From contig NZ_CP127161.1 of the NCBI RefSeq assembly GCF_030263895.1, positions 310,001 to 374,000 on the forward strand: 64,000 bases of DNA. The letters are read 5' to 3'. A program made the translations under genes and the position numbers. The notes under the pieces are model-generated. The model had not been told where the DNA came from, made no database searches, and saw only the letters and a program-made list of their open reading frames with translations. This DNA comes from Proteiniborus sp. MB09-C3. GTDB lineage: Bacteria; Bacillota; Clostridia; Tissierellales; Proteiniboraceae. This document shows positions 1-64,000 of this stretch, in pieces (the first letter of the stretch is position 1; every line of letters begins with the position of its first letter).

Positions 1-97
1 TGCCATCTACTGCTCCTGCATTATATCCAATTCTATTTAAAAGACTTTGAATTAGTTTTACATTCGGACCTCTTGAGCCTAAAGTTAAAGTTTCCAT
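1..97 (-). CDS. Peptidoglycan-binding domain protein (N-terminal fragment, cut by window edge)
   Basis: On the minus strand an open frame starts at an ATG whose first base is 97 and runs off the left edge. It begins METLTLGSRGPNVKLIQSLL and continues with NRIGYNAGAVDG, the typical first repeat of a PG_binding_1 domain, which anchors cell-wall hydrolases and spore cortex-lytic enzymes to peptidoglycan. A GGGTGG ribosome binding site lies 7 nt upstream of this ATG. A second in-frame ATG at 103 is too close to that site. The gene diverges from the germination operon. What follows the domain is outside the window, so the enzymatic activity, if any, is unknown. Confidence 0.8.
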   Translation of the reverse strand, partial: METLTLGSRGPNVKLIQSLLNRIGYNAGAVDG

Positions 98-273
98 TTT
101 CATTCCACCCTTTTTGACTTTTAATATATTTTATAGCTTAAAAGTAAAATTGTGGCTGTCCAAATAGTTTTTATATCTATTATTTTAATAATCGACTTTA
201 AAAAATGGAATATATGACCTTAGTTTTGCAAATACTGATTGTTAAAAGTATATTATACAAGGTGGATATACAT

Positions 274-1767
274 ATGTTAAATTTTGAAAATATTATTTTA
301 TCTAAATCCTTAGAAAACAATATAGAAACAATTAAAAAAGTATTTAATGAAGATGATACTCTAATTATTAGACAATTTGAGAATCAGCATGATAGCAAAT
401 TAAAATGCTGTATCTTTTTTGTTGATGGAATGGCAAATACAGAAATGATTAGTGAAAATATTATTTCTCCCATAGTAACAAGCTCTGTGATAAAGTCTAG
501 TCGTAATACTATTCATACGCTCCAATATCAAGTATTGCTTTCTAGACAAATTACAAAAACAGACTCTCTAATTAGACTGATAGAAGCTATTATTAATGGA
601 GATACTGTTCTTCTTGTAGATAGTTTGTCTGAAGCCTTAATTATCAATACTAAGGATTGGCAAACAAGAGCTATAGAAGAGCCTCCATCTGAAAAGGTTT
701 TGAGGGGACCAAGAGAAGGGTTTACAGAATCTATTTTAGTGAATCTTTCTATGATAAGAAGGAAGGTCTCATCAAGTAAGCTCAAGTTTAAGCTTATAAC
801 ACTGGGTGAAGAAACACGTACAGAAGCATATATATGCTATATTGAAGAAATAGTAAACGAAAAAATACTAGATGAATTGTATAGAAGACTTAGCAGCTTC
901 AACATGGACGGAGTTTTAGCTGTAAACTACATACAAGAATTCATTAAAGATGCGCCGCTATCTCCTTTTAAAACAGTAGGTACTACTGAAAGACCTGATG
1001 TTGTAGCTGCTAAGCTGCTAGAAGGACGCATTGCCATTATTCTTGACGGTACACCTACTGCTATTACGCTGCCATATTTGTTTATTGAATATTTTCAATC
1101 TAATGAAGACTATTATCTAAGTTTTTATTTTGGATCTATCGGCAGAATATTGAGGATACTTGGATTTATCATTACAACTAGCGTTCCTGCCATCTATTTA
1201 GCGCTTGTTACTTTTCATCAAGAACTAATACCTACTCCGCTAGTTTTGAGCATATCTGCTGCTAGGCAAGGAGTTCCTTTTCCTACAGTTGTAGAACTCA
1301 TAGGAATGCTAACTGTTTTTGAGATATTGAGGGAAGCTGGCACGCGTATGCCTACATATATAGGTCAAGCATTAAGCATTGTAGGTGCATTGGTGCTAGG
1401 GCAGGCCGCAGTACAAGCAAGGTTTGTAAGTGCTCCAATAATCATTATTGTTGCATTGTCTGGTATCACGGGACTTATGATACCTGCTCTTACTGGAATT
1501 TCCATTATAGCTAGAACTGCTCTACTTCTTCTGTCTTCAGCTTTAGGATTATATGGTTATGTTTTTGGCATGCTAGGAATAGGAATACATTTATTCAGCA
1601 TACGTTCCTTCGGAGTACCATATATGTCAAATTTAACTTCTATGAAATTACAGGATTTAAAAGATACATTTATAAGAGCGCCATGGTGGTATATGGAATA
1701 TAGACCTCAATTTATTGCTTCTAAAAAGCTTAGAAGAAAAGCCTTTGGGGGAAAAAATAATGAATAG
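274..1767 (+). CDS. Spore germination protein, GerA (A-subunit) family
   Basis: A 497-residue A subunit of a nutrient germinant receptor, acting in the inner membrane of the dormant spore. The N-terminal half (about residues 1-245) is hydrophilic and the C-terminal half has the hydrophobic segments typical of GerA proteins, including TTSVPAIYLALVTFHQELIP. The start chosen is the ATG at 274 because AAGGTGG sits 8 nt upstream; the open frame extends further 5' but without a ribosome binding site. The stop overlaps the next gene by 8 nt, so translation is probably coupled. Genes for the C subunit, a small membrane protein and the B subunit follow. Such operons are normally transcribed by SigG in the forespore, but I could not identify a convincing SigG promoter by eye. 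Which germinant is recognised cannot be predicted. Confidence 0.93.
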   Translation: MLNFENIILSKSLENNIETIKKVFNEDDTLIIRQFENQHDSKLKCCIFFVDGMANTEMISENIISPIVTSSVIKSSRNTIHTLQYQVLLSRQITKTDSLIRLIEAIINGDTVLLVDSLSEALIINTKDWQTRAIEEPPSEKVLRGPREGFTESILVNLSMIRRKVSSSKLKFKLITLGEETRTEAYICYIEEIVNEKILDELYRRLSSFNMDGVLAVNYIQEFIKDAPLSPFKTVGTTERPDVVAAKLLEGRIAIILDGTPTAITLPYLFIEYFQSNEDYYLSFYFGSIGRILRILGFIITTSVPAIYLALVTFHQELIPTPLVLSISAARQGVPFPTVVELIGMLTVFEILREAGTRMPTYIGQALSIVGALVLGQAAVQARFVSAPIIIIVALSGITGLMIPALTGISIIARTALLLLSSALGLYGYVFGMLGIGIHLFSIRSFGVPYMSNLTSMKLQDLKDTFIRAPWWYMEYRPQFIASKKLRRKAFGGKNNE

Positions 1768-2917
1768 GCATTTTATTTTTTTCATCTTTATGTTCATTAT
1801 GATTTCATTTTTGCTTACTGGCTGCTGGAACTATAGAGAAATAGACAAATATGCCATAGTTTCTGGTCTAGCAATAGATAAAAATGAAAAAGGAGATGGC
1901 TTTTTACTTACTGCCGAAGTAATCGATATAAGACCAGGTATGAATGAAGTAAAAATAAGTTCAATAAGAGTGGAAGCAGAAGGTAATACAATATTTGATG
2001 CTATCAGAAATATGATAAAAATTTCTGGTAAGAGGCTGTACTGGGGTCATGCAAAAATTGTTATCATAAGCCAAGATGTTGCCAAAGATAGTATTATACC
2101 AATTGTAGACTGGATATCTAGAGATCAAGAACCGAGGCTTACTACAAATATTCTGGTTTCTATCGAAAAAACTGCAAATGAACTATTATCTCAAGAAAGT
2201 GTTACAACAGAAATACGTTCCTTTGAAATGAGCTATATGCTTGTGGGAAACCGTGTATTATCAAAGGCTCCAAAAGTAGGCGTTTATGAATTAATGAATG
2301 ACTTGTCATGCAGCGGCATATCTCCAGTCTTGCCAACTATTAGTATAACCACTAATGAAGGAAAAAGGACCTCAGAATTATCAGGAATAGCAGCATTTAA
2401 AGGGGATAAGCTGATTGGTTTCTTAGATGGTGAAGATGCTAAATTTTATCTTTTTATAAAAGACAAAATAGAGAGTGCATTGCTTGTGGCAAAAATAGAC
2501 GAAGGAAATTCAATTGATAATATTACATTAGAAGCATTCAAAAATAAAACAAAAATAAAGCCTGTATATGATGAAGGTAAACTATTGATGAAAATACATG
2601 TTAGGACAGAGGTTGTCATATCAGAAGAAGATAAAGGTAGAGATTATATCAGCGAAAAAGGTAGAGCTAAGCTTAAGACTTATGCTGAAGCGACTCTAGA
2701 AAAGGATATTGAAAATGTCATTAAAAAGGTACAAAGTAATTTTAAATCTGATATTTTTGGATTTGGTAAAATTGTTAGAGCTGAGATGCCATCTTTATGG
2801 AAGGATATTAAGAATGATTGGGATGATATTTTTAATAATCTGGAAGTAGAAGTAAAGGCTGAAATACAAATCAGAAATAGTGGACTTACTATATCCCCGA
2901 TTAAGGTAGGCGAATAG
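1760..2917 (+). CDS. Spore germination lipoprotein, GerC (Ger(x)C) family
   Basis: A 385-residue C subunit of the germinant receptor. The N-terminus has a lipoprotein signal: a hydrophobic stretch followed by the lipobox LLTGC with the acylated Cys at about residue 22, then WNYREIDKYAIVSGLAIDK, which is characteristic of Ger(x)C proteins. The rest is an extracytoplasmic domain on the outer face of the spore inner membrane. The ATG at 1760 is preceded by GGGGG and lies inside the last codons of the A-subunit gene. Length and order (A-C-small protein-B) fit clostridial ger operons. Confidence 0.92.
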   Translation: MNRHFIFFIFMFIMISFLLTGCWNYREIDKYAIVSGLAIDKNEKGDGFLLTAEVIDIRPGMNEVKISSIRVEAEGNTIFDAIRNMIKISGKRLYWGHAKIVIISQDVAKDSIIPIVDWISRDQEPRLTTNILVSIEKTANELLSQESVTTEIRSFEMSYMLVGNRVLSKAPKVGVYELMNDLSCSGISPVLPTISITTNEGKRTSELSGIAAFKGDKLIGFLDGEDAKFYLFIKDKIESALLVAKIDEGNSIDNITLEAFKNKTKIKPVYDEGKLLMKIHVRTEVVISEEDKGRDYISEKGRAKLKTYAEATLEKDIENVIKKVQSNFKSDIFGFGKIVRAEMPSLWKDIKNDWDDIFNNLEVEVKAEIQIRNSGLTISPIKVGE

Positions 2918-2919
2918 AC

Positions 2920-3135
2920 ATGATAATGATTTCATTTTTTTCTTTTTTATACGTTCTATTTATATTTACAGACTTAGTTCCAATCTATCGTGATAAAAAG
3001 TGGAAGCTGTTTTATATATATTCAATTATCACAGCAATTTCTTACATAATGATAATATTAATAGGATTTGATGTAAATATACCTAGTCCTGCACCAATTA
3101 TAAAAAAAGCTGTTACTTCAATTTTTAATTTATAG
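2920..3135 (+). CDS. Small two-helix membrane protein in the ger operon
   Basis: A 71-residue protein encoded 2 nt after the C-subunit gene and 37 nt before the B-subunit gene. Two hydrophobic helices are visible (about residues 3-20 and 29-49) joined by a short basic loop (YRDKKWK), and the tail contains PSPAPIIKKAV. Small membrane proteins (D subunits) are known in some ger operons and modulate receptor function; whether this one is homologous cannot be decided from sequence alone. The position and tight spacing argue that it is a real gene of the receptor. Confidence 0.7.
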   Translation: MIMISFFSFLYVLFIFTDLVPIYRDKKWKLFYIYSIITAISYIMIILIGFDVNIPSPAPIIKKAVTSIFNL

Positions 3136-3172
3136 TCATTTCTTATTTTCAATATTTAGGGGTGAAATTTAT

Positions 3173-4264
3173 ATGAAAAAGGAAATAATATCAGCTAAGC
3201 AAGGTGTCACAATTATGTCCATGTTCATAATAGGAAGTACCTTGATACTAGGTGGGGGCAAGAAAGCCAGTGAGGATACTTGGATTGCCATTATAATAAG
3301 CATGATTATGGTTCTGCCTATGCTTATTATTTATGCAAGGATCCTTAGTCTTTTTCCCGGTAAAAACTTATTCGAAATAGCAGAAGAAGTGTTTGGGAAA
3401 ATATTTGGTAAAGTCATCATTTTACTATTTACCCTATATTTCTTTTATTTAGGTGCCTTAGTCATCAGAAATGTTACTGAATTTGTTCAAATTGTTTCTT
3501 TCCCTGAGACACCTCAATTTTTCATTGCATTTTCTATTGGTCTATTAGCTATTTATATGGTCAAGAGCGGTATTGAAGTATTAGGGAGACTGACGGAGTC
3601 TCTTCTTTATTTAATAATTCTTATAGCTATTTGCACTATTTTTTTATCCATAAGTAAAATGGAATCAATCAATATAAAGCCAGTGCTGTATGATGGGTGG
3701 AAGCCAGTTTTAGAAAGCGGATTCTCTTTATTTGCATTTCCTTTTGCAGAAACAGTTATTTTCACAGTGGTTTTAGGTTCTTTAAAGCAAAACAGTAAAC
3801 CCTATAAAGTTTATATAGGAGGTTTGATTATAGGAGGAGCTTTTATATTAATAATATCTGTAAGAAATATTTTAATCCTCGGTATTTCAAACATGCTTAT
3901 CCATTACTTTCCAACCTATTCTGCCGTTTCTTTGATAGAAATAGGAGACTTTCTTGAACGCATTGAAACAATTGCAGTTATAGTATTCATATTGTCTAGC
4001 TTTGTGAAAATTAGTATATGCTTATTTTCAGCCAGCATGGGTTTTGCAAGCTTGTTTAATTTTAAGGATCACACACAGATAACTGCTCCTATAGCATTCT
4101 TAATGCTGAATCTCTCTATTATAGTCTATAATAGTATAATGGAGATGTTTGAATGGCTAGATATTTATCCCTACTATGCAATACCTTTTCAAATAATATT
4201 GCCGCTAATAGTTTGGATAGCCGCTGAAGTGAAAACTAAATCTAGAATTCCAAGCGAAGGTTAG
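3173..4264 (+). CDS. Spore germination protein, GerB (B-subunit) family permease
   Basis: A 363-residue integral membrane protein of the amino acid/polyamine permease-like endospore germination family; about ten hydrophobic segments fill the whole length. The start MKKEIISAKQGVTIMSMFII, with GSTLILGGG close behind, is typical of B subunits. AGGGGTGA lies about 7 nt before the ATG. B subunits of germinant receptors bind the nutrient germinant. It is the last gene of the operon and is followed within 25 nt by an intrinsic terminator. Confidence 0.92.
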   Translation: MKKEIISAKQGVTIMSMFIIGSTLILGGGKKASEDTWIAIIISMIMVLPMLIIYARILSLFPGKNLFEIAEEVFGKIFGKVIILLFTLYFFYLGALVIRNVTEFVQIVSFPETPQFFIAFSIGLLAIYMVKSGIEVLGRLTESLLYLIILIAICTIFLSISKMESINIKPVLYDGWKPVLESGFSLFAFPFAETVIFTVVLGSLKQNSKPYKVYIGGLIIGGAFILIISVRNILILGISNMLIHYFPTYSAVSLIEIGDFLERIETIAVIVFILSSFVKISICLFSASMGFASLFNFKDHTQITAPIAFLMLNLSIIVYNSIMEMFEWLDIYPYYAIPFQIILPLIVWIAAEVKTKSRIPSEG

Positions 4265-4287
4265 TGGACTGACTGGAATAAAACAAT

Positions 4288-4315
4288 AAAACCTGAAGAA
4301 TTATCTCCAGGTTTT
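4288..4315. terminator. Bidirectional intrinsic terminator between ger operon and csp
   Basis: Inverted repeat AAAACCTG / CAGGTTTT (4288-4295 and 4308-4315) with a 12-nt loop, flanked by T runs on the + strand. It lies between the convergent ger operon and cold-shock gene and can serve both. Confidence 0.8.
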
Positions 4316-4331
4316 TGTTCGTCTTGTAAAA

Positions 4332-4529
4332 TTATAATATTGTAATGTTTTCAGCTTGTGGGCCTTTTGCTCCATTAACAACATTAAATGTTACTTTTTG
4401 ACCTTCTTCTAAAGTTTTGAATCCGTCTTTGTTGATTTGTGAGAAATGTGCAAATACGTCATTTCCTTCTTCTGTAGTGATGAATCCAAATCCTTTTTCT
4501 GAATTAAACCATTTTACTGTACCATTCAT
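4332..4529 (-). CDS. Cold-shock protein (CspA family)
   Basis: A 65-residue single cold-shock domain, the full length of the family. The RNA-binding motifs RNP1 (KGFGFI) and RNP2 (VFAHF) are intact. Such proteins bind single-stranded RNA and act as RNA chaperones in the cytoplasm, melting structure at low temperature. Start ATG at 4529 with GGAGG 8-9 nt upstream. The gene stands alone behind a leader of about 150 nt that can fold into a long hairpin ending at the Shine-Dalgarno sequence (separate entry), as in other csp messages with long structured leaders. Confidence 0.97.
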
Positions 4530-4542
4530 GTTTTATTACCTC

Positions 4543-4596
4543 CGAAATTTTTATTCCTTTAATTCTCGGTAAAATTAAATGCTAATAAAAATTTCG
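4543..4596 (-). promoter_or_regulatory. Long leader hairpin abutting the csp ribosome binding site
   Basis: A perfect 13-bp inverted repeat (CGAAATTTTTATT at 4543-4555, AATAAAAATTTCG at 4584-4596) with an inner 7-bp stem (TTTAATT 4558-4564, AATTAAA 4573-4579). In the mRNA the 3' arm ends on the first G of the GGAGG Shine-Dalgarno sequence (4539-4543). It may modulate ribosome access or mRNA stability with temperature; the structure is visible, the function is inferred. Confidence 0.6.
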
Positions 4597-4685
4597 AAAA
4601 TCTATATCATCACTTAATTTCCTTTTAGATAGTTCGAAAAATATTCTTACATAATTATTTTACTTCTGAATTAAGGTTCTCTATT

Positions 4686-4713
4686 AGTATATCCTATATA
4701 AAAAATATTACAA
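4686..4713 (-). promoter_or_regulatory. Candidate SigA promoter of the csp gene
   Basis: Minus-strand TTGTAA (4708-4713), 16-nt spacer, TATACT (4686-4691). Transcription from here would give a leader of about 150 nt, the usual csp arrangement. Confidence 0.5.
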
Positions 4714-4770
4714 GTGTTTTTTTCAAATTCCCTAAATTTAACCATGAAAAATAACTATAATTAATTTTAT

Positions 4771-5664
4771 TTAAAATTTACGTCCACCTCCACCGTGGCT
4801 TCTCCCACTACTGGAACTATGCGTAGTACTTCTTCCACTACCGGAACTATGGGTAGTGCTTCTTCTACTGCTTTTAGAATTAGAATCATTATCAATGCGT
4901 ACAAATGTTACTCTAGTGTTTACATGAAAATCCTGACTATTAATAAGCCTAAATGAATTTTTATCTAAATAAGTGCTCTGATTAGTAGTAGTCCTTCCTT
5001 TATTGTTAATAGCCATGACCCCAACAGATATACCCCCTATGCCAAATGAAATAAGTAGGTAAATTAATAATCTATTTGCTAAGTCACTTTGCTTTGAAGT
5101 AGATATATCCATACTGTCATTTGGATATGCTCCAGTATTTTCTTTAGTAGAATTTCCAGTGTTTTCGTCATATGAGTACTGATTAGAAGGAATACCTTTT
5201 TGCACATAATACTCCACTTCGTTTAAAAAGGCTTCTGCTCCTTCACTATAATTTTCCTCTGTGAGACAAATGTATACCTTGTCTAAAATACTATTTATCC
5301 TTACATCTGTAAAATACTCAATCGCTTTTCCACAGGTGGAAATATAAACCTCTCGGTCAGCCATATTTATAAGTAAAATCAATCCATCGTAGCTATCTCC
5401 ATATCCGAAGTCATTTTCATCATAAAAATCATCAGCATAATCGCGAGAAGTTTTTCCTTTATTATCCGCTATTGTAAGGATAACAGTATCCAAGCTTAGT
5501 TTTTCGCTTAATTCCGCTGCTTTTATTTGCAATGCTTCTTCCTGAGCTTCAGAAAACAGGTCTGCCTCATCGTAAACCTTTTGATCTACGGCATAGGAAC
5601 GTCCTCCAATCAGGGCTACTAATAATATGGCTGTTATTAGGATAATCCTTAGCTCTTTTCTCAT
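4771..5664 (-). CDS. TPM-domain membrane protein (YdjH/YgcG-like)
   Basis: A 297-residue protein with an N-terminal signal/anchor segment (residues 5-25), an extracytoplasmic TPM domain (about 28-150, opening with VYDEADLFSEAQEEAL), a transmembrane helix (about 198-220) and a cytoplasmic tail that ends in two copies of RSTTHSSxSG followed by SHGGGGRKF. TPM domains occur in thylakoid and bacterial membrane proteins linked to membrane stress or membrane-protein quality control. The ATG at 5664 is chosen because GGAGG lies 9 nt upstream and because it overlaps the upstream stop as ATGA, a classic coupling. The gene set matches Bacillus subtilis YdjG-YdjH-YdjI. Confidence 0.82.
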   Translation of the reverse strand: MRKELRIILITAILLVALIGGRSYAVDQKVYDEADLFSEAQEEALQIKAAELSEKLSLDTVILTIADNKGKTSRDYADDFYDENDFGYGDSYDGLILLINMADREVYISTCGKAIEYFTDVRINSILDKVYICLTEENYSEGAEAFLNEVEYYVQKGIPSNQYSYDENTGNSTKENTGAYPNDSMDISTSKQSDLANRLLIYLLISFGIGGISVGVMAINNKGRTTTNQSTYLDKNSFRLINSQDFHVNTRVTFVRIDNDSNSKSSRRSTTHSSGSGRSTTHSSSSGRSHGGGGRKF

Positions 5665-6722
5665 AGGAACATACCTCCTATAGAAAGAATACCAAATACA
5701 AGCCCTGAAATAATTCCAAACCAAGCAGCCATCCTTGCCTTACTTAAAGGGAGGCTTCCTGCAATCTTTCCTGTCTGCCCATTCATCGCAAATACATAGG
5801 TCTTACCTTTATAATTGTAAGTAAATATCCAGGCAGGAAGCAAAACATAGGCTGCTTCTGATTTATATATATCTATACCACTATTTCTCACTGTTACACT
5901 GCTATATCCTTGTATAGTATTACGGAGCAGCGTATCTGTATATCCATTAACCCGTTCAGATATTCTGCCAAATACGGCTTCTTTATCCACATCATATTTT
6001 TCTGCCATATAACCAGACAGGTAAGACATAGAAAAGTCCACCATTTGACTATAATCGTAGGGTTCTAAAGTTTCCATCAACCTATCATCTGCTTTTTTTG
6101 ATCCATCTGCAGGTATTCCACTAAAGCTAGTAGTAGCAGCCCTAGTTACATCATAATATTTTGTCTCAGTATATCTTTTATTTCCACTTACCCATGTACG
6201 GACCTTTCTTCCCTCTGCATTTATTTTTCCTCTCGCTTCACAATCAAATAGCCAAAATGGAATATATATTCCAGAAAGCAGTTCTAACTGAGAGTTTGAT
6301 GTAAATTGCCTTGAAAGTAAAGGTTTCTTTTTACACCATTTTATAAATATGTCTCTGGCAGCTTCCTTTTTAAATTTAAAGGGAATTACTTTCGCAGGTC
6401 TATATTCTCCTGAAAGCTGTTTTGGTATTATTGCAGGATTGTGACAGTAGTAGCAAAAAGTTGCAGCAGTTGTTTCATCAGTTACTATCTCTGCACCACA
6501 GCTTGTGCAGCTATATACCCTTGCTTTTTCTGCGAATTCAGTGTCCTCCTGGGATGCTTGCTGCTCAAAAGAGTCATCCTTGGGATTTTCATCATTTGCA
6601 AGAGCTTTTACTTCTTCGTTATTAAAATCACTTAAACAAAATTCACATTTCCAGTTTTGTGAATCAGCGTTAAATTCTAGTGCTCCTCCGCAGTTTGGAC
6701 ATTTATAAGTAACAATAGCCAC
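5661..6722 (-). CDS. Double zinc-ribbon membrane protein (YdjG-like)
   Basis: About 353 residues. Two zinc ribbons are visible: YKCPNCGG...WKCEFC near the N-terminus and YSCTSCGAEI...CYYCH around residues 70-95. A central conserved region (PAKVIPFKFKKEAARDIF, then GIYIPFWLFDCEARGKI) and a C-terminal hydrophobic segment (MAAWFGIISGLVFGILSIGG) follow. In B. subtilis the homologous YdjG works with YdjH to bring the SPFH protein YdjI to the membrane. The start is uncertain: AGAAGG is 8 nt before the GTG at 6722, 5 nt before a TTG at 6725, and too close to a GTG at 6731. It overlaps the TPM gene by 4 nt. Confidence 0.82.
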   Translation of the reverse strand: MAIVTYKCPNCGGALEFNADSQNWKCEFCLSDFNNEEVKALANDENPKDDSFEQQASQEDTEFAEKARVYSCTSCGAEIVTDETTAATFCYYCHNPAIIPKQLSGEYRPAKVIPFKFKKEAARDIFIKWCKKKPLLSRQFTSNSQLELLSGIYIPFWLFDCEARGKINAEGRKVRTWVSGNKRYTETKYYDVTRAATTSFSGIPADGSKKADDRLMETLEPYDYSQMVDFSMSYLSGYMAEKYDVDKEAVFGRISERVNGYTDTLLRNTIQGYSSVTVRNSGIDIYKSEAAYVLLPAWIFTYNYKGKTYVFAMNGQTGKIAGSLPLSKARMAAWFGIISGLVFGILSIGGMFL

Positions 6723-6745
6723 CAATGTCACCTTCTCTTTTAAAA

Positions 6746-8080
6746 TTATTTTACATCATCTTCATTAAAAGGGTCTCCACATTCAGGACAGAACTTTGGC
6801 ATCTTGTCAAAGTCCTTAGGTTCAAAGCCACACTTGTTGCATTTATATTTTTTAGGTCCCTCTGGCTTTTTTGAACCACATTCAGAACAGAAGTTTCCTG
6901 TATTTACTGTGCCACATTTACAAGTCCACGAATCTTGATCATTGCTTGGCTTGGCCTTTCCACATTGAGTACAAAAGCGGCTTGTATTAGCCTGACCGCA
7001 ACCACATTTCCAGCCTTCAGTATGGGCTGTGTCAGTAGTTGATGCCTCTTGTTTACTTTGAGCCCTTTGTTGCTCTTGCTGCTGCATTTGAAGCCTATTA
7101 GTCTGTGAAGCTGCATCCATAAAACCGCCTGCTCCTTGCAGACCCATACCTACTCCCATAAAGCCTGTCATAGAACCATTTGCATTGGAGCCAGCCGACT
7201 CTATTCCTCTAGCAATGGAGCCTTGGACATAGCCTTCTCTAATTGAAGCATCCGATAGCATAGCTCCTTGATTTCGCATATTTATTAGCTTCTGGGATTC
7301 TTCATCATATGAAATACTAGAGATTCCTACAGATTGAATCTGCATGCCACGCATTTGACTCCAATCGTTGTCTAGTACTGTTGACATATATTTTGCAAGC
7401 TCCATGCTTTTTGAAGCCACAAGAGAAATTCTTATTCCATCGACAGACATTTGATTGATAGCAGATTGTAGTGCCGTTAGAAACTCTGATAAATACTGCT
7501 CATTGATGTCATTGATATCCACTTGAGACTTATCCTTTGGAATTGCTTCCATATAAAATTTAAGTGGATCTAATATTTTAATAGAATAAGTTCCATGTGC
7601 TCTTAAAAATAGCTCAGCATTGTAAAAATTATCAAAATAATTGACGGGATTACGTGTTCCAAATTTAATCCCCTTAACCTCTTGAAGATTTATATAATAT
7701 ACTTTTTGGACAGTAGGCGTTACACCGCCAAACTTAAAACGATTAAATGTCTCTTTTAAAGAATCTCCAAACTGACCATTAAACATTGAAGGTAAAGTTG
7801 AATTGCTAACTTTGTAATATCCCTCTTCTGCTGTATAATCAACTATTTTTCCACCTTCAACCAGCATCATAAACTGATTTGGATATACATGGATAATAGA
7901 GCCATTTGACACCGTATTATCTGTGCCTTTCTTATTGCTGTTACGCCTATCCTTTGCTCTTACTTTGACCCCAGATGTCATAACTGTGGTATCGCTCATT
8001 TCCTGCGGCTCGATGACTTCTAGCCATTGATCTGCAAATCCTCCTCCTATAGAGCTAAAAGCAGCTTTAATTATTCCCAT
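6746..8080 (-). CDS. SPFH/band-7 protein with C-terminal zinc ribbons (YdjI-like)
   Basis: A 444-residue cytoplasmic SPFH-domain protein (domain about residues 30-240), then a Gly/Gln-rich linker (MQQQEQQRAQSKQ) and three C-terminal zinc ribbons: WKCGCGQANTSRFCTQCG, WTCKCGTVNTGNFCSECG and YKCNKCG...FCPECG. SPFH proteins form oligomeric membrane scaffolds; in B. subtilis YdjI is recruited by YdjG/YdjH and belongs to a PspA-containing membrane-stress system. No pspA-like gene accompanies it here. GGAGGG lies 6 nt before the ATG at 8080. The gene is first in the three-gene operon. Confidence 0.87.
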   Translation of the reverse strand: MGIIKAAFSSIGGGFADQWLEVIEPQEMSDTTVMTSGVKVRAKDRRNSNKKGTDNTVSNGSIIHVYPNQFMMLVEGGKIVDYTAEEGYYKVSNSTLPSMFNGQFGDSLKETFNRFKFGGVTPTVQKVYYINLQEVKGIKFGTRNPVNYFDNFYNAELFLRAHGTYSIKILDPLKFYMEAIPKDKSQVDINDINEQYLSEFLTALQSAINQMSVDGIRISLVASKSMELAKYMSTVLDNDWSQMRGMQIQSVGISSISYDEESQKLINMRNQGAMLSDASIREGYVQGSIARGIESAGSNANGSMTGFMGVGMGLQGAGGFMDAASQTNRLQMQQQEQQRAQSKQEASTTDTAHTEGWKCGCGQANTSRFCTQCGKAKPSNDQDSWTCKCGTVNTGNFCSECGSKKPEGPKKYKCNKCGFEPKDFDKMPKFCPECGDPFNEDDVK

Positions 8081-8418
8081 AGTATCCCTCCAAAAAAACT
8101 ATTTATATTTCATACTTATTTTAAAATACATGTAATTATACTTATTCGTTTAATGCTTTAATCTCAATATTCACGACTTTTTCTGTTTGGATTTTATCCT
8201 AGAAATGCTTGTCCAAGAAATCAGTCAAACGCCCCACATAAGGCATCTACCTTTTTATATCCATTCCTTTCTTCATCAATTGAAATCAAGCTGAACTAAT
8301 TATGCGTAGCTGTAGGTTATTTACTTAAGTTTGATTTTATAACATTTTCGTACTTTTTTAAAGTATAGTTTATCACTATAGATATGCTTTAATTATTTCT
8401 CAGCTTCAAAAAAAGCAG
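8081..8418. other. Intergenic region without recognisable gene
   Basis: No ORF with a ribosome binding site. The minus strand at about 8190-8260 reads as short coding-like stretches (KKVDALCGAF, FLGQAFLG) broken by stops, possibly the relic of a gene, too short to identify. The region must also hold the promoter of the SPFH operon. Confidence 0.3.
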
Positions 8419-8448
8419 ATACCTCTTCTGATTTTTCAGAAGAGGTAT
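8419..8448. terminator. Strong bidirectional terminator after the MATE gene
   Basis: Perfect 13-bp stem ATACCTCTTCTGA / TCAGAAGAGGTAT (8419-8431, 8436-8448) with a 4-nt loop. A seven-T run follows on the minus strand. Confidence 0.88.
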
Positions 8449-8470
8449 TTACCTTTTTAAATAGGTTAAT

Positions 8471-9877
8471 CTATCTTAGCTTCGTATATTTCCAATGTCC
8501 TGTTCTAAATCTCGCATAGACAAATAGCCACCTTACAAACTGATCCACAAACACGGCAATCCATGCTCCCGCCAGTCCATATCCTAGTATCTTGACAAAT
8601 ACATGTGCTAAACTGACTCTAACCAACAATACTCCAAAAAATGTACCTACTAAAGGCCAAAAAGTATCTCCTGCACCTCTTAGGCCTCCCGCTAAAATAA
8701 GTTGAGAAGACTGGAAAGGTTGTACTAAGGCAATTATTTTCAATGCTAAAGAGGAATTTTTGATAATCTCTGGATCTTTTGAATACAGTCCTACAAGCTG
8801 TGGCCCAAAGAAAAAGAACATTATGGCCATAAAGGTAGATATCATTGAGCCAATCCTTCTAGTTTCCTTTGCATAATTTTCAGCCTTTGAAAGCTCATGG
8901 GCTCCTAAGCTTCTACCAACCAGAGATGAAGCCGCTATTCCAAAAGCCTGACCTGGCTGAAACGATAAGCTTAATATGTTTAAGGCTATTTGGTGTGATG
9001 CATAAACAACAGTACCTAAGCCTGCTACTATTTTTACAAACATGAGCACCCCTATTCTTAATGCCATTTGTTCCAATGAGGCAGGGAGTCCAATCTTCAC
9101 TAGATTATATATAATATCCTTATCAAATTTAAAGCGTTTCTTAATATTTAGCTTAACAATGCTTTTACCTTTTATAACATAGCTAAATAAAAGTACACTT
9201 GCAATTATATTAGATAACGCAGTTGATATACCTGCTCCAGTAACCCCAAGCTTAGGAAAACCTAGAAGACCATAAATAAGAAGTGCATTCCCTATAACAT
9301 TGAGGAAATTTGCTTTTAGATTTATCTTCATAGGTGTCTTAGTCTCACCAATACCTCTTAAGGCTGCAGACATGGACATGTTTAATGATTGAAATACAAA
9401 GCCTACCATAACAACTTTAAAGTATCCTCTACCAGCCTGCAAAGCATCGGCTTCTGCTCCCATGAAATTCAAAATAGAATCTGTAAAGATTATACCAAGT
9501 ATTGATAAAGGTATTGCAAGCATCAGCAAGCTCAACAGCATTACATGCTTTAAAGTAGTTTCTATCTTATCCTTCTGATCTGAGCCAAGATATCTTGCAA
9601 CCATGGCAGTTCCACCCACATTTAAAGCCTGTACAAGAGATATCCCTATGAATAATGGTTGATTCGTCATACCTACTGCAGCAACAGAGGCAGCTGCCAA
9701 TGAATTATCGCTTATTCTTCCAAGCATCATCATATCTATCATGCCAAAAAGTGAACCTAAAAGAAGCTCCACAAGAACAGGCCATGCAATATTAATAACA
9801 TCAGCTTTTGTGGGATTTTTTAACCACATGAGTAATTTGTTTTTTTTCTTATTCTTTTCGCATTCTGAACTAGTCAT
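8471..9877 (-). CDS. MATE family multidrug/metabolite exporter
   Basis: A 468-residue protein with about twelve hydrophobic segments in two MatE repeats. It starts MTSSECEKNKKKNKLLMWLK followed by NPTKADVINIAWPVLVELLLG, which is typical of the first MATE helix. It exports cationic compounds by sodium or proton antiport in the cytoplasmic membrane. AGAGG lies 5 nt before the ATG at 9877. It is transcribed alone, with a strong terminator downstream and a gap of about 110 nt from the ABC exporter genes, and belongs to a run of export genes in this part of the window. Substrate unknown. Confidence 0.92.
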   Translation of the reverse strand: MTSSECEKNKKKNKLLMWLKNPTKADVINIAWPVLVELLLGSLFGMIDMMMLGRISDNSLAAASVAAVGMTNQPLFIGISLVQALNVGGTAMVARYLGSDQKDKIETTLKHVMLLSLLMLAIPLSILGIIFTDSILNFMGAEADALQAGRGYFKVVMVGFVFQSLNMSMSAALRGIGETKTPMKINLKANFLNVIGNALLIYGLLGFPKLGVTGAGISTALSNIIASVLLFSYVIKGKSIVKLNIKKRFKFDKDIIYNLVKIGLPASLEQMALRIGVLMFVKIVAGLGTVVYASHQIALNILSLSFQPGQAFGIAASSLVGRSLGAHELSKAENYAKETRRIGSMISTFMAIMFFFFGPQLVGLYSKDPEIIKNSSLALKIIALVQPFQSSQLILAGGLRGAGDTFWPLVGTFFGVLLVRVSLAHVFVKILGYGLAGAWIAVFVDQFVRWLFVYARFRTGHWKYTKLR

Positions 9878-9987
9878 TATACCTCTTCTTTCTGTAATAA
9901 CTTAGAGACACTAAATATTATATCATAAAAATCAATATTTTTTAAGACACTGAGCTAACTTTCAGCCACTTATTTTACTTTAGGCCT

Positions 9988-11811
9988 TTATATACTTACA
10001 TTAGCAAATTGACTTTGATGCAATCTGTAATAATGTCCTTTTTTCTCTAATAGCTCTTCATAACTGCCTTTTTCCACTATCTCACCATGATCTATTACCA
10101 TGATAATATCAGCATCCTTTATAGTAGATAGTCTATGGGCAATGATAAATGTAGTCCTACTTTCCATAAGCTTTACCATGGCCTCTTGAATTTTTAATTC
10201 TGTCCTAGTATCTACGGAAGATGTAGCTTCATCTAATATGAGTATGGATGGATCAGCTAAGATTGCCCTTGATATAGCTAGCAGTTGTCTTTGCCCCTGA
10301 CTTAAATTAGTTCCGCCTTCGTTTAAAAACGTGTTATAGCCTTGAGGAAGCTTGCTTATAAAATCATCAGCTCTTGCTAGGACAGCTGCTTTAACTATAG
10401 CCTCATCTGAAGCCTCCAGATTTCCATACTTTATATTTTCCTTTATGGTTCCTGAAAATAGATAAGTATCCTGTAGCACCATTCCAAATATTTTTCTTAA
10501 GCTATTCTTTTGATAATCCATTATATTGATTCCGTCTATTAATATCTCACCTTTATTTATCTCATAAAATCCAGTTAGTAAATTTACTATAGTAGTTTTT
10601 CCTGCTCCCGTAGGACCAACCAAAGCAATATTAGTCCCAGGTGCTACCTTAAAGGATATATCCTTGAGAACAGGTTCATCTTTTTTATATTCAAAGGTCA
10701 CGTCTTTAAATTCTACTTCTCCTTTAATATTTTCTATATCTACTGCATTGTCAACATCTTTCCTTTCCTCTGTCTCATCTAATATTTCAAAAACCCTTTC
10801 TGCCCCTGCTATGCCTGATTGCAATGTATTAAAGGTATTTGCAAGCTCATTTAATGGCCTTGTAAATTGCTTCGAGTAGGAAATAAAACTGGCAATTATC
10901 CCTACAGAAATAACACCTTTTACAGCCAGACTCCCTCCAAATATAGCTATAACTCCAAAGCCAAAGTTGTTTATTACATTCATAAGTGGCATAATATACC
11001 CAGACCAAATCTGAGCCTTAACTCCTACATCTCTTAATATATCATTTTGAGCCTTGAATTCAGCTATGACTTTTTCCTCATTATTGAAGGCTTTTACTAC
11101 ATGTATACCTGATATGGACTCTTCAATGTGACCATTTAAGCTCCCGAGGGTCTTTTGCTGTTCTCTAAATAATAGCTTAGTCTTCTTTGCTATGAATCTA
11201 GTCAATAAATATACCATAGGTACAGTAATCATGCTAGCTATAGTCATAAGCGGGCTCAGATAAATCATCATGACCAATGAGCCTAATATATTAACTGCTG
11301 ATGTCATAAACTGTACGGTTGATTGGGATATAGTAGTACTTACATTATCAATATCATTGGATAATCTACTCATTATCTCACCATGTGTATGAGTATCAAA
11401 AAATATGATAGGTAGGGATTGAAGCTTCTCAAATAGCTTTTCTCTCAGGTTAAATACTACCCTTTGTGCAATCCCTGCTACTATATATTCCTGCAAAAAA
11501 GTAAGCAAGTTATCTAGAATATATACTGACAATAGTATCAATACAATGGATCTCAGTTTACCAAATTCAACAAGATATTTTCCAGGAAATATAGCATCTA
11601 TTGCTTTTCCTATAAGAAATGGAACTGATAGTCCTAAAAGTCCTGATGCAAATATTAACATAAACGTTATAATTAGCTGTCTTTTTTCACTTTTAAAAAG
11701 CTTCCATAATCTTTTTAAAGTGTATCTAACATCTTTTGCCTTTTTTGCAGGCATAATAGCACCTCTCCCCCATGCAATACCTGCATGGCCTCTCTGATCT
11801 TGTCTAGGCAT
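9988..11811 (-). CDS. Heterodimeric ABC exporter, catalytic half (permease-ATPase)
   Basis: A 607-residue half-transporter: six-helix membrane domain (about 30-320) fused to an ATPase domain (about 355-600). Walker A GPTGAGKTT, Q-loop, signature LSQGQRQ, Walker B ILILDEATS with the catalytic Glu, and switch His in AHRLST are all intact. With the adjacent gene it forms a BmrCD/LmrCD/TM287-288 type exporter of drugs or lipids. The ATG at 11811 overlaps the end of the partner gene by 8 nt; a TTG one codon upstream (11814) is an alternative. The short tail before the first helix (MPRQDQRGHAGIAWGRGA) is polar, Gly-rich and basic. Confidence 0.9.
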   Translation of the reverse strand: MPRQDQRGHAGIAWGRGAIMPAKKAKDVRYTLKRLWKLFKSEKRQLIITFMLIFASGLLGLSVPFLIGKAIDAIFPGKYLVEFGKLRSIVLILLSVYILDNLLTFLQEYIVAGIAQRVVFNLREKLFEKLQSLPIIFFDTHTHGEIMSRLSNDIDNVSTTISQSTVQFMTSAVNILGSLVMMIYLSPLMTIASMITVPMVYLLTRFIAKKTKLLFREQQKTLGSLNGHIEESISGIHVVKAFNNEEKVIAEFKAQNDILRDVGVKAQIWSGYIMPLMNVINNFGFGVIAIFGGSLAVKGVISVGIIASFISYSKQFTRPLNELANTFNTLQSGIAGAERVFEILDETEERKDVDNAVDIENIKGEVEFKDVTFEYKKDEPVLKDISFKVAPGTNIALVGPTGAGKTTIVNLLTGFYEINKGEILIDGINIMDYQKNSLRKIFGMVLQDTYLFSGTIKENIKYGNLEASDEAIVKAAVLARADDFISKLPQGYNTFLNEGGTNLSQGQRQLLAISRAILADPSILILDEATSSVDTRTELKIQEAMVKLMESRTTFIIAHRLSTIKDADIIMVIDHGEIVEKGSYEELLEKKGHYYRLHQSQFANVSI

Positions 11812-13546
11812 CAAGGTCCAACGCTCCCTTTCCTATCTGAGAATGATAGATATCTTGATAAACTTCGCAAGCCTTCATAAGCTCCTCGTGGGCTCCCATT
11901 CCTACTATTTTTCCTTTATCCATTACAAGGATTTTATCTGCATCCATTACTGATGTAATTCTTTGAGCTATCAATATGGTTGTAGTATCTTTTAAGTATT
12001 CTTTTAGACCCTTCCTTATATTCCTCTCAGTTATTAAATCAACTGCCGATGTACTATCATCTAAAATAAGTATGGCAGGTTTCTTTATAAGTGCTCGAGC
12101 TATGGATATTCTCTGCTTTTGACCACCAGACAAATTTACCCCGCCTTGTCCTAGATAAATGTCATAGCCTTCATTGAAGGATTTGACAAAATCATGGGCT
12201 TGAGCTATTTTAGCAACCTTTTCTACTTCTTCGTCTGTTGCCTTTTCGTTTCCCCATTTTATATTATCTTTTATGCTTCCTGTAAACAACAACGCCTTTT
12301 GAGGAACTATAGCTATTTTTTCTCTTAATTCATCAAGGCTAATATCTCTTACATCTATATCATCAATTTTTATCTTTCCTTTAATTACATCATAAAACCT
12401 AGGTATTAAATTTATTAAGGTAGATTTACCAGACCCTGTAGATCCTATAATTGCCACAGTTTCTCCAGGATTCGCAGAAAAATCAATATCTTCTAACACA
12501 TATTTGCCGCTGGAATGGTATTTAAAATATACATTTTCAAATTCTAATCGTCCTTTTCCGTTGTTAATTGAGATTGGATTATCCATTGGAAGTATGCTAT
12601 TCTCTGCTTCAAACACCTCTCCTATTCTCTCAGCTGAAGCCTTGGCTCTGATAAGCATATTTAGCACCCTAGTCATTATCATAAGTCCAAAAAGAACTTG
12701 AGTCATATAGTTGATAAAGGCCATGATTTTGCCAACCTCCATATTTCCTACATTAACTCTTAGTCCTCCAATCCATAAGACTAATACTATTCCTATATTC
12801 ACTGCCAGTGCTACTAGAGGATTAAAAACTGCTACTATTCTCATTCCTTTAAGGGTAATATCCTTTAAATCTCTATTTACTGTTCTGAAACGTTCTCTTT
12901 CATAATTAAATCTATTAAAGGCTTTCACTACTCTGATACCAGCTAGATATTCTCTCATTACACCATTAACCTTGTCTAATGCTTTCTGAATTCTTGTGAA
13001 AATAGGATAGGATATTTTAAGATTTATAGCTATGACTATACCTACTACAGGAACTACTCCTAAAAGTATTAATGACATCTTAGGATTTAACAAAAATGCC
13101 ATTACTATGGCACCTAATCCTAATACTGGAGCCTTTACGAATACTCTCATCATTCCGTGTGAAAAGTTTTGTATTTGATTTACATCATTTGTTAACCTTG
13201 TAATCAGTGAAGCATCTTGAAATTCGTCTATATTGTCAAAGGAAAACCCTTGTATTTTAATATATAAGTCCTCTCTCAGATCTGCTCCAAAGCTTTGAGA
13301 TACCTTAGAGGATACTATATTTCTAACAACTGCACAGGCGGCTCCTAGAGCAGTTACTAGAAGCATAAGTCCTCCTAGCTTAAGCACATAATTCATATCC
13401 CCTTGCCTTACTCCATTATCTATTATCCTTGACATAATGGTGGGCTGTATTAAATCCCCCATGGTTTCAAGAATTAAAAAGGTAAGTCCTATAGAAAACT
13501 GCTTCTTATACCTATTTATGTATTTACTTAAATAACCAGTATTCAT
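11804..13546 (-). CDS. Heterodimeric ABC exporter, degenerate-site half
   Basis: A 580-residue permease-ATPase half-transporter, partner of the downstream gene. Walker A is GSTGSGKST and the signature LSGGQKQR is perfect, but Walker B reads ILILDDSTS, with Asp instead of the catalytic Glu. This makes one of the two ATP sites degenerate, as is normal for heterodimeric exporters of the BmrC/TM287 type. AGGAG is 9 nt before the ATG at 13546; a TTG at 13552 is too close to it. Upstream lies the terminator of the flavodoxin genes, so the exporter pair has its own promoter. Confidence 0.9.
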   Translation of the reverse strand: MNTGYLSKYINRYKKQFSIGLTFLILETMGDLIQPTIMSRIIDNGVRQGDMNYVLKLGGLMLLVTALGAACAVVRNIVSSKVSQSFGADLREDLYIKIQGFSFDNIDEFQDASLITRLTNDVNQIQNFSHGMMRVFVKAPVLGLGAIVMAFLLNPKMSLILLGVVPVVGIVIAINLKISYPIFTRIQKALDKVNGVMREYLAGIRVVKAFNRFNYERERFRTVNRDLKDITLKGMRIVAVFNPLVALAVNIGIVLVLWIGGLRVNVGNMEVGKIMAFINYMTQVLFGLMIMTRVLNMLIRAKASAERIGEVFEAENSILPMDNPISINNGKGRLEFENVYFKYHSSGKYVLEDIDFSANPGETVAIIGSTGSGKSTLINLIPRFYDVIKGKIKIDDIDVRDISLDELREKIAIVPQKALLFTGSIKDNIKWGNEKATDEEVEKVAKIAQAHDFVKSFNEGYDIYLGQGGVNLSGGQKQRISIARALIKKPAILILDDSTSAVDLITERNIRKGLKEYLKDTTTILIAQRITSVMDADKILVMDKGKIVGMGAHEELMKACEVYQDIYHSQIGKGALDLDA

Positions 13547-13609
13547 TTCCAAGCTCTCCTCGTTATGATATATAATATTATTATATTATTTAGACACCCT
13601 AAACACAAT

Positions 13610-13642
13610 AAAAACTGAACTAAATTTATTAGCTCAGTTTTT
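13610..13642 (-). terminator. Intrinsic terminator after the flavodoxin-like genes
   Basis: AAAAACTGAACT / AGCTCAGTTTTT (13610-13621, 13631-13642), 12 bp with one mismatch. Downstream of 13687-14361 on the minus strand. Confidence 0.7.
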
Positions 13643-13686
13643 GTGGTTTCATATAGATTTACTTTTTCACTTTATATTATGAGGAT

Positions 13687-14361
13687 CTATTTTAGATAAG
13701 GCTTCGCATAAAGCTCCTTTTTTGCTCCAAGCCTTTTAGCCTGAGTTTTCCAGCCTTGATTTGCCATAAAAACATATAAGGGTGTTGGTATCAATCTGCC
13801 TGACATCAACTCAAAAGCTGCGGGAGGAATTTCGCTATCCTTAGCTATGGCCTCTACAGCCATATCAAGGGCAGCAACTTTGTTTCTAGTCATACCGCCT
13901 AATTGCTCAATAGGCTTACCATTTATTGCTGCACCAGAGCCCATAACGAATCCTCCAATCCACTGAAACCCTGCTTTACCTGCAAAGTTTTTACATATAT
14001 TAAGAGATGTATAGTTATGAAAAGATTCTGGAAATCCATTATTTGCAATAGCAATTAGTTTTTGCTCTTTTATATTTCTCCTTTCCTTCCTATTTTCTCC
14101 TATAAGCTCTAAGGCTCTAATTAGAGGCGATGGCAAGTTATCTACGTATAGTGGAAATGAAATAATAAGTAAATCTGTATCATTCACTTTTGAAAAAAGC
14201 TCATCTGCATTATTTTTAAGTACAGTAAGTATATGGAACTTATCACATACATATCCTTTTTTATGCAAGCCTTCAAGCAAATAATTCCCTAAGGATTCAG
14301 AAGTACTATTTTTAGATTTTGGACTTCCTATTAATAATAAGGCCTTTTTTTCAGCTAGCAT
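13687..14361 (-). CDS. NAD(P)H-dependent oxidoreductase, flavodoxin-like fold
   Basis: A 224-residue flavodoxin-fold protein. The first strand and phosphate loop read ALLLIGSPKSKNSTSESLGNY, and further conserved pieces are IISFPLYVDNLPSPL and IANNGFPES. These features fit FMN-binding NAD(P)H oxidoreductases. The start overlaps the upstream gene by 7 nt and GGAGG precedes the ATG at 14361. The gene is paired with a second flavodoxin-like gene and a PadR regulator, suggesting a small inducible reductase operon. Substrate unknown. Confidence 0.8.
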   Translation of the reverse strand: MLAEKKALLLIGSPKSKNSTSESLGNYLLEGLHKKGYVCDKFHILTVLKNNADELFSKVNDTDLLIISFPLYVDNLPSPLIRALELIGENRKERRNIKEQKLIAIANNGFPESFHNYTSLNICKNFAGKAGFQWIGGFVMGSGAAINGKPIEQLGGMTRNKVAALDMAVEAIAKDSEIPPAAFELMSGRLIPTPLYVFMANQGWKTQAKRLGAKKELYAKPYLK

Positions 14362-14927
14362 CTTAACACCTCCATAGCTTTCAATTTGTCTCGTATCTGA
14401 TATTTGATATCCTTTTCTGAATTGTCTATTATGATACCTCCTACAAAAGAATTGTACCAGTTCAGGGAATTTCTTTTGACTAGGCTTTCAAATAGTTCCT
14501 TGTCCTCATTATCTTCCTCTGACATCATGCCTAATACTACTACTTTTGGATACTTTTTATATCGCTTTTTATGATGAACCTCTCCGTTAACTTTCTTAAA
14601 GAAAGGAAGAAGTAAAGGTATTATTCTGTCTAAGGCCTTTTTCAACTCAGATGAATATCCTCCATATACTACTGGAGTAAGAAATATTACCATATCACTG
14701 TTAATAATGTTTTCTGCAAGTATTCGTCCATAATCTTCTACTACGCATACACCCGGTGTCTTTACCCAACAACCAAAACAGCCTAAGCATTCTCCTATTT
14801 CCTTTTCTCTAAGTAAAATATAATCCGTTTCATATCCCTGCTCTGCAATTATCTCCTCAGTTAGCTTCCTTGCTTTTTCAAAACTTTCATCCCCTTTTAA
14901 TTCCCCGTTAAGTATTAATGCCTTCAT
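14355..14927 (-). CDS. Flavodoxin-family NAD(P)H:FMN oxidoreductase with CxxC motif
   Basis: A 190-residue flavodoxin-fold protein with the segment GECLGCFGCWVKTPGVCVVE. This Cys-rich CxxCxxC pattern is common in the NADPH-dependent FMN reductase/iron-sulfur flavoprotein group. VIFLTPVVYGGYSSELKKAL forms the second flavin loop. GGGGG lies 8 nt before the ATG at 14927. It is the middle gene of PadR-flavodoxin-flavodoxin. Confidence 0.82.
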   Translation of the reverse strand: MKALILNGELKGDESFEKARKLTEEIIAEQGYETDYILLREKEIGECLGCFGCWVKTPGVCVVEDYGRILAENIINSDMVIFLTPVVYGGYSSELKKALDRIIPLLLPFFKKVNGEVHHKKRYKKYPKVVVLGMMSEEDNEDKELFESLVKRNSLNWYNSFVGGIIIDNSEKDIKYQIRDKLKAMEVLRC

Positions 14928-14940
14928 TTTTATTACCCCC

Positions 14941-15453
14941 TTACTTTTTACTTAAATTATTTAAAAGTCTTTCATACCAATTAGCCATAAACTTTAGATG
15001 GTCTATCCCAAAATGAAGTGTAGATATCTCAAAATATTCTGCCACTGGCTTTACTTCAATTTCAAGCTTCTCAAGCCCACTAATTTTATTATTAATATCC
15101 TCAATCAATTGTTCAATAAGCTTTGAGGCCTTTTCCTTAGATAATTTTTCATAGAAAAATACTTTAGCAAGTATGTCTTCATATGATCTCATGAAATCTA
15201 TAGGCTCTTCCAGCCATTGAATAAATACCTTCTCCCCAATTTCATTAATTGTATAGATCTTCTTGTATTTTCCGTTTTCTATAGCTTTTGTAGAGCTTAT
15301 AAGTCCTTGCTTCTCTAATTTACTTAGTGCGGGATAAATGCTTCCAAAGCTTGCGTTCATGAAATTAGAGGTGGTACGAGTCATTATTTGCTTTATATCA
15401 TATCCAGTTAATTGCCCATAAGTTAAAAGACCTAAGATCACAAATTTTATCAT
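14941..15453 (-). CDS. PadR family transcriptional regulator
   Basis: A 170-residue regulator with the PadR winged helix at the N-terminus (MIKFVILGLLTYGQLTGYDI, then FGSIYPALSKLEKQGLI) and a C-terminal helical dimerisation domain (about 100-170), as in the PadR/Vir class. The ATG at 15453 is favoured by AAAGGATG upstream; the frame extends 7 codons further 5'. It is first in an operon with two flavodoxin-like oxidoreductases and probably represses it, binding the palindrome just upstream until an aromatic or drug-like ligand is present. Ligand not predictable. Confidence 0.9.
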   Translation of the reverse strand: MIKFVILGLLTYGQLTGYDIKQIMTRTTSNFMNASFGSIYPALSKLEKQGLISSTKAIENGKYKKIYTINEIGEKVFIQWLEEPIDFMRSYEDILAKVFFYEKLSKEKASKLIEQLIEDINNKISGLEKLEIEVKPVAEYFEISTLHFGIDHLKFMANWYERLLNNLSKK

Positions 15454-15487
15454 TAATATCATCCTTTCCAACAATCACATATCTCAT

Positions 15488-15508
15488 TATATATCGTATC
15501 GATATATA
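15488..15508. promoter_or_regulatory. Palindrome in the PadR promoter (candidate operator)
   Basis: Perfect 9-bp inverted repeat TATATATCG-TAT-CGATATATA, about 35 nt before the padR start. It sits within a longer imperfect dyad whose ends are TCTCAT and ATGAGA. Confidence 0.5.
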
Positions 15509-15540
15509 TTATATAGATATATGAGACAAAAATCAATACA

Positions 15541-15573
15541 AAAAAACACCTATTTAGAAAATAGATGTTTTTT
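15541..15573 (-). terminator. Intrinsic terminator after the large FtsX-type permease
   Basis: AAAAAACACCTATTT / AAATAGATGTTTTTT, 15 bp with one mismatch and a 3-nt loop. It lies about 95 nt downstream of the permease stop. Confidence 0.65.
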
Positions 15574-15668
15574 ATTTAATTAATGCATAATTCAATATGT
15601 TGTACTAGCATCCTCTCAATTGCAAAAGCATTGCTATAATTTTTTATGAGTAAAGTTTATATGATGAT

Positions 15669-18053
15669 TCAAGCAGTATTTCTCATGCGCTCTATAACAG
15701 GTGTCTTTGAGATTGTCCGAACACCATAAAAGATTAAAAATAGCTGTACTGCCAGTAGAACAATGAAATAGATAAGTGACGCTTGCCACGGAAAATTATA
15801 TATGGAAGTCCGTGAATTATCGGCTAACGTGCAAGCCATATAACCAACCGGGACTCCAGCCAGAATAGTTATCATGGTAGCCATAAGGGTATTTATGAAG
15901 CCCTCCATCACAAGGGAGGCGCGTAATTGCTTTGATGTCATTCCAATGGCCTGAAGTACTCCTATTTCCTGTCCACGTGAAATCATATTTGTCATATGGG
16001 TGTTAATCAGATTTATGATGCCAAACACACCAAGAAGCAGGGCAAGTATATAAATAATGCTCCAACCTGTAGCATTTGCCGCCTTTTGTTCTTCCAACGC
16101 TGCCAAGTAAGTGCGTAATTGAAGATGGGAATTGCCATGTATCAAAGCGGTTAACTGAAGCTTTATCGTGTCATCTTTAGGGGCAGCTGTGATAACCTCC
16201 CAACTATCCAAGCAATCTGTACCCGTTATTTGTTGTAATGAAGCATCCGTCATTCTGAAAAGCTCTGCAAAACCATCGTTATTTTTGGTAATTCCCATAA
16301 CAACAAGGGTAGTTTCCACATACTCACCATTTCCGGCAAGAGTGGTAAGCTCTATCATATCGCCTAACTTCGGCTCCCATCCGAAAATATCCTTGATGGT
16401 ATCAGGTGAATTGAGGATAACACCATTATTTCGTGATAACTCGTTATAATCTGCCGTTCCGTCAACCAAAGCATGGGATAATTTTGCTTCATATTGTGGT
16501 GCATAGCCAAACAAATTGATAGATGTATTTCTCACATTGGTGTTATCTATCGTGATTTTTCCGTTAATTGCCCGCCATTCATGGATATTTTTCACTCCGC
16601 TTATGTTGAGTATCTCGTTTCTTAATTCTTCTGTAAGTGGGTTATTACGCTGCTGAATCTCGGAATAACTGGCTTGTTCACCGCCTATTACTACCAATTT
16701 ATAATCGCCGTATTGAAATCCCACGGAACGGACGATATTTTCCGCTGTAATATTTTTTTGCAGGCTTGCAGCACAGAGAAACAACACCCCGCATAATCCA
16801 AGAGAAAGGATGGTAAGGGCTGTTTTTTTCGGACTTCTCACAACATTCAAAAACGCAATACGCAAGGGCGTAGACTTTTTATATCCAGTCTTTATTTTAG
16901 CGACAGATTTGCCGCCTATATAGGATGAATATCGGCCTGCTTCAACTGGAGATACGTTTCCTGCCATTTTCGCGGGAGCCCTCACGGAGAGCCATACAAT
17001 GAGTATGGAAAACAGCACGACAATTAATATAGCCAGTAAAGTATTTACAAAGCTCCAACCATCTGGATGCAAAGCATAGCCAATTGCTAAGCCTGGCAAA
17101 GTACCTGCTACACTGCCAATAGCCCCAAGAATGATACCTTCATAAACCACGATTCTCTTTATTTGCTTCTGGGTTGCACCGATTGTGCGCAGCCTGCCGT
17201 ATTCCCGTATCTTTCCACCAACGGAAATATAAAATATTGTGTAAATGACCACAGCCGCCGCAAACAAAAGAAAAAGTCCAATCAGTACAATAGGCAGCAA
17301 GGTGGCAGTGTCCATAATTTTGCCGACGTACTGAAAATATGGACTGTTAAAGCCAATCTGCTCTGTGCCAATGCCATTATCCCTGCAGACCTGTGTTAAG
17401 GTCTCCTGTGCTTCGTGCATACTGAAATGTTTTATATTCTTTAGCCACAAGTAGACATTGTAATCTATACTTTCTCCACCCTTGAAGTTCTCCGAATAAG
17501 CTTTTGAGAAAAATAGGATAAATGTATCGCTGCGCATTTCTGTATCATCCAATATGCCTGTTATTTTGAAATCGGCAGCAGCATTTCCCCCTAATCCAAG
17601 CTGGATTGTACTGCCAATATCAGCCTTCTGCCCAATCATATCCAAATAAGACTGCGCCACTACAATTTCATTTTCACCGATTGGAGCAGAACCCTTTAGA
17701 TTAGAAAGCGACTTAAGCATGTCGTCATTATAGTAGAAAAAATATACAGTTCCATTCGGAGTTTCAGTAGCATCCAGACAATAGGTAACCCCAGCTTTCT
17801 GGATGCGGTTGTCGCTGGAAAGTCCTACAATTTCTGTATCTTTGACATTTCTGACAACAACATGGTAGGTGTTTTTGACAGAATCATATTTCGCCTGATT
17901 CACCGCAAGGGATGTAAGCGCCAAGCTTAGAACAACACAAACAGTAAAGGCAATCGTAAGGATTGAGGCAAGATTTCTGCGCCGGTTTGCTTTCAAGCTG
18001 TTTTTAACAAGATTGTGAATGACTTTGTTATTGTTGTTTTTTGTATAGTCCAT
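15669..18053 (-). CDS. ABC transporter permease, FtsX/MacB type with two large ectodomains
   Basis: A 794-residue membrane protein. Hydrophobic segments appear near residue 35, then three at about 255-360, one near 415, and three at about 690-790; two large extracytoplasmic domains (about 60-250 and 435-690) separate them. Two FtsX modules are recognisable (GGKIREYGRLRTIGATQKQI and MISRGQEIGVLQAIGMTSKQ). Such permeases work with LolD/MacB-like ATPases in mechanotransmission, antibiotic-peptide resistance or lipoprotein handling. The ATG at 18053 is chosen over a GTG at 18062 because AGGTG is 6 nt upstream and the ATPase stop then precedes it. The module is G+C-richer than its surroundings. 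Confidence 0.88.
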   Translation of the reverse strand: MDYTKNNNNKVIHNLVKNSLKANRRRNLASILTIAFTVCVVLSLALTSLAVNQAKYDSVKNTYHVVVRNVKDTEIVGLSSDNRIQKAGVTYCLDATETPNGTVYFFYYNDDMLKSLSNLKGSAPIGENEIVVAQSYLDMIGQKADIGSTIQLGLGGNAAADFKITGILDDTEMRSDTFILFFSKAYSENFKGGESIDYNVYLWLKNIKHFSMHEAQETLTQVCRDNGIGTEQIGFNSPYFQYVGKIMDTATLLPIVLIGLFLLFAAAVVIYTIFYISVGGKIREYGRLRTIGATQKQIKRIVVYEGIILGAIGSVAGTLPGLAIGYALHPDGWSFVNTLLAILIVVLFSILIVWLSVRAPAKMAGNVSPVEAGRYSSYIGGKSVAKIKTGYKKSTPLRIAFLNVVRSPKKTALTILSLGLCGVLFLCAASLQKNITAENIVRSVGFQYGDYKLVVIGGEQASYSEIQQRNNPLTEELRNEILNISGVKNIHEWRAINGKITIDNTNVRNTSINLFGYAPQYEAKLSHALVDGTADYNELSRNNGVILNSPDTIKDIFGWEPKLGDMIELTTLAGNGEYVETTLVVMGITKNNDGFAELFRMTDASLQQITGTDCLDSWEVITAAPKDDTIKLQLTALIHGNSHLQLRTYLAALEEQKAANATGWSIIYILALLLGVFGIINLINTHMTNMISRGQEIGVLQAIGMTSKQLRASLVMEGFINTLMATMITILAGVPVGYMACTLADNSRTSIYNFPWQASLIYFIVLLAVQLFLIFYGVRTISKTPVIERMRNTA

Positions 18054-18058
18054 TTCAT

Positions 18059-18730
18059 TCACCTGCTTTCGGCAATGCGCCCGTCCTCTATCCTTATGAC
18101 GGTATCTGCCATTTGCGCAAGTAATTCATTATGCGTAATCATCACAATTGTCTGTCCAAACGAGAGATTAGCTTGCTTCAAGATTTCCATAACGTTCCCG
18201 CTGGACTTGCTATCAAGGTTGCCCGTCGGCTCGTCAGCTAAAAGGATAGTCGGTTTCCCCACAAGGGCACGGGCGATAGCGACACGCTGCTGCTGACCGC
18301 CTGAAAGCTGATTCGGCATATTGTAGAGCTTTTCTCTTAATCCAAGCAAGTCAACAATCCTTTCAAAATAGCTTTTATCAACCATGTCACCATCCAAATC
18401 AGACGGAAGCATGATGTTCTCATAGATGTTGAGAATCGGCACAAGATTGTAGTTCTGAAATACAAAACCGATGTTTCTACGCCTGAAAATAGTAAGCTGC
18501 TCGTCGTTCATAGACTGGATTTGTCTTTCACCAATGATTACGGTTCCCTCTGTTGGTGTGTCCAAGCCCCCAAGCATATTCAGCAGCGTAGTTTTCCCGC
18601 TGCCGCTTGTGCCGACAATAGCCGTAAAGCTACCCTTGCTGATGGACAGAGAAACACCATCCAGCGCTTTTGTCCTATTAGGCTCTTTGCCATAGTATTT
18701 TTTTAAGTTGTTGGTTTCAACAATATTCAT
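18059..18730 (-). CDS. ABC transporter ATP-binding protein (LolD/MacB-like)
   Basis: A 223-residue ATPase with Walker A GTSGSGKTT, signature LSGGQQQR, Walker B ILLADEPTGNLDS and the switch His in MITHN. The DEPTGNLDS block is the hallmark of the ATPases paired with FtsX-type permeases. AGGAAAGGATG precedes the ATG at 18730. It is encoded directly before its permease and 90 nt after a histidine kinase gene, so transporter and two-component system form one module. Confidence 0.93.
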   Translation of the reverse strand: MNIVETNNLKKYYGKEPNRTKALDGVSLSISKGSFTAIVGTSGSGKTTLLNMLGGLDTPTEGTVIIGERQIQSMNDEQLTIFRRRNIGFVFQNYNLVPILNIYENIMLPSDLDGDMVDKSYFERIVDLLGLREKLYNMPNQLSGGQQQRVAIARALVGKPTILLADEPTGNLDSKSSGNVMEILKQANLSFGQTIVMITHNELLAQMADTVIRIEDGRIAESR

Positions 18731-18820
18731 AAAATCATCCTTTCCTCAGGAGTTTCTTTCCCTGTGATATAATGGTAACACCCAAATATCCTAACATTCT
18801 CCCAAAGGAAAAGAATATTG

Positions 18821-19867
18821 TTACAAATCAGGGACATTTGCCGTTTTGTCGTTTTGCAGATAAACAGATATAGTCGTTCCCTTATCCACACAGGATTGAA
18901 CCGTAATATAGCCCCCCTGCCGTGAAATGATTTCCCGCGTGAGATACAGCCCAACACCTACTCCGCTGGTCTGGCGCATACGATTTTCACGATAAAACCT
19001 CTTAAAAATATCATTCAAATGTTCTGGCAATATGCCAATACCCGTATCGCTGATTTCAATACGGGTGTATAATGCCATGCGACATACGGATATGGTGATG
19101 CTACCTCCATCCGGCGTGTACTTTACAGCATTGTCCAAAATATTGAATAAGGCTTCTACTGTCCAGCGCATATCAAAGTATAGCTGCAAATCACTTTCAC
19201 TGCCCGTGATTTTGATATGTTTCTTTGCCGCCGCTGGATGAATGGCTTCTACAGCATTTTGAATCAATTCCAAAACAGGAGATAGCTTCGGCTTTGGTGC
19301 AATTGTTCCGTTCTCCAAGCGTGAAATTTTCATCATAGCGTCAATCAGGAATTCCAATTTTCCGACTTGAGTTTTTAAGCCCGAAATAAAGAATTGTCGC
19401 CGCTCCCTATCCGTGCTTTCGTCATCCAATGTTTCAGCCACCATCTTGATATTGGATAAAGGAGTTTTCAACTGATGGGAAATATCCGAAACCAGTTCCT
19501 GAACACTCTTTTTCAGGTGTTCGCTTCGCTGGGCGGCTCCCTGTGTAATCTCCCTGACCTTTAGCAGCTTTGCCCCGATTTTTGAATGAAGGGATTCATC
19601 CTCGAGTTGTATATAATCGGCAGGTGTATCTTCTATGATGCTGTCAAGCTGATGGCAGACATATTCGGTAAATCTCACAAACTGTGCCCGCGCCACCAAA
19701 CGTACAGCAATTAGGCATAGGGCTATACTAAGGGAGCAAAGACAAGCCAACAGGCGTAAAACGAAGTCAGACGATAATAAAAACACTCCGATTACCAAAG
19801 TAAGTATTACAGCTATTTCCACAGCACAAATCATAATATCCACTGTTCTTAGCTTAGTTCTATTCAT
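18821..19867 (-). CDS. Sensor histidine kinase with short intramembrane sensor
   Basis: A 348-residue kinase. Two transmembrane helices (about residues 10-30 and 34-56) are joined by only a few residues, so there is almost no extracellular domain, as in intramembrane-sensing kinases such as BceS. The H-box is SDISHQLKTPLSNIK (His near residue 130), the N-box NILDNAVKYTPDGG, and the G-boxes DTGIGI and GVGVGLYL. The ATG at 19867 overlaps the response-regulator stop by 8 nt with AGGTG 9 nt upstream. A likely reading is that the FtsX-type transporter downstream, with its large ectodomains, senses the inducer and signals to the kinase; this is an inference from Bce-type systems. Confidence 0.9.
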   Translation of the reverse strand: MNRTKLRTVDIMICAVEIAVILTLVIGVFLLSSDFVLRLLACLCSLSIALCLIAVRLVARAQFVRFTEYVCHQLDSIIEDTPADYIQLEDESLHSKIGAKLLKVREITQGAAQRSEHLKKSVQELVSDISHQLKTPLSNIKMVAETLDDESTDRERRQFFISGLKTQVGKLEFLIDAMMKISRLENGTIAPKPKLSPVLELIQNAVEAIHPAAAKKHIKITGSESDLQLYFDMRWTVEALFNILDNAVKYTPDGGSITISVCRMALYTRIEISDTGIGILPEHLNDIFKRFYRENRMRQTSGVGVGLYLTREIISRQGGYITVQSCVDKGTTISVYLQNDKTANVPDL

Positions 19868-20546
19868 CGTCTTTTTCACCTACCCACCTATAACCAATGC
19901 CGTAGTAAGTTTTTATATATTGATACTCCGTATCGGACAACTTCGAGCGCAAACGGCTGACAAGCGTTGTCAGAGTATGCGCACTAACAAAGTTCCCATC
20001 ACTATCCCATAAGATTTGGAGTATTTGATTTCGCGTCAATAGCTGCCCCGGATTATCAATGAAAAGACTAATTAGCTTCCATTCATTTTGTGTTAGCCTC
20101 AAAGTCTCCCCACTCTTTTCTACTTGTCCTTTCGCTAAATCGATCATCAAATTTCCACAACGGATAATAGAGTTTGGAATGACAGTATTCCGTTTCAGCA
20201 CAGCCCGCACCCGCCGCAGCAAGACGGGAATGCTGAATGGCTTCGTAATATAATCGGAGGCTCCTGCGTCAAAGCCCTCTAAAATATTTTCTTCAAGGTC
20301 ATTCGCCGTTAAAAAGATTACCGGACTACTGGTATGTTTATTGATGAACTTGCAAAGCTCTATGCCGTTTCCGTCTGGCAAATTGATGTCCACAATAAAA
20401 AGCTGCCAGTTATTATTCAAAACTTCCGTTTTTGCTTCGGAATAGGTAAACATTGGTTTAACTTCGTAATCGCAATTTTGAAGATGGTAGCAAATACCTG
20501 CATTCAACATTTCATCATCTTCAATAAGCAGGACTTTAGGTCTCAT
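19860..20546 (-). CDS. OmpR/PhoB family response regulator
   Basis: A 228-residue two-domain regulator: receiver (acidic pair D10/D11, phospho-acceptor Asp near 53 in FIVDINLPDG, Thr in FLTAND and Lys in YITKPF) and a C-terminal winged helix (about 130-225, ending with GIGYRW). It accepts phosphate from the kinase encoded next and most likely controls its own module. AGAGGTGAAGAAGG precedes the ATG at 20546. The gene is first in the RR-HK-ATPase-permease operon. Confidence 0.93.
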   Translation of the reverse strand: MRPKVLLIEDDEMLNAGICYHLQNCDYEVKPMFTYSEAKTEVLNNNWQLFIVDINLPDGNGIELCKFINKHTSSPVIFLTANDLEENILEGFDAGASDYITKPFSIPVLLRRVRAVLKRNTVIPNSIIRCGNLMIDLAKGQVEKSGETLRLTQNEWKLISLFIDNPGQLLTRNQILQILWDSDGNFVSAHTLTTLVSRLRSKLSDTEYQYIKTYYGIGYRWVGEKDDE

Positions 20547-20768
20547 CCTTCTTCACCTCTTTTCGCCGTGCATCCTTTGGCTTCTTCGCGTTCTTAGGTA
20601 TCAGCCTCTTTGGTTGTTACCCCTATTATATTTCGTTTATCCAAAGTATACAATCAATAACAGAAATATAGAAGTTTTTAAGAAAAGGAATACACAGTAC
20701 ATACTAAAGCTCAAGGATCGAATCCGCACTACATTCTATCATAAGAAAGGTAATTGAAGCTCATGCTG

Positions 20769-21730
20769 TTAATCTTGAAATCCTCTGCTCTCTAATCCAT
20801 ACAATCTTATTTGATTTAACTCCGTAGCTGTAAATACCTTAGCTTCATATAGCCTCATATATTCTTTAGATACCTCAGAATCAAATATTATGATGTCATC
20901 TGAGTTAATTGTAACCTTTACCCCATAATCATATAGCTTTCTAATTGGATGTTTCTCTATGCTTTCTACTCTATTTAATAATACATTGCTAGTGAGAGTT
21001 ATGTTTAGCTGTATATTATTGTCTCTGAGCCAATTCATTATAGCTGGTGAAGCTACAGCTGATATTCCGTGCTGTACTTCATTAAGCTCCAGTTCTTCTA
21101 CTGCCTCTTTAACATCATCTGCTGTACCCCATTCACCTACATGAGCCTTTAATATCCAACCCTTTTCCTTAGCCTTTCTATAAAGACCTTTAAAGTTTTT
21201 AATAGGCTGAGCAAATTCATCACAGTATAAATCTATTGAATAGAAGCTATCTTTTTCTAAAAAAGGCTCCATCCACCTTTCTAAAAGCTCTATGCGGCAA
21301 TGTCTTGATAACCCAACTTGAAATCTAAAATCAATCTCAGGGCATATTTTTTTATGTGCATCTTTATAATGCTCTATAAGCTTATCTATATCTCCGCTAT
21401 AATAATGACCATTCCCCCAAACATCTTCTCCTACCTCTAAGACCACCACACCATCATCCTTAGCTACCTGAAAGCATCCCTCTAATAGTACATTTCTTCC
21501 TTCCACAGTATCAAAATAACTATTGATATTTTGACTCATCCACTGATGCATTTCATCCATTGATTTTAATTTTTCTTGAGTAGAGGAATATCTATTCCAG
21601 TATTCTTTTTAACATATTCTCTTGAACATCCACTAGTGCTATGGTTATGCAAATCAGTCTTTGGTACCTTCCTTAACAGCTTCATATCTCCACTCTCTAA
21701 AGCTTGTATAAACATTTCACTATTATTCAT
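20769..21730 (-). pseudogene. Adenosine deaminase family protein, frameshifted
   Basis: The gene begins at ATG 21730 (GGGAGG 6-7 nt upstream). Its first frame (21566-21730) encodes KTDLHNHSTSGCSREYVKK, with the zinc-binding HxH, and stops after LLKKN. Another frame picks up within a few codons (STQEKLKSMDEMHQW) and continues to 20769. It contains the remaining deaminase motifs: KAHVGEWG, VQHGISA, LTSN and TINSDD. One missing base near 21585 explains the break, since restoring it joins IDIP to STQEKLKS. The pair would make a protein of about 320 residues, the family size. Either it is a recent pseudogene or a sequencing error. If only the second part is translated, the product (ORF from 20769 to 21560) lacks a metal ligand and should be inactive. 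Confidence 0.85.
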
Positions 21731-21762
21731 GAACTATCCTCCCAATCAAAAATTTATATTTT

Positions 21763-22422
21763 TTATGCTGTATATGCTATTAAGATTGCTGAGTTTTCCT
21801 TTTGGTAAATTGCTTTTACTCTACTGAAGCCAGCTTCTATTAACAGATTTTTTTGGGTATTCGCTGAAAATGGAATATCGATATGATAAAGCTCCTTATC
21901 AAGCTGTTTAAGCTTATCATAATAATCCTTTAGATATTCTTTCTCTTTTTCATCATCCACAATATAGTCTCCCTCGATATAGATGCCTGTTTCTTTTTTC
22001 AAATAATCTTTAATATTGCTGTATAATTGTCTCTTTACCTCATAGGTAAAATGATGCATAGTCATGCTTGAAATCACATAGTCATATTTATTTTTAGGAA
22101 AACTAATATTGAGATAGGAGCCTTTTATTAATTTGATCTGTTTAGAAAACTCCACATATTTATTCTTTAACAGCTCTAGCATGCTCTCTGACATATCAAT
22201 TCCAGTTATATTTGCATTTGGACACTTCTTAAATATTTCTTCTAGTTCTAATCCTGTACCACAGCCTAAATCCAGTATCTCTATTTTATCATGATTAGGA
22301 ATTATTTCCTTAGATAGAGTTTTATAATAATTAATACTATCTTCAAGGCCTAACATATGCTCCTCATAGCCCTCTGCCCTATTATTAAAAAACTCAGCCA
22401 TTTGTTCAATATTACTCGCCAT
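21763..22422 (-). CDS. Class I SAM-dependent methyltransferase
   Basis: A 219-residue methyltransferase with motif I ILDLGCGTGLELEEI (about residues 49-63), motif II GIDMSESML and YVISSMTMHHF for motif IV. The N-terminal AEFFNNRAEGYEEHM is typical of small-molecule or YdaC/UbiE-like methyltransferases. Substrate unknown. TAGGAGG lies 8 nt before the ATG at 22422. A 23-codon leader ORF with its own good ribosome binding site ends just inside this gene, so translation may be coupled. Confidence 0.88.
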   Translation of the reverse strand: MASNIEQMAEFFNNRAEGYEEHMLGLEDSINYYKTLSKEIIPNHDKIEILDLGCGTGLELEEIFKKCPNANITGIDMSESMLELLKNKYVEFSKQIKLIKGSYLNISFPKNKYDYVISSMTMHHFTYEVKRQLYSNIKDYLKKETGIYIEGDYIVDDEKEKEYLKDYYDKLKQLDKELYHIDIPFSANTQKNLLIEAGFSRVKAIYQKENSAILIAYTA

Positions 22423-22483
22423 TTTTTCTACCTCCTATAATTATATCAATAAACATATCAAGCTTCTTAGACTTTACTGGCAT
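22412..22483 (-). CDS. Short leader ORF overlapping the methyltransferase start
   Basis: ATG at 22483 preceded by GAGGTG (5 nt). The 23-residue product starts MPVKSKKLDMFIDII and the stop lies 6-8 nt inside the methyltransferase gene in another frame. The strong ribosome binding site and overlap suggest translational coupling, or a relic of a longer gene; no homology recognised. Confidence 0.4.
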   Translation of the reverse strand: MPVKSKKLDMFIDIIIGGRKNGE

Positions 22484-22511
22484 AGCTTCACCTCACTTCA
22501 CAAAAAAATAA

Positions 22512-22546
22512 AAGGCCGCAGTGAAATAAGATTCACTTACAGCCTT
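22512..22546 (-). terminator. Intrinsic terminator in the leader region before the methyltransferase
   Basis: Stem AAGGC/GCCTT plus AGTGAA/TTCACT with an internal loop, followed on the minus strand by TTTTATTTTTTT. It lies only 29 nt upstream of the leader ORF, so it could act as an attenuator or end an upstream transcript. Confidence 0.6.
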
Positions 22547-22616
22547 CAAAGTCTAATGTTATGCCCCATAAAAAAACTATAATATAGTTAATTAATTATT
22601 TATGAAAATAAAAAAA

Positions 22617-22633
22617 CCGTAGATTAAGTACGG
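22617..22633 (-). terminator. Second intrinsic terminator upstream of the methyltransferase
   Basis: CCGTA-7 nt-TACGG followed by seven T on the minus strand. It is about 370 nt past the radical SAM gene, which it may terminate. The remaining gap (22634-23002) shows no gene. Confidence 0.65.
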
Positions 22634-23002
22634 CATTTTCAGCATAACAAGTATATAAATATATATCTTAAAAACAATAGAAAAAATTTTCTCTATGCTT
22701 TTAAGAATAACATCTATAAAGGTATAAATGTAAAACTATTCCGTAACATTGCATTTATCTAAAAGGACATGACAAAATAAGCCTATATTAGATACAGGTA
22801 AAAAACATCCTTTAGATACGATATTAAGTTAATTATCTTGCAATATTTAGAATAAGTTTTCTCATATATTCTTTCCTCCAATAAATGTTATAATAAAATC
22901 TTATATTATGTTTATCTGATTGTCAACTAAACACTAGAAATACTGTAGAAATAACAAGGCTTAAATATTAGGGGGGTAATACTGTTAGCCATCGGATAAA
23001 AG

Positions 23003-23887
23003 TTAGAACAAGGACATTTGTTTATTTTCGTATTTTCTTTTTAATTCTTTTATTATGTCTGTCATTCTGTACAGAAGACCATATCTATCACACTCAGTTT
23101 TAAATACTATCCATAGCCTGTTTTTATATAGAGAATTGCATTCATATTGTCCTCCAAAGGTGCTTATATATTTTTGTTTTAATCCAGGAAACAATATATC
23201 TAATTGTTGATAAAAGTATAATCGTTGATTTTGACGTAATGTTACTCCCAAGTAAGGACTGACGAAGCTTGCACCATTTTCTGCCGCAGCTTTCACTATA
23301 AGCTTTATATTCTCATCAGTATCATTTATAAAGGGTAGTATTGGGCACATAAGTATGCCTGTAAATATACCTGCTTCAGATATTTCCTTTAATGCTTTAA
23401 ATCTCCGTGAGGTCACAGATACATTAGGCTCTATTTTTTTACATAGCTCATCATCGTATGTTGTTATGGTGAATTTTGCCATAGCAGGCGAATGCTCTTT
23501 GATTTTAGACAATATATCAATATCTCTAACCACTAAGTCGGACTTAGTAAGCACGCTTGCTCCAAATCCATATTTATTAATGAGCTCGAGTGCTCCTCTT
23601 GTCAGCTCATATTTCTCTTCAAAAGGATTATAGGAATCACTCATTGCCCCTGTGGCTACAATCCCCTTTTTCCGTTTTGACTTAAGATCATTTTCTAAAG
23701 TTAACAGTACATTTTTCTTTGCTCTTACTTTATCAAAGTTATCAACTCTATAGCACTCACTTCTAGAATCACAATAAATACATCCATGACAACAGCCCTT
23801 GTAGATATTCATTCCATAATTACATCCAAACCAGCTATCTCCATTAGACCAAGAAGATAATATTTTTTTAGCTTCTATAAATTCCAT
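23003..23887 (-). CDS. Radical SAM protein (SplB-like, Rv2578c family)
   Basis: A 294-residue protein with the cluster motif CCHGCIYCDSRSECY (CxxxCxxC ligands for a 4Fe-4S cluster and SAM) at about residues 32-46. It opens with SSWSNGDSWFGCNYGMNIYKG, as in the uncharacterised radical SAM family related to spore photoproduct lyase. VATGAMSDSYNPFE and TKSDLVVRDIDIL are further family blocks. The substrate is unknown. The ribosome binding site before the ATG at 23887 is weak. It is flanked by other single-gene units and by a WYL regulator gene upstream on the same strand. Confidence 0.85.
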   Translation of the reverse strand: MEFIEAKKILSSWSNGDSWFGCNYGMNIYKGCCHGCIYCDSRSECYRVDNFDKVRAKKNVLLTLENDLKSKRKKGIVATGAMSDSYNPFEEKYELTRGALELINKYGFGASVLTKSDLVVRDIDILSKIKEHSPAMAKFTITTYDDELCKKIEPNVSVTSRRFKALKEISEAGIFTGILMCPILPFINDTDENIKLIVKAAAENGASFVSPYLGVTLRQNQRLYFYQQLDILFPGLKQKYISTFGGQYECNSLYKNRLWIVFKTECDRYGLLYRMTDIIKELKRKYENKQMSLF

Positions 23888-23977
23888 AATTTAAACCCGT
23901 TTATCCTTTCTTATGTTAATAGACATTCTACCTTAATTATATCTAGGATATATGACAGCAGCTTGTCATATTAGAAT

Positions 23978-24889
23978 TTATTCTTCATAGGCTTCTATTG
24001 CATCTTTCATTCTAGTAGTAATAATATCTTTTATATACTGCGGCTCTAACACCTTCACATAATTCCCAAAGGAAAGTATATAGCCGTATACCCATTCATC
24101 CTCTGGAAAGGTTACAGTTACATCATAGGTATTGTCTTCATTTTTAACTATGGCTTCTTCATCAAAATCATCATAAATTCGATACAATGCCTTGGACTTG
24201 AACCTAAGCTTTAAAGTAACATTATTTGTAGCCATATCATTGTATTCTAAGCTCTGGATATTTTGATCTTTTCTTCTCAGAAATTCTTCATTATTTATAA
24301 CAAGATTTTTTATTCTAGAGATACGGAAAATTCTAAAATCAGATTTTAGTCTACAATAGCCATGCAGATACCATGCATGACCTTTATACAATAGCTTCAT
24401 TGGCTCTACTACTCTATTAGTTATATCTCCAAAAGCATTAATATAATCAAAGCTTACAATATATCTTCTAAGTATTGCCGTCTTTATTTTAGTAAACTTA
24501 TGATTTTCATTTGGATTACTTCCCCACTGACTAAAGTCCACATGTACCCAGTCTTCTGAATTATCGTCATTGAAAATGCCACTAACCTTTTCAAGAACAG
24601 AATCAGTCTCTGGATATTTCGTTACCTGTAAAGTCTTTAAGGCTAAAATTAAGCTTTCCTTTTCCTCCACCGATAGAATAGCTCTATTAATGGAATATTC
24701 CTGCAATAAGGATATTCCTCCACCATTCCCCTTGCTCATATATACTGGAACTCCTGCCATGGACAGAGTTTCTATATCTCTATATATGGTCCTCGTAGAG
24801 ACCTCCAGTCTTTCCGCAAGCTCTTTTGCTGTTATTATTTCCTTATTAAGCAGTATTACAGTAATCTCAATCAATCGACTTATCCTCAT
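23978..24889 (-). CDS. WYL-domain transcriptional regulator 1 (HTH_11 + WYL)
   Basis: A 303-residue regulator with an N-terminal winged helix (residues 1-65: RISRLIEITVILLNKEIITA, then ELAERLEVSTRTIYRDIETL), a WYL ligand domain in the middle (LYKGHAWYLHGYCRLKSDFR near 150) and a C-terminal WCX extension. WYL proteins of this DeoR/YafY type sense nucleotides or small molecules and control adjacent genes. The ATG at 24889 is chosen for GGGTG upstream and the family start. A 46-bp palindrome lies 19 nt upstream and resembles those beside the two other WYL genes of this window, suggesting autoregulation. Confidence 0.92.
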   Translation of the reverse strand: MRISRLIEITVILLNKEIITAKELAERLEVSTRTIYRDIETLSMAGVPVYMSKGNGGGISLLQEYSINRAILSVEEKESLILALKTLQVTKYPETDSVLEKVSGIFNDDNSEDWVHVDFSQWGSNPNENHKFTKIKTAILRRYIVSFDYINAFGDITNRVVEPMKLLYKGHAWYLHGYCRLKSDFRIFRISRIKNLVINNEEFLRRKDQNIQSLEYNDMATNNVTLKLRFKSKALYRIYDDFDEEAIVKNEDNTYDVTVTFPEDEWVYGYILSFGNYVKVLEPQYIKDIITTRMKDAIEAYEE

Positions 24890-24907
24890 AATATCACCCA
24901 TAATAAT

Positions 24908-24953
24908 TATAGCAGTTAAATAGGACAAATGTGTGTCATATTTAACTGCTATA
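24908..24953. promoter_or_regulatory. 46-bp palindrome at WYL regulator 1 (candidate operator)
   Basis: Perfect 15-bp arms TATAGCAGTTAAATA / TATTTAACTGCTATA (24908-24922, 24939-24953) and an inner GACA-AATGTG-TGTC dyad. No T run follows, so a DNA operator is more likely than a terminator. On the minus strand the core reads CA-CACATT-TG with TATAAT 14 nt further on. Confidence 0.7.
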
Positions 24954-25009
24954 AAAAAATTATAGAGCTGGTAAGCTCTGGGTTCATTAATTTAATCTGT
25001 TATATTAGT

Positions 25010-25489
25010 CTACTTATTCAGTTCCTGTTTGTGAGTTAAGTATCTCTTCTTTCCTTCATCAAACAAATCACTCTCTTCATCACTAGTAATTTCTAAAGAA
25101 GGCACAGTCATAGGCTTTCCATATTCATCTAAAGCGACCATAGTAAAAAAAGCTGTCGAAACTACTTTAGCTGATGCTTCTTTTGTTACATCCTCTACTA
25201 ATACTTTGACAAATACCTCCATGGAGCTATTTCCAACAAAGCTCAATTTTGCCTGACATGTTACTAGATTGCCAATTTTGATAGGATAATGAAATTCCAG
25301 CTTGTCTACCCTTGCAGTTACAACATTCGATCTAGCATGTTTAGCTGCTACTATTCCTGCAACATTATCCATTAATTTCATGATTTCTCCTCCATGAACA
25401 TTACCAGCAATATTAGCTTGATTTGGTTGCATTACGCCTCCGATGATTACCTCTGACTGTTTTACTGTTTTAGTTTCTATGATGACCAC
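25010..25489 (-). CDS. Acyl-CoA thioesterase, hotdog fold (BFIT/YkhA type)
   Basis: A protein of about 159 residues with the single hotdog domain of cytosolic acyl-CoA thioesterases. Typical pieces are MQPNQANIAGNVHGGEIMKL (with the conserved HGG) and ARVDKLEFHYPIKIGNL. It hydrolyses acyl-CoA to free acid and CoA. The start is doubtful: the frame opens at a GTG (25489) directly against AGAGG, and the next Met lies too far inside the domain. It is transcribed alone, away from the chemoreceptor gene. Confidence 0.88.
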   Translation of the reverse strand: MVIIETKTVKQSEVIIGGVMQPNQANIAGNVHGGEIMKLMDNVAGIVAAKHARSNVVTARVDKLEFHYPIKIGNLVTCQAKLSFVGNSSMEVFVKVLVEDVTKEASAKVVSTAFFTMVALDEYGKPMTVPSLEITSDEESDLFDEGKKRYLTHKQELNK

Positions 25490-26144
25490 CTCTTTGGTTT
25501 ATTTTGATATTTTTATCCGATAGTTTGTAATTCCAGGTTCTCCACCTATTTAAGCGAGAAATTGAAGGCTCTTTAACTCTTGGATAACGTAGTTTATATA
25601 GATAACCAAAATATTTGATTTTATGCTAGTTAGTCATGCAGTACATATGTTCAGAATGAATTAAAATTCCTTTAACCGACCTAAGTCCTTCATTTTAAAA
25701 ACTATTTTCGTTACAAATATATTTGGTTCCATATGATATTTTAACATAAAAACCACCCTATTATCATTAGTAAATATATCATAATCAATTATAGCTAATC
25801 AAAAGCAAAGCTACTTCACTTTTCCAAGCTCTTCTAACGATATACAAGCTTAAATAGAGAGAGTATAAGCTGATAAATGATTCATTGTAAGAATCCATTA
25901 GTATAATAATAGGGCTAATAAATCTAACTTTTTAGTCAAGTGTAATCTCATAATAGATTTATCTAACAACTAAACTACGTAGGAAAGGTTTAAAAGCTCA
26001 ACTTCTTGGGTATTCATAAATCATTGTACCAAATCTATCATAATAACTTTATATTTGCTATAATTAAGTATTCGGTTTTAATTTGTAGAAGAAACTTGAG
26101 TTAATTTTACGCAATAGTGTATATAGTTAAAGGAGTGAAGTTTT
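25490..26144. other. Long intergenic region (about 650 bp), no gene recognised
   Basis: No ORF with a plausible ribosome binding site and no clear hairpin terminator. Short coding-like frames on the minus strand near 25540-25600 are not supported by a start. A TATAAT-like hexamer near 26060 could belong to the chemoreceptor promoter. Confidence 0.3.
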
Positions 26145-27614
26145 ATGCTTAGCAGATTTTTTAATAAACCGCAATGTGAAGAATCAGAATGTATAGTCGA
26201 ATATGTAGAGAACGCATTGAAGGGTAATAGAAATAACAGCCCTAACGTTAAATATCCTCTGCATGGTAAGGTATTGGGACATTTCGAAAGGCTACTTGAT
26301 AATGAAGCAAAAATGTCTTCGGCTGCAAAGGAAATACTTAGTATAGTTAGCTCATTGAGTAGCTTTGATGTTGGCATGACTCACATTTCTCACCAATTAA
26401 TGGACTTCGCAGGAGAAATGGCATCTGTAAGTGAATCTAATCTTGCAATTGTTGAACAGACAACTGCAAGCATGAACCAAGTAAATGACACTATAGAGAC
26501 AACCTCAGAAACCTTAAATAATCTAGCAACAGAATCTGAAACATTAGTGAAAAAAAATGACGAAAGCATGCATCTGCTTATAGAGGTTCAATCACTTAAA
26601 GATAATGTTATACAAGATACTGGAATCATGAACGAAAAAATACAGCAGCTAGTGGATTTAGCAAAAGAAGTTGGCAAAATAGTTGATAGTGTACAAGCCA
26701 TAGCAGAACAAACAAATCTTTTAGCATTAAATGCAGCCATAGAAGCAGCAAGAGCTGGTGAAAACGGGCGTGGGTTTGCAGTTGTAGCACAAGAGGTTCG
26801 AAAATTAGCTGATGATACAAAACACAATCTTGAAGGAATGAGGCAATTTGTAAGCAGTATTCATATTGCTGCCCAAGATGGAAAAGAAAGCTTAAGCAAT
26901 ACTATAACATCTACTGGCCAAATGAGTGAAAAAATAGAATTAGTATCTAATACCGTTAGTAGAAATGTAGAAGCACTAAACAGTGTAATTGAGGATGTAA
27001 ATTTAATCCATACATCTATGCAGGGTATAAATATTGCAGCTAATGAGATTAATCAAGCCATGGAGTCTTCAAGCAATGATGCAGAAAGACTTAGCTACAT
27101 GACTCAAAGCATACATAAAGAAGCAGTACAAAGTGTGGAGTTTGCTGGGCAGATATCCCAAATAGATAATCAACTGTCTGCAATAGTCCACGATATGTTT
27201 GAAGGACTTGAAGGTGGCTCTCATTCTATTAAAAATGAAGAATTACAAGATGTCATAAAAAAAGCAATGGAGGCCCATGTAAAATGGGTTGAGGGACTTA
27301 AAAAGATTGTAACTGAAATGCGCACGTACCCAATCCAGACTAATTCTAAAAGATGTGCATTTGGACATTTCTATCATGCTATTCGGATAAATCACTCAGC
27401 AATATCAAAGGAATGGGAACAGATAGATGTAATTCATCATGATTTTCATAATATAGGAAATAAGGTCATTGACGCTGTCAAGCAAAATGATGAATCTACT
27501 GCACAGCATCTCTATAGCGAGGCTGAAGAACTTTCAAAACAAATGTTGACCTTATTAGAAAAAGTCAACGGCAAAATAGGTCAACTCATTAAAGATGGAG
27601 TAAGTATTTTTTAA
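26145..27614 (+). CDS. Soluble methyl-accepting chemotaxis protein with CZB zinc-binding domain
   Basis: A 489-residue receptor without any transmembrane segment, so cytoplasmic. The long coiled-coil signalling domain (about 60-370) has the conserved tip [16 protein letters not shown] (about residues 188-205) followed by [16 protein letters not shown], which contacts CheA/CheW. The C-terminal CZB domain (about 375-480) shows [10 protein letters not shown], the Cys of CAFGHFYHA and HHDFH, the His/Cys ligands for zinc; CZB domains sense hypochlorous acid or zinc. AAAGGAG lies 8 nt before the ATG. It is a single-gene unit with its own terminator; no other chemotaxis gene is in the window. Confidence 0.93.
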
Positions 27615-27643
27615 TAAACATAAAGTACAAGGCTTATTTAAGT

Positions 27644-27673
27644 AAAGGGCAATCCAATCAAAAATTGCCCTTT
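27644..27673 (+). terminator. Intrinsic terminator after the chemoreceptor
   Basis: AAAGGGCAAT / ATTGCCCTTT, perfect 10-bp stem with a 10-nt loop. Confidence 0.75.
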
Positions 27674-27870
27674 CATTCTGTTTAGAGTGAATTATTCTCC
27701 ATTTATTATTAATGGAACGTATAGTTCTATTCTATCTACATTTCTACCATCCTTGCCATATTACTAGTAGATTTCTATAAAGAGTTTGTTGACAAGTAAA
27801 GCTTTGGAACAGCCTTCATAATAACAGTTCTAGGCTTTTCAGCTGTTGTTATATAGAAGCATACACATAC

Positions 27871-28087
27871 TTATAATTTTATTTCATTAAAATTAATTAA
27901 CGATTTAATTCTGGATTTAATTTCATTAAGCTTATCTATATTCCTGGTATTTAAAACATCCATGTACATACTGACTCCAATTTTATATTCTAAGAGTTTA
28001 TTTTCAATACAATACTCGATTACATAGATTAAATCTAAGCGTTTCAATCCCAATTTTATATTTTTTTGATACTTCTCCAATTAGCAT
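27871..28087 (-). pseudogene. Decayed MerR-family regulator
   Basis: From the ATG at 28087 (AGGGAGG 6 nt upstream) the first frame reads MLIGEVSKKYKIGIETLRF, the unmistakable first helices of a MerR DNA-binding domain, then stops at 28004. Another frame, open from 28080 to 27871, carries on with a helical, charged stretch (NIDKLNEIKSRIKSLINF) like the C-terminal coiled coil of such regulators. The gene is far shorter than an intact MerR (about 120-270 residues), so both a frameshift and an internal deletion are implied. The 69-residue ORF that opens with TTG at 28080 would be a fragment, not a genuine gene. The promoter upstream is intact (separate entry). Confidence 0.75.
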
Positions 28088-28106
28088 ACAATCCCTCCCT
28101 ATAAAT

Positions 28107-28139
28107 AGTATATATCCTTGAGTTAGCTACAGGTCAAGG
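28107..28139 (-). promoter_or_regulatory. MerR-type promoter with 19-nt spacer and dyad
   Basis: Minus strand: TTGACC (28132-28137), 19-nt spacer, TATACT (28107-28112). A dyad CCTTGA...TCAAGG (28116-28139) overlaps the -35 and spacer. The overlong spacer with a palindrome is the hallmark of MerR-activated promoters. Confidence 0.8.
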
Positions 28140-28221
28140 ACATTTAGCTATATTTATTAAATTTACTTAAATAGTATTCTATTTAAAAAGCTGAGAAAAA
28201 ACATTCATTGCTAGAAAAAGT

Positions 28222-28264
28222 AAAAAGATGCAATAGACTATTTAACAAATCTACTGCATCCTTT
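28222..28264 (-). terminator. Intrinsic terminator after the YtrA/B-like operon
   Basis: GATGCAATAGA / TCTACTGCATC (28227-28237, 28250-28260), one mismatch, extended by A/T pairs; a T run follows on the minus strand. It lies about 120 nt past the permease stop. Confidence 0.75.
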
Positions 28265-28385
28265 TACAACTCTTTTGCCTCAAAAATAACATATATGAAA
28301 AATCAAATATATTATAAATCGAATCCATTTTCATTTAACTCGTCATCATTCAATAATTCTAACCTATATGATTAAAATATTTTGC

Positions 28386-29153
28386 TTAAGCCGCCTTACC
28401 TCTGATACTAGTATTAATGGTTAAAAAATACCCTAATGCATAGCAAATAACAATGATTATACTAAAAGTCAATAATCGAGGTAAATCTATTCTAGCACTT
28501 AGTATCCTCCCTAGAAAATCCACTATTGTGTTCCCTATAATGTTCCCTTTTCTACTAAACATAAAAAATGAAAAAACAATACCGAATACTATCCATATTT
28601 TATATCCAAATTTATAGTTTAACGCAGCTAACATATTCATTGCCGAAGCAAAGGTTAGATAGCAAATAAAAAGGGAAAATACAATGAAGATTATATTGTC
28701 TGTGTTAACATTAAACATAGTAAATTCTAACATGGGATTCCTATCAATTGCCTTAACAAGTATTGGATCTATCTTCATAAGTACTCCTTGTATCAATGAA
28801 AATAGAAAAACTACTGGAAGGCTGTTAGCTATTATGGATTTAAAGAAATCTTTACGAGTTACACTAAAGCTTATGGCTATAGGAAAAGTTTCATAATATA
28901 TTAAGTAGCTATATGCTATAAAATAAACTGCTATTGCCATGAGATTAGACCCTACTACGGAAATTTCTATAACACCATTTATTTCTCTGCTTACTCCTAC
29001 ATTAGCATTAAATCCTAAATAGGAGTTAGAACTTCCATATAGGTTTATAAAATAAAATACTATATTGACTATTAATATTACTGCCCAAAAAGATATTACT
29101 GATTTTTTTGCATCTATATTTTGAAATTTAATAGCTCTTTTAAGACTATCCAT
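28386..29153 (-). CDS. ABC transporter membrane subunit (Ytr-like operon)
   Basis: A 255-residue protein with about six hydrophobic segments and no soluble domain. It is encoded directly after an ATPase gene with the stop and GAGGAGG ribosome binding site adjoining. The FPIAISFSVTRKDFFKS stretch after the third helix is typical of ABC permeases in GntR (YtrA)-controlled operons. It probably forms a complex with the ATPase and responds to cell-wall-active agents, as ytr operons do in Bacillus; substrate unknown. Confidence 0.78.
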   Translation of the reverse strand: MDSLKRAIKFQNIDAKKSVISFWAVILIVNIVFYFINLYGSSNSYLGFNANVGVSREINGVIEISVVGSNLMAIAVYFIAYSYLIYYETFPIAISFSVTRKDFFKSIIANSLPVVFLFSLIQGVLMKIDPILVKAIDRNPMLEFTMFNVNTDNIIFIVFSLFICYLTFASAMNMLAALNYKFGYKIWIVFGIVFSFFMFSRKGNIIGNTIVDFLGRILSARIDLPRLLTFSIIIVICYALGYFLTINTSIRGKAA

Positions 29154-30032
29154 TTATATAACCTCCTCTAAAATTGAATTTTCTGTAAGATATACAAACA
29201 ATTTTTGAAGAGGTATTGGATTTATCTCTATATTATTCTCCTTAAGCCTCATCTTTTCTTCATTAGATAAATTATCAAATATACCTACTATAATAGATGA
29301 ACCAAACTCTTCTTTGTGAATAATACTTTTATCTTTTATTAACGGAAAAATATTTTCAGGTTTTCCATTTAGAAAATATGCTTTTCCCATTAAATTATCT
29401 ACTTCATCTTTGACATAAACACTTTCATTCTTTAATATGATTACTTCTTCAAATAAATTTGTTACTTCATCAATTAGATGAGTAGAAATGATTACAGTTC
29501 GTGGATTATTCTCTACATCCTCTAAAAGTGAATTGTAAAATTTATATCTAAAGGCAGCATCTAAGCCTAGTGATGGCTCATCAAAAATAGTTAGCTTTGA
29601 CCTTGAAGCCAAGCCCACAATAAGCCCAACAATAGTTTGATTGCCACGTGATAGTTTATTATATTTCTTTCTTACATTGATATTAAATTCTTTTATTAAA
29701 AAGTTTTTATACTCCTCATCCCAGTCCTTGTAAAGAATCTTTGCTATTTCAAAAATTTTTCCTACTTTAATATCATCTACACCAATTCCCTTTTCTTTTA
29801 CTATGCAAATATTTTCTAAAGCCTTAGAGTTTTCGAATATGTCTTCACCGTATAGCTTTAATTCACCACTGCTTTTCTCTATTTGGTTAGAAATTATGTT
29901 CAGTAATGTGGTCTTTCCAACACCATTTCTACCAAGCAATCCATATATTTTGTTTTCCTCTAATTTTAGATTTATATCAGTAAGTACTCTTGTACTGCCA
30001 TAGTATTTGTATAAATTCTTAATTTCCAGCAT
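29154..30032 (-). CDS. ABC transporter ATP-binding protein (YtrB-like)
   Basis: A 292-residue ATPase: Walker A GRNGVGKTTLLN, a divergent signature LSRGNQ, Walker B LTIFDEPSLGLD and switch His in ISTHL; about 80 extra residues follow the ATPase core. The LSRGN signature and long tail fit the YtrB/CcmA-like group regulated by YtrA-type GntR proteins. AAGGAGAGGG lies before the ATG at 30032, 1 nt from the end of the regulator gene. Middle gene of regulator-ATPase-permease. Confidence 0.88.
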   Translation of the reverse strand: MLEIKNLYKYYGSTRVLTDINLKLEENKIYGLLGRNGVGKTTLLNIISNQIEKSSGELKLYGEDIFENSKALENICIVKEKGIGVDDIKVGKIFEIAKILYKDWDEEYKNFLIKEFNINVRKKYNKLSRGNQTIVGLIVGLASRSKLTIFDEPSLGLDAAFRYKFYNSLLEDVENNPRTVIISTHLIDEVTNLFEEVIILKNESVYVKDEVDNLMGKAYFLNGKPENIFPLIKDKSIIHKEEFGSSIIVGIFDNLSNEEKMRLKENNIEINPIPLQKLFVYLTENSILEEVI

Positions 30033-30033
30033 C

Positions 30034-30402
30034 CTATTCCCTCTCCTTAAACTTTAATATATAATCCGAAATCTCTTCTATTGATATCTCAAGCCTGTGA
30101 GCTTCTCTTATTATTTCAGGCAATATTTCCTGAAAAAATGTGCTCTGCCTTTTCTTTAATATCTTTTTTCTTGCACCCTCAGCCACAAACATTCCCAGCC
30201 CTCTTTTCTTATATAATATTTCCTCATCTACAAGAATATTGAGTCCTTTTCTTGCAGTAGCAGGATTTATCTGGTAAACCTTTGCAAACTGATTAGTAGA
30301 AGGTGCTTGTTCTTCTTCCTTAAGACTTCCTAGCAGTATCTCATTTTCTATTATCTCTGCAATCTGTATATAAATTGACTTGTCTGAACTTAGGTCAAGC
30401 AA
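30034..30402 (-). CDS. GntR family regulator, YtrA subfamily
   Basis: A 122-residue regulator with an N-terminal GntR winged helix (SIYIQIAEIIENEILLGSL, then PSTNQFAKVYQINPATARKG) and only a short C-terminal dimerisation helix, which defines the YtrA subfamily. It starts with a TTG at 30402 behind GGAGGTGAGGA; no ATG is available in frame. It represses its own operon with an ABC transporter until envelope stress. A good palindrome sits 26 nt upstream. Confidence 0.9.
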   Translation of the reverse strand: MLDLSSDKSIYIQIAEIIENEILLGSLKEEEQAPSTNQFAKVYQINPATARKGLNILVDEEILYKKRGLGMFVAEGARKKILKKRQSTFFQEILPEIIREAHRLEISIEEISDYILKFKERE

Positions 30403-30428
30403 ATCCTCACCTCCATTATTTGTTGCCT

Positions 30429-30452
30429 AGTTAGTTACTTATGCAACTAACT
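30429..30452. promoter_or_regulatory. Operator palindrome of the GntR/YtrA-like regulator
   Basis: AGTTAGTT-8 nt-AACTAACT, an 8-bp perfect inverted repeat immediately upstream of the regulator gene, matching the dimeric site expected for GntR proteins. Confidence 0.65.
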
Positions 30453-30521
30453 ATATATCCCTTTGTGATTTTTGTCAATATGTTTAGAAAAATTCTTAAA
30501 AAATAAAAATAGAAATATAAC

Positions 30522-30550
30522 TAAAACTTTTTGTTATGTTTATCCGTCTA
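30522..30550 (+). promoter_or_regulatory. ECF-type promoter of the sigma factor gene
   Basis: TAAAAC (30522-30527), 17 nt, CGTCTA (30545-30550). This matches the ECF pattern (G/T)AAAC-N16/17-CGTC used by SigV/SigM-type factors and implies autoregulation. Confidence 0.6.
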
Positions 30551-30599
30551 TAAAGTGTGAGACAATTAAGATACGTATCTAAAAAGGGGACCTCGTTTT

Positions 30600-31085
30600 A
30601 TGAAAACTAAAGATATGGAAAAGATATTTTCAGATTATATTATAGAAAATAAAGAAAAATACTATAGGCTGGCATATAGTTACGTAAAAAATGAAGAAGA
30701 TGCTTTAGATATAGTACAGGAATCTATATATAAAGCTATTTCATCGCTAAATACAATTCAAAACCCTGAGTACATAAAAACCTGGTTTTACAGGATTGTA
30801 ATTAACACTTCTTTAGATTTTTTACGAAAGCAAAAAAAAGTCATAATAACAGATGATGAAACTTTAGAATTTTATAGTCCTGGGGCAGATGATAATTATC
30901 ACGACATAGATTTGCAAAGGGCCTTAGAAGATTTGCCCCCTAATTATCGTAGCATAATAGTACTTAGATTTTTTGAGGACTTAAAAATAGAAGAAATAGC
31001 AGATGTTTTAGAGCTAAATGTAAACACAGTGAAAACCCGGCTATATTCTGCACTTAAAAAGCTACGGCTAAGCTTAGAAGAATAA
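30600..31085 (+). CDS. sigV: ECF RNA polymerase sigma factor, SigV-like
   Basis: A 161-residue sigma factor with region 2 (YYRLAYSYVKNEEDALDIVQ, then TWFYRIVINTSLDFLRKQKK) and region 4 (LPPNYRSIIVLRFFEDLKIE and NVNTVKTRLYSALKKL). The next gene encodes an RsiV-type anti-sigma factor, so this is a SigV/CsfV homologue that directs transcription of lysozyme-resistance and envelope-repair genes when lysozyme triggers RsiV cleavage. AGGGGAC precedes the ATG at 30600 and an ECF promoter lies upstream. The symbol is given by homology and neighbourhood, not proven orthology. Confidence 0.85.
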   Translation: MKTKDMEKIFSDYIIENKEKYYRLAYSYVKNEEDALDIVQESIYKAISSLNTIQNPEYIKTWFYRIVINTSLDFLRKQKKVIITDDETLEFYSPGADDNYHDIDLQRALEDLPPNYRSIIVLRFFEDLKIEEIADVLELNVNTVKTRLYSALKKLRLSLEE

Positions 31086-31105
31086 TATTTAGGAGGCAGC
31101 AGTTT

Positions 31106-31993
31106 ATGAATAATAAAGAAATTCAAAAGTTAAAAAAGCAATATATGGATGTACCTATTCCTGATGAATTAGATTTTATCGTAAAAAAAACTTTAAAAAA
31201 TGGAGGAATGAAAGTTATGAAAAAGAATAATAAATATAAATGGATTGGTGCAACTGCCGCAGCAGCAGTAATATTTACTGCAAGCGTTAATATCAGTCCA
31301 ACATTTGCAGATACTCTATCAGGAGTTCCAGTTATAAAAGATATAGTCAGTGTACTTACTTTTAGAGAATATAAAGTAGATGAAGACAATTACAATGCTA
31401 ATATTAAAGTACCAGCTATAGATGGCCTAGGAAATAAAGATTTGGAAAACAGCCTAAATGAAAAATATATTGAAGAAAACAAAAAATTATATGAAGATTT
31501 TATGGCTGAGGTAGAAGACTTAAAGGCTTCTGGTACAGAAGGACATTTAGGCGTAGATAGCGGATATGAAGTAAAAACTGATAACGATAGAATTCTTTCA
31601 ATAGGTCGTTATGTAGTAAATACTGTAGGCTCTTCATCAACAGTATATAAATTCGATACTATAGATAAGAAAAATGAAGTTTTAATAACTCTACCAAGCT
31701 TATTTAAGGATAACAGCTATGTTGACATCATCAGTGCAAATATCATAGAGCAGATGAAGGAGCAAATGAAAGCTGATGAAGGAAAGATTTACTGGGTTGA
31801 AGGTTTCGAAGATGCTATAGAGGTATTTGAAAAAATATCTTCAGATCAAAGCTTCTATATCAATGAAGAAAATAAATTAGTTATTTCATTTGATAAATAC
31901 GATGTGGCACCAGGATATATGGGAGTTGTAGAATTTGAAATCCCTACAGATGCAGTTTCTGAAATATTGGTTAGCAATGAATATATAAAATAA
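31106..31993 (+). CDS. rsiV: Anti-sigma factor, RsiV-like (DUF3298 domain)
   Basis: A 295-residue single-pass membrane protein: cytoplasmic N-terminus (1-45) that binds the sigma factor, a transmembrane/uncleaved signal segment (about 46-66, WIGATAAAAVIFTASVNI), and an extracytoplasmic domain with the RsiV/DUF3298 pattern (LPSLFKDNSYVDIISANI, then YINEENKLVISFDKYDVAPG). Known RsiV binds lysozyme and is then cut by signal peptidase and RasP, freeing SigV. AGGAGG is 9 nt before the ATG and the gene is 20 nt after the sigma gene. Length fits RsiV. Confidence 0.85.
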   Translation: MNNKEIQKLKKQYMDVPIPDELDFIVKKTLKNGGMKVMKKNNKYKWIGATAAAAVIFTASVNISPTFADTLSGVPVIKDIVSVLTFREYKVDEDNYNANIKVPAIDGLGNKDLENSLNEKYIEENKKLYEDFMAEVEDLKASGTEGHLGVDSGYEVKTDNDRILSIGRYVVNTVGSSSTVYKFDTIDKKNEVLITLPSLFKDNSYVDIISANIIEQMKEQMKADEGKIYWVEGFEDAIEVFEKISSDQSFYINEENKLVISFDKYDVAPGYMGVVEFEIPTDAVSEILVSNEYIK

Positions 31994-32047
31994 GTTCCTT
32001 AAACGATTTTTCATGATTTGTTAAAAACTATATAAAAAATGAATATT

Positions 32048-32092
32048 AAGGGGTTATCTCAAATAAAAAGTAATTTTTAGAGATAACCCTTT
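32048..32092 (+). terminator. Intrinsic terminator after sigV-rsiV
   Basis: AAGGGGTTATCTC / GAGATAACCCTTT with one bulged G and a 19-nt loop. It separates the sigma operon from the coiled-coil gene; the rest of the gap (32093-32324) shows no gene or clear ECF promoter. Confidence 0.75.
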
Positions 32093-32324
32093 AAATATTC
32101 CATACTTTATGATATGTTTTGTATTTCTTCCATAAAAGCACACCAACATCTTATATAGTTAATTCAGAAACATAGCAGCTGCTAATAATCTTATAAAACT
32201 AATATTTTTCTATCCTATTTCAATAGAACTAGAATATTATAGGTATTTGGTACTATCCTACTATTTTTACTTTTGCCGATATTTTAGATGAGGAGAATAT
32301 TAATCTATATAGGGGGACGATGTT

Positions 32325-33062
32325 GTGAGCAAGGAAAATATAAAAAAGAAAGGAATTAGCTGGTTTAAATCAAATAATCATAGTCAGGATCAGTTAGTTG
32401 AAAATAATTCGGAGCAGCAAGCTGCAAAAGAGGAACAACTTCTCAATATAGAAAAGCATGAGCAAGCAAATGCCCAAAAGGATAGTTACTTATTTTCAAA
32501 GGATAATCAGGATAAAGTAGTATTAGATTTAATGGTTTCTTTAGAAAATATAGTTAAAGATCGCCAATTAATACTCTATAAAAACAAAGGATTGGAAGAA
32601 CAATTATTTACTGCAAATGAGACAATTAGTCGTATTAAGCAAGACTTAATTAAAAAGGAACAGCTTCTACAAGAAAGTAATAAGGAAATCCTCAGATTAG
32701 AAGGCATTCTAACAAATAAGCAAATGAGCTATGATCAGCTGCTTGAAGATTATAAGGAATACCAGGACTCTTCAAACACAGAATATGAACAGATTTCAAA
32801 CCAGCTCGAGATAGAAATTAATAAATACAACAAGCTTAACGAAGAATCTAAGAATACACAATATAAAAATATGCTAAGAATTAATGAGCTCGAGGAAGTA
32901 ATTAGAAGCCTTGAAATAGAAAATCAGCGATATGAGCAACAGTATCAACAGATTCTTGATGAGAAATCTGAATTAATGCAGACCATAAATGATTTTACAG
33001 CACGTATGTCTTTCTCGTTCTCTCCAAAGCCATCTACTTCTAATTCAACAGATTCAAAATAA
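32325..33062 (+). CDS. Long coiled-coil protein of unknown function
   Basis: A 245-residue, highly charged protein. After a polar, Gln-rich N-terminus (1-60) it is a nearly continuous coiled coil (about 65-225, for example LEEQLFTANETISRIKQDL and EEVIRSLEIENQRYEQQYQQ) and ends in a Ser/Pro-rich tail. No signal peptide or membrane segment. The start is GTG at 32325, 8 nt after AGGGGG. It precedes a membrane-anchored polysaccharide deacetylase by 45 nt, so the two are likely co-transcribed; it could organise the deacetylase at the membrane, which is a guess. Confidence 0.7.
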   Translation: MSKENIKKKGISWFKSNNHSQDQLVENNSEQQAAKEEQLLNIEKHEQANAQKDSYLFSKDNQDKVVLDLMVSLENIVKDRQLILYKNKGLEEQLFTANETISRIKQDLIKKEQLLQESNKEILRLEGILTNKQMSYDQLLEDYKEYQDSSNTEYEQISNQLEIEINKYNKLNEESKNTQYKNMLRINELEEVIRSLEIENQRYEQQYQQILDEKSELMQTINDFTARMSFSFSPKPSTSNSTDSK

Positions 33063-33107
33063 ACGGCTATGAAAAATTTACCTTCAACTAAGGAAAGGAG
33101 GGCAACT

Positions 33108-34367
33108 ATGTCAGACTATCGTGGAAAGCTACTTGAGCTAAAATCAATTGAAAATGAATCAGACAAATATTGGCTACATATAGAGCTTTATTTTTATCAA
33201 GATATTGAGATTCTCTGGAAAATTGATGAATATACAGCTGAAAACTTAAAATCAGCTGCTCAATTTGATAAAAAATATAAATATAGGTTATCCTTTAATA
33301 GTTTTTGGGACGTAACCCAAAATCAGCATAAAAGTATGTTGACACGTACATATCTCGATCAGAGTGATTCAATCTACTTCCCATGTTCAAAAGACTATAT
33401 AGATAATTTAGCTGCTATCAAGCATAGTCAAGATATTAGTAATCTGGATAGATCAATCTTTACATTTATGGATTTGGTACCAGTTTATGAAAAGAATAAA
33501 GATGGAATTTTACAAGATGAAGGAAATACCTCTAAAAATTATAGTATTAAATTTATCCGGAAACCTCTTACTGTTATAGGCATCATATTCATCATATTAT
33601 TTAGCTGTTCAGGCTTCATTTATTTGAATAAATTTGCATTTAATGAAAAAGTACTTGCTGAATCTATACAATTAGAGCAGTTAGAACAATTAGAAAATGA
33701 CGTAGCTATAAAACAAAATGAAAATATGGAATTAGGGGACGATAGGATAATTGAGGAAGCTCTCTCTAATGAACCTGATATTCCTTTTATAGAAATTGAT
33801 GAGACAATATCATACAGTATTCCAGAAGGGTATGTTGCTCTCACTTTTGACGATGGTCCTTCGCAGTATTCTATGGAAATTATGGAAGTACTAAAAAAAT
33901 ACGAGGTTGGGGGTACTTTCTTCTTTACTGGGTATAATGCCAAAAAATATCCGGATCACATTCGATATATCCAGTCAAATGGTTACTCTATTGGCAGTCA
34001 TTCAATGAGTCATGTCAATATGGCAGCCCTTTCCTGCGAAGAGCAGGAAAAGGAACTTGTACAGTCTATTAAGTTACTTGAAGAAATAACCAATGACAAA
34101 GTAACTCTCTTTAGAGCACCTTATGGTTCTTTTGATAAGCATTTAAAGGATTTAATAAATGAAAATCAATACAAAATGATACTTTGGAACAATGACCCAA
34201 AAGATTGGAAGTCTCGTGATGCAGATAAAATATTTGATTCTATTAAAGCCTCCAATGTATCAGGTTCCATCATCCTTCTACATGAATCTCAAGCTGTTAT
34301 TGATGCATTACCAAGGATAATTGAGTATTTGCAAGAACTAGACTTGAAAATTGTCAGCATAAAATAA
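33108..34367 (+). CDS. Membrane-anchored polysaccharide (peptidoglycan) deacetylase
   Basis: A 419-residue protein: an uncharacterised cytoplasmic N-terminal domain (1-150), one transmembrane helix (about 151-172), a linker, and an extracytoplasmic NodB domain (about 240-415). The deacetylase motifs are present: TFDDGP (metal and catalytic Asp, about 245), HSMSH (metal His pair, about 298), RAPYG (337), DPKDW (362) and LLHES (389). Such enzymes N-deacetylate peptidoglycan and confer lysozyme resistance; in Clostridioides difficile the SigV homologue CsfV controls PdaV in the same way. AAAGGAGGG lies before the ATG at 33108; the open frame extends further 5' without support. Confidence 0.88.
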   Translation: MSDYRGKLLELKSIENESDKYWLHIELYFYQDIEILWKIDEYTAENLKSAAQFDKKYKYRLSFNSFWDVTQNQHKSMLTRTYLDQSDSIYFPCSKDYIDNLAAIKHSQDISNLDRSIFTFMDLVPVYEKNKDGILQDEGNTSKNYSIKFIRKPLTVIGIIFIILFSCSGFIYLNKFAFNEKVLAESIQLEQLEQLENDVAIKQNENMELGDDRIIEEALSNEPDIPFIEIDETISYSIPEGYVALTFDDGPSQYSMEIMEVLKKYEVGGTFFFTGYNAKKYPDHIRYIQSNGYSIGSHSMSHVNMAALSCEEQEKELVQSIKLLEEITNDKVTLFRAPYGSFDKHLKDLINENQYKMILWNNDPKDWKSRDADKIFDSIKASNVSGSIILLHESQAVIDALPRIIEYLQELDLKIVSIK

Positions 34368-34414
34368 ATAAGCTTATATTTGATATTTGTTAAATTAGAC
34401 TACTAGTTAAACTG

Positions 34415-34460
34415 AAGGGAAAAGCTAATTGAAGCTGTACGCTTCATAAGCTTTTCCCTT
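34415..34460. terminator. Strong intrinsic terminator after the deacetylase
   Basis: AAGGGAAAAGCT / AGCTTTTCCCTT (34415-34426, 34449-34460), perfect 12 bp with an inner GAAGC/GCTTC stem. Confidence 0.82.
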
Positions 34461-34613
34461 TACAATTATCTTTTTCTTCTCCTGTTTTGCACCTTTTATA
34501 ATTTCTTTTATATCACCTAGCAATGTCATTTCCATTTTTGATTGGCAGCTAACCAAAGCGATGACACAGCAAAGAATCAATATATTGCCTTCCTATCAGA
34601 TATGTCTTTTCAA

Positions 34614-34799
34614 TTATTTAAGATATTTTTCTAGACAAGACCTGCAAATACATGCTTTCCCTTTTTTATCATCAGGAATCAAATCCAATACATGTTTGGG
34701 AAACTTCACAGTCTCACACCAGCATGACCCTTGACCATGCTGACAATTATTGTCCTGTCCACAAAGAGGACAAATTTTTTCCGTTTCTTTTAAATTCAC
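34614..34799 (-). CDS. Cysteine-rich CWC family small protein
   Basis: A 61-residue protein with the CWC signature: CPLCGQDNNCQ, then GSCWCETVKFP and ACICRSCLEKYL, ten cysteines that probably bind zinc. The family is widespread and of unknown function. The GTG at 34799 is chosen because AAGGG lies 8 nt upstream; a GTG at 34808 is too close to it. It follows the truncated endonuclease gene but has no obvious link to it. Confidence 0.8.
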   Translation of the reverse strand: MNLKETEKICPLCGQDNNCQHGQGSCWCETVKFPKHVLDLIPDDKKGKACICRSCLEKYLK

Positions 34800-34921
34800 T
34801 AATATCACCCTTCTTATATTTTTAATTCTATTGCATTAGCATATTCCACAATCGTTTATGCCCATAATAGTCCTATTTCCCTTGAAAATTACAGATATAT
34901 TTTAAGTTATAAACATAAGAC

Positions 34922-35698
34922 TTAAAATGCTCTAGCGTCATCTTTTGAAAGAAGCTTCTTAATTTCTTCCATGTAATGATTATTTAACCTCAGTCTCCAG
35001 CCATAAAAACTTATGTAATTTGTTTCTTCAAAATATCTTCTATTATTGTCAATATAATCATCTAGACTATTAGCATTCTCATATTTTTTCAATAAGCTAT
35101 TCAAGTTAAACTTATTATTCCTATAATTAACTAAATCATTTACAAAATTGTCTATTTCGTCATATCTTTTTAATGTCATTACAAAGCATCCAAATTCATG
35201 CTCTGTTATACCATTTGAGCTCCCTGTCTTTTCTTCTAACCTATTCAAAAAATGGAGTGTCCCAATATATGGCTTTATATTTGCTCCATTTGCAGTAATT
35301 TTCCACTTTGACAAACCTATCGTTAATGCGTCCTTTAAACTATATTCTCCACTTATCAATTTCTTTCCTGATTTGCTTATTTTAATTTTATCTGATTCTA
35401 GTTTAACAAATCCTAGTTTTTTTAATGGATTAAATGATACTCTTCCCCTCATAGACTTGCCTATATATCTTGCTTTATCATAAATATCTTTAGCTTCTTC
35501 GTAAGATATTTGTTCGTTTTTCAATGCAGGATGAACAATGTCAGGTCTATACTTTTTTTCTTTAATCAGTAGTATTTGATACTCATTCTGTGTTGCTTCA
35601 TCCCAATATTGACCTTCTAATTGACTAATAACTTCTAGAAAACCTAGTATCCTATTAGGATTTCTAAGCGTAGTTGATACATTCCATATTTTTCTCAT
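34922..35698 (-). CDS. AlwI/BstNBI-family endonuclease, DNA-recognition half only
   Basis: A 258-residue protein starting MRKIWNVSTTLRNPNRILGF and LEVISQLEGQYWDEATQ, the typical opening of AlwI/MlyI/BstNBI-type type IIS endonucleases. It continues collinearly through the family's helical recognition domains (MRGRVSFNPLKKLGFVKLES, RRYFEETNYISFYGWRLRLN). Family members are about 500-600 residues with the nuclease domain in the C-terminal third; here the frame ends at DDARAF and nothing coding-like follows before the next gene. The protein therefore probably binds the target but cannot cut. It lies 440 nt downstream of two adenine methyltransferase genes. It could be an inactivated restriction enzyme or a retained DNA-binding protein. 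Confidence 0.72.
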   Translation of the reverse strand: MRKIWNVSTTLRNPNRILGFLEVISQLEGQYWDEATQNEYQILLIKEKKYRPDIVHPALKNEQISYEEAKDIYDKARYIGKSMRGRVSFNPLKKLGFVKLESDKIKISKSGKKLISGEYSLKDALTIGLSKWKITANGANIKPYIGTLHFLNRLEEKTGSSNGITEHEFGCFVMTLKRYDEIDNFVNDLVNYRNNKFNLNSLLKKYENANSLDDYIDNNRRYFEETNYISFYGWRLRLNNHYMEEIKKLLSKDDARAF

Positions 35699-36106
35699 CG
35701 CTATACCCCCTAAACATTTTTCCCTTGTAACCCCATAAAATTTCTATATTCATTTTTTGTCGTTAGTATAATTTCTAGAAAAAGATATAGAATTTAAATT
35801 CTATATCTGATACACTGCCTCCTTTCTTTAAAAATAATCTTCTTAGTTTGCATTCCAATTAGCAAAAAAGTCTGCAGCAAAATATTTTCTTTTGCTAAAA
35901 TTCTTTGTTTTATATATTAAACCCTATCTATTTGCTGTATACTTAAAGTCCACCCCTATTCCCAAACATTCCATATGTTCATTATACACTATTCATATAA
36001 TAATGACTTCTATGGAAGTATTAATAGATTGAGGAAGCCTTTACTGAAACCCACTTTATAGAAGGTTAAAATTAAGGAAAATCAAGATTTCCCCATGGGA
36101 TGCAAA
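35699..36106. other. Intergenic region between methyltransferase and endonuclease-half genes
   Basis: No gene visible. It holds the 26-bp palindrome listed separately and must hold the promoter of the endonuclease-half gene; no convincing -35/-10 pair was picked. Confidence 0.35.
35783..35808. promoter_or_regulatory. Perfect 26-bp palindrome upstream of the endonuclease-half gene
   Basis: AGATATAGAATTT followed directly by AAATTCTATATCT, 85 nt upstream of the start at 35698. No T run for termination; a likely protein-binding site, perhaps a restriction-modification control operator. Confidence 0.55.
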
Positions 36107-36132
36107 AAATCCCCTAATGTCATAAGGGATTT
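36107..36132 (-). terminator. Intrinsic terminator after the methyltransferase genes
   Basis: AAATCCC-12 nt-GGGATTT with a T run on the minus strand, 5 nt past the methyltransferase stop. Confidence 0.7.
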
Positions 36133-36136
36133 ATAA

Positions 36137-37066
36137 TCAATAATTTGTTATCAACACTTCAACTGTTTTAGCTTTTTTATTATCTTCTTTTTTCTGATAA
36201 TTAGAATTATTGTAATTGAAATTCAAATAGTGAATATTATATTTTTTACTCCATTCTTTCAAAATACAATTAGATTTCCCATCATGTTCTAGAACATTTG
36301 ATAAGGCAAACTTTATTTTATTACTATTTATATAGTCAAGAATTTCTAGTAAAAGCTTCTCTTTTTCCTCATTCCAGCCGTCTTGCTCTGTGTATGTAGC
36401 AGTAGTAATTAGATATGGCGGATCAGCATAAATAAATGCATCTTTTCTGCAAAATTTACTAAAATCTATTTCTCCAAAATCATTTAACTTAAATAATATG
36501 TCTTTTTCTTTTATTCTATCTATAAAACTGGATAGTTTTTTTTGGAGATTACTATTAAAATCTCTTTTCCCTACAGGTATATTGCACTCGCCTTTTTTAT
36601 TGAATCTTATTTGATTATTGAAGGAATAGATTACAATTGTATAGAAAAGAATGTCGTAATAAGAATTATCTTCATCCCTATTATTATAGTCATTCCTCAT
36701 TTTTAAAAATCTGTCTTTATTGTATTTTCCTAAACCACTAGAGCTATTACAATCATAATATTCATAGCCATTTAGATCAGAATTTGAAAGCTCATATTCA
36801 TCAATTACGTTATAAATTGTATTAAAAATATAGTCCTTTTCAAGCCTTTTTAAAGTATCAAATAAGCTTATCAATTGTTTTTGATTATCTATAGAAATAA
36901 CACTGTTAGCATTTACATTAACTCCTACATTATTTCCCCCTGAAAATAAGTCAATAAAAGTATCTATACTATTAGGGAATATAGGTATTAACTGTTTTAG
37001 CAATTTATATTTTCCACCAGTATAATTTAATGGTGATTTAATCAAATCATTGAAATTTTGATTCAA
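36137..37066 (-). CDS. DNA adenine methyltransferase, Dam/D12 class (M1)
   Basis: A 309-residue N6-adenine methyltransferase. SAM-binding motifs are SPLNYTGGKYKLLKQL (motif X region, about residues 11-26) and TFIDLFSGGNNVG (motif I); the catalytic DPPY is in YADPPYLITT (about 214). It starts with a TTG at 37066, 7 nt after AAGGAG. With the second methyltransferase encoded 15 nt upstream it would modify the two strands of an asymmetric site, as type IIS systems need. The partner endonuclease gene downstream looks truncated. Confidence 0.9.
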   Translation of the reverse strand: MNQNFNDLIKSPLNYTGGKYKLLKQLIPIFPNSIDTFIDLFSGGNNVGVNVNANSVISIDNQKQLISLFDTLKRLEKDYIFNTIYNVIDEYELSNSDLNGYEYYDCNSSSGLGKYNKDRFLKMRNDYNNRDEDNSYYDILFYTIVIYSFNNQIRFNKKGECNIPVGKRDFNSNLQKKLSSFIDRIKEKDILFKLNDFGEIDFSKFCRKDAFIYADPPYLITTATYTEQDGWNEEKEKLLLEILDYINSNKIKFALSNVLEHDGKSNCILKEWSKKYNIHYLNFNYNNSNYQKKEDNKKAKTVEVLITNY

Positions 37067-37081
37067 GAAAATTCTCCTTTC

Positions 37082-38317
37082 TTACTTGCACTTGCACAAA
37101 AATAGTCTTTCTCGATGGTCTTGTAAATCAGTTTTTCCAGTAGTAAAATATTGATGCTCTGTGTCAAACACCTTTACCTCCCCTCTACTTTTTAATGAGT
37201 CAATAATTTCTTCGTCACTAATTTTAGCATTAGATCTACCATTCCCTTTTTTAGCCATATTGTTATAGGAAACTAAAATATATTTTGAATTAACATTCGC
37301 AACTAGATCATCAAAAGCTTGAGGAGCTTTTATAGTACAGTATTTGCTCTTTATATGACTTCTATCTATCATCTTCTTAGCTACACCTACTACCTCTGGC
37401 TTCTCCCACTTTGCTATATTTTCTAATAGATGATATGCATCAGAATACTGCCTTGAATTATAGGGAGTATCTATGTATACTATATCACTGTGAATTTTCC
37501 TCACGAGCCTGTTCGCATCCTCTCTATATATTTCATTGCTTTTATTAATATCATTATTTATTGCTGGTACTTGAAGCTTTAGAGACTGAGTAGTATCTAG
37601 ATTTCGCCTAAATGCATCGTAATGACCACAAGTATTTGCTACCTTATCCATAGCATATAGTAAGGATGTAATCAAAATTGCCTTTTCTCTAAAAGTAAGT
37701 GTAGGGGAAATCAACTCTATTTCTTCTCTTATTGCTCCAATTTTCCTTGCATTTTCCGCAGTGAAATATTTATCTCCAAAATTTCTAGAAACATAGTTTT
37801 CTTTTTTAGCTGATATATTATTGAATTCATTTATGTATCTATGTATTTTGTTAGAATTATATTCTTCATTGCTAAGCCAAGTATAATAAGCTAAATAATT
37901 CGAATATAAAATATCATTTACAATAACCTTAACTCCTTTAGAGTTAAAGGCATAACTTACTATTCCTGTACCTCCAAAGATATCCGCAAATACCCTGATA
38001 TCTTTGCATTCATTAGCAACAATATCCTTTATAAAAGGTATTAATTTATACTTACTTCCTAGATATCTTCTATTCTTTATATGTAATTTCTCATTTTTCG
38101 AAATTCTAACTTTTTTTATTCTATTTGTTTTACTTTTATTTTCCTTTACTTGTTCTATTTCATCCATTATATTTTCTGTCCATAATCTCCAGCCCCTCCA
38201 ATCTCTTTCTGGATCAGATATTAAGCCATTTTTAGTCCAGTTGTATAATGTTTGTCTTGTTATGTCATATTTCTCTAAAACATAAGAAGTCTTATAAGTT
38301 TTCGGTACAATGTCCAT
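37082..38317 (-). CDS. DNA adenine methyltransferase, D12 class, with N-terminal helix-turn-helix (M2)
   Basis: A 411-residue protein. Residues 5-55 form a MerR-like helix-turn-helix (TSYVLEKYDITRQTLYNWTK). A D12 methyltransferase follows with RRYLGSKYKLIPFI (about 72), FADIFGGTGIVSYAF (about 102) and the DPPY variant DTPY in VYIDTPYNSRQYSDAY (about 280). The ATG at 38317 has GAGGAG 8 nt upstream; the ORF extends 28 codons further but without a ribosome binding site. The DNA-binding head could help specificity or repress the operon, as some methyltransferases do. First gene of the M2-M1 operon. Confidence 0.88.
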   Translation of the reverse strand: MDIVPKTYKTSYVLEKYDITRQTLYNWTKNGLISDPERDWRGWRLWTENIMDEIEQVKENKSKTNRIKKVRISKNEKLHIKNRRYLGSKYKLIPFIKDIVANECKDIRVFADIFGGTGIVSYAFNSKGVKVIVNDILYSNYLAYYTWLSNEEYNSNKIHRYINEFNNISAKKENYVSRNFGDKYFTAENARKIGAIREEIELISPTLTFREKAILITSLLYAMDKVANTCGHYDAFRRNLDTTQSLKLQVPAINNDINKSNEIYREDANRLVRKIHSDIVYIDTPYNSRQYSDAYHLLENIAKWEKPEVVGVAKKMIDRSHIKSKYCTIKAPQAFDDLVANVNSKYILVSYNNMAKKGNGRSNAKISDEEIIDSLKSRGEVKVFDTEHQYFTTGKTDLQDHRERLFLCKCK

Positions 38318-38587
38318 GTATTTCTCTCCTCTATAGAAATATGCATCTAATGCATCTTTTTGATTTTTACTATTTAATTCTAACATAGATTTCTTATGCA
38401 CTCAATATATTAGCTAGAAGCAAAGCTATTTTTAACAGGGCCTATATTCTTTCAAATTTATTTGATTTATGTTTTCTTATAATAGCAAAACCTTTAATCC
38501 CGTTCTTGACATTCTAATTTATTGATTATCTCCACATAAGCTATCTCTAGCATTTTCTTCTTCCAACCTCAATCATAAAAAAACAGC
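38318..38587. other. Intergenic region upstream of the methyltransferase operon
   Basis: No gene recognised. It should contain the promoter of the methyltransferase operon, but I see no consensus -35/-10 pair. Confidence 0.3.
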
Positions 38588-38622
38588 CTACGAAAGTAGT
38601 ATCTATCTCATTACTTTCATAG
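38588..38622. terminator. Intrinsic terminator after the MBL-fold gene
   Basis: CTACGAAAGTA / TACTTTCATAG with one mismatch, A run on one side and T run on the other, so usable on both strands. Confidence 0.7.
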
Positions 38623-38785
38623 ACTATTTTTTTCTCCATCATATTATATTCTGGCAATCAGAAGTATACCCTGCATCTATGCTGTAATCTTCGCATTTGC
38701 TGCACTAATATGAGAGCTTTGCTCAGAATCTAAATATTGGTTTGAACGCAGTATTTGTATCCGTTCTCTTAGCTTTCCTGTTTCT

Positions 38786-39511
38786 TTATTGATTCAACCA
38801 AGCCAGATTAGCTTTATGATACTCCTCGAACTCTTTGGACTTTATTTCTATAATCCCACCAGATATAACCTTTTTCACATAATCAAGATTATCTCTAATC
38901 AAGTCCTTATTCTCACAGTCGGTATGTCCTCCAATGATAATATCCGCATCTATTTTTAGATAATCTTCTAACGTACTCATATATTGATTAAGGTCTTTTG
39001 ACATAGTATAAGGTATAGGTCTCTCCAAATTATCACCAGCAAATAAAACTCTATTCTTCATATCTAAAACTGATATCCCATCATCTGTGTGTCCAGGAGT
39101 ATAGTAAATAAGAACACTATCTTCTTCAAATAATATTTTGTCAGTAAAGGTTAAGTTAGGATATGTTATAGTAACCTGACCTTTCTGATATTTCTCAAAC
39201 TTTTCAAGTGCTTTTAATCCATCCTGCTCCATATATTTTTTGCATTTTTCATGAGCTATAATAAATGAAGAAGAATATAAACTATTTCCCCATACATGAT
39301 CCCAATGGCTGTGGGTATTTATAACAATAATTGGCTTACTTCCAAATGAATCCTCTATGTATTGATTAACTAATTTCATTATGTCAGGCCCCAAGTAAGT
39401 ATCTACTATGTAGATATAATGATCTCCTTGAATTATGTATACATTTGTAGGAATACCTAGATCATGAAATGTAAAGAGAATACCTCTGTTCCTAATTTTT
39501 TTTATATTCAT
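38786..39511 (-). CDS. MBL-fold metallo-hydrolase
   Basis: A 241-residue metallo-beta-lactamase-fold protein with the dinuclear metal motif THSHWDH (about residues 66-72), PGHTDDG (about 138), FAGDNLERP and GGHTD (about 195). These give a complete set of metal ligands. Members act as hydrolases of thioesters, lactones or phosphodiesters; substrate unknown. AGGAGG is 6 nt before the ATG at 39511. It is transcribed alone, divergent from the PadR/HAAS operon. Confidence 0.9.
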   Translation of the reverse strand: MNIKKIRNRGILFTFHDLGIPTNVYIIQGDHYIYIVDTYLGPDIMKLVNQYIEDSFGSKPIIVINTHSHWDHVWGNSLYSSSFIIAHEKCKKYMEQDGLKALEKFEKYQKGQVTITYPNLTFTDKILFEEDSVLIYYTPGHTDDGISVLDMKNRVLFAGDNLERPIPYTMSKDLNQYMSTLEDYLKIDADIIIGGHTDCENKDLIRDNLDYVKKVISGGIIEIKSKEFEEYHKANLAWLNQ

Positions 39512-39731
39512 ACTGACCTCCTATATATATTAATAACATTATTTTACTCTACATTCATAAAAAGTTTTCGTACTTATGCCTCAGTTTACTACGGTGAAAT
39601 AGTCTATTTAATCTATTCATTTTAATAATATACCATATCCTGTTAATTATCAATTTGAAATCCATAATACAATCAGCTTTTCAAATATATTGCTTAAAAT
39701 AAAATAATAATATAATCTTAATAATATTATC

Positions 39732-39761
39732 TTGACAATATTGTATGTCATACAGTATATT
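39732..39761 (+). promoter_or_regulatory. SigA promoter with internal PadR operator
   Basis: TTGACA (39732-39737), 18 nt, TATATT (39756-39761). The spacer contains the palindrome TGTATG-T-CATACA (39742-39754), exactly where a PadR repressor would block RNA polymerase. Confidence 0.75.
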
Positions 39762-39778
39762 GAATATGAGGTGATTAT

Positions 39779-40135
39779 ATGAATACTATCGATGAACTAA
39801 TGAGCTCTCTTATTGTTGAACTTAGACGAGGAACACTGGTGCTTTCAGTTCTTAGTCAGCTTAGTAGTCCTGAGTATGGTTATTCTCTTGTTCAAAAATT
39901 AGAAAATAAGAATGCACCAATTGAAGCAGGAACACTCTATCCACTACTTCGTCGATTAGAAAAACAACAGCTTTTAATAAGCAATTGGGATACTACGGAA
40001 AGCAGACCACGTAAATTTTACGTTTTAAGTGATGAAGGAAAACAAGTATACGAACATTTGAAGAGTGAATGGAAAAGTCTTTCAATGCAATTAGAAAAAT
40101 TATTAATGGAGGATGATGATAATGAAGCTGATTGA
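39779..40135 (+). CDS. PadR family transcriptional regulator (short type)
   Basis: A 118-residue winged-helix regulator (RRGTLVLSVLSQLSSPEYGY and YPLLRRLEKQQLLISNW) with a short C-terminal dimerisation helix. GAGGTG is 6 nt before the ATG. It overlaps the following HAAS-domain gene by 14 nt, a pairing seen widely in Firmicutes, and the operon promoter contains a palindrome between -35 and -10, so autorepression is very likely. Confidence 0.93.
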   Translation: MNTIDELMSSLIVELRRGTLVLSVLSQLSSPEYGYSLVQKLENKNAPIEAGTLYPLLRRLEKQQLLISNWDTTESRPRKFYVLSDEGKQVYEHLKSEWKSLSMQLEKLLMEDDDNEAD

Positions 40136-41132
40136 TCGTTATATTTATGCTGTCACTGAGCATTTTCCAGCCGATTCTCGTGATGACGTGGATAAAGAAC
40201 TACGTGCAAATATAGAGGATATGCTGCCTGACAATGCAACAGAAGACGATGTTCGTATAATACTTGAAAAGCTTGGCAGTCCAATAAAGCTTGCAGATGA
40301 ATATTGTCAAACGAAAAGGTATTTAATAGGGCCTAGCCTCTATGATAGCTACGTTTCCGTTCTTAAGCTAGTATTAGGTATTGTTGCAGCTGTGCTTGTA
40401 AGCATCTCTCTGCTTGATATGGTCTTTACTCCCTCAGGCAATACTGGATTATTTGAGATATCAACTAGTGGCTTTGTAAATATATTCGTAGATGTTTTCG
40501 TAAATATTATAGTTTCTGCAATTCAAGGAATAACTCAAGCATTTTTATGGGTGACATTAACCTTTATAATATTAGAGCGAACTAGGATTAATGAAGGTAA
40601 TTTACCCTTTGCTAATAAAAAATGGTCAATTGATGATTTACCTTCGTTACCTATACCTGATAAAAAGAAAATCTCACGAGGAGAGACAATATTCTCCATG
40701 TCCTGTACTGTATTCTTTACTGCCCTATTTTGTCTTAAGCCGGAGCTTATTGGATGGTATACGAAAGGTAGTGATGGATTAATCCTTCACGAGCCATTAA
40801 TTGTAGTTGAACGTCTGCAATACTATATTCCCATAATCATGCTCCTTGCCATCGTTCAACTTTGTATTTTTGTCTATAAGTTTATTGTTATGAGATGGAA
40901 TCTTCCTTTAGCTATTGCTAATGCCATTCATAATATAGCATCATCTGTACTTGTTTATGTAATGGTAGGCGATACTACTTTATTCAATCATAGACTTGCA
41001 GCTAATATTACTGAGCATGCAGGAGCTTCTGCTTCTAAAGTTATATTAACGTTGGCTCCAAGGTTTGTAATAATTTTCATTGGAATTTGTATCTGGGATA
41101 GCATTGCAGGTTTTATGAAATGTAAAAAATAG
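40122..41132 (+). CDS. HAAS-domain membrane protein (DUF1700-like)
   Basis: A 336-residue protein with an N-terminal HAAS/permease-prefix domain (about 1-75: YIYAVTEHFPADSRDDVDKE, then DVRIILEKLGSPIKLADEY) and about six transmembrane helices afterwards. HAAS domains accompany PadR-like regulators and are thought to signal or to associate with transporters. The ATG at 40122 lies 9 nt after GGAGG inside the end of the padR gene. Function unknown. Confidence 0.82.
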   Translation: MKLIDRYIYAVTEHFPADSRDDVDKELRANIEDMLPDNATEDDVRIILEKLGSPIKLADEYCQTKRYLIGPSLYDSYVSVLKLVLGIVAAVLVSISLLDMVFTPSGNTGLFEISTSGFVNIFVDVFVNIIVSAIQGITQAFLWVTLTFIILERTRINEGNLPFANKKWSIDDLPSLPIPDKKKISRGETIFSMSCTVFFTALFCLKPELIGWYTKGSDGLILHEPLIVVERLQYYIPIIMLLAIVQLCIFVYKFIVMRWNLPLAIANAIHNIASSVLVYVMVGDTTLFNHRLAANITEHAGASASKVILTLAPRFVIIFIGICIWDSIAGFMKCKK

Positions 41133-41250
41133 TGCATTTTGAACGATTCTTTTTGCATTCATATTTTGAATTATATAATCCTGCAAACTTTATATCAATC
41201 CATTTAAGAAGATATAGGTAAGTATTTGTTTTAAATAACTTTTGTTCATC

Positions 41251-41304
41251 TATAAGCATCCTTTTTAACTTATTAACAAAATTATTATAAAAAGGATGCT
41301 TATA
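41251..41304 (+). terminator. Terminator-like 16-bp hairpin after the PadR/HAAS operon
   Basis: TATAAGCATCCTTTTT / AAAAAGGATGCTTATA (41251-41266, 41289-41304), perfect, 22-nt loop. No long T run follows on the + strand, so it may also be a stability element. Confidence 0.6.
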
Positions 41305-41465
41305 TTATGAAATCCATATTTTCTCTTACAAAACTATTTTCTGAAATAAGCCACCTGCTGCTGATATGTACTCATTCCTATATTGTTTAATACTCATACT
41401 CCTTTTTCACCCCTAGTTACAATACTCTGGTTTATATCCCAAAAACAGATTAGTAGAGATTGTAT

Positions 41466-42395
41466 TTATTTAGTTCTAATGAAGTAGGAATCAAAAGGTA
41501 CTATGGTTTTGTTTTCTAATTCTGTAAACCCCTGATTTTTCAAAGCAGCAATTCTTTGCTTTGCCTCAGGAATGGCTTTCGTTATAATATGTTCAACTTC
41601 AAAGTCATCATAAAAATCATCAGATATTGTATCTATTATTTCCATAATAAATCCCTCTTTTTCGTACTTTGAAGCAAGATCAAGCCTTAACACACCTATC
41701 TTGGAAAATTCACTGGTAGTTACCTGTTTTGCAAAGAATTCAATAGTACCAATTGCTTTGCAATTTAGTTTATCTACAATACTAAAGCGAATATAGTATT
41801 GCTTACTATAATGGTCAAGCCAAAATTTAATGCAGTTTTTCATTTCATCCAAGGATTTGTAATTAAACTTACTAGTACAATTATCACTATTAAACAATCT
41901 AATAGACATAGGATCTGAATAGCATTCAAGTAAATCTTCCGCATCTTTTTCATCAACCATTCTAAAAATAAACTGTTTAGTCTCATAGACCGGGCATTTT
42001 TGATATGGATTTTCTTTTTTTCTTAGTAAATGCAATATTTGCTCTTCACTATCTAAAATATCATAATCTCCCTGTGTACCATCTGCTTTATGATATTGGA
42101 TACCTTGCTCATAATTTCTCTTTAAATACGTAGCTAAGCTATGCAGTCCTTCATCTTTAGCACATTGAAGAAATACCCTGTTTCGTTTATTTTTGAAGAT
42201 CCTCTTTTCGCAAGGAAACTCACTACATTCCCAGCACCCATTTATACTTCTAGTTTTTGCACATTCCTTAATTGAGCATCCATCACATTTTTCTCTACAT
42301 CCCTTACATTGACCTGTTTTACCAGCACTACAAAGTTTACACACAAGCCCACAATAAGCAATGCTATCTTTTATTTCTTCTATCGAATATGTCAT
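41466..42395 (-). CDS. DUF3795-like cysteine-rich domain fused to GNAT acetyltransferase
   Basis: A 309-residue two-domain protein. Residues 1-60 are Cys-rich (AYCGLVCKLCSAGKTGQCKG, then GCWECSEFPCEKR), matching DUF3795-type zinc or iron-sulfur binding proteins. From about 135 a GNAT domain follows (FIFRMVDEKDAEDLLECYSD, then IGVLRLDLASKYEKEGFI). The ATG at 42395 is chosen for AAAGGGGG upstream. A palindrome overlapping its promoter lies directly behind the WYL fragment gene, so it was probably the target of that regulator. Substrate unknown. Confidence 0.75.
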   Translation of the reverse strand: MTYSIEEIKDSIAYCGLVCKLCSAGKTGQCKGCREKCDGCSIKECAKTRSINGCWECSEFPCEKRIFKNKRNRVFLQCAKDEGLHSLATYLKRNYEQGIQYHKADGTQGDYDILDSEEQILHLLRKKENPYQKCPVYETKQFIFRMVDEKDAEDLLECYSDPMSIRLFNSDNCTSKFNYKSLDEMKNCIKFWLDHYSKQYYIRFSIVDKLNCKAIGTIEFFAKQVTTSEFSKIGVLRLDLASKYEKEGFIMEIIDTISDDFYDDFEVEHIITKAIPEAKQRIAALKNQGFTELENKTIVPFDSYFIRTK

Positions 42396-42428
42396 AAAAA
42401 ATCCCCCTTTATTATTAACTTCAGTTAG

Positions 42429-42467
42429 ATTATATAAGGAGATATGCGACAACTATATGGCGTATAT
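42429..42467 (-). promoter_or_regulatory. Promoter with overlapping WYL-type palindrome (DUF3795-GNAT gene)
   Basis: Minus strand: dyad ATATACGCCA-TATAGT-TGTCGCATAT (8 of 10 arm positions pair), then TATAAT (42429-42434) 15 nt after the core TG. It lies between the WYL fragment gene and the next gene; compare 46459-46499. Confidence 0.6.
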
Positions 42468-42862
42468 TAATCATAAATATCAACAATTTCTTTTGCCTTT
42501 AACATAAACTCTGTTTTTAATTCTTCTGGCTCAATTATTCTAATTTTATTGCCATATGTAAAAAGCAAACCTTTCCAAACAATTTCATTCATCAGCGCAT
42601 GAAATTGTAATATGAAATCGCCATCTTCATATGCAATTATTTTGGCATTAGGAAAATACTCCTCAATGGAAGCATGTACTTCTTTCTTACACAACATCTT
42701 TACATGTATATATTTTTGATTATCTTGTTTCTCATGCTGAATTAATAAATTGTCGATACCTTCGTGCTTTATCGAAAAAGGCTTCTCTAGCTTTTTCAAA
42801 TTTCTCATTCTTACTACCTTAAAAAGCCTATAGTCCTTCTTGTCACGACAATATCCAAGCAT
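42467..42862 (-). pseudogene. WYL-domain regulator 3, N-terminally truncated
   Basis: The 131 codons correspond to the second half of the WYL domain and the WCX tail (LGYCRDKKDYRLFKVVRMRN and LFTYGNKIRIIEPEELK). The helix-turn-helix and the first half, about 170 residues in the two intact paralogues here, are missing and not found upstream in any frame. There is no good ribosome binding site before the ATG at 42862, and a stop lies 2 codons upstream in frame. The downstream palindrome that such a regulator would bind is still present. Confidence 0.75.
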
Positions 42863-43402
42863 ATGTCAACGGCTACCTCAGTATTAACATTTATATTGTT
42901 AGCTATAGATAAAACATCACAAAATAGTAATCCCAAAGCTAATATTTCAATGATACAACGTAGACTTGGACATATATCAGTATAGTAGACATTTTTTAAA
43001 ATGATTTTTTCACTGGTATTCTAGTATTTCTCCACATTTACTACATAATCGTCATATCTAAACATAATTACTGCCTAATATAATATTTATTATTAAGTAT
43101 ATATTACCAATTCCTACATTTCAATTTTTATTTATTTTTGTAGTAGTGCTAATAACTACATTAACTTACTTTCAAATTCTCTTTGTATCCGTGTTCTACG
43201 TTCCGTAAGATAATAAATATTTAATCTATCTAACAATATATTATTGCTTCAGACTTTTCAAATTAGCAAAATAGGATAAGAAAGTAATTCTCTTAAATGG
43301 TATTATAATTTAAAAGATATCATCTAAAAGAAAGGATTTCAATTATATATTTAAATCAAAATAAAGTATTTGATTATAATAATTATTTGGAGGTAAAACA
43401 AT
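42863..43402. other. Intergenic region with possible gene relic
   Basis: No intact gene. A minus-strand open stretch (about 42865-42990, ending ALGLLFCDVLSIANNINVN) resembles the C-terminal helices of MazG-type pyrophosphohydrolases but has no start or upstream domain; probably a relic. The rest shows nothing recognisable. Confidence 0.3.
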
Positions 43403-44158
43403 ATGTTTAGTTTTTATAGTAAGCTTTCTACAGAAGTATACAATATAGACAAGCCTATCGGACATTCCTTTGGAGATGTGGAATTTTACAAGGAAAGACT
43501 TGGTAATATTAAAGGAAGAATTCTTGAGCCAGCAGTAGGGACAGGTCGTATCTTAATTCCTCTACTAGAGGAGGGCTTTATTGTAGATGGTATAGATTCC
43601 TCTCCTGAGATGCTAGATTTATGTAAATCTCATTGTGAACAAAGAGGTCTTAAGGCTGAGCTTTATCAAGAAAACATGCAAGCTTTTTCCCTACCACATA
43701 GGTATGAGGCAATTATTATTCCTACAGGCTCTTTTCTATTACTTGAAAATTCAAGAGATGCTATTAATGGATTAAAATGTTTCTATGAGCATCTTTCCAT
43801 AGGTGGCCGTCTTATTGTAGATATATTTATGCAATCAAATTTCAATACTGGACCTATTTCAACAAGAACTTGGAGCACTCCTCATGGAGATTTAATCACA
43901 TTAAACGAGTCTCTTGTAGAAGTCAATTTTATTGATCAATATACGGTTTCTCATTTGCGATATGAAAAATGGCGTAACAATCAGCTAATACAAACTGAGT
44001 TAGAGCGTTTTCCACTGAAATGGTACGGAATAGAGGAATTTAGATTGATTCTAGAGAAAGTTGGATTTGTTGATATTACTATTTCCTCTGATTATAAATT
44101 CGGCATACATCCTACGGATAAAGATCAAGTAATTACTTTTGAAGCATATCGTAAATAA
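43403..44158 (+). CDS. Class I SAM-dependent methyltransferase
   Basis: A 251-residue methyltransferase with motif I RILEPAVGTGRILIPLLEEG (about 39-58), motif II VDGIDSSPEML and a motif IV region YEAIIIPTGSFLLLE. The family fold is clear; the substrate is not. TTTGGAGG lies 8-9 nt before the ATG and a strong terminator follows. It stands alone between unrelated genes on the other strand. Confidence 0.9.
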   Translation: MFSFYSKLSTEVYNIDKPIGHSFGDVEFYKERLGNIKGRILEPAVGTGRILIPLLEEGFIVDGIDSSPEMLDLCKSHCEQRGLKAELYQENMQAFSLPHRYEAIIIPTGSFLLLENSRDAINGLKCFYEHLSIGGRLIVDIFMQSNFNTGPISTRTWSTPHGDLITLNESLVEVNFIDQYTVSHLRYEKWRNNQLIQTELERFPLKWYGIEEFRLILEKVGFVDITISSDYKFGIHPTDKDQVITFEAYRK

Positions 44159-44237
44159 AGTAATATTTTATCTTCTATCAAGCCTATTTATTTAAAAAGC
44201 TGTATTTTAAGATAGTGGTGATAATATAGCAATATTT

Positions 44238-44261
44238 AAGGGAAGTTAAAAAACTTCCCTT
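44238..44261 (+). terminator. Intrinsic terminator after the methyltransferase
   Basis: AAGGGAAGTT-AAAA-AACTTCCCTT, perfect 10-bp stem. Confidence 0.8.
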
Positions 44262-44404
44262 ATTGCATGTTTTATTAGTAGCCATCTTATCAAGTCTTTA
44301 TTTTATTTAGATACCGTAAATTTCTTATAATAATTCAACTGCTGTTTTATGAGCTTCCTATTTCATCATAATAAAAAAGTGCCTTAACATTGAATATATC
44401 ATAA

Positions 44405-44941
44405 TTAAATTTGTGTATTATCAAATGTAAATATTAGTTTATAACCATCAAATGTTTGTCCATTCTTTTCTTCAAATTTACCTTTAGCATAATCATTAAT
44501 TGTTTTTCTCCAAAACTTTTCTGCTCTTAGGTTTGTCCCTGATGGTGCCACATATAATCCCCATTTGCCTAAAAACTTATCAAATATCTGCTTTGCTGCA
44601 ATAGATGCAATATCCTTTCCCCTATATGGTCTCAATAAAAAGAACTCGTAAACATAATAATCCATTCCTTTAGGTGCATATTCACCTGTTGACACTAAAT
44701 CAAACCCTGCAGGCTTTCCATCCACCATTATAATAAATGGGAATAGCAGGTTAGGCTTCTGAAACCAAATATTCTGAACATCATATTGTTCAGCTAATGT
44801 TTTTATAGACTCATCCTCATAAATTCCATATTCATTAGGTACGTTTCCATAGACCTCCGATAAGTCATGTAAGTACAAAGGATAAATATTTTTTATTATA
44901 TTTGCATTTTCTTCATTTGCTAAAACTACCCGGACTTCCAT
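44405..44941 (-). CDS. GNAT family N-acetyltransferase
   Basis: A 178-residue GNAT domain: FIIMVDGKPAGFDLV for the central strand and YEFFLLRPYRGKDIASIAAK with the acetyl-CoA loop (RPYRGKDIA). It acetylates an unknown small molecule or protein. The ATG at 44941 follows AGGGGATG with 6 nt spacing; the ATG at 44950 overlaps that site. Transcribed alone, about 70 nt downstream of the flavin reductase gene. Confidence 0.85.
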   Translation of the reverse strand: MEVRVVLANEENANIIKNIYPLYLHDLSEVYGNVPNEYGIYEDESIKTLAEQYDVQNIWFQKPNLLFPFIIMVDGKPAGFDLVSTGEYAPKGMDYYVYEFFLLRPYRGKDIASIAAKQIFDKFLGKWGLYVAPSGTNLRAEKFWRKTINDYAKGKFEEKNGQTFDGYKLIFTFDNTQI

Positions 44942-45013
44942 AAATCTCATCCCCTATTTTATAATATAGTTGTTAAATAAATAGCATGATTTAGCATAGG
45001 CAGTACATTATTA

Positions 45014-45658
45014 TCACTTGTATTCCACAAAGCCAAGTTTATCATCTAATGATTCTCCCGTTAAAGGATTTTTAGGTGAGTGAATATTCATGACAAATCC
45101 ACTTTCACCAAAGCGCCCTTTTTTGTTTTCGTCGAAATATTCATCATCCATAGCTATGTGCTTAATACGGCCACATACTATGCAACACTTACTACCTTCA
45201 TAAAGAGGCTTAATCCATTCCAAAGTGCACTCTAGATTTAAAAAGCATTCCTTAATTCTAGGTGCATTGATTGAAACTGCTTCTTCAGCTGTTAATCCAC
45301 TTTCTACTATCTCATCAACCTCATATTTATTATTTTCAATTGTGCTATAACATTTTTCCCAGATTTCTTTACTTGGAAAGTTAATGCAAAACTCTTTATT
45401 TTTAGTTATATCTTTAATCGTATGTCCATATTCTATAGGAACACCACCCATTATACAAAAATGACCTCCCTCTTCTCCTGAAAAAGAAGACCATGAATGT
45501 AAGCATGCATTAGGTAAACCATTTTCTTTGTAAGTAGTAATCAAGAATATAGGCATAGGTATACCTACAAGATACTCTGCCCAGTTAAAAACCTCATACT
45601 GTCCCTCCCAAGTAGTAGCAAATGCTTCTGGCTTTTTGTTCTCAAACTCATGTTTCAT
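45014..45658 (-). CDS. Flavin reductase-like FMN-binding protein
   Basis: A 214-residue protein of the flavin reductase/FMN-binding split-barrel family. Recognisable are VGIPMPIFLITTYKENGLPN near the N-terminus and FCINFPSKEIWEK in the FMN-binding barrel. Such proteins bind FMN and reduce it or act as small oxidoreductases. GAGGGGG lies 8-9 nt before the ATG at 45658. The gene begins just inside the 25-nt gap after the WYL-controlled gene of unknown function, so both may be one transcript. Confidence 0.82.
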   Translation of the reverse strand: MKHEFENKKPEAFATTWEGQYEVFNWAEYLVGIPMPIFLITTYKENGLPNACLHSWSSFSGEEGGHFCIMGGVPIEYGHTIKDITKNKEFCINFPSKEIWEKCYSTIENNKYEVDEIVESGLTAEEAVSINAPRIKECFLNLECTLEWIKPLYEGSKCCIVCGRIKHIAMDDEYFDENKKGRFGESGFVMNIHSPKNPLTGESLDDKLGFVEYK

Positions 45659-45683
45659 TATATTTTCCCCCTCTCTTAATAGA

Positions 45684-46373
45684 CTAAAATCCAATAAATG
45701 ATCTTATTTTCTTTGCCCCAGCACGTGGAGTAATATCTTTAATTCTCGCAATTATTTCTTCTATTGCATCCTCTGGTTTTATACCAATAGACTCCTCTAT
45801 TAGCTCATTTCCTGCCCATGCTTCTACAGTGGAATATACAGTAGAGGACCAACCATAAGCCTCTCCTTTAGAGTTCATTTTTCGTTTCGTCCCATTTACT
45901 GTTAAAAACATCCACATCTGTAACTCAGACATGGCAGATTCATATTTCGAGTCTAGCTCCTTTGTAAAACCACCTAATGATCTAATTTCATGTGTAGCCA
46001 AGCTTTCATGTTCCTCAAACAGGCTATATATTTGCTTAGCATGATTACTTAGCAAACCATCTGAATACAGCTCTAAAAAGCTTCTTCCTTTTCTTCTAGC
46101 TGCGAGAAACTTAGGATACCATTCTAGAGAGATAAATCCTGGTTTCTTACCAAATAGCTTTGCATATGCTGCTTTATGATCTCTTTCAATATTGATTCGC
46201 CACTGCCAGGGATCTGATGGTAAATCAGTATGCCACTGCTCTGGCCTTGTTAAATCTGAAAGGTTTATAAAGTCAATGCAATTATTTGACAAGGGCATAA
46301 ATCCTAAATCTTCGACTATTGAAACAAAATCACTATATTCAGTAATTTTTGTGTCCGTGTAATTATTAGACAT
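45684..46373 (-). CDS. Conserved protein of unknown function (possibly AlkZ-related)
   Basis: A 229-residue soluble protein (SDLTRPEQWHTDLPSDPWQW, then FISLEWYPKFLAARRKGRS and YGWSSTVYSTVEAW). I recognise it as a conserved clostridial/bacillar protein; a relation to winged-helix AlkZ-like proteins is possible but weak. AAAGGAG is 10 nt before the ATG at 46373. It is encoded directly behind WYL regulator 2, with a palindrome over its promoter, so it is the likely regulatory target together with the flavin reductase. Confidence 0.6.
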   Translation of the reverse strand: MSNNYTDTKITEYSDFVSIVEDLGFMPLSNNCIDFINLSDLTRPEQWHTDLPSDPWQWRINIERDHKAAYAKLFGKKPGFISLEWYPKFLAARRKGRSFLELYSDGLLSNHAKQIYSLFEEHESLATHEIRSLGGFTKELDSKYESAMSELQMWMFLTVNGTKRKMNSKGEAYGWSSTVYSTVEAWAGNELIEESIGIKPEDAIEEIIARIKDITPRAGAKKIRSFIGF

Positions 46374-46458
46374 GATACTTATCTCCTTTCCTTCATTCCG
46401 AAAAATTATTAGAAAAACAATTTTCAATATGAACTAATAATTGTGCTTTATTGGCATC

Positions 46459-46499
46459 AGCATAACATAATGAACATGTCAACTGTGTGTCATGTTCAT
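46459..46499 (-). promoter_or_regulatory. Promoter with overlapping WYL-type palindrome (target of WYL regulator 2)
   Basis: Dyad ATGAACATG...CATGTTCAT (46470-46499) with core, on the minus strand, CA-CACAGT-TG, then TATGCT (46459-46464) 15 nt after the core TG. The dyad includes TTGACA. It starts inside the stop codon region of the WYL gene. Confidence 0.65.
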
Positions 46500-47404
46500 T
46501 TATACATATCTAAAATATTTTTTGCATTAGCCTTTAATTCGTCAACTATGGATTTCGGTGATAACACATATGCTTTATCGCCAAAGCTTCGAATAAAATC
46601 CATTGCATATTGATGGTTGTTATAGAATAAAGAAAATTTAATCTGATTATCTTCCGTGATTTCATAAGAATAGACACCATAATGATCAACAATTTGATAT
46701 TCAAGAGAACGGTCAATAAGCATTGTTATTACTTTTTTATCATCTTGAAAATAATTATCCAAGTTAAGACTTTCTGTCGGAATATTTCTAGGAATAAAAT
46801 TCATATCAGTAATTTTAAGATTGTTCATTCTATTCAGTTTAAAAAGCCTAAAGTCCTCTCTTAATTCACAGTATCCAAAGACGTACCATGCAGACCACTT
46901 AAAGGTAATAAAGCAAGGTTCTATATGCCTACTGGAAGTTCCTTTTGTAGAAAAATAATCAAAAACAACCTCACGGCTATTATTTATTGCTTCTCTTAAA
47001 AGATTTATTTTCTGAGAAAGACTTGTTTTGTAAAAAGAAGTTAAATCGATAAAAATATTATTGCTAATGGAAATAACGTCTTCATGCTTTAGAGATAATT
47101 TATCTAGTAAAAGATTAATCTTTGAATCATTTGATATGCTTTCAATGCTTTTTAAGCCGATTATTATATTGCCTAGCTCATCACTGGTTAATATGTTCTT
47201 ATCCAGCTTATAACCCTCAGCAATACTGATTCCTCCACCGCCGCCTTGATATGTGATTATTGGTATACCTGCATTACATATGCTTTCAATATCCCTATGA
47301 ATGGTACGAATGGATACCTCAAATTTTTCGGCTAAAATCTTTGCTGTTGTTCTTTCGTTATTTAAGAGTACTGTTATTATTCCAAGAAGTCTGTCTATTT
47401 TCAT
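46496..47404 (-). CDS. WYL-domain transcriptional regulator 2 (HTH_11 + WYL)
   Basis: A 302-residue regulator with an N-terminal winged helix (KIDRLLGIITVLLNNERTTA, AEKFEVSIRTIHRDIESICN), the WYL domain (FKWSAWYVFGYCELREDFR) and a C-terminal WCX tail (FIRSFGDKAYVLSPKSIVDE). It is full length and closely resembles WYL regulator 1. AAGGATG precedes the ATG at 47404. Its stop touches a palindrome that overlaps the promoter of the next gene on the same strand, so it probably controls 45014-46373. Confidence 0.92.
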   Translation of the reverse strand: MKIDRLLGIITVLLNNERTTAKILAEKFEVSIRTIHRDIESICNAGIPIITYQGGGGGISIAEGYKLDKNILTSDELGNIIIGLKSIESISNDSKINLLLDKLSLKHEDVISISNNIFIDLTSFYKTSLSQKINLLREAINNSREVVFDYFSTKGTSSRHIEPCFITFKWSAWYVFGYCELREDFRLFKLNRMNNLKITDMNFIPRNIPTESLNLDNYFQDDKKVITMLIDRSLEYQIVDHYGVYSYEITEDNQIKFSLFYNNHQYAMDFIRSFGDKAYVLSPKSIVDELKANAKNILDMYK

Positions 47405-47743
47405 ATGATACATCATCCTTATCTATATACGTTTATATTTTTTAAGATATAATTTTTGCACACATTGAGCGCCATGGCAAAAATTATACCTCTTATAATG
47501 TAATTAGCTTATCTACCTGCTTCTACAGTTATTAAAGCAAAAGCATAAGTCGATATGCTTAATAATATTCTTTATCTATGTTTGAAAGTTCGATTATTAT
47601 TTATAAGAATACATGCAGTACTCTCATCGATAACAGTCCTATAAATATCCTTAATTCTACATTTACTCCCTAATTCCTTCCATTGATATTCATCGATTCC
47701 AAATCAATCTCATGTAAACAAATATTATTTTAGAAAAAATAAA
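47405..47743. other. Intergenic region without recognisable gene
   Basis: No ORF with a start signal and no strong hairpin; it should contain the promoter of WYL regulator 2. Confidence 0.3.
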
Positions 47744-47767
47744 GGCTTACACTCCCTGAGGTAAGCC
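47744..47767 (-). terminator. Intrinsic terminator after the ABC-2 operon
   Basis: GGCTTAC-10 nt-GTAAGCC, followed by TTTATTTTTT on the minus strand. Confidence 0.78.
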
Positions 47768-47805
47768 ATACTAAATCTCTATATGATTCATATAAAAGTA
47801 TCTTC

Positions 47806-48600
47806 TTAATAAATATCAAGAGTTGCTTTGTTTTTAGCCAATCCTTCCATAATCTTTAGTGTTATATAGGCAATAATACAGTATGACACTCCAATTACTA
47901 ACTCTTTAAATATATACATGCCTACAGCTTCATAGGATACTATGGCAGGGCTAATAAGTAGTCTTGATGCCTTCAATGCATTAGTTAGTGGCAGTATATG
48001 ACTTATCCTTTCGAGGAAAAACGGAAGCTTTTCTGTAGGGAAATTAACACCGCTCAGACTCATTAGTAGCATAGAAGACAAATTTAGTAATAAATTTATA
48101 TCCCTTGTTACAAGCCCTATACTACCAATAAATAATCCCATGGAGCATGCCGTAAATATAGCAGCAATTAATGATATTAAAAAATAAGGTATAGTATGTA
48201 AAGGTATCCTTAAATTCAAGAAAACAATTCCTGTCAGCAAGCCTATAAATACAGTTATCATGCCGTCTAATATATGAAATGTAGATTTTGATACAAACAG
48301 CTTGAACTTATTGGCTGGAGAAGCTATAAGAATTTTTAAAGTCCCTACGCTTCTTTCAGAAATCAAATTGACTCCCACACCAAAAAAGGCATTGTACATA
48401 CAAAGCACAAATGCATTCCCTATTACAAAGGGAGTTATATCTATGTTTCCATAGGCATGTTTGGCTACTAAAGAGAAAAATAATACCTGAAATATTGGAT
48501 TTATAACCTTAACTAGTACATAAATTTCTGGTTTTAAAAAACCATATAATCCCTTAAATGAATACAGTCCATTTCTGTATGATCTTTTCAAGCTATCCAT
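47806..48600 (-). CDS. ABC-2 type transporter permease (second subunit)
   Basis: A 264-residue membrane protein with six helices of the ABC-2 permease fold; ISERSVGTLKILIASPANKF is the conserved cytoplasmic coupling segment. GGGGGTG precedes the ATG at 48600, 1 nt after the stop of the first permease gene. With the other permease and the ATPase it makes a heteromeric exporter for drugs, peptides or lipids. Substrate unknown. Confidence 0.87.
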   Translation of the reverse strand: MDSLKRSYRNGLYSFKGLYGFLKPEIYVLVKVINPIFQVLFFSLVAKHAYGNIDITPFVIGNAFVLCMYNAFFGVGVNLISERSVGTLKILIASPANKFKLFVSKSTFHILDGMITVFIGLLTGIVFLNLRIPLHTIPYFLISLIAAIFTACSMGLFIGSIGLVTRDINLLLNLSSMLLMSLSGVNFPTEKLPFFLERISHILPLTNALKASRLLISPAIVSYEAVGMYIFKELVIGVSYCIIAYITLKIMEGLAKNKATLDIY

Positions 48601-48601
48601 A

Positions 48602-49384
48602 CTAGCTCACCCCCAGAGTTGCTTCTATTCTTGTGCGCTTATCTACTTTTGAAAACAAAACCTTACTAGCTATAAGATAGACAGCCGATATAAAAAACAG
48701 GATAAACATTTTTTTATAAAATGTAGAAAAATCGTCAATACCTAAGGAGCTTTCCCTCAATATATCTATCGCCCAAGTAGGTGATAATACATAGCTTAAA
48801 GGCTTTATGAAAGATGGCAATATATCTATGGGAAATACAAAGCCACATAAAATAAACATAGGGTATTCCAAGCAGTTCATTAAGGCTCTAGCATTTTTAG
48901 AAAGAGTAAATATAGGAGCAATAAGCAGAGCTATAGATATGAAGGAAAATATCATTAAAATGAAGCTTATTAAAAATAGAAATCCATGCTCTATATGTAA
49001 AGAACCATTAAAAAGCACTTTAGTAAATACTAGGCTTAATATCATTCCAGTCAAACCTAAAAAAGTATTTGCTAAAACTTTTCCTAAAACTATAGTTGTA
49101 AACTTTGAAGGACTAGAAACTAAATTTTCCAAGGTTCCCATATAGCGTTCTCTTTCTATATCTCCTGCTGAAGAAAAACAAATAGAACTCCAAAGGCTGG
49201 TAAGTCCACTTCCTAAGATAACATAGTTTACGTAATTGATATAAGATGATTCCCGATATACCATATAGAGAATAAAAGTATATATTAAAGGCTGAACTAT
49301 TATACAAAACCTAAAAGTAGCTCTAGAAAGAGATTGAGATAGGTGAAGCTTAAAGGTAGAAAACACTACTTTTAAATTAAGCAA
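48602..49384 (-). CDS. ABC-2 type transporter permease (first subunit)
   Basis: About 260 residues with six membrane helices and the same coupling motif (DIERERYMGTLENLVSSPSK). It is paralogous to the next gene. The start is either the TTG at 49384 (8 nt after AGGAGG) or an ATG at 49390 that is only 2 nt from that site; both overlap the ATPase stop, which suggests coupled translation. Confidence 0.86.
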   Translation of the reverse strand: MLNLKVVFSTFKLHLSQSLSRATFRFCIIVQPLIYTFILYMVYRESSYINYVNYVILGSGLTSLWSSICFSSAGDIERERYMGTLENLVSSPSKFTTIVLGKVLANTFLGLTGMILSLVFTKVLFNGSLHIEHGFLFLISFILMIFSFISIALLIAPIFTLSKNARALMNCLEYPMFILCGFVFPIDILPSFIKPLSYVLSPTWAIDILRESSLGIDDFSTFYKKMFILFFISAVYLIASKVLFSKVDKRTRIEATLGVS

Positions 49385-50153
49385 TTGCATTCCCTCCTAT
49401 AAGCTTTATGTAAACCTCTTCAAGGGAACCATTTTCATCCTCAAGATACTTAAGTTTTAATTGCTTGGGAGTATCTATATCAATTAATTCTCCGTTATTA
49501 ATTATGGCAATTCTATCACACAATTCATCTGCCTCATGCATATAATGAGTAGTCAGAAGTATAGTTTTTCCTTCCTCTTTAAGCTTTAGTATAATATTTC
49601 TTAAATCCTTAGCACCAATAGGATCCAATCCAATAGTAGGCTCATCTAAAAATAAAATCCTTGGATCATTTATTAATCCTCTTGCTATTTGAAGTCTTTG
49701 CTTCATTCCCTTAGAAAAGCTTTCTACCTTTTCATGTTCTCTTCCCTGTAGATTTACTAATTTTATCAGTTTAGGTATACGTTCCTTTAAAACTCTCCCT
49801 GGAACTTTATAAATATCACCAAAATATTGAAGGTTTTCATAAGCAGAAAGCCTCCAATATAGTCCTCTCTCTCCTCCAAAAATAAAGTTTATCTTATCTC
49901 TTATGAACTTTTCCTCTCCAAAACAATCATAGCCAAAAATTTTTGCCTTTCCTGAAGATGGAGCCAAAAGAGTAGTTAACACCTTAATAGCAGTAGTTTT
50001 TCCTGCTCCATTTGGTCCCAATAACCCAAATATTTCTCCTTCATCTACTGTAAAAGATATTCCTCTTAAAGCTTCAATAGTTTTTTTCTTTGTCATTCCT
50101 AAAGTCCCCTCGTAGGTTCTCTTTAGATTATCTACTTCTATAGCTACACTCAT
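49377..50153 (-). CDS. ABC transporter ATP-binding protein (drug/ABC-2 exporter type)
   Basis: A 258-residue ATPase: Walker A GPNGAGKTT, a variant signature SFSKGMKQR, Walker B ILFLDEPTIGLD and switch His in LTTHYMHEADEL, as in NatA/DrrA-like ATPases of ABC-2 exporters. AAAGGAGG is 6-7 nt before the ATG at 50153; the ORF extends 10 codons further without support. A consensus promoter with a palindrome at the start site lies 60-90 nt upstream. First gene of the three-gene exporter operon. Confidence 0.92.
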   Translation of the reverse strand: MSVAIEVDNLKRTYEGTLGMTKKKTIEALRGISFTVDEGEIFGLLGPNGAGKTTAIKVLTTLLAPSSGKAKIFGYDCFGEEKFIRDKINFIFGGERGLYWRLSAYENLQYFGDIYKVPGRVLKERIPKLIKLVNLQGREHEKVESFSKGMKQRLQIARGLINDPRILFLDEPTIGLDPIGAKDLRNIILKLKEEGKTILLTTHYMHEADELCDRIAIINNGELIDIDTPKQLKLKYLEDENGSLEEVYIKLIGGNAIA

Positions 50154-50196
50154 TTCACAACCTCCTTTGAATAAAAAATACAATTGTTTTATGTAT

Positions 50197-50243
50197 ATCT
50201 AATTAGATGATTATATTATAAGTTTCTTCTATACTTATGTCAA
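50197..50243 (-). promoter_or_regulatory. Consensus SigA promoter plus palindrome for the ABC-2 exporter operon
   Basis: Minus strand: TTGACA (50238-50243), 17 nt, TATAAT (50215-50220), both perfect. The palindrome ATCTAATTAGAT (50197-50208) covers the expected start site, a natural place for repression by the ArsR-type regulator encoded upstream. Confidence 0.8.
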
Positions 50244-50256
50244 TAGAATTGCTCAT

Positions 50257-50313
50257 AAAAATAAAGACTGCTAAAGATCAATACTTCTCTAATCTTCAAC
50301 AGCCTTTATTTTT
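50257..50313 (-). terminator. Intrinsic terminator after the ArsR-type regulator
   Basis: AAAAATAAAGACTG / CAGCCTTTATTTTT with one mismatch and a partly paired loop; separates regulator and exporter transcripts. Confidence 0.75.
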
Positions 50314-50324
50314 CCATATAAAAT

Positions 50325-51335
50325 TTAGTGTTTATCATTTTTAAATCTAGATGATAGATTATTTATAAACTTATCCATGGAATTATAATTTATACTATAG
50401 TATTTAGAATTTTTTACTCGTTCCTCATTAGTAAATCCAGCTTCTTTTAATTTATCAATATGATGAGATATGGTCGGAGTTGAAAGGCCTAATTTACTAG
50501 CCAAATCTTTTCCAGTCATAGGAGCTTCCTTAGATAATAGCTCTATGATTTCAAATCTAGTTTCATCTGATATTGTCTTCAAAATATTTATTATATCTTT
50601 CTTAGTAAAATCTTTATGATTAAGTGAATAGATTAATATCTGATCTTTTCCAAAAAATCTTATGGCCTTTATATTTATAAGACAGCTTGGAATAAAAATA
50701 AAATCTTCATAAGGACCCCTGTTCCTGAAAGTTTTGCCCATAATCTTTTGAGACAATTCCAGAGGCTCTATAGTTAAAAGAGAGCTTTCTAGCCCTGGCA
50801 ATTCGTCATAGATTTTAATCATTGTTTCTTCATAATAGCTTATAAATTCCTCTGTATATAAGCCATCTAAGCAGGAGAAAAACTCCTGTAAAAACAAATC
50901 TTTATTAGAAAACAAACCCTTTAAAGCTAAATAATTGGTACTTATATCACCATATTCCGAATATAATTTATTTAAGTTTTCATCGTCCTGTAGTGCTAGC
51001 TTTAGAAATTCTTTATCTATATATTGCCCATAGAAAGTATAAAAAAAGTCTTCATCCTTTAAGCTAAGTACATAGCTTTTATAAGCTTCTAAATTATTAA
51101 AGTTCTTATTAAGCAAAAGAAACTCTAGCATTCCATATCCATTAAAAGGCAAGGAATTTGTTATTTCTCCTAAAAACCTATAATTCTTTTGTATACTTTT
51201 AATATAATCCTCTGTATAGATATCTGAATATTTATTGGAATTATTGTTATAAAAAATATTTATTAAAATAGAGACTAAGTCTACAACAATGGAATGTGTA
51301 AAATAACAGTTATTTCTGCTGCTAATCTCTTTCAT
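50325..51335 (-). CDS. ArsR-type winged-helix regulator with long N-terminal sensor domain
   Basis: A 336-residue regulator. The ArsR winged helix is at the C-terminus (about 240-325: ILKTISDETRFEIIELLSKE, PMTGKDLASKLGLSTPTISH), preceded by about 230 residues of helical domain without known motifs, presumably the ligand sensor. AGGGTG precedes the ATG at 51335. It is separated by a terminator from the ABC-2 exporter genes it most likely controls. The same architecture recurs at 61742-62839 beside another exporter. Confidence 0.85.
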   Translation of the reverse strand: MKEISSRNNCYFTHSIVVDLVSILINIFYNNNSNKYSDIYTEDYIKSIQKNYRFLGEITNSLPFNGYGMLEFLLLNKNFNNLEAYKSYVLSLKDEDFFYTFYGQYIDKEFLKLALQDDENLNKLYSEYGDISTNYLALKGLFSNKDLFLQEFFSCLDGLYTEEFISYYEETMIKIYDELPGLESSLLTIEPLELSQKIMGKTFRNRGPYEDFIFIPSCLINIKAIRFFGKDQILIYSLNHKDFTKKDIINILKTISDETRFEIIELLSKEAPMTGKDLASKLGLSTPTISHHIDKLKEAGFTNEERVKNSKYYSINYNSMDKFINNLSSRFKNDKH

Positions 51336-51865
51336 TAAGCTCACCCTTTTATTTTATCCTATGGTAAGATTGTATAATAAATCTATGTTAATTGCTATAT
51401 GAGTTTACTGTTGTGTTATTATTAGCACTTATCTTTTTTACAAATAGTATTCTCTAAAATAGCAATTGCCGCTATTACAATGTCAGGTAACTTTGACACT
51501 TATTAAAGATTTCTTTACATACTTGATAATTTTGCACGATAAAAATTATAAGTACTGTAAAAAACTCTTACCTATACTGCTAGGTAAGAGTTTCAACACA
51601 ACATATATTCACAATTTTTGTAATGACAAGAAGTCTACGTTATTTATGATACGGTCCACCATATCGCTGTAACTGAGGTTTTGTTATGTTAGTTACGGTG
51701 CTTGCCACCTTAATCCAATATAATATATATCAGTTTAGCCTGATTCAATTCGAACCATTCTATCGTTCCTGCTTCAAAGCATCATGACAGTAAGAATAAG
51801 ACAAATGAAACGTCCCCACATCATCTTTTTTCCATTATTTGTCACATGAAAATTATCGCATAAAT
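51336..51865. other. Intergenic region with one hairpin, no clear gene
   Basis: Apart from the hairpin at 51562-51593 only a tiny minus-strand frame (about 51640-51708, ending PQLQRYGGPYHK) looks coding-like, without a good start. The promoter of the ArsR-type regulator must lie here. Confidence 0.3.
51562..51593 (-). terminator. Intrinsic terminator upstream of the ArsR-type gene
   Basis: AAACTCTTACCTA / TAGGTAAGAGTTT, perfect 13-bp stem with a 6-nt loop and a T run on the minus strand. The transcript it ends is not obvious (the GNAT gene ends 270 nt upstream). Confidence 0.75.
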
Positions 51866-52618
51866 TTAACTATCTAATTTTTTTGAATACACTTCTGCCC
51901 ATGCAGGAAAAAATCCAGCATTTATAGCAATATTCCTAGAAATTATATGAGACACTGAGGTTCCATAAAAAGGTACCTTTCCACGCTTTAAAAGTTCATG
52001 TTTTAATAATGCAACTAGATTTGTACCAATACCTTTTCCTCTATATTCAGGTAACACATCAATACCAATTTGGCATAAGGTTTTACTATCTTCACTAGCC
52101 CCTGCCATACCCATTATATTATCACCATCAAGAGCAGCGACTCCAAGAATATCAGGGTAATTCTCATCAAAAACAAAAGCTTCATCAAATCTGCTATCAT
52201 CCTCAAATTGTAATATCTCTTGTTTTTCAAACCATTTTGTTGTAGCAATTGGTTTTATATCACAAGTGACAGGATTGGGTAGATAAAAGTGAGGCATTTC
52301 ATCAATTTCATGACCAAATTCTCTTAATTTATTATCTATAGCTCTAAGTTTACCATAGTCAAACAGCCAGCTGGCATCTCGTTTTAGAATCTTTTCTTCA
52401 AGCCAAGGTCTTATTTTGTCATCAGCACAGATTATTGCCCTTCCTCCTATACTAATTATTTTAAGAAAGCAGCCATCACTTTCATAAATACGCCTACCCT
52501 CTAGAAGTTTATTTTCAGTAATTGTATTTCCCTCTTTTTCAAAGTCTAAGAGTTGACAATTATAATCAAGTGCCAATTGTCTTTTTGCTATACTAAGTAT
52601 TTCAACTTTTGTATACAT
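51866..52618 (-). CDS. GNAT family acetyltransferase with N-terminal cap domain
   Basis: A 250-residue protein: an N-terminal domain (1-130, AKRQLALDYNCQLLDFEKEG) of a kind found before some GNAT domains, and a C-terminal GNAT domain with the acetyl-CoA loop DVLPEYRGKGIGTNLVALLK (about 190-210). The ATG at 52618 follows GGAAGTG. Divergent from an AraC-type regulator gene; substrate unknown. Confidence 0.83.
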   Translation of the reverse strand: MYTKVEILSIAKRQLALDYNCQLLDFEKEGNTITENKLLEGRRIYESDGCFLKIISIGGRAIICADDKIRPWLEEKILKRDASWLFDYGKLRAIDNKLREFGHEIDEMPHFYLPNPVTCDIKPIATTKWFEKQEILQFEDDSRFDEAFVFDENYPDILGVAALDGDNIMGMAGASEDSKTLCQIGIDVLPEYRGKGIGTNLVALLKHELLKRGKVPFYGTSVSHIISRNIAINAGFFPAWAEVYSKKLDS

Positions 52619-52860
52619 AATTTCACACTTCCAATCTTTAATTATCATTTTCTACATCTATGTATTTTAGAATATATATAATTTTACCATTATTTTATAT
52701 ACGAATCAATTAATCTATTTATACTTAGGAATATCATATAAGAGTTTCTTTAGTTTTAAATAATAATTGCTATCTTAGCAAAATAGGAAAAGGAACTTAT
52801 TAGAAAGTATGTTAACATATAATTACCGTACAGAAATTGAGCCTTCGAAGGAGGGATTCT

Positions 52861-53760
52861 TTGGACTATATAGATTTAATCCAAAATACCATAGACTATA
52901 TCGACGATAATATTTGTGAAAAAATAACAGTTGATAAACTAGCAGAAATTGCAGGTTTCTCTACCTATCACTATTATAGGGTATTCTATAGCTTTGTCGG
53001 GATTCCTGTCATGGAATATGTAACAAGACGAAAACTTCAGTATGCTCTTTCTGAACTCAGCAATAATAAAAAGATATTTGATATTGCATTAGACTTTGGA
53101 TTTGAAACCCATGCAGGATTTACGAAAGCTTTTAAAAAACAATTTGGATATGCACCAAGCTTTTATAGGATGCACGCACCAATAGGCTTTCCACAAAAAG
53201 TAGACTTAAAAAAAGTTAAAATAAACAAAATTGGAGGTATCATAATGCAACCTAAAATAGTAAATAGAGATTCTTTTAAAATAGTTGGATATGAATTTAA
53301 AACTACACTAAGAAATAATGCTCATTCTAGAGATATTCCTGCATTTTGGGATCAATGTAACATAGAAGGTAAAGAAGCACTTTTATATAAGACGCAGAAT
53401 CCTCCTAGACATGGAGAATACGGTATTTGCGTGAATACCAATATGGAAACTGATGAATTTTCCTATGTATTAGGGATCGAAGTTACAAGCTTTGATAATG
53501 CATCAGAAGATATGTATACACTCGAAGTACCTGCTGCAACTTATGCTGTTTTTACCACTCCCTCTGTAGCTTCAGATGATGGCAGCTTTGTGAGTTCAAT
53601 CCAAGGCACATGGAAGTATATACTCGAAGAATGGTTTCCAAATTCCTGCTATGAAATTGATGATTCAAAGCTAGATTTTGAATTCTATGATGAACGCTGT
53701 CATCCTTGGGAATATGAAAAAATATGTATGGATATTTACATTCCAATCAAAAAAAGATAA
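52861..53760 (+). CDS. AraC family regulator with GyrI-like effector-binding domain
   Basis: A 299-residue regulator starting with TTG at 52861, 6 nt after AAGGAGG; the frame upstream overlaps this site. Residues 8-105 form the double helix-turn-helix of AraC proteins (LAEIAGFSTYHYYRVFYSFV and DFGFETHAGFTKAFKKQFGY). Residues 135-299 form a GyrI/AraC_E_bind domain, which binds hydrophobic drugs as in Rob and BmrR. It probably activates a multidrug response gene; the target is not evident nearby. A terminator follows. Confidence 0.92.
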   Translation: MDYIDLIQNTIDYIDDNICEKITVDKLAEIAGFSTYHYYRVFYSFVGIPVMEYVTRRKLQYALSELSNNKKIFDIALDFGFETHAGFTKAFKKQFGYAPSFYRMHAPIGFPQKVDLKKVKINKIGGIIMQPKIVNRDSFKIVGYEFKTTLRNNAHSRDIPAFWDQCNIEGKEALLYKTQNPPRHGEYGICVNTNMETDEFSYVLGIEVTSFDNASEDMYTLEVPAATYAVFTTPSVASDDGSFVSSIQGTWKYILEEWFPNSCYEIDDSKLDFEFYDERCHPWEYEKICMDIYIPIKKR

Positions 53761-53770
53761 ACAAGAAATA

Positions 53771-53819
53771 AATAAAACTGCAGGAAGATTTTCTATTTAA
53801 ATCATACTGTAGTTTTATT
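53771..53819 (+). terminator. Intrinsic terminator after the AraC/GyrI gene
   Basis: AATAAAACTGCAG / CTGTAGTTTTATT, one mismatch, 23-nt loop, followed by TT and A/T-rich sequence. Confidence 0.65.
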
Positions 53820-54018
53820 TTAAAATTATATATTAAAAATCGGGTAGTTACTCCAAATGCATTTTATAAATACTTGATGGGTATATAATATCTGTTCCCT
53901 TCTTTATGATTAATTTTAATCTTTTCTCATCTTTATATCAATTATTTCGTTACTAGTTACCCCTTTAACTATAATGGACTACTAGCATTGCTAGTAGCCC
54001 ATATATTTGGCAATATTC

Positions 54019-54558
54019 CTAAGCTTCTTTTAATCTTGTAGTTGTAATTTTGCCATCTACTTTACTTAGGGTTTTTATTTTCATAGTTGGATTTACTATA
54101 CCAAAATCTTTTGTAATTTCCTCAAGTATTTTAAGTTCTTTTCTCTTGATAATAACTTCAATTTGATATCTTTTCTCATCATTATTTCCTCTGACAAGAG
54201 AATTATTAACTGAATATCCTGTTTCACGAAGCTTCTTAGCTACCTCCGTAGCCTTGTTCTTATCATTTAAAAATAAATCTACTTCTAAAATGCCAAGAGC
54301 CAACCTGTCTTCAATTTTACCACCTATAAAAACTCCTGCAGTTCTGCCCAAGGCATATGCTATAGTAAATTGGATCCCATCCGAACTAGTAACCTTACTA
54401 ACAATAGTTGCAAAAATCATAGCGTCTGTAAAAACTAATAAATATACTGGATTCATTATTTTTTTAGACATTAATATTGTTTTCAATGTTGCCAAAACAT
54501 TTGTAAAAGCAGTTACTAGAAACAAACCTATAAGTGCAAACATAACATTTGTTGTCAT
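54019..54558 (-). CDS. UPF0316/DUF2179 membrane protein (YebE family)
   Basis: A 179-residue protein with three N-terminal membrane helices (about 1-75) and a C-terminal cytoplasmic DUF2179 domain (KKLRETGYSVNNSLVRGNND and RYQIEVIIKRKELKILEE). The combination defines UPF0316; function unknown. AAGGAGG is 7 nt before the ATG at 54558. A terminator-like hairpin with a T run ends only 10 nt before that ribosome binding site, so expression may depend on read-through. Confidence 0.88.
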   Translation of the reverse strand: MTTNVMFALIGLFLVTAFTNVLATLKTILMSKKIMNPVYLLVFTDAMIFATIVSKVTSSDGIQFTIAYALGRTAGVFIGGKIEDRLALGILEVDLFLNDKNKATEVAKKLRETGYSVNNSLVRGNNDEKRYQIEVIIKRKELKILEEITKDFGIVNPTMKIKTLSKVDGKITTTRLKEA

Positions 54559-54582
54559 TGCCACACCTCCTTCTTTTTTTCA

Positions 54583-54615
54583 TAAAAAAACTAACATACA
54601 AATTGTATGCTAGTT
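54583..54615 (-). promoter_or_regulatory. Terminator hairpin (attenuator candidate) directly before the UPF0316 gene
   Basis: Minus strand: AACTAGCATACA / TGTATGTTAGTT (12 bp with one G-U pair, 3-nt loop) followed by TTTTT. It ends 10 nt upstream of the AAGGAGG ribosome binding site, leaving no room for a promoter in between. Confidence 0.65.
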
Positions 54616-55042
54616 AGTAATTTAATTAGTCGTATACTTATTTAAATAATCTATATAAAAAGTTCAAGATTGAATAAACCTAATCTTTTTAAGTCTCTAT
54701 AAATATAAAATAAGTTGTAAATATGAAAACCATAACTACAAAATTATAAAATAATGATAAGATTATTGTAAAATATGTTTTATGATACTCCAGCTTTCTT
54801 CCAACTATTAACCTAACTTTACTATTATACCATATATATTTATTGCTTGCAAATATTTCTATACTTAAAAGAGAATTTTCTAGCCTAAGCAGCTCACCAT
54901 AAGCTTTAGTTATTGTTCTATTGGTGATATATCCTTATATTCCAAATAAAGATTATTCATGTTTTCATCTAAGACCTGCGCTCAGAAACCAACAAAAGTT
55001 ACCCGCGAGCACTTTTAACGGCTCTTGGTTTTATTTCTGAAG
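54616..55042. other. Leader/intergenic region upstream of UPF0316 gene
   Basis: No gene with a start signal. A small hairpin (AAGATT...AATCTT near 54665-54690) is visible; no known riboswitch core was recognised. A minus-strand frame from about 54960 (MNNLYLEYKDISPIEQ) is very short and unsupported. Confidence 0.3.
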
Positions 55043-57289
55043 TCATTCTCTTTCTTTCAGAAATGGTGTACACTCTCCAGAATAGTATATACATAAAATA
55101 TGAAGCGCTCTGGTACAGGCAGTATAAAGCAGCAGCCTTTCCTCTTCACAGCAGTAATTTTCATTTCCTACATTATAAATAAGCACAACATCAAATTCTA
55201 ATCCTTTAGCAAGGTATGCAGGTATTACTAAGGTATCGCTCACATATTCATCATCATCCTTCATTATTGCTTTAACATGAACCCTACCTTTTAAGAAATT
55301 ATATACCTCGTCTGCTTCCTTTACAGTTCTTGTTATTATTCCAATGGATTTGTGTCCTCTCTCCTTATATACCTTTATATCCTCAATCAACCTTTCTTTT
55401 ATAGCTTCTTCTTCTGAAAAGCCAAGAAGTAAAGGCCTATCTCCATTTCTCTGTACACATTCATCAGTAATTTCATTATTGAGCAGCTTTCTTGAAAACT
55501 TAGTAATTTCCATTGTGGATCTATAGCTCTTGGTTAAATTTATTATACAGGTGTTGCTCTGAGGAAATATATGAGATATATTATTATAACCTCCTACATT
55601 CATAAATGGATTAATGGATTGATTTAAATCGCCCAATATAGTCATATTTGCAGACTCAAAAAGCTGATACAATATTTCATACTGAAGTGGTGTATAGTCC
55701 TGGGCCTCGTCAATGATAACATACTTAATTTCTGAAGCTTTCGGAATATCTCCCAGCACAATTTTTAGATATAGCAGAGGAGGCTGATCTTCATAGTTAA
55801 GTTTTTGTCCCCCTAGGTTTTCTAAAGTATAGCTTTTGATTTCCTCAATTTTCTCCTCACAGTATTCAATATTTAATTCTCTAGAAAAAAACTCTAGTTT
55901 CTCAAAAAGCTTTCTATAAATGTCTATTAAATTAAATTCTGTTATCCTACTGATTTCATGATATATTCCCTTCATTTCCTCTTTTACAATAGCTATGCTG
56001 TCCTGCATGATCTCCACTTTGTCTATATAAGAGCCTGTATACTCAAGTTCAGCAGCAACTTCTTTTATCCGTTCTTTTTTATAGGGTTCTATAAGGAATA
56101 AAATTCTTTCTTTTATCTTTTTAAGTCTTCTTTTCAATGGAAGCCTTATATAGTCTTTAAAAAACAATTCCTGTAAATCTTTTGAAGAAACTATTAAGCT
56201 TCCTCTAAAGATGATGTCTGTAAAATTTCTATCCGTTTTTTCAACATATGTCACATAAAGCTTTAATATATCTAAAAATTCCACGCTAGACTTATACTTT
56301 ATATTACTGATTCTGTTTTCATAGTTCAATTTATTTTTTGAATCCAGAATATATTCCATCATTTCGCAGTAATCTTCCTTCATAAGCTCATCCCCCAAAG
56401 CCTTATGCATATATTCTTTAAATGTTGTCTGGTACATATTGTCTTCTCCAAGCTCTGGCAATACATTAGAGATATAATCATTAAAAATCTCATTAGGAGA
56501 AAATATTACTATATTCTCAGGTGTTATTTCCTCCCTATGCTTATATAAGAGATAGGCAATCCTATGAAGAGCAACTGAAGTTTTACCGCTTCCTGCAGGA
56601 CCTTGAACAATGAGATTTTTATACTCTTCATTACGAATTACTTTATTCTGCTCTCTTTGAATAGTTGTCACTATAGCCTTCATCTTGCTATCGGTGCTTT
56701 TACCCAATATATCTTGAAGCACTTCATCATCTATCTTAAGATTGCTATCAAACATATATTCAATTTTTCCACTATTGATTTTGTACTGTCTTTTCAGCGT
56801 AAGCTTTCCATCTATAACTCCTTCAGGGCATTTGTAATTTGCTTCTCCTCTTTCACAATCATAAAACATGCTGGAAATCGGCGCTCTCCAGTCGTATATG
56901 AAGAAATCAAGGTCATCATTGATGAGGTTTGATATCCCTATATAATACTTCCCAGCTTTCTCCTCTCCATTTTCAATAAAATCAATTCTCCCAAAATAGG
57001 GTGATAAAAGCATTCTTTCGTATTTTTTTTGAAACTTTCTGCTTGACTCATGACTTCTCTTTTGTATTTTCATGAAATTTATGAATTGCATAAAGTCTAC
57101 AATCTGATCTAATCCATTGATTGCGGAAACTGAGCCTACGTCATCCCATAGCTCTTTTTGCGTTTCAATAGCATCAGTTCTAATCTTTTCTTTAAGTTCA
57201 TTGTTCTTGTCAAGCTGCTTCTGAGCCTCTTTAAGAACATCCTGTAGCCATTCATTTTCAAGCTTCCATTCATAGTCATTCCTGTCCAT
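55043..57289 (-). CDS. helD: RNA polymerase recycling helicase HelD
   Basis: A 748-residue superfamily 1 helicase-like ATPase. The N-terminal arm is helical and charged (about 1-90, EWLQDVLKEAQKQLDKNNEL), followed by the HelD-specific block FFIYDWRAPISSMFYD (about 155). The motor has Walker A QGPAGSGKTSVALHRIAYLL (about 225), motif II YVIIDEAQDYTPLQYEIL (about 525), SYRST, and LAKGLEFDVVLIYN near the C-terminus. HelD removes stalled RNA polymerase from DNA and helps recycling. GGGAGG lies 8 nt before the ATG at 57289; the open frame extends further upstream through non-coding sequence. Sometimes HelD proteins also confer rifampicin tolerance. Confidence 0.92.
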   Translation of the reverse strand: MDRNDYEWKLENEWLQDVLKEAQKQLDKNNELKEKIRTDAIETQKELWDDVGSVSAINGLDQIVDFMQFINFMKIQKRSHESSRKFQKKYERMLLSPYFGRIDFIENGEEKAGKYYIGISNLINDDLDFFIYDWRAPISSMFYDCERGEANYKCPEGVIDGKLTLKRQYKINSGKIEYMFDSNLKIDDEVLQDILGKSTDSKMKAIVTTIQREQNKVIRNEEYKNLIVQGPAGSGKTSVALHRIAYLLYKHREEITPENIVIFSPNEIFNDYISNVLPELGEDNMYQTTFKEYMHKALGDELMKEDYCEMMEYILDSKNKLNYENRISNIKYKSSVEFLDILKLYVTYVEKTDRNFTDIIFRGSLIVSSKDLQELFFKDYIRLPLKRRLKKIKERILFLIEPYKKERIKEVAAELEYTGSYIDKVEIMQDSIAIVKEEMKGIYHEISRITEFNLIDIYRKLFEKLEFFSRELNIEYCEEKIEEIKSYTLENLGGQKLNYEDQPPLLYLKIVLGDIPKASEIKYVIIDEAQDYTPLQYEILYQLFESANMTILGDLNQSINPFMNVGGYNNISHIFPQSNTCIINLTKSYRSTMEITKFSRKLLNNEITDECVQRNGDRPLLLGFSEEEAIKERLIEDIKVYKERGHKSIGIITRTVKEADEVYNFLKGRVHVKAIMKDDDEYVSDTLVIPAYLAKGLEFDVVLIYNVGNENYCCEEERLLLYTACTRALHILCIYYSGECTPFLKERE

Positions 57290-57356
57290 AAATATAACCT
57301 CCCTATAGATAGATATTTCAGCAAAAAAATATTTTTTGAAAATTTTTAAAAAAGCA

Positions 57357-57385
57357 TTGACATTGTTTTTTAAAAGGTATATAAT
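57357..57385 (+). promoter_or_regulatory. Perfect SigA promoter reading away from helD
   Basis: TTGACA (57357-57362), exactly 17 nt, TATAAT (57380-57385) on the + strand, although no + strand ORF follows. Confidence 0.85.
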
Positions 57386-57391
57386 ATAATT

Positions 57392-57498
57392 GGAGATAAA
57401 TATACATTCATTTAAAAGTGGCAATATAGATTTATCATATCACTTTTGTTTTGTTGTGTCAATAATAGAGACATTTGTCATTGAACAAATGTCTTTTT
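57392..57498 (+). ncRNA. Candidate small RNA (about 105 nt)
   Basis: Transcription from the consensus promoter at 57357-57385 should start near 57392 and end at an intrinsic terminator, GACATTTGT-6 nt-ACAAATGTC plus TTTTT (57470-57498). No ATG-initiated reading frame with a ribosome binding site lies between. The combination suggests a small regulatory RNA divergent from helD, or a leader RNA. Confidence 0.55.
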
Positions 57499-57511
57499 AC
57501 TTAATTGCAAA

Positions 57512-57551
57512 ACTAAATTAGACCCCTTTTTCAAAAACAGTCTAATTTAGT
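57512..57551. repeat. 12-bp inverted repeat after the small-RNA terminator
   Basis: ACTAAATTAGAC (57512-57523) and GTCTAATTTAGT (57540-57551), perfect, 16-nt spacer. No T run; possibly an extra hairpin or protein site. Confidence 0.5.
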
Positions 57552-57589
57552 CTTACAAACTTTCCATACTTATATTTCCTATTAAATTT

Positions 57590-57735
57590 GTTTTGTGAAG
57601 CCTGAAGGTTGCTTGAATCAAGGAGCTGCCACAGGGAAATGTTGATGTGAGGTTCTGAAAATGATAAGCTCTACTTACCCGAAGCAAGCATGTTCTAAAC
57701 TTTGTTTTGCTTGCCTTCGGGTATTTTAACACGCA
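57590..57735 (+). ncRNA. Candidate structured RNA
   Basis: An ORF-free stretch with unusually high G+C and several nested pairings: CTTG-AAT-CAAG, CACA...TGTG (around GGGAAATGTTGA), GAG...CTC (around TTCTGAAAATGATAAG), and a final long hairpin TACCCGAAG-CAAGCA / TGCTTGCCTTCGGGTA (one bulge, 57674-57725) followed by ATTTTAA. The + strand orientation is preferred because the final hairpin is followed by T residues there. The pattern resembles conserved clostridial non-coding RNAs, but I cannot name the family. Confidence 0.45.
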
Positions 57736-57971
57736 TCATTTTATAGTTGCTAAACATAGGTTTTTTGTTGCAAAAGTTCCTGTAACAATGTCTGTAATTT
57801 TTGAGGCCTCTAAAGTAAACCTATTAAGCTTTTCAGAAATAAAGATGAGCCATAACTACATAAATAGTTTATGACTCATGAAGTGCTCATTTAGAATATT
57901 AAAAGCTGAATCTCAACAAATAGGTTAATTATCAAGTTTTCCTTATTAGGTTCAGTCTATCTGAATACTAT

Positions 57972-57993
57972 AAAAAGTGCATATCACTTTTTT
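57972..57993. terminator. Bidirectional terminator after the two-gene ABC exporter
   Basis: AAAAAGTG-5 nt-CACTTTTTT, 35 nt past the stop at 58029. A second hairpin (about 57846-57882, ATGAG...CTCAT) lies further on. Confidence 0.6.
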
Positions 57994-58028
57994 ACGCTGT
58001 ATTAATTCTTCTCATACTATTTTATTTT

Positions 58029-59780
58029 TTAATTATGACCTTTTATCTGAAGGTCATAAAGATGCTTATATGTTCCTTCCACAGATATTAGATCTCTATG
58101 TTTTCCTTTTTCTACGACCTTCCCCTCCTGAAGCACATAGATTTCATCTGCGGCTTCAATGGTTGATAGTCTATGGGCTATAGCTAATGTGGTTCGTCCC
58201 TCCATTAATCTATCAAGTGCTAACTGTACAAGTTGCTCGGATTCAGAATCAAGAGCAGATGTGGCTTCATCTAAAAGCAATATTGGAGCATTTTTGAGAA
58301 GTGCCCTTGCTATTGCAATACGCTGTTTCTGTCCTCCTGAAAGGTTAGCACCCTTTTCACCTACCATAGTATGGTATCCATCAGAAAGCTCCATGATAAA
58401 GTCATGGGCATATGCAATCTTAGCTGACTCTATTATTTCTTCCTTTGTTGCATCTAGCCTTCCATACCTTATATTTTCTTCAATAGTTCCATAAAAAAGA
58501 TAGGAATCTTGAGGTACGTAAGCAATTATTTCTCTTAACTCCTTTAATGACTTACTTGCTATAGAGCAACCATCTATGAATATCCCACCATTATCTACAT
58601 TATAAAATCCCATAAGTAGCTTTATCAGTGTACTTTTTCCTCCACCGCTTGCTCCTACAATTGCTGCCATCTGCCCTTTCTCTACAGATATATTAACCTC
58701 ATCCAGAACCCTTTCCCTATCATCATAGCTATAACATACCTCCTTCATCTCTATCATACTGTTTGAAAAAAGGTTGCTTTCATCATTTTCTTTATTTTTA
58801 TCTGATTCAGTAGGGCTGTTAAATAACTCAAATACCCGGCTTGCACCAGCAAGGGAGCCTTGGATACCAGCAATAAATTGTCCAATATTTTCAAATAAGT
58901 AGCTAGCATTTCCCTGCAAGTGCAGCATTGCAGCTATTGTACCAACATCCATTTCTCCCTTCATTGACATATATAATCCTAGTGCTAGAATTCCTATAGT
59001 CTTTAAAGTTCCATAGGAGCTATTGACAACCTCTAATGCAGAGCTTATATTTCCCCTTTTAATAACTGCCCTATTCAAATCTCTATTTTCATTTTCATAT
59101 TTATCAAATATCTTCTCCTCTATATTGAACATTTTTGTTTCAATAAATCCATCTGATATGTCAATTAGCCTCTGAGTCATCCCACCCATTTTTGTCTGCA
59201 CATTATCTCCAGCTTTTCTTAATGGTTTACTAAAGAAGGAGCTTATGAGGACAGATACTAGTCCAATAAAAATAACTATAATAGCAAACTGCCAATTCAT
59301 TAAAAGCATGGAAATCACAGCAACAGTCCCATGGATAAAAGCAAATGTAAGCATAGGCATATGATTCATGTATACCTCTTGAATGGCATCAATGTCATTT
59401 GTCATTCTAGTAATCAAATCCCCTGTATGTCGCCCTTCAAAGTTTTTCACAGTCAAGGCCTCCATGTGTTTAAAGGCAGCCATTCTAATATTGCCCATGG
59501 TTTTTCTAATACAGCATTTATATGAATACCTGAATAAGGGCTGAAATATAAAGGCTATGGAAAAAGACACAATGGCTATGAAAAATGCTCTTTTTATCAA
59601 CAGGATGTTTCCATAGGTTATTGCATTTATAACATCCTTGATTATATAGGCAAGAACAATATTGTAGCATATGGATGTAAAGCCAGAATCAACTATCATT
59701 GAAATTATACATTTCATAATATTAGGTTTCATAAAGGACAGAACTCTTATTAATTCATTTTCCTTAAGCTTTTTACGCAT
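58029..59780 (-). CDS. ABC exporter, permease-ATPase (second gene of pair)
   Basis: A 583-residue half-transporter: membrane domain (about 15-310) and ATPase (about 340-575). Walker A GASGGGKST, signature LSGGQKQR, Walker B ILLLDEATSALD and switch His AHRLST are all canonical. AAGGAGGG precedes the ATG at 59780, which overlaps the upstream stop by 8 nt. It pairs with the preceding gene as a heterodimer, although both keep a full ATP site, so two homodimers cannot be excluded. Under likely control of the ArsR-type regulator at 61742-62839. Confidence 0.9.
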   Translation of the reverse strand: MRKKLKENELIRVLSFMKPNIMKCIISMIVDSGFTSICYNIVLAYIIKDVINAITYGNILLIKRAFFIAIVSFSIAFIFQPLFRYSYKCCIRKTMGNIRMAAFKHMEALTVKNFEGRHTGDLITRMTNDIDAIQEVYMNHMPMLTFAFIHGTVAVISMLLMNWQFAIIVIFIGLVSVLISSFFSKPLRKAGDNVQTKMGGMTQRLIDISDGFIETKMFNIEEKIFDKYENENRDLNRAVIKRGNISSALEVVNSSYGTLKTIGILALGLYMSMKGEMDVGTIAAMLHLQGNASYLFENIGQFIAGIQGSLAGASRVFELFNSPTESDKNKENDESNLFSNSMIEMKEVCYSYDDRERVLDEVNISVEKGQMAAIVGASGGGKSTLIKLLMGFYNVDNGGIFIDGCSIASKSLKELREIIAYVPQDSYLFYGTIEENIRYGRLDATKEEIIESAKIAYAHDFIMELSDGYHTMVGEKGANLSGGQKQRIAIARALLKNAPILLLDEATSALDSESEQLVQLALDRLMEGRTTLAIAHRLSTIEAADEIYVLQEGKVVEKGKHRDLISVEGTYKHLYDLQIKGHN

Positions 59781-61542
59781 ATGCTATCCCTCCTTCGCTA
59801 TCTTTAAAATCAAATTGCTTATTATACAACCTCCTATAGAAGCTATCTCTTCCTATAAGCTCCTCATGCACTCCCTTTTCAACGATTTCTCCATCTTTTA
59901 TAACTAATATCATGTCTACATTTTTTATTGTAGACATTCTATGGGCAACCACTAATACTGTACGGTTTTTCATAAATTCCTGAAGAGATTTCTGTACTAG
60001 ACCTTCTGATTCTAGATCTAGAGCTGAGGTGGCTTCGTCTAAAAGAAGTATGGGAGCATCCTTTAATATAGCTCTAGCAAGGGAAATTCTCTGCTGCTCT
60101 CCACCAGATAGCTTGACACTTCCATCACCTATTACTGTGTTGTATCCATTTGGCAGGCTCATTATAAGATCATGGGCATTTGCAAGCCTAGCAGCCTCTA
60201 TAATCTCATCTTCTTTAGCTCCGTCTCTTCCATAAGCTATATTCTCAAATATTGTTGCTGGAAACAGGTAGATGCTCTGTGACACATAGGATATATTCCT
60301 TCTGATATCTGTGGGGCTGCAATTCATTAAATTATTTCCTAAGACTTCAATATCTCCCTTATAGCTTCTATAAAAACTACACAACAGCTTCAATACCGTA
60401 GTCTTGCCACATCCACTTGGACCTACAATTGCCGTCACAGTCCCTTTTGTTAATTCAAAGCTTATATTATTTAAGACCTGATTCTCTTCCTTATATCCAA
60501 AGCTAACCTCTGAAAATCCTACAGCTGGATAGTTTTCTTTGATTTTAAGCTTCTCACCAGCTTGCAATTCTATCTCCTCGTTTATAATCTCAAATGTTCT
60601 GTCAATAGCCGGCATGGCCGTACGCATATGCTTTTTTAAACCAAGCAGGGACTCTACAGGAATAAATACATACCAAATCAATTGCGTACTGGCCAAGAGT
60701 TGACCTACAGTGATCTCACCCTTAATTGCAAGATAACCCCCAAATAGAGGTACTATTAGCTGTGGTATATATCTTAAAGCAAGAAAAAGCCTTACTAGAT
60801 TTGCATTTATCCTCTCTATTTTCACTCCCCTGTTAATTATTCCCTCTATATTTTTCTTGTATTTTTCGAGCAAAACTCCTTCTAAATTAAATGCCTTTAG
60901 TATATAAACTCCACTTATGGCATCCTTGGCAAGTGCATTTATCTTTGCAGTATCCTCCATTATCTGTCTTGAATTTTTCTCCATAGGCTTTGAAACTATA
61001 TTGAATATGTATCCTGTAAGTGGTATTAAGACTACACTTAAAATTAGCAGCTTCCAGCTAATAGAATACATATATATAAATGCAGCAATAAACATAACTG
61101 GATTTAATACAAGTTCAGGTATGTTTCCAACTAACTCCGTAACTGTTAATATGTCATTATTTATTCTTGAAATGATATCACCAGAATGGTATTTCTCCTT
61201 AGTCTTCAATGGCAAGTCAATAATATGCTTAGCAAAATAATTTCTTATATCGTAGGCAAAATCTCCCTTATACCTTACTGAGGAATATTTATTTATATAA
61301 CTGACAATGATACTTACAGCTACTATTACAACGGTAAAGCATACAAAGCTTTTAAACTCACTTATCTGCCTATTCATGGCCATATCAGTAAGGCTTCTTG
61401 TTGCAAATGCAAAGTAAATCATTATGAGTCCTTCAAGAAAGGCAGCAATACAGTTTAGAATTATCCAACCTCTTAAGGGCTTTATAAATGGGCTTAATTG
61501 ATTTAACCTTCTAAAGGAACTATTTTCATTTTTCTCTCTCAT
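59773..61542 (-). CDS. ABC exporter, permease-ATPase (first gene of pair)
   Basis: A 589-residue half-transporter with six membrane helices (about 25-310) and an ATPase with Walker A GPSGCGKTT, signature LSGGEQQR, Walker B ILLLDEATSALD and AHRMST. The ATG at 61542 is chosen for GGAGG 7 nt upstream; the frame extends 12 codons further 5'. The operon starts here, about 200 nt after the ArsR-type regulator gene, which is on the same strand. Probably exports a drug, peptide or lipid. Confidence 0.9.
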   Translation of the reverse strand: MREKNENSSFRRLNQLSPFIKPLRGWIILNCIAAFLEGLIMIYFAFATRSLTDMAMNRQISEFKSFVCFTVVIVAVSIIVSYINKYSSVRYKGDFAYDIRNYFAKHIIDLPLKTKEKYHSGDIISRINNDILTVTELVGNIPELVLNPVMFIAAFIYMYSISWKLLILSVVLIPLTGYIFNIVSKPMEKNSRQIMEDTAKINALAKDAISGVYILKAFNLEGVLLEKYKKNIEGIINRGVKIERINANLVRLFLALRYIPQLIVPLFGGYLAIKGEITVGQLLASTQLIWYVFIPVESLLGLKKHMRTAMPAIDRTFEIINEEIELQAGEKLKIKENYPAVGFSEVSFGYKEENQVLNNISFELTKGTVTAIVGPSGCGKTTVLKLLCSFYRSYKGDIEVLGNNLMNCSPTDIRRNISYVSQSIYLFPATIFENIAYGRDGAKEDEIIEAARLANAHDLIMSLPNGYNTVIGDGSVKLSGGEQQRISLARAILKDAPILLLDEATSALDLESEGLVQKSLQEFMKNRTVLVVAHRMSTIKNVDMILVIKDGEIVEKGVHEELIGRDSFYRRLYNKQFDFKDSEGGIAYA

Positions 61543-61680
61543 CCCTTCTCCTCCTCGTATACTTAATAAAGACATCAATCTTCTAAAGGCTTCACTCTAC
61601 ACACCACCTCAAACTAATTTAATTCTATAGATAATGCAAAACTTCATTACACTCTATATAGGATGTTTAGAAAATCATTT

Positions 61681-61714
61681 GAATGCTTATTGCATTCCAT
61701 GGTTTTCGAATGTT
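61681..61714. promoter_or_regulatory. Candidate operator region before the ABC exporter pair
   Basis: Inverted repeat GAATGC-5 nt-GCATTC (61681-61697) and a TTCGAATGTT element (61705-61714). The latter shares TTCGAA with the direct repeats before the regulator gene. Confidence 0.4.
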
Positions 61715-61741
61715 GTTTTTGAGAAAATGCATGAGCTTGAG

Positions 61742-62839
61742 CTACTCATGCAAATAGATTTTCATTGCCTCGTTAAACAATTCTCGTAGCTTATCCTTGT
61801 TAAGATAATAATAGAATCTATGCTCATATCTTTCGAAGTCCACTATTCCAAGCTCCTGAAGGTTTGTCAAATGATATGAGGTAGTAGCCGCACTCATCCC
61901 TATCTCTTCTGCTATTTCATTTACATACCAGGGCTTTTCAGCTAAAAGCTCGATTATGCTCATCCTCCGCTTATCAGAAATAGCCTTTAAGAAATTCAAA
62001 ATTTTTTCCCTCTCAGGCTCTTCTTTAATGAACCTCCATGTTTCACTTCCAAGTATAATACATTCTATGCCTTCCCTTGAAGACCAGTAATCAGAACCTC
62101 CGAATTTAAAGAGACTTATGTGAATCATAACTACTGGCCCAAAAACATTTATATCCTTTATAAAGTATTTCCTGCAAAATCTTTCGGGATTTGATAAGAA
62201 CTCCTTTTCATACTTTTCCATTACTGGAACTATTGCTTCATATATTTCCTCTTCAAAAGGCATGTATGCCTTTTCATAAAACTGCTTTAAAAGCATAATA
62301 TATCTTTGTTTTGTTTCTTTAGCGTTTTCAATACTCTCTATAAGCTTCAGCTTCATATCTTCATCAGTTAATTCAAGTTTTTTAATAATATTCAGCAGTT
62401 CATTAGGATTGTTTTTAATCATATCCCAGTCATATACTTCACGAATATTCCTATTATTATTTTCGTAAAATATATTCTCCACCACATATGAAAGCATTGT
62501 ATATTCATCACTTTTATCAATTATTTCAAACATTTGCTCAATGGTATTTACCTCAGGATTATGCTTTAGGTATGTCATATAAATAGATACTCCCATTGCA
62601 TTACAATAGGTACATGTATATTTATGAAAAAAGTAACTAAGTTCCCATCTCATATAGCTTGATAGCCCTTCTTTCATACTGAATGTCATATCTATTATGC
62701 TTTGTATCTCTCTTTCTTCCTTTTCATAAACATCTGCGAAAATTTCATCTTTAAAGGATACTGCAATAAGTGAATATAGTAGCTCCAAGGGCTTGCTAAA
62801 CATAAAATTGAATTCCTTACTATCTATCTTGTGTAGCAT
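61742..62839 (-). CDS. ArsR-type winged-helix regulator with long N-terminal sensor domain
   Basis: A 365-residue regulator of the same build as 50325-51335: about 270 residues of helical sensor domain, then an ArsR winged helix (FLKAISDKRRMSIIELLAEK, then PWYVNEIAEEIGMSAATTSY) near the C-terminus. The sensor halves of the two proteins are only distantly similar. AAAGGAG is 7-8 nt before the ATG at 62839. It probably controls the exporter genes downstream and itself through the TTCGAA elements. Confidence 0.85.
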   Translation of the reverse strand: MLHKIDSKEFNFMFSKPLELLYSLIAVSFKDEIFADVYEKEEREIQSIIDMTFSMKEGLSSYMRWELSYFFHKYTCTYCNAMGVSIYMTYLKHNPEVNTIEQMFEIIDKSDEYTMLSYVVENIFYENNNRNIREVYDWDMIKNNPNELLNIIKKLELTDEDMKLKLIESIENAKETKQRYIMLLKQFYEKAYMPFEEEIYEAIVPVMEKYEKEFLSNPERFCRKYFIKDINVFGPVVMIHISLFKFGGSDYWSSREGIECIILGSETWRFIKEEPEREKILNFLKAISDKRRMSIIELLAEKPWYVNEIAEEIGMSAATTSYHLTNLQELGIVDFERYEHRFYYYLNKDKLRELFNEAMKIYLHE

Positions 62840-62851
62840 TTGGCATCTCCT

Positions 62852-62880
62852 TTCGAAACATTTCTAATCTTCGAACATTT
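62852..62880. repeat. Direct repeats TTCGAA(A)CATTT before the ArsR-type regulator
   Basis: TTCGAAACATTT (62852-62863) and TTCGAACATTT (62870-62880), 18 nt apart. A related TTCGAATGTT lies before the exporter genes, so these may be regulator sites. Confidence 0.45.
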
Positions 62881-63040
62881 TTATGTATTTCTAATGTTAT
62901 ATTATTCCTCATTTTTAGTATTGTCAAGTAGAAAATTTAACATAGGCTTTTATATATTTATATAGAAAGCATTAAATCAATTTATTGGATATTCTAAACA
63001 GCTATAGAAATACTCATCAACTAAAAAAATCTGTTTTTTC

Positions 63041-63123
63041 GTTTGTCATTCTGAGACACAGTCGAAGAATCTTATGTTTCCAATACATAGGAGATTCTTC
63101 GCTGTTGCTTAGAATGACAGAAA
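63041..63123. repeat. Palindromic intergenic repeat (MITE-like)
   Basis: About 80 bp with long complementary arms: TGTCATTCTGAG and CGAAGAATCT on the left, AGATTCTTCG and CTTAGAATGACA on the right (terminal pair 63044-63052 / 63111-63119 perfect). This is a well-known type of dispersed bacterial palindromic repeat (GTCATTCTGAG...GAAGAATCT). I found no second copy in the window. Confidence 0.75.
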
Positions 63124-63177
63124 AGGGACTTTTCAGTGGCCTCTATTAATAGAGTGGTTTTTTATATCAATTTAATG

Positions 63178-64000
63178 CTAAGGAAGAACCTTTCTTGCTG
63201 TATAATAGTTTTTTGCATAATATCCTGATAAAAGTGTTGATGTCTTTACTACATCTCCCGAACTAGGAGCATGTACAAATTCACCACTTCCCACGTATAT
63301 TCCTACATGATTTACATTTTTCCCATCTTTAGCGAAAAACACTAAATCTCCATAGGATAAACTTTCCTTTGATACATACACTCCCGCTTTCGATTGATCA
63401 CTTGATGTTCTAGGCAATGCTATGCCAAGCTTGCCATATATAGAATATATTAATCCCGAGCAATCATAACTATCTGGTCCTACTCCACCCCATTTATATG
63501 GCTTGCCCATTTCTTGAGATATGAAACTTGCTAACTTTAATCTTATGTCACCCTGCCTACTAACACCGCCTCTTGATACATTGGCACTGCTATTCAAAGC
63601 AGCTCCATATTCTAAAACTTTTCCATGCATTCTTTTAGCAAGAACAATTGCTTCCTCTCTTGTAGTATTGCCACTAGGGTTAAATCTATTATCTCCAACT
63701 CCACTTATAACGCCAAAGTAGTACAAATAATTGACGGCTTCTTTTGCCCATGATGAAATACTATCATAATCAGTGAATATGTATTCATACGATTTTGAAT
63801 AGTTGAACTCAGGCTTTAATATTTTTAATTCACGATACAACATCGAACTTATCTCTTCTCGATTTATGGTGCTATTAGGATCAAATCTACCATTTCCCTT
63901 GCCATATACTATTCCTAATTGATATGCTATCAGAACCTGTGTGTTTTGTGTGTCTGTAAAAGGGTTTTTCCCTTGAAATGAACATTCTTTGCCACTTAAT
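63178..64000 (-). CDS. SLH-domain NlpC/P60 cell-wall hydrolase (partial, runs off right edge)
   Basis: The frame is open from the window end (64000) to the stop at 63178, 274 codons. At least two SLH domains are seen: YQLGIVYGKGNGRFDPNSTI, then LYYFGVISGVGDNRFNPSGN. They attach proteins to the secondary cell-wall polymer. A C-terminal NlpC/P60 domain (last 110 residues) follows with catalytic Cys in DSYDCSGLIYSIYG, His in NHVGIYVGSG and a third polar residue in FVHAPSS. It cleaves peptide cross-links such as D-Glu-diaminopimelate in peptidoglycan. An internal Met at 63843 is not the true start because the SLH region continues upstream. The N-terminus is outside the window. Confidence 0.92.
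   Translation of the reverse strand, partial: LSGKECSFQGKNPFTDTQNTQVLIAYQLGIVYGKGNGRFDPNSTINREEISSMLYRELKILKPEFNYSKSYEYIFTDYDSISSWAKEAVNYLYYFGVISGVGDNRFNPSGNTTREEAIVLAKRMHGKVLEYGAALNSSANVSRGGVSRQGDIRLKLASFISQEMGKPYKWGGVGPDSYDCSGLIYSIYGKLGIALPRTSSDQSKAGVYVSKESLSYGDLVFFAKDGKNVNHVGIYVGSGEFVHAPSSGDVVKTSTLLSGYYAKNYYTARKVLP

Follow-up and report, generated by a model that had tools for sequence, protein, structure and literature searches.

In the window, that is, the whole 64,000-nucleotide stretch of Proteiniborus sp. MB09-C3 DNA analysed here, two adenine methyltransferase genes (M1 and M2) are accompanied by a gene for a shortened restriction endonuclease (R). The gene content agreed with the original prediction, while the upstream end that it gave, 38317, is an internal ATG of M1, for which a GTG start at 38401 is possible. 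The features of the locus are the following:

34809 to 34921, no strand: interval of 113 bp between the R stop and the next gene, with no nuclease-domain remnant in any frame
34922 to 35698, minus strand: R remnant, 258 amino acids, the recognition half of an AlwI/Nt.BspD6I-type type IIS endonuclease without the nuclease half
35699 to 36136, no strand: gap between M2 and R, 438 bp, non-coding (15 bp in the intact relative G502)
35783 to 35808, no strand: 26-bp perfect palindrome AGATATAGAATTTAAATTCTATATCT upstream of R, followed by TTTTC on the minus strand; terminator or operator
36097 to 36132 (approximate), minus strand: terminator-like hairpin followed by a T-run just past the M2 stop (fold of 36085-36140, z -1.56, weak)
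36137 to 37066, minus strand: M2, D12/Dam-family adenine-N6 methyltransferase of 309 amino acids with FSGG and DPPY motifs
37082 to 38401, minus strand: M1, D12 adenine-N6 methyltransferase of 439 amino acids from the GTG (411 from the ATG at 38317) with a DTPY motif

The R remnant is encoded by an intact frame of 258 codons with a start and a purine-rich stretch upstream, in accordance with the undamaged frame described originally. Residues 94-253 matched positions 2-187 of the 441-position Pfam profile RE_AlwI (PF09491; E 1.9e-19), and the protein belongs to this family by its N-terminal half (70.4 bits against a cut-off of 23.1). Residues 2-199 likewise matched positions 2-226 of 624 in the PADLOC nicking-endonuclease model. 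According to phmmer, the best solved relative by sequence is Nt.BspD6I (E 1e-6), an enzyme of 604 residues in which an N-terminal recognition domain is followed by a linker and a C-terminal catalytic domain (PMC8533099). An AlphaFold model calculated with eight recognition halves as input (pLDDT 85.6, pTM 0.83) superposed over residues 1-258 on Nt.BspD6I 3-280 (Z 22.4, rmsd 2.4 A, 220 residues aligned), with further matches to the recognition domain of BpuJI (Z 16.3) and to FokI (Z 9.0). The last residue, 258, corresponds to residue 280 of Nt.BspD6I, and the nuclease domain that the large subunit itself carries is absent. The model ends in a winged helix, whose final helix spans residues 240-252, and the stop lies just past it. 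Since the fold comparison covers the whole recognition half and then stops, the claim that the endonuclease consists of that half alone is correct, and profile coverage and predicted fold together confirm the R remnant as a complete AlwI/Nt.BspD6I-type recognition half and no more. The R remnant retains 40 of the 52 positions that do not vary among four full-length relatives, and the same measure gave 40/57 and 40/51 for the full-length R proteins of L011 and L003; by this count the divergence of the recognition half is no greater than in intact relatives.

The two D12 adenine methyltransferases beside R reproduce the two-methyltransferase arrangement of AlwI-like systems. In AlwI itself, two methyltransferases with GGATC as their site, each acting on a different strand, are fused into a single chain (PMC4081073), and the fused-methyltransferase model PDLC03292 was matched in its N-terminal half by M1 and in its C-terminal half by M2. 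Motif counts in the window pointed to no particular site for the pair. Positions invariant in five relatives were retained at 148 of 184 sites in M1 and at 107 of 128 in M2, and the departures are to be expected because in each set the window sequence is the outgroup. Judged from their sequences, M1 and M2 are complete, as had been proposed, with their motifs kept, and they match the separate or fused methyltransferase pairs of AlwI-like systems. The GTG start of M1 would add an N-terminal MerR-like helix-turn-helix, although the match (residues 36-98) is weak, at 19.5 bits against a cut-off of 28.2; the M1 N-terminus is alignable in the fused enzyme of G466 and different in G502. Among relatives (window 38100-38401, L036, L039 and L040), the N-termini of M1 vary, with helix-turn-helix-like extensions or, in L039, a small separate helix-turn-helix gene. 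A role of such M1-linked parts in self-regulation of the system is possible.

The missing half of the endonuclease was sought both around the locus and in the 3.88-Mb genome of the strain. The nuclease half of PF09491 was not found in this genome, where the Pfam search matched the N-terminal half alone, and the C-terminal nuclease half of the homologue L018 used as a query gave no match. A profile (A3) built from five nuclease-half sequences also returned nothing from the genome (G000), whereas it recovered G502 at E 9.3e-135, the R protein of G502 being one row of the profile, and, as an independent control, the distant G252 at E 2e-8. In all six frames of the window, a profile search run without filters revealed no nuclease-half remnant (leave-one-out control E 2e-71). 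These searches cover AlwI-type homologues of the nuclease half. The scanned genes around the locus encode a cysteine-rich CWC protein, a metallo-beta-lactamase-fold protein, an ABC transporter, a sigma factor, a chemoreceptor, an acetyltransferase and others, and none of them is a nuclease. The statement that the nuclease domain is neither fused to R nor encoded next to it was thus borne out, and extends by homology to the rest of the genome. A sequencing frameshift that joins R to a nuclease domain was rejected, as was any simple frameshift, because the nuclease-half sequence itself is absent from every frame of the window. As no catalytic half is encoded, cutting of unmethylated DNA by R is not expected.

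The non-coding flanks of R were also analysed. The gap of 438 bp between M2 and R contained no open reading frame and no Rfam match at E<=1, and it was rejected as a gene, a known RNA or a mobile-element remnant, its one match in the genome being 70 bp long at 77% identity. That match, between window positions 36007-36075 and G000:C1:1259325-1259392, is possibly a short dispersed repeat. Because this spacing holds two terminator-like hairpins with T-runs, R is probably transcribed in a unit of its own, separate from M1-M2, although both hairpins score weakly against shuffled sequences (z -1.8 and -1.6). The palindrome AGATATAGAATTTAAATTCTATATCT is a single copy that does not recur in the window. 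On the other side of R, the next gene (34614-34808) encodes the CWC protein of 64 amino acids, which is also present in the same-genus genome G002 at 80% DNA identity and in a different context. Its presence elsewhere makes this gene look like older chromosome, and the boundary between the restriction-modification locus and older chromosomal DNA therefore probably falls within 34809-34921. In the two genomes of the same genus that were compared for an empty site, the gene order around the locus differs from that of the window.

Homologues of the R remnant are rare. Among 150 relatives they were found in G128 (621 amino acids) and G100 (520), and among 398 genomes of the phylum in G720 (594, 43% identity in the hit) and G751 (600); the closest homologues (L018, L019, L011 and L003) are of full length, at 594-621 amino acids. 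A family of short homologues of about 260 residues was found neither in the 150 relatives, the 391 genomes of the class and the 398 of the phylum nor among plasmids, phages and viral contigs; in the last three, searches with the R remnant gave no relative, short or long. The 258-residue form was found in no second genome, and an intact version of the locus in no related strain. Two candidates were discarded: L060, a possible second short R, runs off the end of its contig, and L005 is an unrelated small protein in which a peptide matches by chance. In the class, PF09491 was matched in 13 of the 391 genomes, that of the window included, and the R protein of G502 (601 amino acids) was among the four best matches to the R remnant. 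Relatives of M2 with 50-56% identity occur in G475, G502, G252, G508, G466 and G196, the first five of which have AlwI-type R genes.

Eleven of the 13 PF09491 loci could be assessed, after removal of G442, where a contig end cuts R, and of G283, whose recognition domain is joined to an HNH nuclease. In this one class survey R was broken in four of the 11, namely the window, G508, G383 and G165, and of full length in G495, G066, G475, G466, G502, G252 and probably G429. In G383 (L006, 1273-3274), a frameshift splits the AlwI-type R between two frames, and in G165 (L012, 1399-2637) about 243 N-terminal residues are missing and the upstream open reading frame reads like an HNH protein. At the G283 locus (L016, 886-2136), one protein combines the AlwI-type recognition domain with an HNH_2 nuclease, beside an apparent 5-methylcytosine methyltransferase gene, which indicates that the recognition half is modular and that its nuclease partners can change.

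Taken together, the sequence data and the predicted fold make it probable that the locus is an eroded AlwI-like type IIS M1-M2-R system, which would methylate and be unable to cut, with an R remnant that is foldable and possibly DNA-binding. R would formerly have been full length, an ancestor that we infer because no related strain holds an intact locus, and some 300 C-terminal codons would have been lost through a deletion or rearrangement with its end beside the gene at 34614-34808; with a deletion or insertion edge inside the 113 bp, no trace of the nuclease half would be left. M1 and M2 would act on the two strands of a short asymmetric site, one enzyme per strand, and the cell would no longer restrict there. 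The remnant is probably still able to fold and may be a non-cutting binder of the unmethylated site; such binding would most likely be left over and not the reason for the persistence of the gene. Deletion is favoured because the close relatives are all full length, no remnant is present in the 113 bp, and other broken R genes occur with their methyltransferases kept. Of the 'recent C-terminal deletion' proposed originally, the deletion is therefore favoured and its recency unsupported; the retained invariant positions look alike whether conserved before or after the loss and cannot date it. If this reading of decay is right, the locus is a clean case of a type IIS system that, broken between two domains, is reduced to methylation.

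The conservation of the recognition half, which shows no excess decay relative to L011 and L003, counts against erosion, and so does the position of the stop: ending past the last winged helix, it would leave a foldable protein, a cut that random breakage would rarely give. Both observations fit an R remnant selected as a non-cutting DNA-binder on the M1/M2 site, a regulator or methylation competitor with its own promoter past the two terminator-like hairpins. This explanation, which we regard as a minor possibility, is kept in consideration because the recognition half retains its invariant residues as intact relatives do; the complete fold in a confident model, the undamaged frame with a start and purine-rich upstream sequence, and a gap whose hairpins and 26-bp palindrome suggest a separate transcription unit agree with it. 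There are also precedents, as the BpuJI recognition domain was crystallised on its cognate DNA without the nuclease half (2vla), and the BREX protein BrxA, which has a related fold, binds DNA on its own and shows that such folds can work alone in defence (PMC9240713). However, the hairpins are weak, the palindrome lacks a second copy in the window, and the short form occurs in no second genome, so that there is no sign of a conserved 258-residue family. It is likewise rather unlikely that the recognition domain of a type IIS enzyme has been retained alone as a site-specific, methylation-sensitive DNA-binder, for instance a regulator, which reads the marks set by the methyltransferases that were once its partners; if the short form was selected, it would represent a natural path by which a restriction enzyme becomes a DNA-binding regulator, and would supply a ready-made non-cutting recognition domain.

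A split enzyme, in which the recognition half would recruit a nuclease from another locus much as small subunits are recruited by the large ones in BspD6I and BtsI, is very unlikely. Type IIS/IIT heterodimers whose small catalytic subunit is a separate chain do exist, but the large subunit of the known heterodimers keeps its own nuclease domain (PMC4081073); and while the HNH fusion of G283 indicates that partners are changeable, the genes surrounding the locus are not nucleases and homology searches by Pfam, single sequence and profile revealed no AlwI-type nuclease half, stand-alone or otherwise, in the genome. The nickase scaffold for a separate AlwI-type nuclease, suggested in the original prediction, is disfavoured by the same empty profile search, which readily detects an intact relative. 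Hardly any weight is given to an assembly error, in which about 900 bp of a full-length R would have been dropped. The analysis rests on a single assembly of the strain, but this is one contig of 3.88 Mb, the missing part is in no other frame of the window nor elsewhere in the genome, and the gap upstream of R indicates a rearranged locus in any case. Whether the remnant is decaying or selected, the strain is best treated as methylating, and probably not restricting, at the M1/M2 site.

In comparison with known systems, the likeness to BREX lies in BrxA, by published description a stand-alone DNA-binding protein whose fold is like that of type IIS recognition domains (PMC9240713); BrxA is a core BREX protein, and the neighbours examined at the window locus include no BREX genes. 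With Nt.BspD6I/BstNBI, the large subunit of a type IIS nicking enzyme (GAGTC), all 258 residues superpose on the recognition domain, whereas the window R lacks the linker and catalytic domain (residues ~281-604) and the small subunit was not found by homology search. The AlwI system (GGATC) shares the RE_AlwI N-terminal half and the fused-methyltransferase model, and differs in that M1 and M2 are separate genes in the window and R lacks the nuclease half. The operon of G502 (L036), the nearest relative with a complete set and from the same GTDB class, has the identical M1-M2-R order, with an M2 of 307 amino acids (56% identical), a homologous M1 of 426 and 34% identity in the recognition half of R; it differs in its R of 601 amino acids, starting ~15 bp past M2, and in another N-terminal extension of M1. 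In G508 (L039, 1-1295), M1-M2 are also intact (M2 50%), and R stops at 392 of ~700 amino acids near the recognition/cleavage boundary; this R is of another subgroup, and its IS-like break, a transposase-like C-terminus at the contig edge whose IS identity a plasmid search did not confirm, takes the last helix of the recognition half. The truncation is thus confirmed in a known kind of system, with methylation without restriction as the most likely state, and the window locus looks like one of several broken relatives and not a new kind of system.

Follow-up and report, generated by a model that had tools for sequence, protein, structure and literature searches.

Predicted operator-promoters with a polar spacer at the -35 position next to WYL regulator genes in Proteiniborus sp. 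MB09-C3 and its relatives

WYL genes and adjoining palindromes in the window

The window, a 64,000-nucleotide stretch of the Proteiniborus sp. MB09-C3 genome (contig NZ_CP127161.1, positions 310,001 to 374,000), carries two intact genes for HTH-WYL-WCX regulators, WYL1 and WYL2, and the remnant of a third, WYL3. The relevant features are as follows.

23003..23887, minus strand: radical-SAM protein, probable WYL1 target; weak match to PA0069/Rv2578c and spore-photoproduct-lyase-like models
23936..23973, minus strand: predicted operator-promoter, overlooked earlier; arm TAATA, core TGACAAGCTGCTGTCA (23968-23953), arm TATAT
23978..24889, minus strand: WYL1, HTH-WYL-WCX regulator (Pfam HTH_11, WYL, WCX)
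24906..24943, minus strand: predicted site before WYL1 itself; arm AAATA, core TGACACACATTTGTCC (24938-24923), arm TATTT
41466..42395, minus strand: DUF3795 and GNAT acetyltransferase protein, probable former target
42429..42467, minus strand: predicted operator-promoter at the decayed locus; arm ATATA, core CGCCATATAGTTGTCG (42462-42447), arm CATAT
42467..42862, minus strand: WYL3 remnant, reduced to the end of the WYL domain and the WCX domain; the HTH is lost and the frames upstream are broken
45014..45694, minus strand: flavin-reductase-like gene
45684..46373, minus strand: AlkZ-related protein (PF24741), probable WYL2 target
46459..46497, minus strand: predicted operator-promoter of the AlkZ-related gene; arm GAACA, core TGACACACAGTTGACA (46492-46477), arm TGTTC
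46496..47404, minus strand: WYL2, HTH-WYL-WCX regulator (Pfam HTH_11, WYL, WCX; alignment); start set at a conserved MKID, the ORF being open to 47416

A preliminary description had proposed three palindromes with a core CA-N6-TG and a -10 element at a set distance, and all three were found again on the minus strand. The 46.4-kb site reads GAACATGACA-cacagt-TGACATGTTC, followed after 15 nt by TATGCT (46464-46459), and has G at -31. The 42.4-kb site reads ATATACGCCA-tatagt-TGTCGCATAT, followed after 15 nt by TATAAT (42434-42429). The 24.9-kb site reads AAATATGACA-cacatt-TGTCCTATTT, followed after 14 nt by TATAAT (24911-24906), and lacks G at -31. CA-N6-TG is present in all three, but the true core is longer, TGACA-N6-TGTCA. 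The outer arms, described as completely different, differ only outside the common TGACA.

The whole window was scanned on both strands for CA-N6-TG with at least 8 of 10 arm pairs and a TANNNT of at least 4/6 at 14 or 15 nt. Four matches were obtained, every one adjoining a WYL gene, while first-order random sequence gave a mean of 0.18 matches and never reached four in 100 trials. The scan revealed the overlooked site, TAATATGACA-agctgc-TGTCATATAT, with TATAAT at 14 nt (23941-23936) and G at -31. It lies directly past the stop codon of the intact WYL1 gene, before the radical-SAM gene. With it, WYL1 has a pair of sites, the first preceding WYL1 itself and the second preceding the gene that follows.

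The 46.4- and 42.4-kb loci had been taken for two WYL loci of the same design. However, all that is left of the WYL gene at 42.4 kb is a C-terminal part lacking the helix-turn-helix, so this locus is not equivalent to those at 46.4 and 24.9 kb and, being decayed, is the weakest of them. Its site matches the family core at 7/10, and homologues of the DUF3795-GNAT gene give it no support, except at one locus (L233) where an acetyltransferase gene adjoins a WYL gene and a perfect site. The layout of the 46.4-kb site is kept in a 73%-identical orthologue (L012). The flavin-reductase-like gene overlaps the end of the AlkZ-related gene and is probably in one operon with it.

Distribution and polarity of the site

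The family unit is AA[CT]A-TGACA-YAYWGN-TGTCA-[TG][GA]TT with TANNNT 15 (or 14) nt past the second TG. The site stands next to 119 of 166 related WYL genes, and the -10 lies at 14 or 15 nt in 125 of 132 sites; the loci are phylogenetically related, and these counts overstate their independence. It was found at 71 of 92 WYL flanks, as against none of 92 coding controls and about 1% of shuffles. In 398 genomes, there were 28 matches to the site pattern and none to the reversed pattern. Together with the window scan, these controls exclude a chance origin of the dyads. Among held-out plasmid loci, 8 of 12 have the site with spacing 15. The check proposed earlier has a positive outcome, the dyads recurring next to WYL genes at homologous loci, and the family rule suggested earlier (a shared core at a fixed distance from the -10, with predicted binding over the -35) extends to more than 100 relatives. 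A search of open-access papers for the motif in Clostridia or for yobU/yobV returned nothing relevant.

The N6 spacer falls exactly on the -35 hexamer position and is not palindromic. It is polar, with A at -34 and G at -31, pointing to the -10; this polarity agrees with the promoter direction in 95 of 97 clear cases, divergent promoters included (p = 4e-16). An apparent second geometry, in which a site with arms ATTGT lies between a TTGACA and a TATAAT belonging to the WYL gene, proved to be the usual site in its reading for a divergent promoter. At the downstream targets, the -35 match is random (1.3/6) and the -10 match is 5.2/6. No usable -35 was found at spacing 16-18. In about half of the promoters, TGn precedes the hexamer and makes the -10 an extended one.

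Protein family and candidate mode of action

A predicted-structure model shows the HTH, helices, WYL and WCX (mean pLDDT 85, pTM 0.52), and the nearest folds and PDB matches are PafBC and DriD, both activators. The groove residues aligned to PafB R181, Y196, R208 and R214, whose roles are described (PMC11804915), are invariant or nearly so, while R211 is mostly K.

In having an N-terminal wHTH, middle helices, WYL and WCX, and a palindrome over a poor -35 at a fixed distance from the -10, the family resembles the DriD/SiwR type. As described in the promoter passages of its report (PMC12340889), DriD, a homodimeric WYL activator of Caulobacter crescentus, has the same HTH-3-helix-WYL-WCX chain and places its HTHs on either side of a poor -35 at half-sites ATACGAC/GTCGTAT. 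Its GAC/GTC palindrome over the -35, the fixed distance to the -10 and the G at -14 of an extended -10 are all matched here. In contrast, DriD has GAC-N7-GTC instead of GAC-N8-GTC; it belongs to a proteobacterium and serves several damage genes at scattered positions, the target not being next on the same strand; those passages report no spacer polarity. In Mycobacterium smegmatis, an imperfect palindrome of 19 bp comes after the WYL gene siwR, within the next gene's promoter, and is required for activation (PMC10693628), a likeness of layout rather than of a base-by-base comparison. The -26 region required for activation and the dinB-family targets are further likenesses, whereas SiwR is actinobacterial and has a conserved GGA at -26 instead of TGTCA (PMC10693628).

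The PafBC element of RecA-NDp promoters, TTGTC 14 nt from TANNNT, equals the promoter-proximal half-site here (PMC5656591); the -35 is likewise not used in the normal way (PMC5656591, PMC11804915), and the fold is the nearest. However, PafBC is a heterodimer that uses one half-site, not a palindrome, and binds with the polymerase by sigma adaptation (PMC5656591, PMC11804915). Against the two fused or adjacent PafB/PafC genes of that system and its single, non-palindromic -26 element, the WYL genes here are single and the sites two-fold. BrxR and CapW are WYL homodimers binding palindromes at promoters, but they repress phage-defence operons, and only their WYL part matches the family profile; no phage-defence operon was found next to the WYL genes in the window, and the neighbours across the loci are GyrI-like, DinB, glyoxalase and other genes.

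The sites are likely to serve homodimeric HTH-WYL-WCX ("YafY family") activators of the DriD/SiwR kind as operator-promoters. The two-fold operator suggests a dimer, and no partner gene was seen. Each HTH would contact one TGAC/GTCA half-site. The half-sites would straddle the -35 position, so that the six spacer bases stand in for the -35 hexamer, and sigma region 4 would be placed between the HTHs, as seen by cryo-EM for DriD; a polar spacer pointing to the -10 is what one would expect of a sequence read jointly with the polymerase. Having a good, often extended -10 but lacking a -35, the promoter would need the bound WYL dimer to keep RNA polymerase in place. From layout and homology, I infer that WYL1/WYL2-type regulators activate transcription. 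As effector, ssDNA or some other nucleic acid from DNA damage is likely, and it may be held in the conserved basic WYL groove. Several points speak against activation: an extended -10 can work without a -35, the homologues BrxR and CapW repress, and the sites before WYL genes, which an activator would need less, have nearly the same layout.

These latter sites differ in register. Spacing is 15 in 72 and 14 in 8 of 80 sites before downstream targets, while it is 14 in 9 of 10 sites before the WYL gene itself at two-site loci, which come mostly from one clade (Fisher p 3e-7). Within one such locus, the target-site spacing is longer than that of the self site in seven cases, equal in three and shorter in none. 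G at -31 occurs in 78 of 80 target sites versus 6 of 10 self sites. The sites before the WYL gene, with spacing 14 and a laxer spacer, are probably autoregulatory. The 1-bp register may therefore set a dual role, 15-spaced target sites being activated and 14-spaced autoregulatory sites repressed; with the radical-SAM target site of the window also at 14, besides those 8 of 80 and the clade bias, I regard this as plausible at slightly less than even chances. The 14/15 rule fits the earlier suspicion that the 24.9-kb site works differently. The short leader there, raised as a caveat, is no argument against a promoter, because relatives repeat the same placement, with the -10 about 50 nt past the site start and directly before a GGTGAT-like ribosome site.

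It is rather unlikely that the WYL dimer acts as a repressor, covering the -35 region and blocking RNA polymerase until an inducer or ssDNA frees it, as with BrxR/CapW. WYL repressors are known (PMC9122601, PMC9122588), and the strong -10s, about half of them extended and thus able to work without a -35, would permit repression. The 14-spaced self sites mostly carry a perfect TATAAT, and an alternative TTGTCC-17-TATTAT promoter at 24.9 kb would be covered. However, blocking needs neither a fixed distance nor a spacer whose polarity follows the promoter, a usable -35 is absent, and the nearest characterised folds are activators. That the palindromes are WYL-gene terminators or chance dyads is highly improbable: they start at or a few bases from the WYL stop codon, but nothing terminator-like was found at 46.35-46.6 kb or at the 23.9-kb site, the motif also stands upstream of WYL genes and before genes distant from any WYL gene, and the controls above speak against chance.

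Outer arms and target genes

The arms had been thought private to each locus. Instead, they form a few classes (ACA, ATA, ACC, AGA), each common to whole clades. Arm class co-varies with recognition-helix residue 36, N, L or H going with ACA and Y with ATA; CA arms occur in 61 of 70 half-sites for N/L/H versus 11 of 150 for Y. The helices are VSTRTIYRD in WYL1 and VSIRTIHRD in WYL2. An arm-versus-helix code is not established by this, since most of the co-variation follows phylogeny. A tree built without the HTH has only about six changes of residue 36, the independent pairs agree 2.3 to 0.1 without being able to reach significance, and the HTH columns held no extra information on arm class over the rest of the protein. 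Confounded with phylogeny, arm-to-helix specificity is a suggestive lead only, its best single case being a locus (L085) with L in a Y clade and ACA arms at both its sites.

There are very many WYL regulators, most of them uncharacterised. Tentatively, and with the odds somewhat against it, the sites may represent a promoter class of Clostridia and Bacilli in which a polar 6-bp spacer in a WYL palindrome replaces the -35, a 1-bp change of distance (15/14) separates activated from autoregulated promoters, and the recognition helix, by reading the outer-arm class, insulates paralogues (ATA arms for WYL1 with several distant sites, ACA arms for WYL2). If true, this would be a sequence code for YafY-family regulators, of which hundreds are uncharacterised, and for the detoxification regulons that they control; for many WYL regulators in these lineages, the operator, its direction and the targets would be predictable from sequence. 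The common TGTC-to-(-10) register would join the PafBC, DriD and SiwR promoters in one layout, and the polar spacer makes the cooperation of WYL dimer and sigma directly testable.

Target families across the loci include GyrI-like, DinB, glyoxalase, AlkZ-related and radical-SAM proteins. They fit genotoxin defence, GyrI-like proteins being hydrolases of alkylating natural products (PMC5684135), and suggest damage-induced self-protection. The regulated genes would detoxify DNA-damaging chemicals or repair damage; they lie beside the regulator and, in Proteiniborus sp. MB09-C3, at other places as well. Sites at genome positions 278,549, 649,140 and 3,152,006, and probably those at 539,329 and 2,170,154, are predicted to answer to WYL1 rather than WYL2. 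In the window, the neighbours of the WYL genes are AlkZ-related, radical-SAM, thioesterase, DUF3795-GNAT and flavin reductase genes. Radical SAM occurs at 3 of 92 target genes and also behind a distant site (L193), and dinB-family targets lie behind WYL genes of Bacillus and Exiguobacterium. In Enterococcus gilvus, a WYL gene is directly followed by a flavin reductase gene.

Four sites in the window and their recurrence beside WYL genes

Four sites on the minus strand share one layout: a half-site, six bases, a second half-site and then a -10 hexamer. WYL1 and WYL2 are the intact HTH-WYL-WCX regulator genes.

46.46-46.49 kb, minus strand: site between WYL2 and the AlkZ-related gene
42.43-42.46 kb, minus strand: site between the WYL remnant and the DUF3795-acetyltransferase gene
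24.91-24.94 kb, minus strand: site before WYL1
23.94-23.97 kb, minus strand: new site between WYL1 and the radical-SAM gene

The preliminary description had listed the first three, with the rule CA-N6-TG, pairing arms and a -10 at 14-15 nt. A scan of the entire window with this rule, on either strand, returned all three palindromes and the new site, and nothing else; first-order random sequence gave a mean of 0.18 matches and never reached four. A terminator-like hairpin (AGAGCT...AGCTCT plus a T-run; 24964-24979, minus strand) ends the thioesterase gene directly before the WYL1 promoter.

Is the layout common in related genomes, as had been suggested? WYL2-like proteins were searched in 391 genomes of the class and WYL1-like proteins in 398 genomes of the phylum, and the flanking DNA was read at a threshold of at least 9/10 matches to TGACA-N6-TGTCA. 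A site was found in the flanks of 71 of the 92 WYL genes of the first set and of 119 of the 166 of the full set, counts that are not independent events since the genomes in both sets are related. Coding stretches of equal length from these 92 genes had none, and about 1% of the shuffled flanks of the first set had one. The site usually lies at the WYL stop codon or up to about 15 bases 3′ of it, and otherwise about 50 bases 5′ of the WYL start. No earlier description of the motif was found in the open-access literature, an absence that does not prove novelty.

Twelve WYL loci of named plasmids, ten of them from Bacilli, had not been used in building the rule. Eight of these have a site that matches in at least 8/10 positions and has its -10 at 15, two of the eight on divergent promoters.

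Register to the -10 and spacer polarity

The 83 sites whose -10 lies 15 nt from the second TG gave the logo AA[CT]A TGACA YAYWGN TGTCA [TG][GA]TT, followed by loose bases and TANNNT. The -10 matches TATAAT at 5.2 of 6 positions, and TGn precedes it in about half of the sites. The N6 spacer occupies the exact position of a -35 hexamer at 17-base spacing, and its match to TTGACA is no closer than that of random sequence. When both strands were read, a -10 at 14 or 15 was present on one or both sides of 125 of 132 sites.

The spacer is not palindromic: G stands at -31 in 78/83 sites and the mirror C in 3/83. Of 97 clear cases, 95 have a spacer polarity that follows promoter direction (Fisher p 3.6e-16). 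The reverse-polarity cases are divergent promoters, nearly all from one clade, so that the counts exceed the number of independent events. Since sites were picked by a palindromic pattern, the selection did not impose this polarity. It would be superfluous for a dimer acting by itself, and is to be expected if polymerase helps read the site. In a WYL clade with ATTGT arms (loci L058, L062, L143, L245, L249 and relatives), the site is reversed for the divergent promoter. On plasmids of Enterococcus faecalis and Listeria innocua, a gene of the type 1 glutamine amidotransferase family is the divergent one, and the TTGACA of the WYL gene itself is overlapped by the site.

PafBC and DriD are the nearest folds to WYL2, whose structure model is good per domain but not in domain placement (pTM 0.52). 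DriD places its HTHs on the two sides of the -35, with sigma region 4 in the middle, at promoters whose -35 is poor (PMC12340889). The DriD half-sites ATACGAC/GTCGTAT are close to ATATGACA/TGTCATAT of the present sites, but are separated by one base less. Because of these folds, this layout and the similar half-sites, it is probable that the WYL proteins activate rather than repress at the candidate sites.

Two spacing classes were revealed. Target sites 3′ of WYL genes have a spacing of 15 in 72/80 and G at -31 in 78/80, whereas sites before the WYL gene in two-site loci have 14 in 9/10, G at -31 in 6/10 and a mostly perfect TATAAT. When the two sites of one locus were compared, spacing was longer at the target in seven cases, equal in three and shorter in none. 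The spacings originally noted (15, 15 and 14) fit this rule, with 15 at the targets and 14 before WYL1; the radical-SAM target site of the window, with 14, is an exception. The 14-spaced sites may serve autoregulation with a different outcome. A promoter scan of the 24.9-kb site showed a second -35/-10 pair, TTGTCC-17-TATTAT, which a bound dimer would block. At 24890-24960, as at the distant site L181, the palindrome is far more extended, at about 45 bases, and the -10 itself lies inside the outer arm (ATAGCAGTTAAATA...TATTTAACTGCTATAAT; TATAGCACTTAAATA...AATTTAAGTGCTATACT).

Sites without an intact WYL gene nearby

The WYL gene at 42.4 kb is decayed (42440-43100, minus strand): the HTH is missing, and the frame is still open only over the WCX domain and the last part of the WYL domain. 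Despite this decay, a palindrome with a full -10 survives before the next gene. It has only 7/10 matches to the consensus and retains pairing arms, spacer polarity and the spacing of 15. Homologues of its target gene mostly lack a site. The most fitting reading of the locus is a relic of such a unit, or one that another WYL protein has taken over.

The DNA pattern alone gave 28 matches in the 398 genomes, and the reversed pattern gave none. Of the 27 matches beyond the window's genome, 13 lie no more than 1.5 kb from a WYL gene. Several of the remainder stand before genes of the types that follow WYL genes: GyrI-like, DUF3795/DUF3788, radical SAM, YjbR and a HEAT-repeat protein whose DNA-alkylation-repair match is borderline. 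Five further sites of this layout in the window's genome are well away from every WYL gene; they precede DUF6144, DUF3788-DUF3795 and unknown genes:

genome 278,549: L178, before DUF6144
genome 649,140: L180
genome 3,152,006: L181, before DUF3788-DUF3795
genome 539,329: L210, one mismatch
genome 2,170,154: L211, one mismatch

The left arm is ATA in four of the five, as in WYL1's own sites; an arm-helix code is confounded with phylogeny. The other full-length WYL gene of this genome (genome 3,328,097) differs in its recognition helix and lacks such a site in its vicinity.

Probable target genes

Among 92 target genes, 39 match GyrI-like, 28 Cass2 (overlapping) and 13 zinc ribbon families; the rest include DinB, glyoxalase/bleomycin-resistance type, DUF3795, radical SAM and AlkZ-related genes. 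GyrI-like hydrolases are known to destroy DNA-alkylating natural products (PMC5684135). The AlkZ-related operon of the window probably also contains a flavin-reductase-like gene (45014-45694); in Enterococcus gilvus (L244) such a gene lies directly 3′ of a WYL gene.
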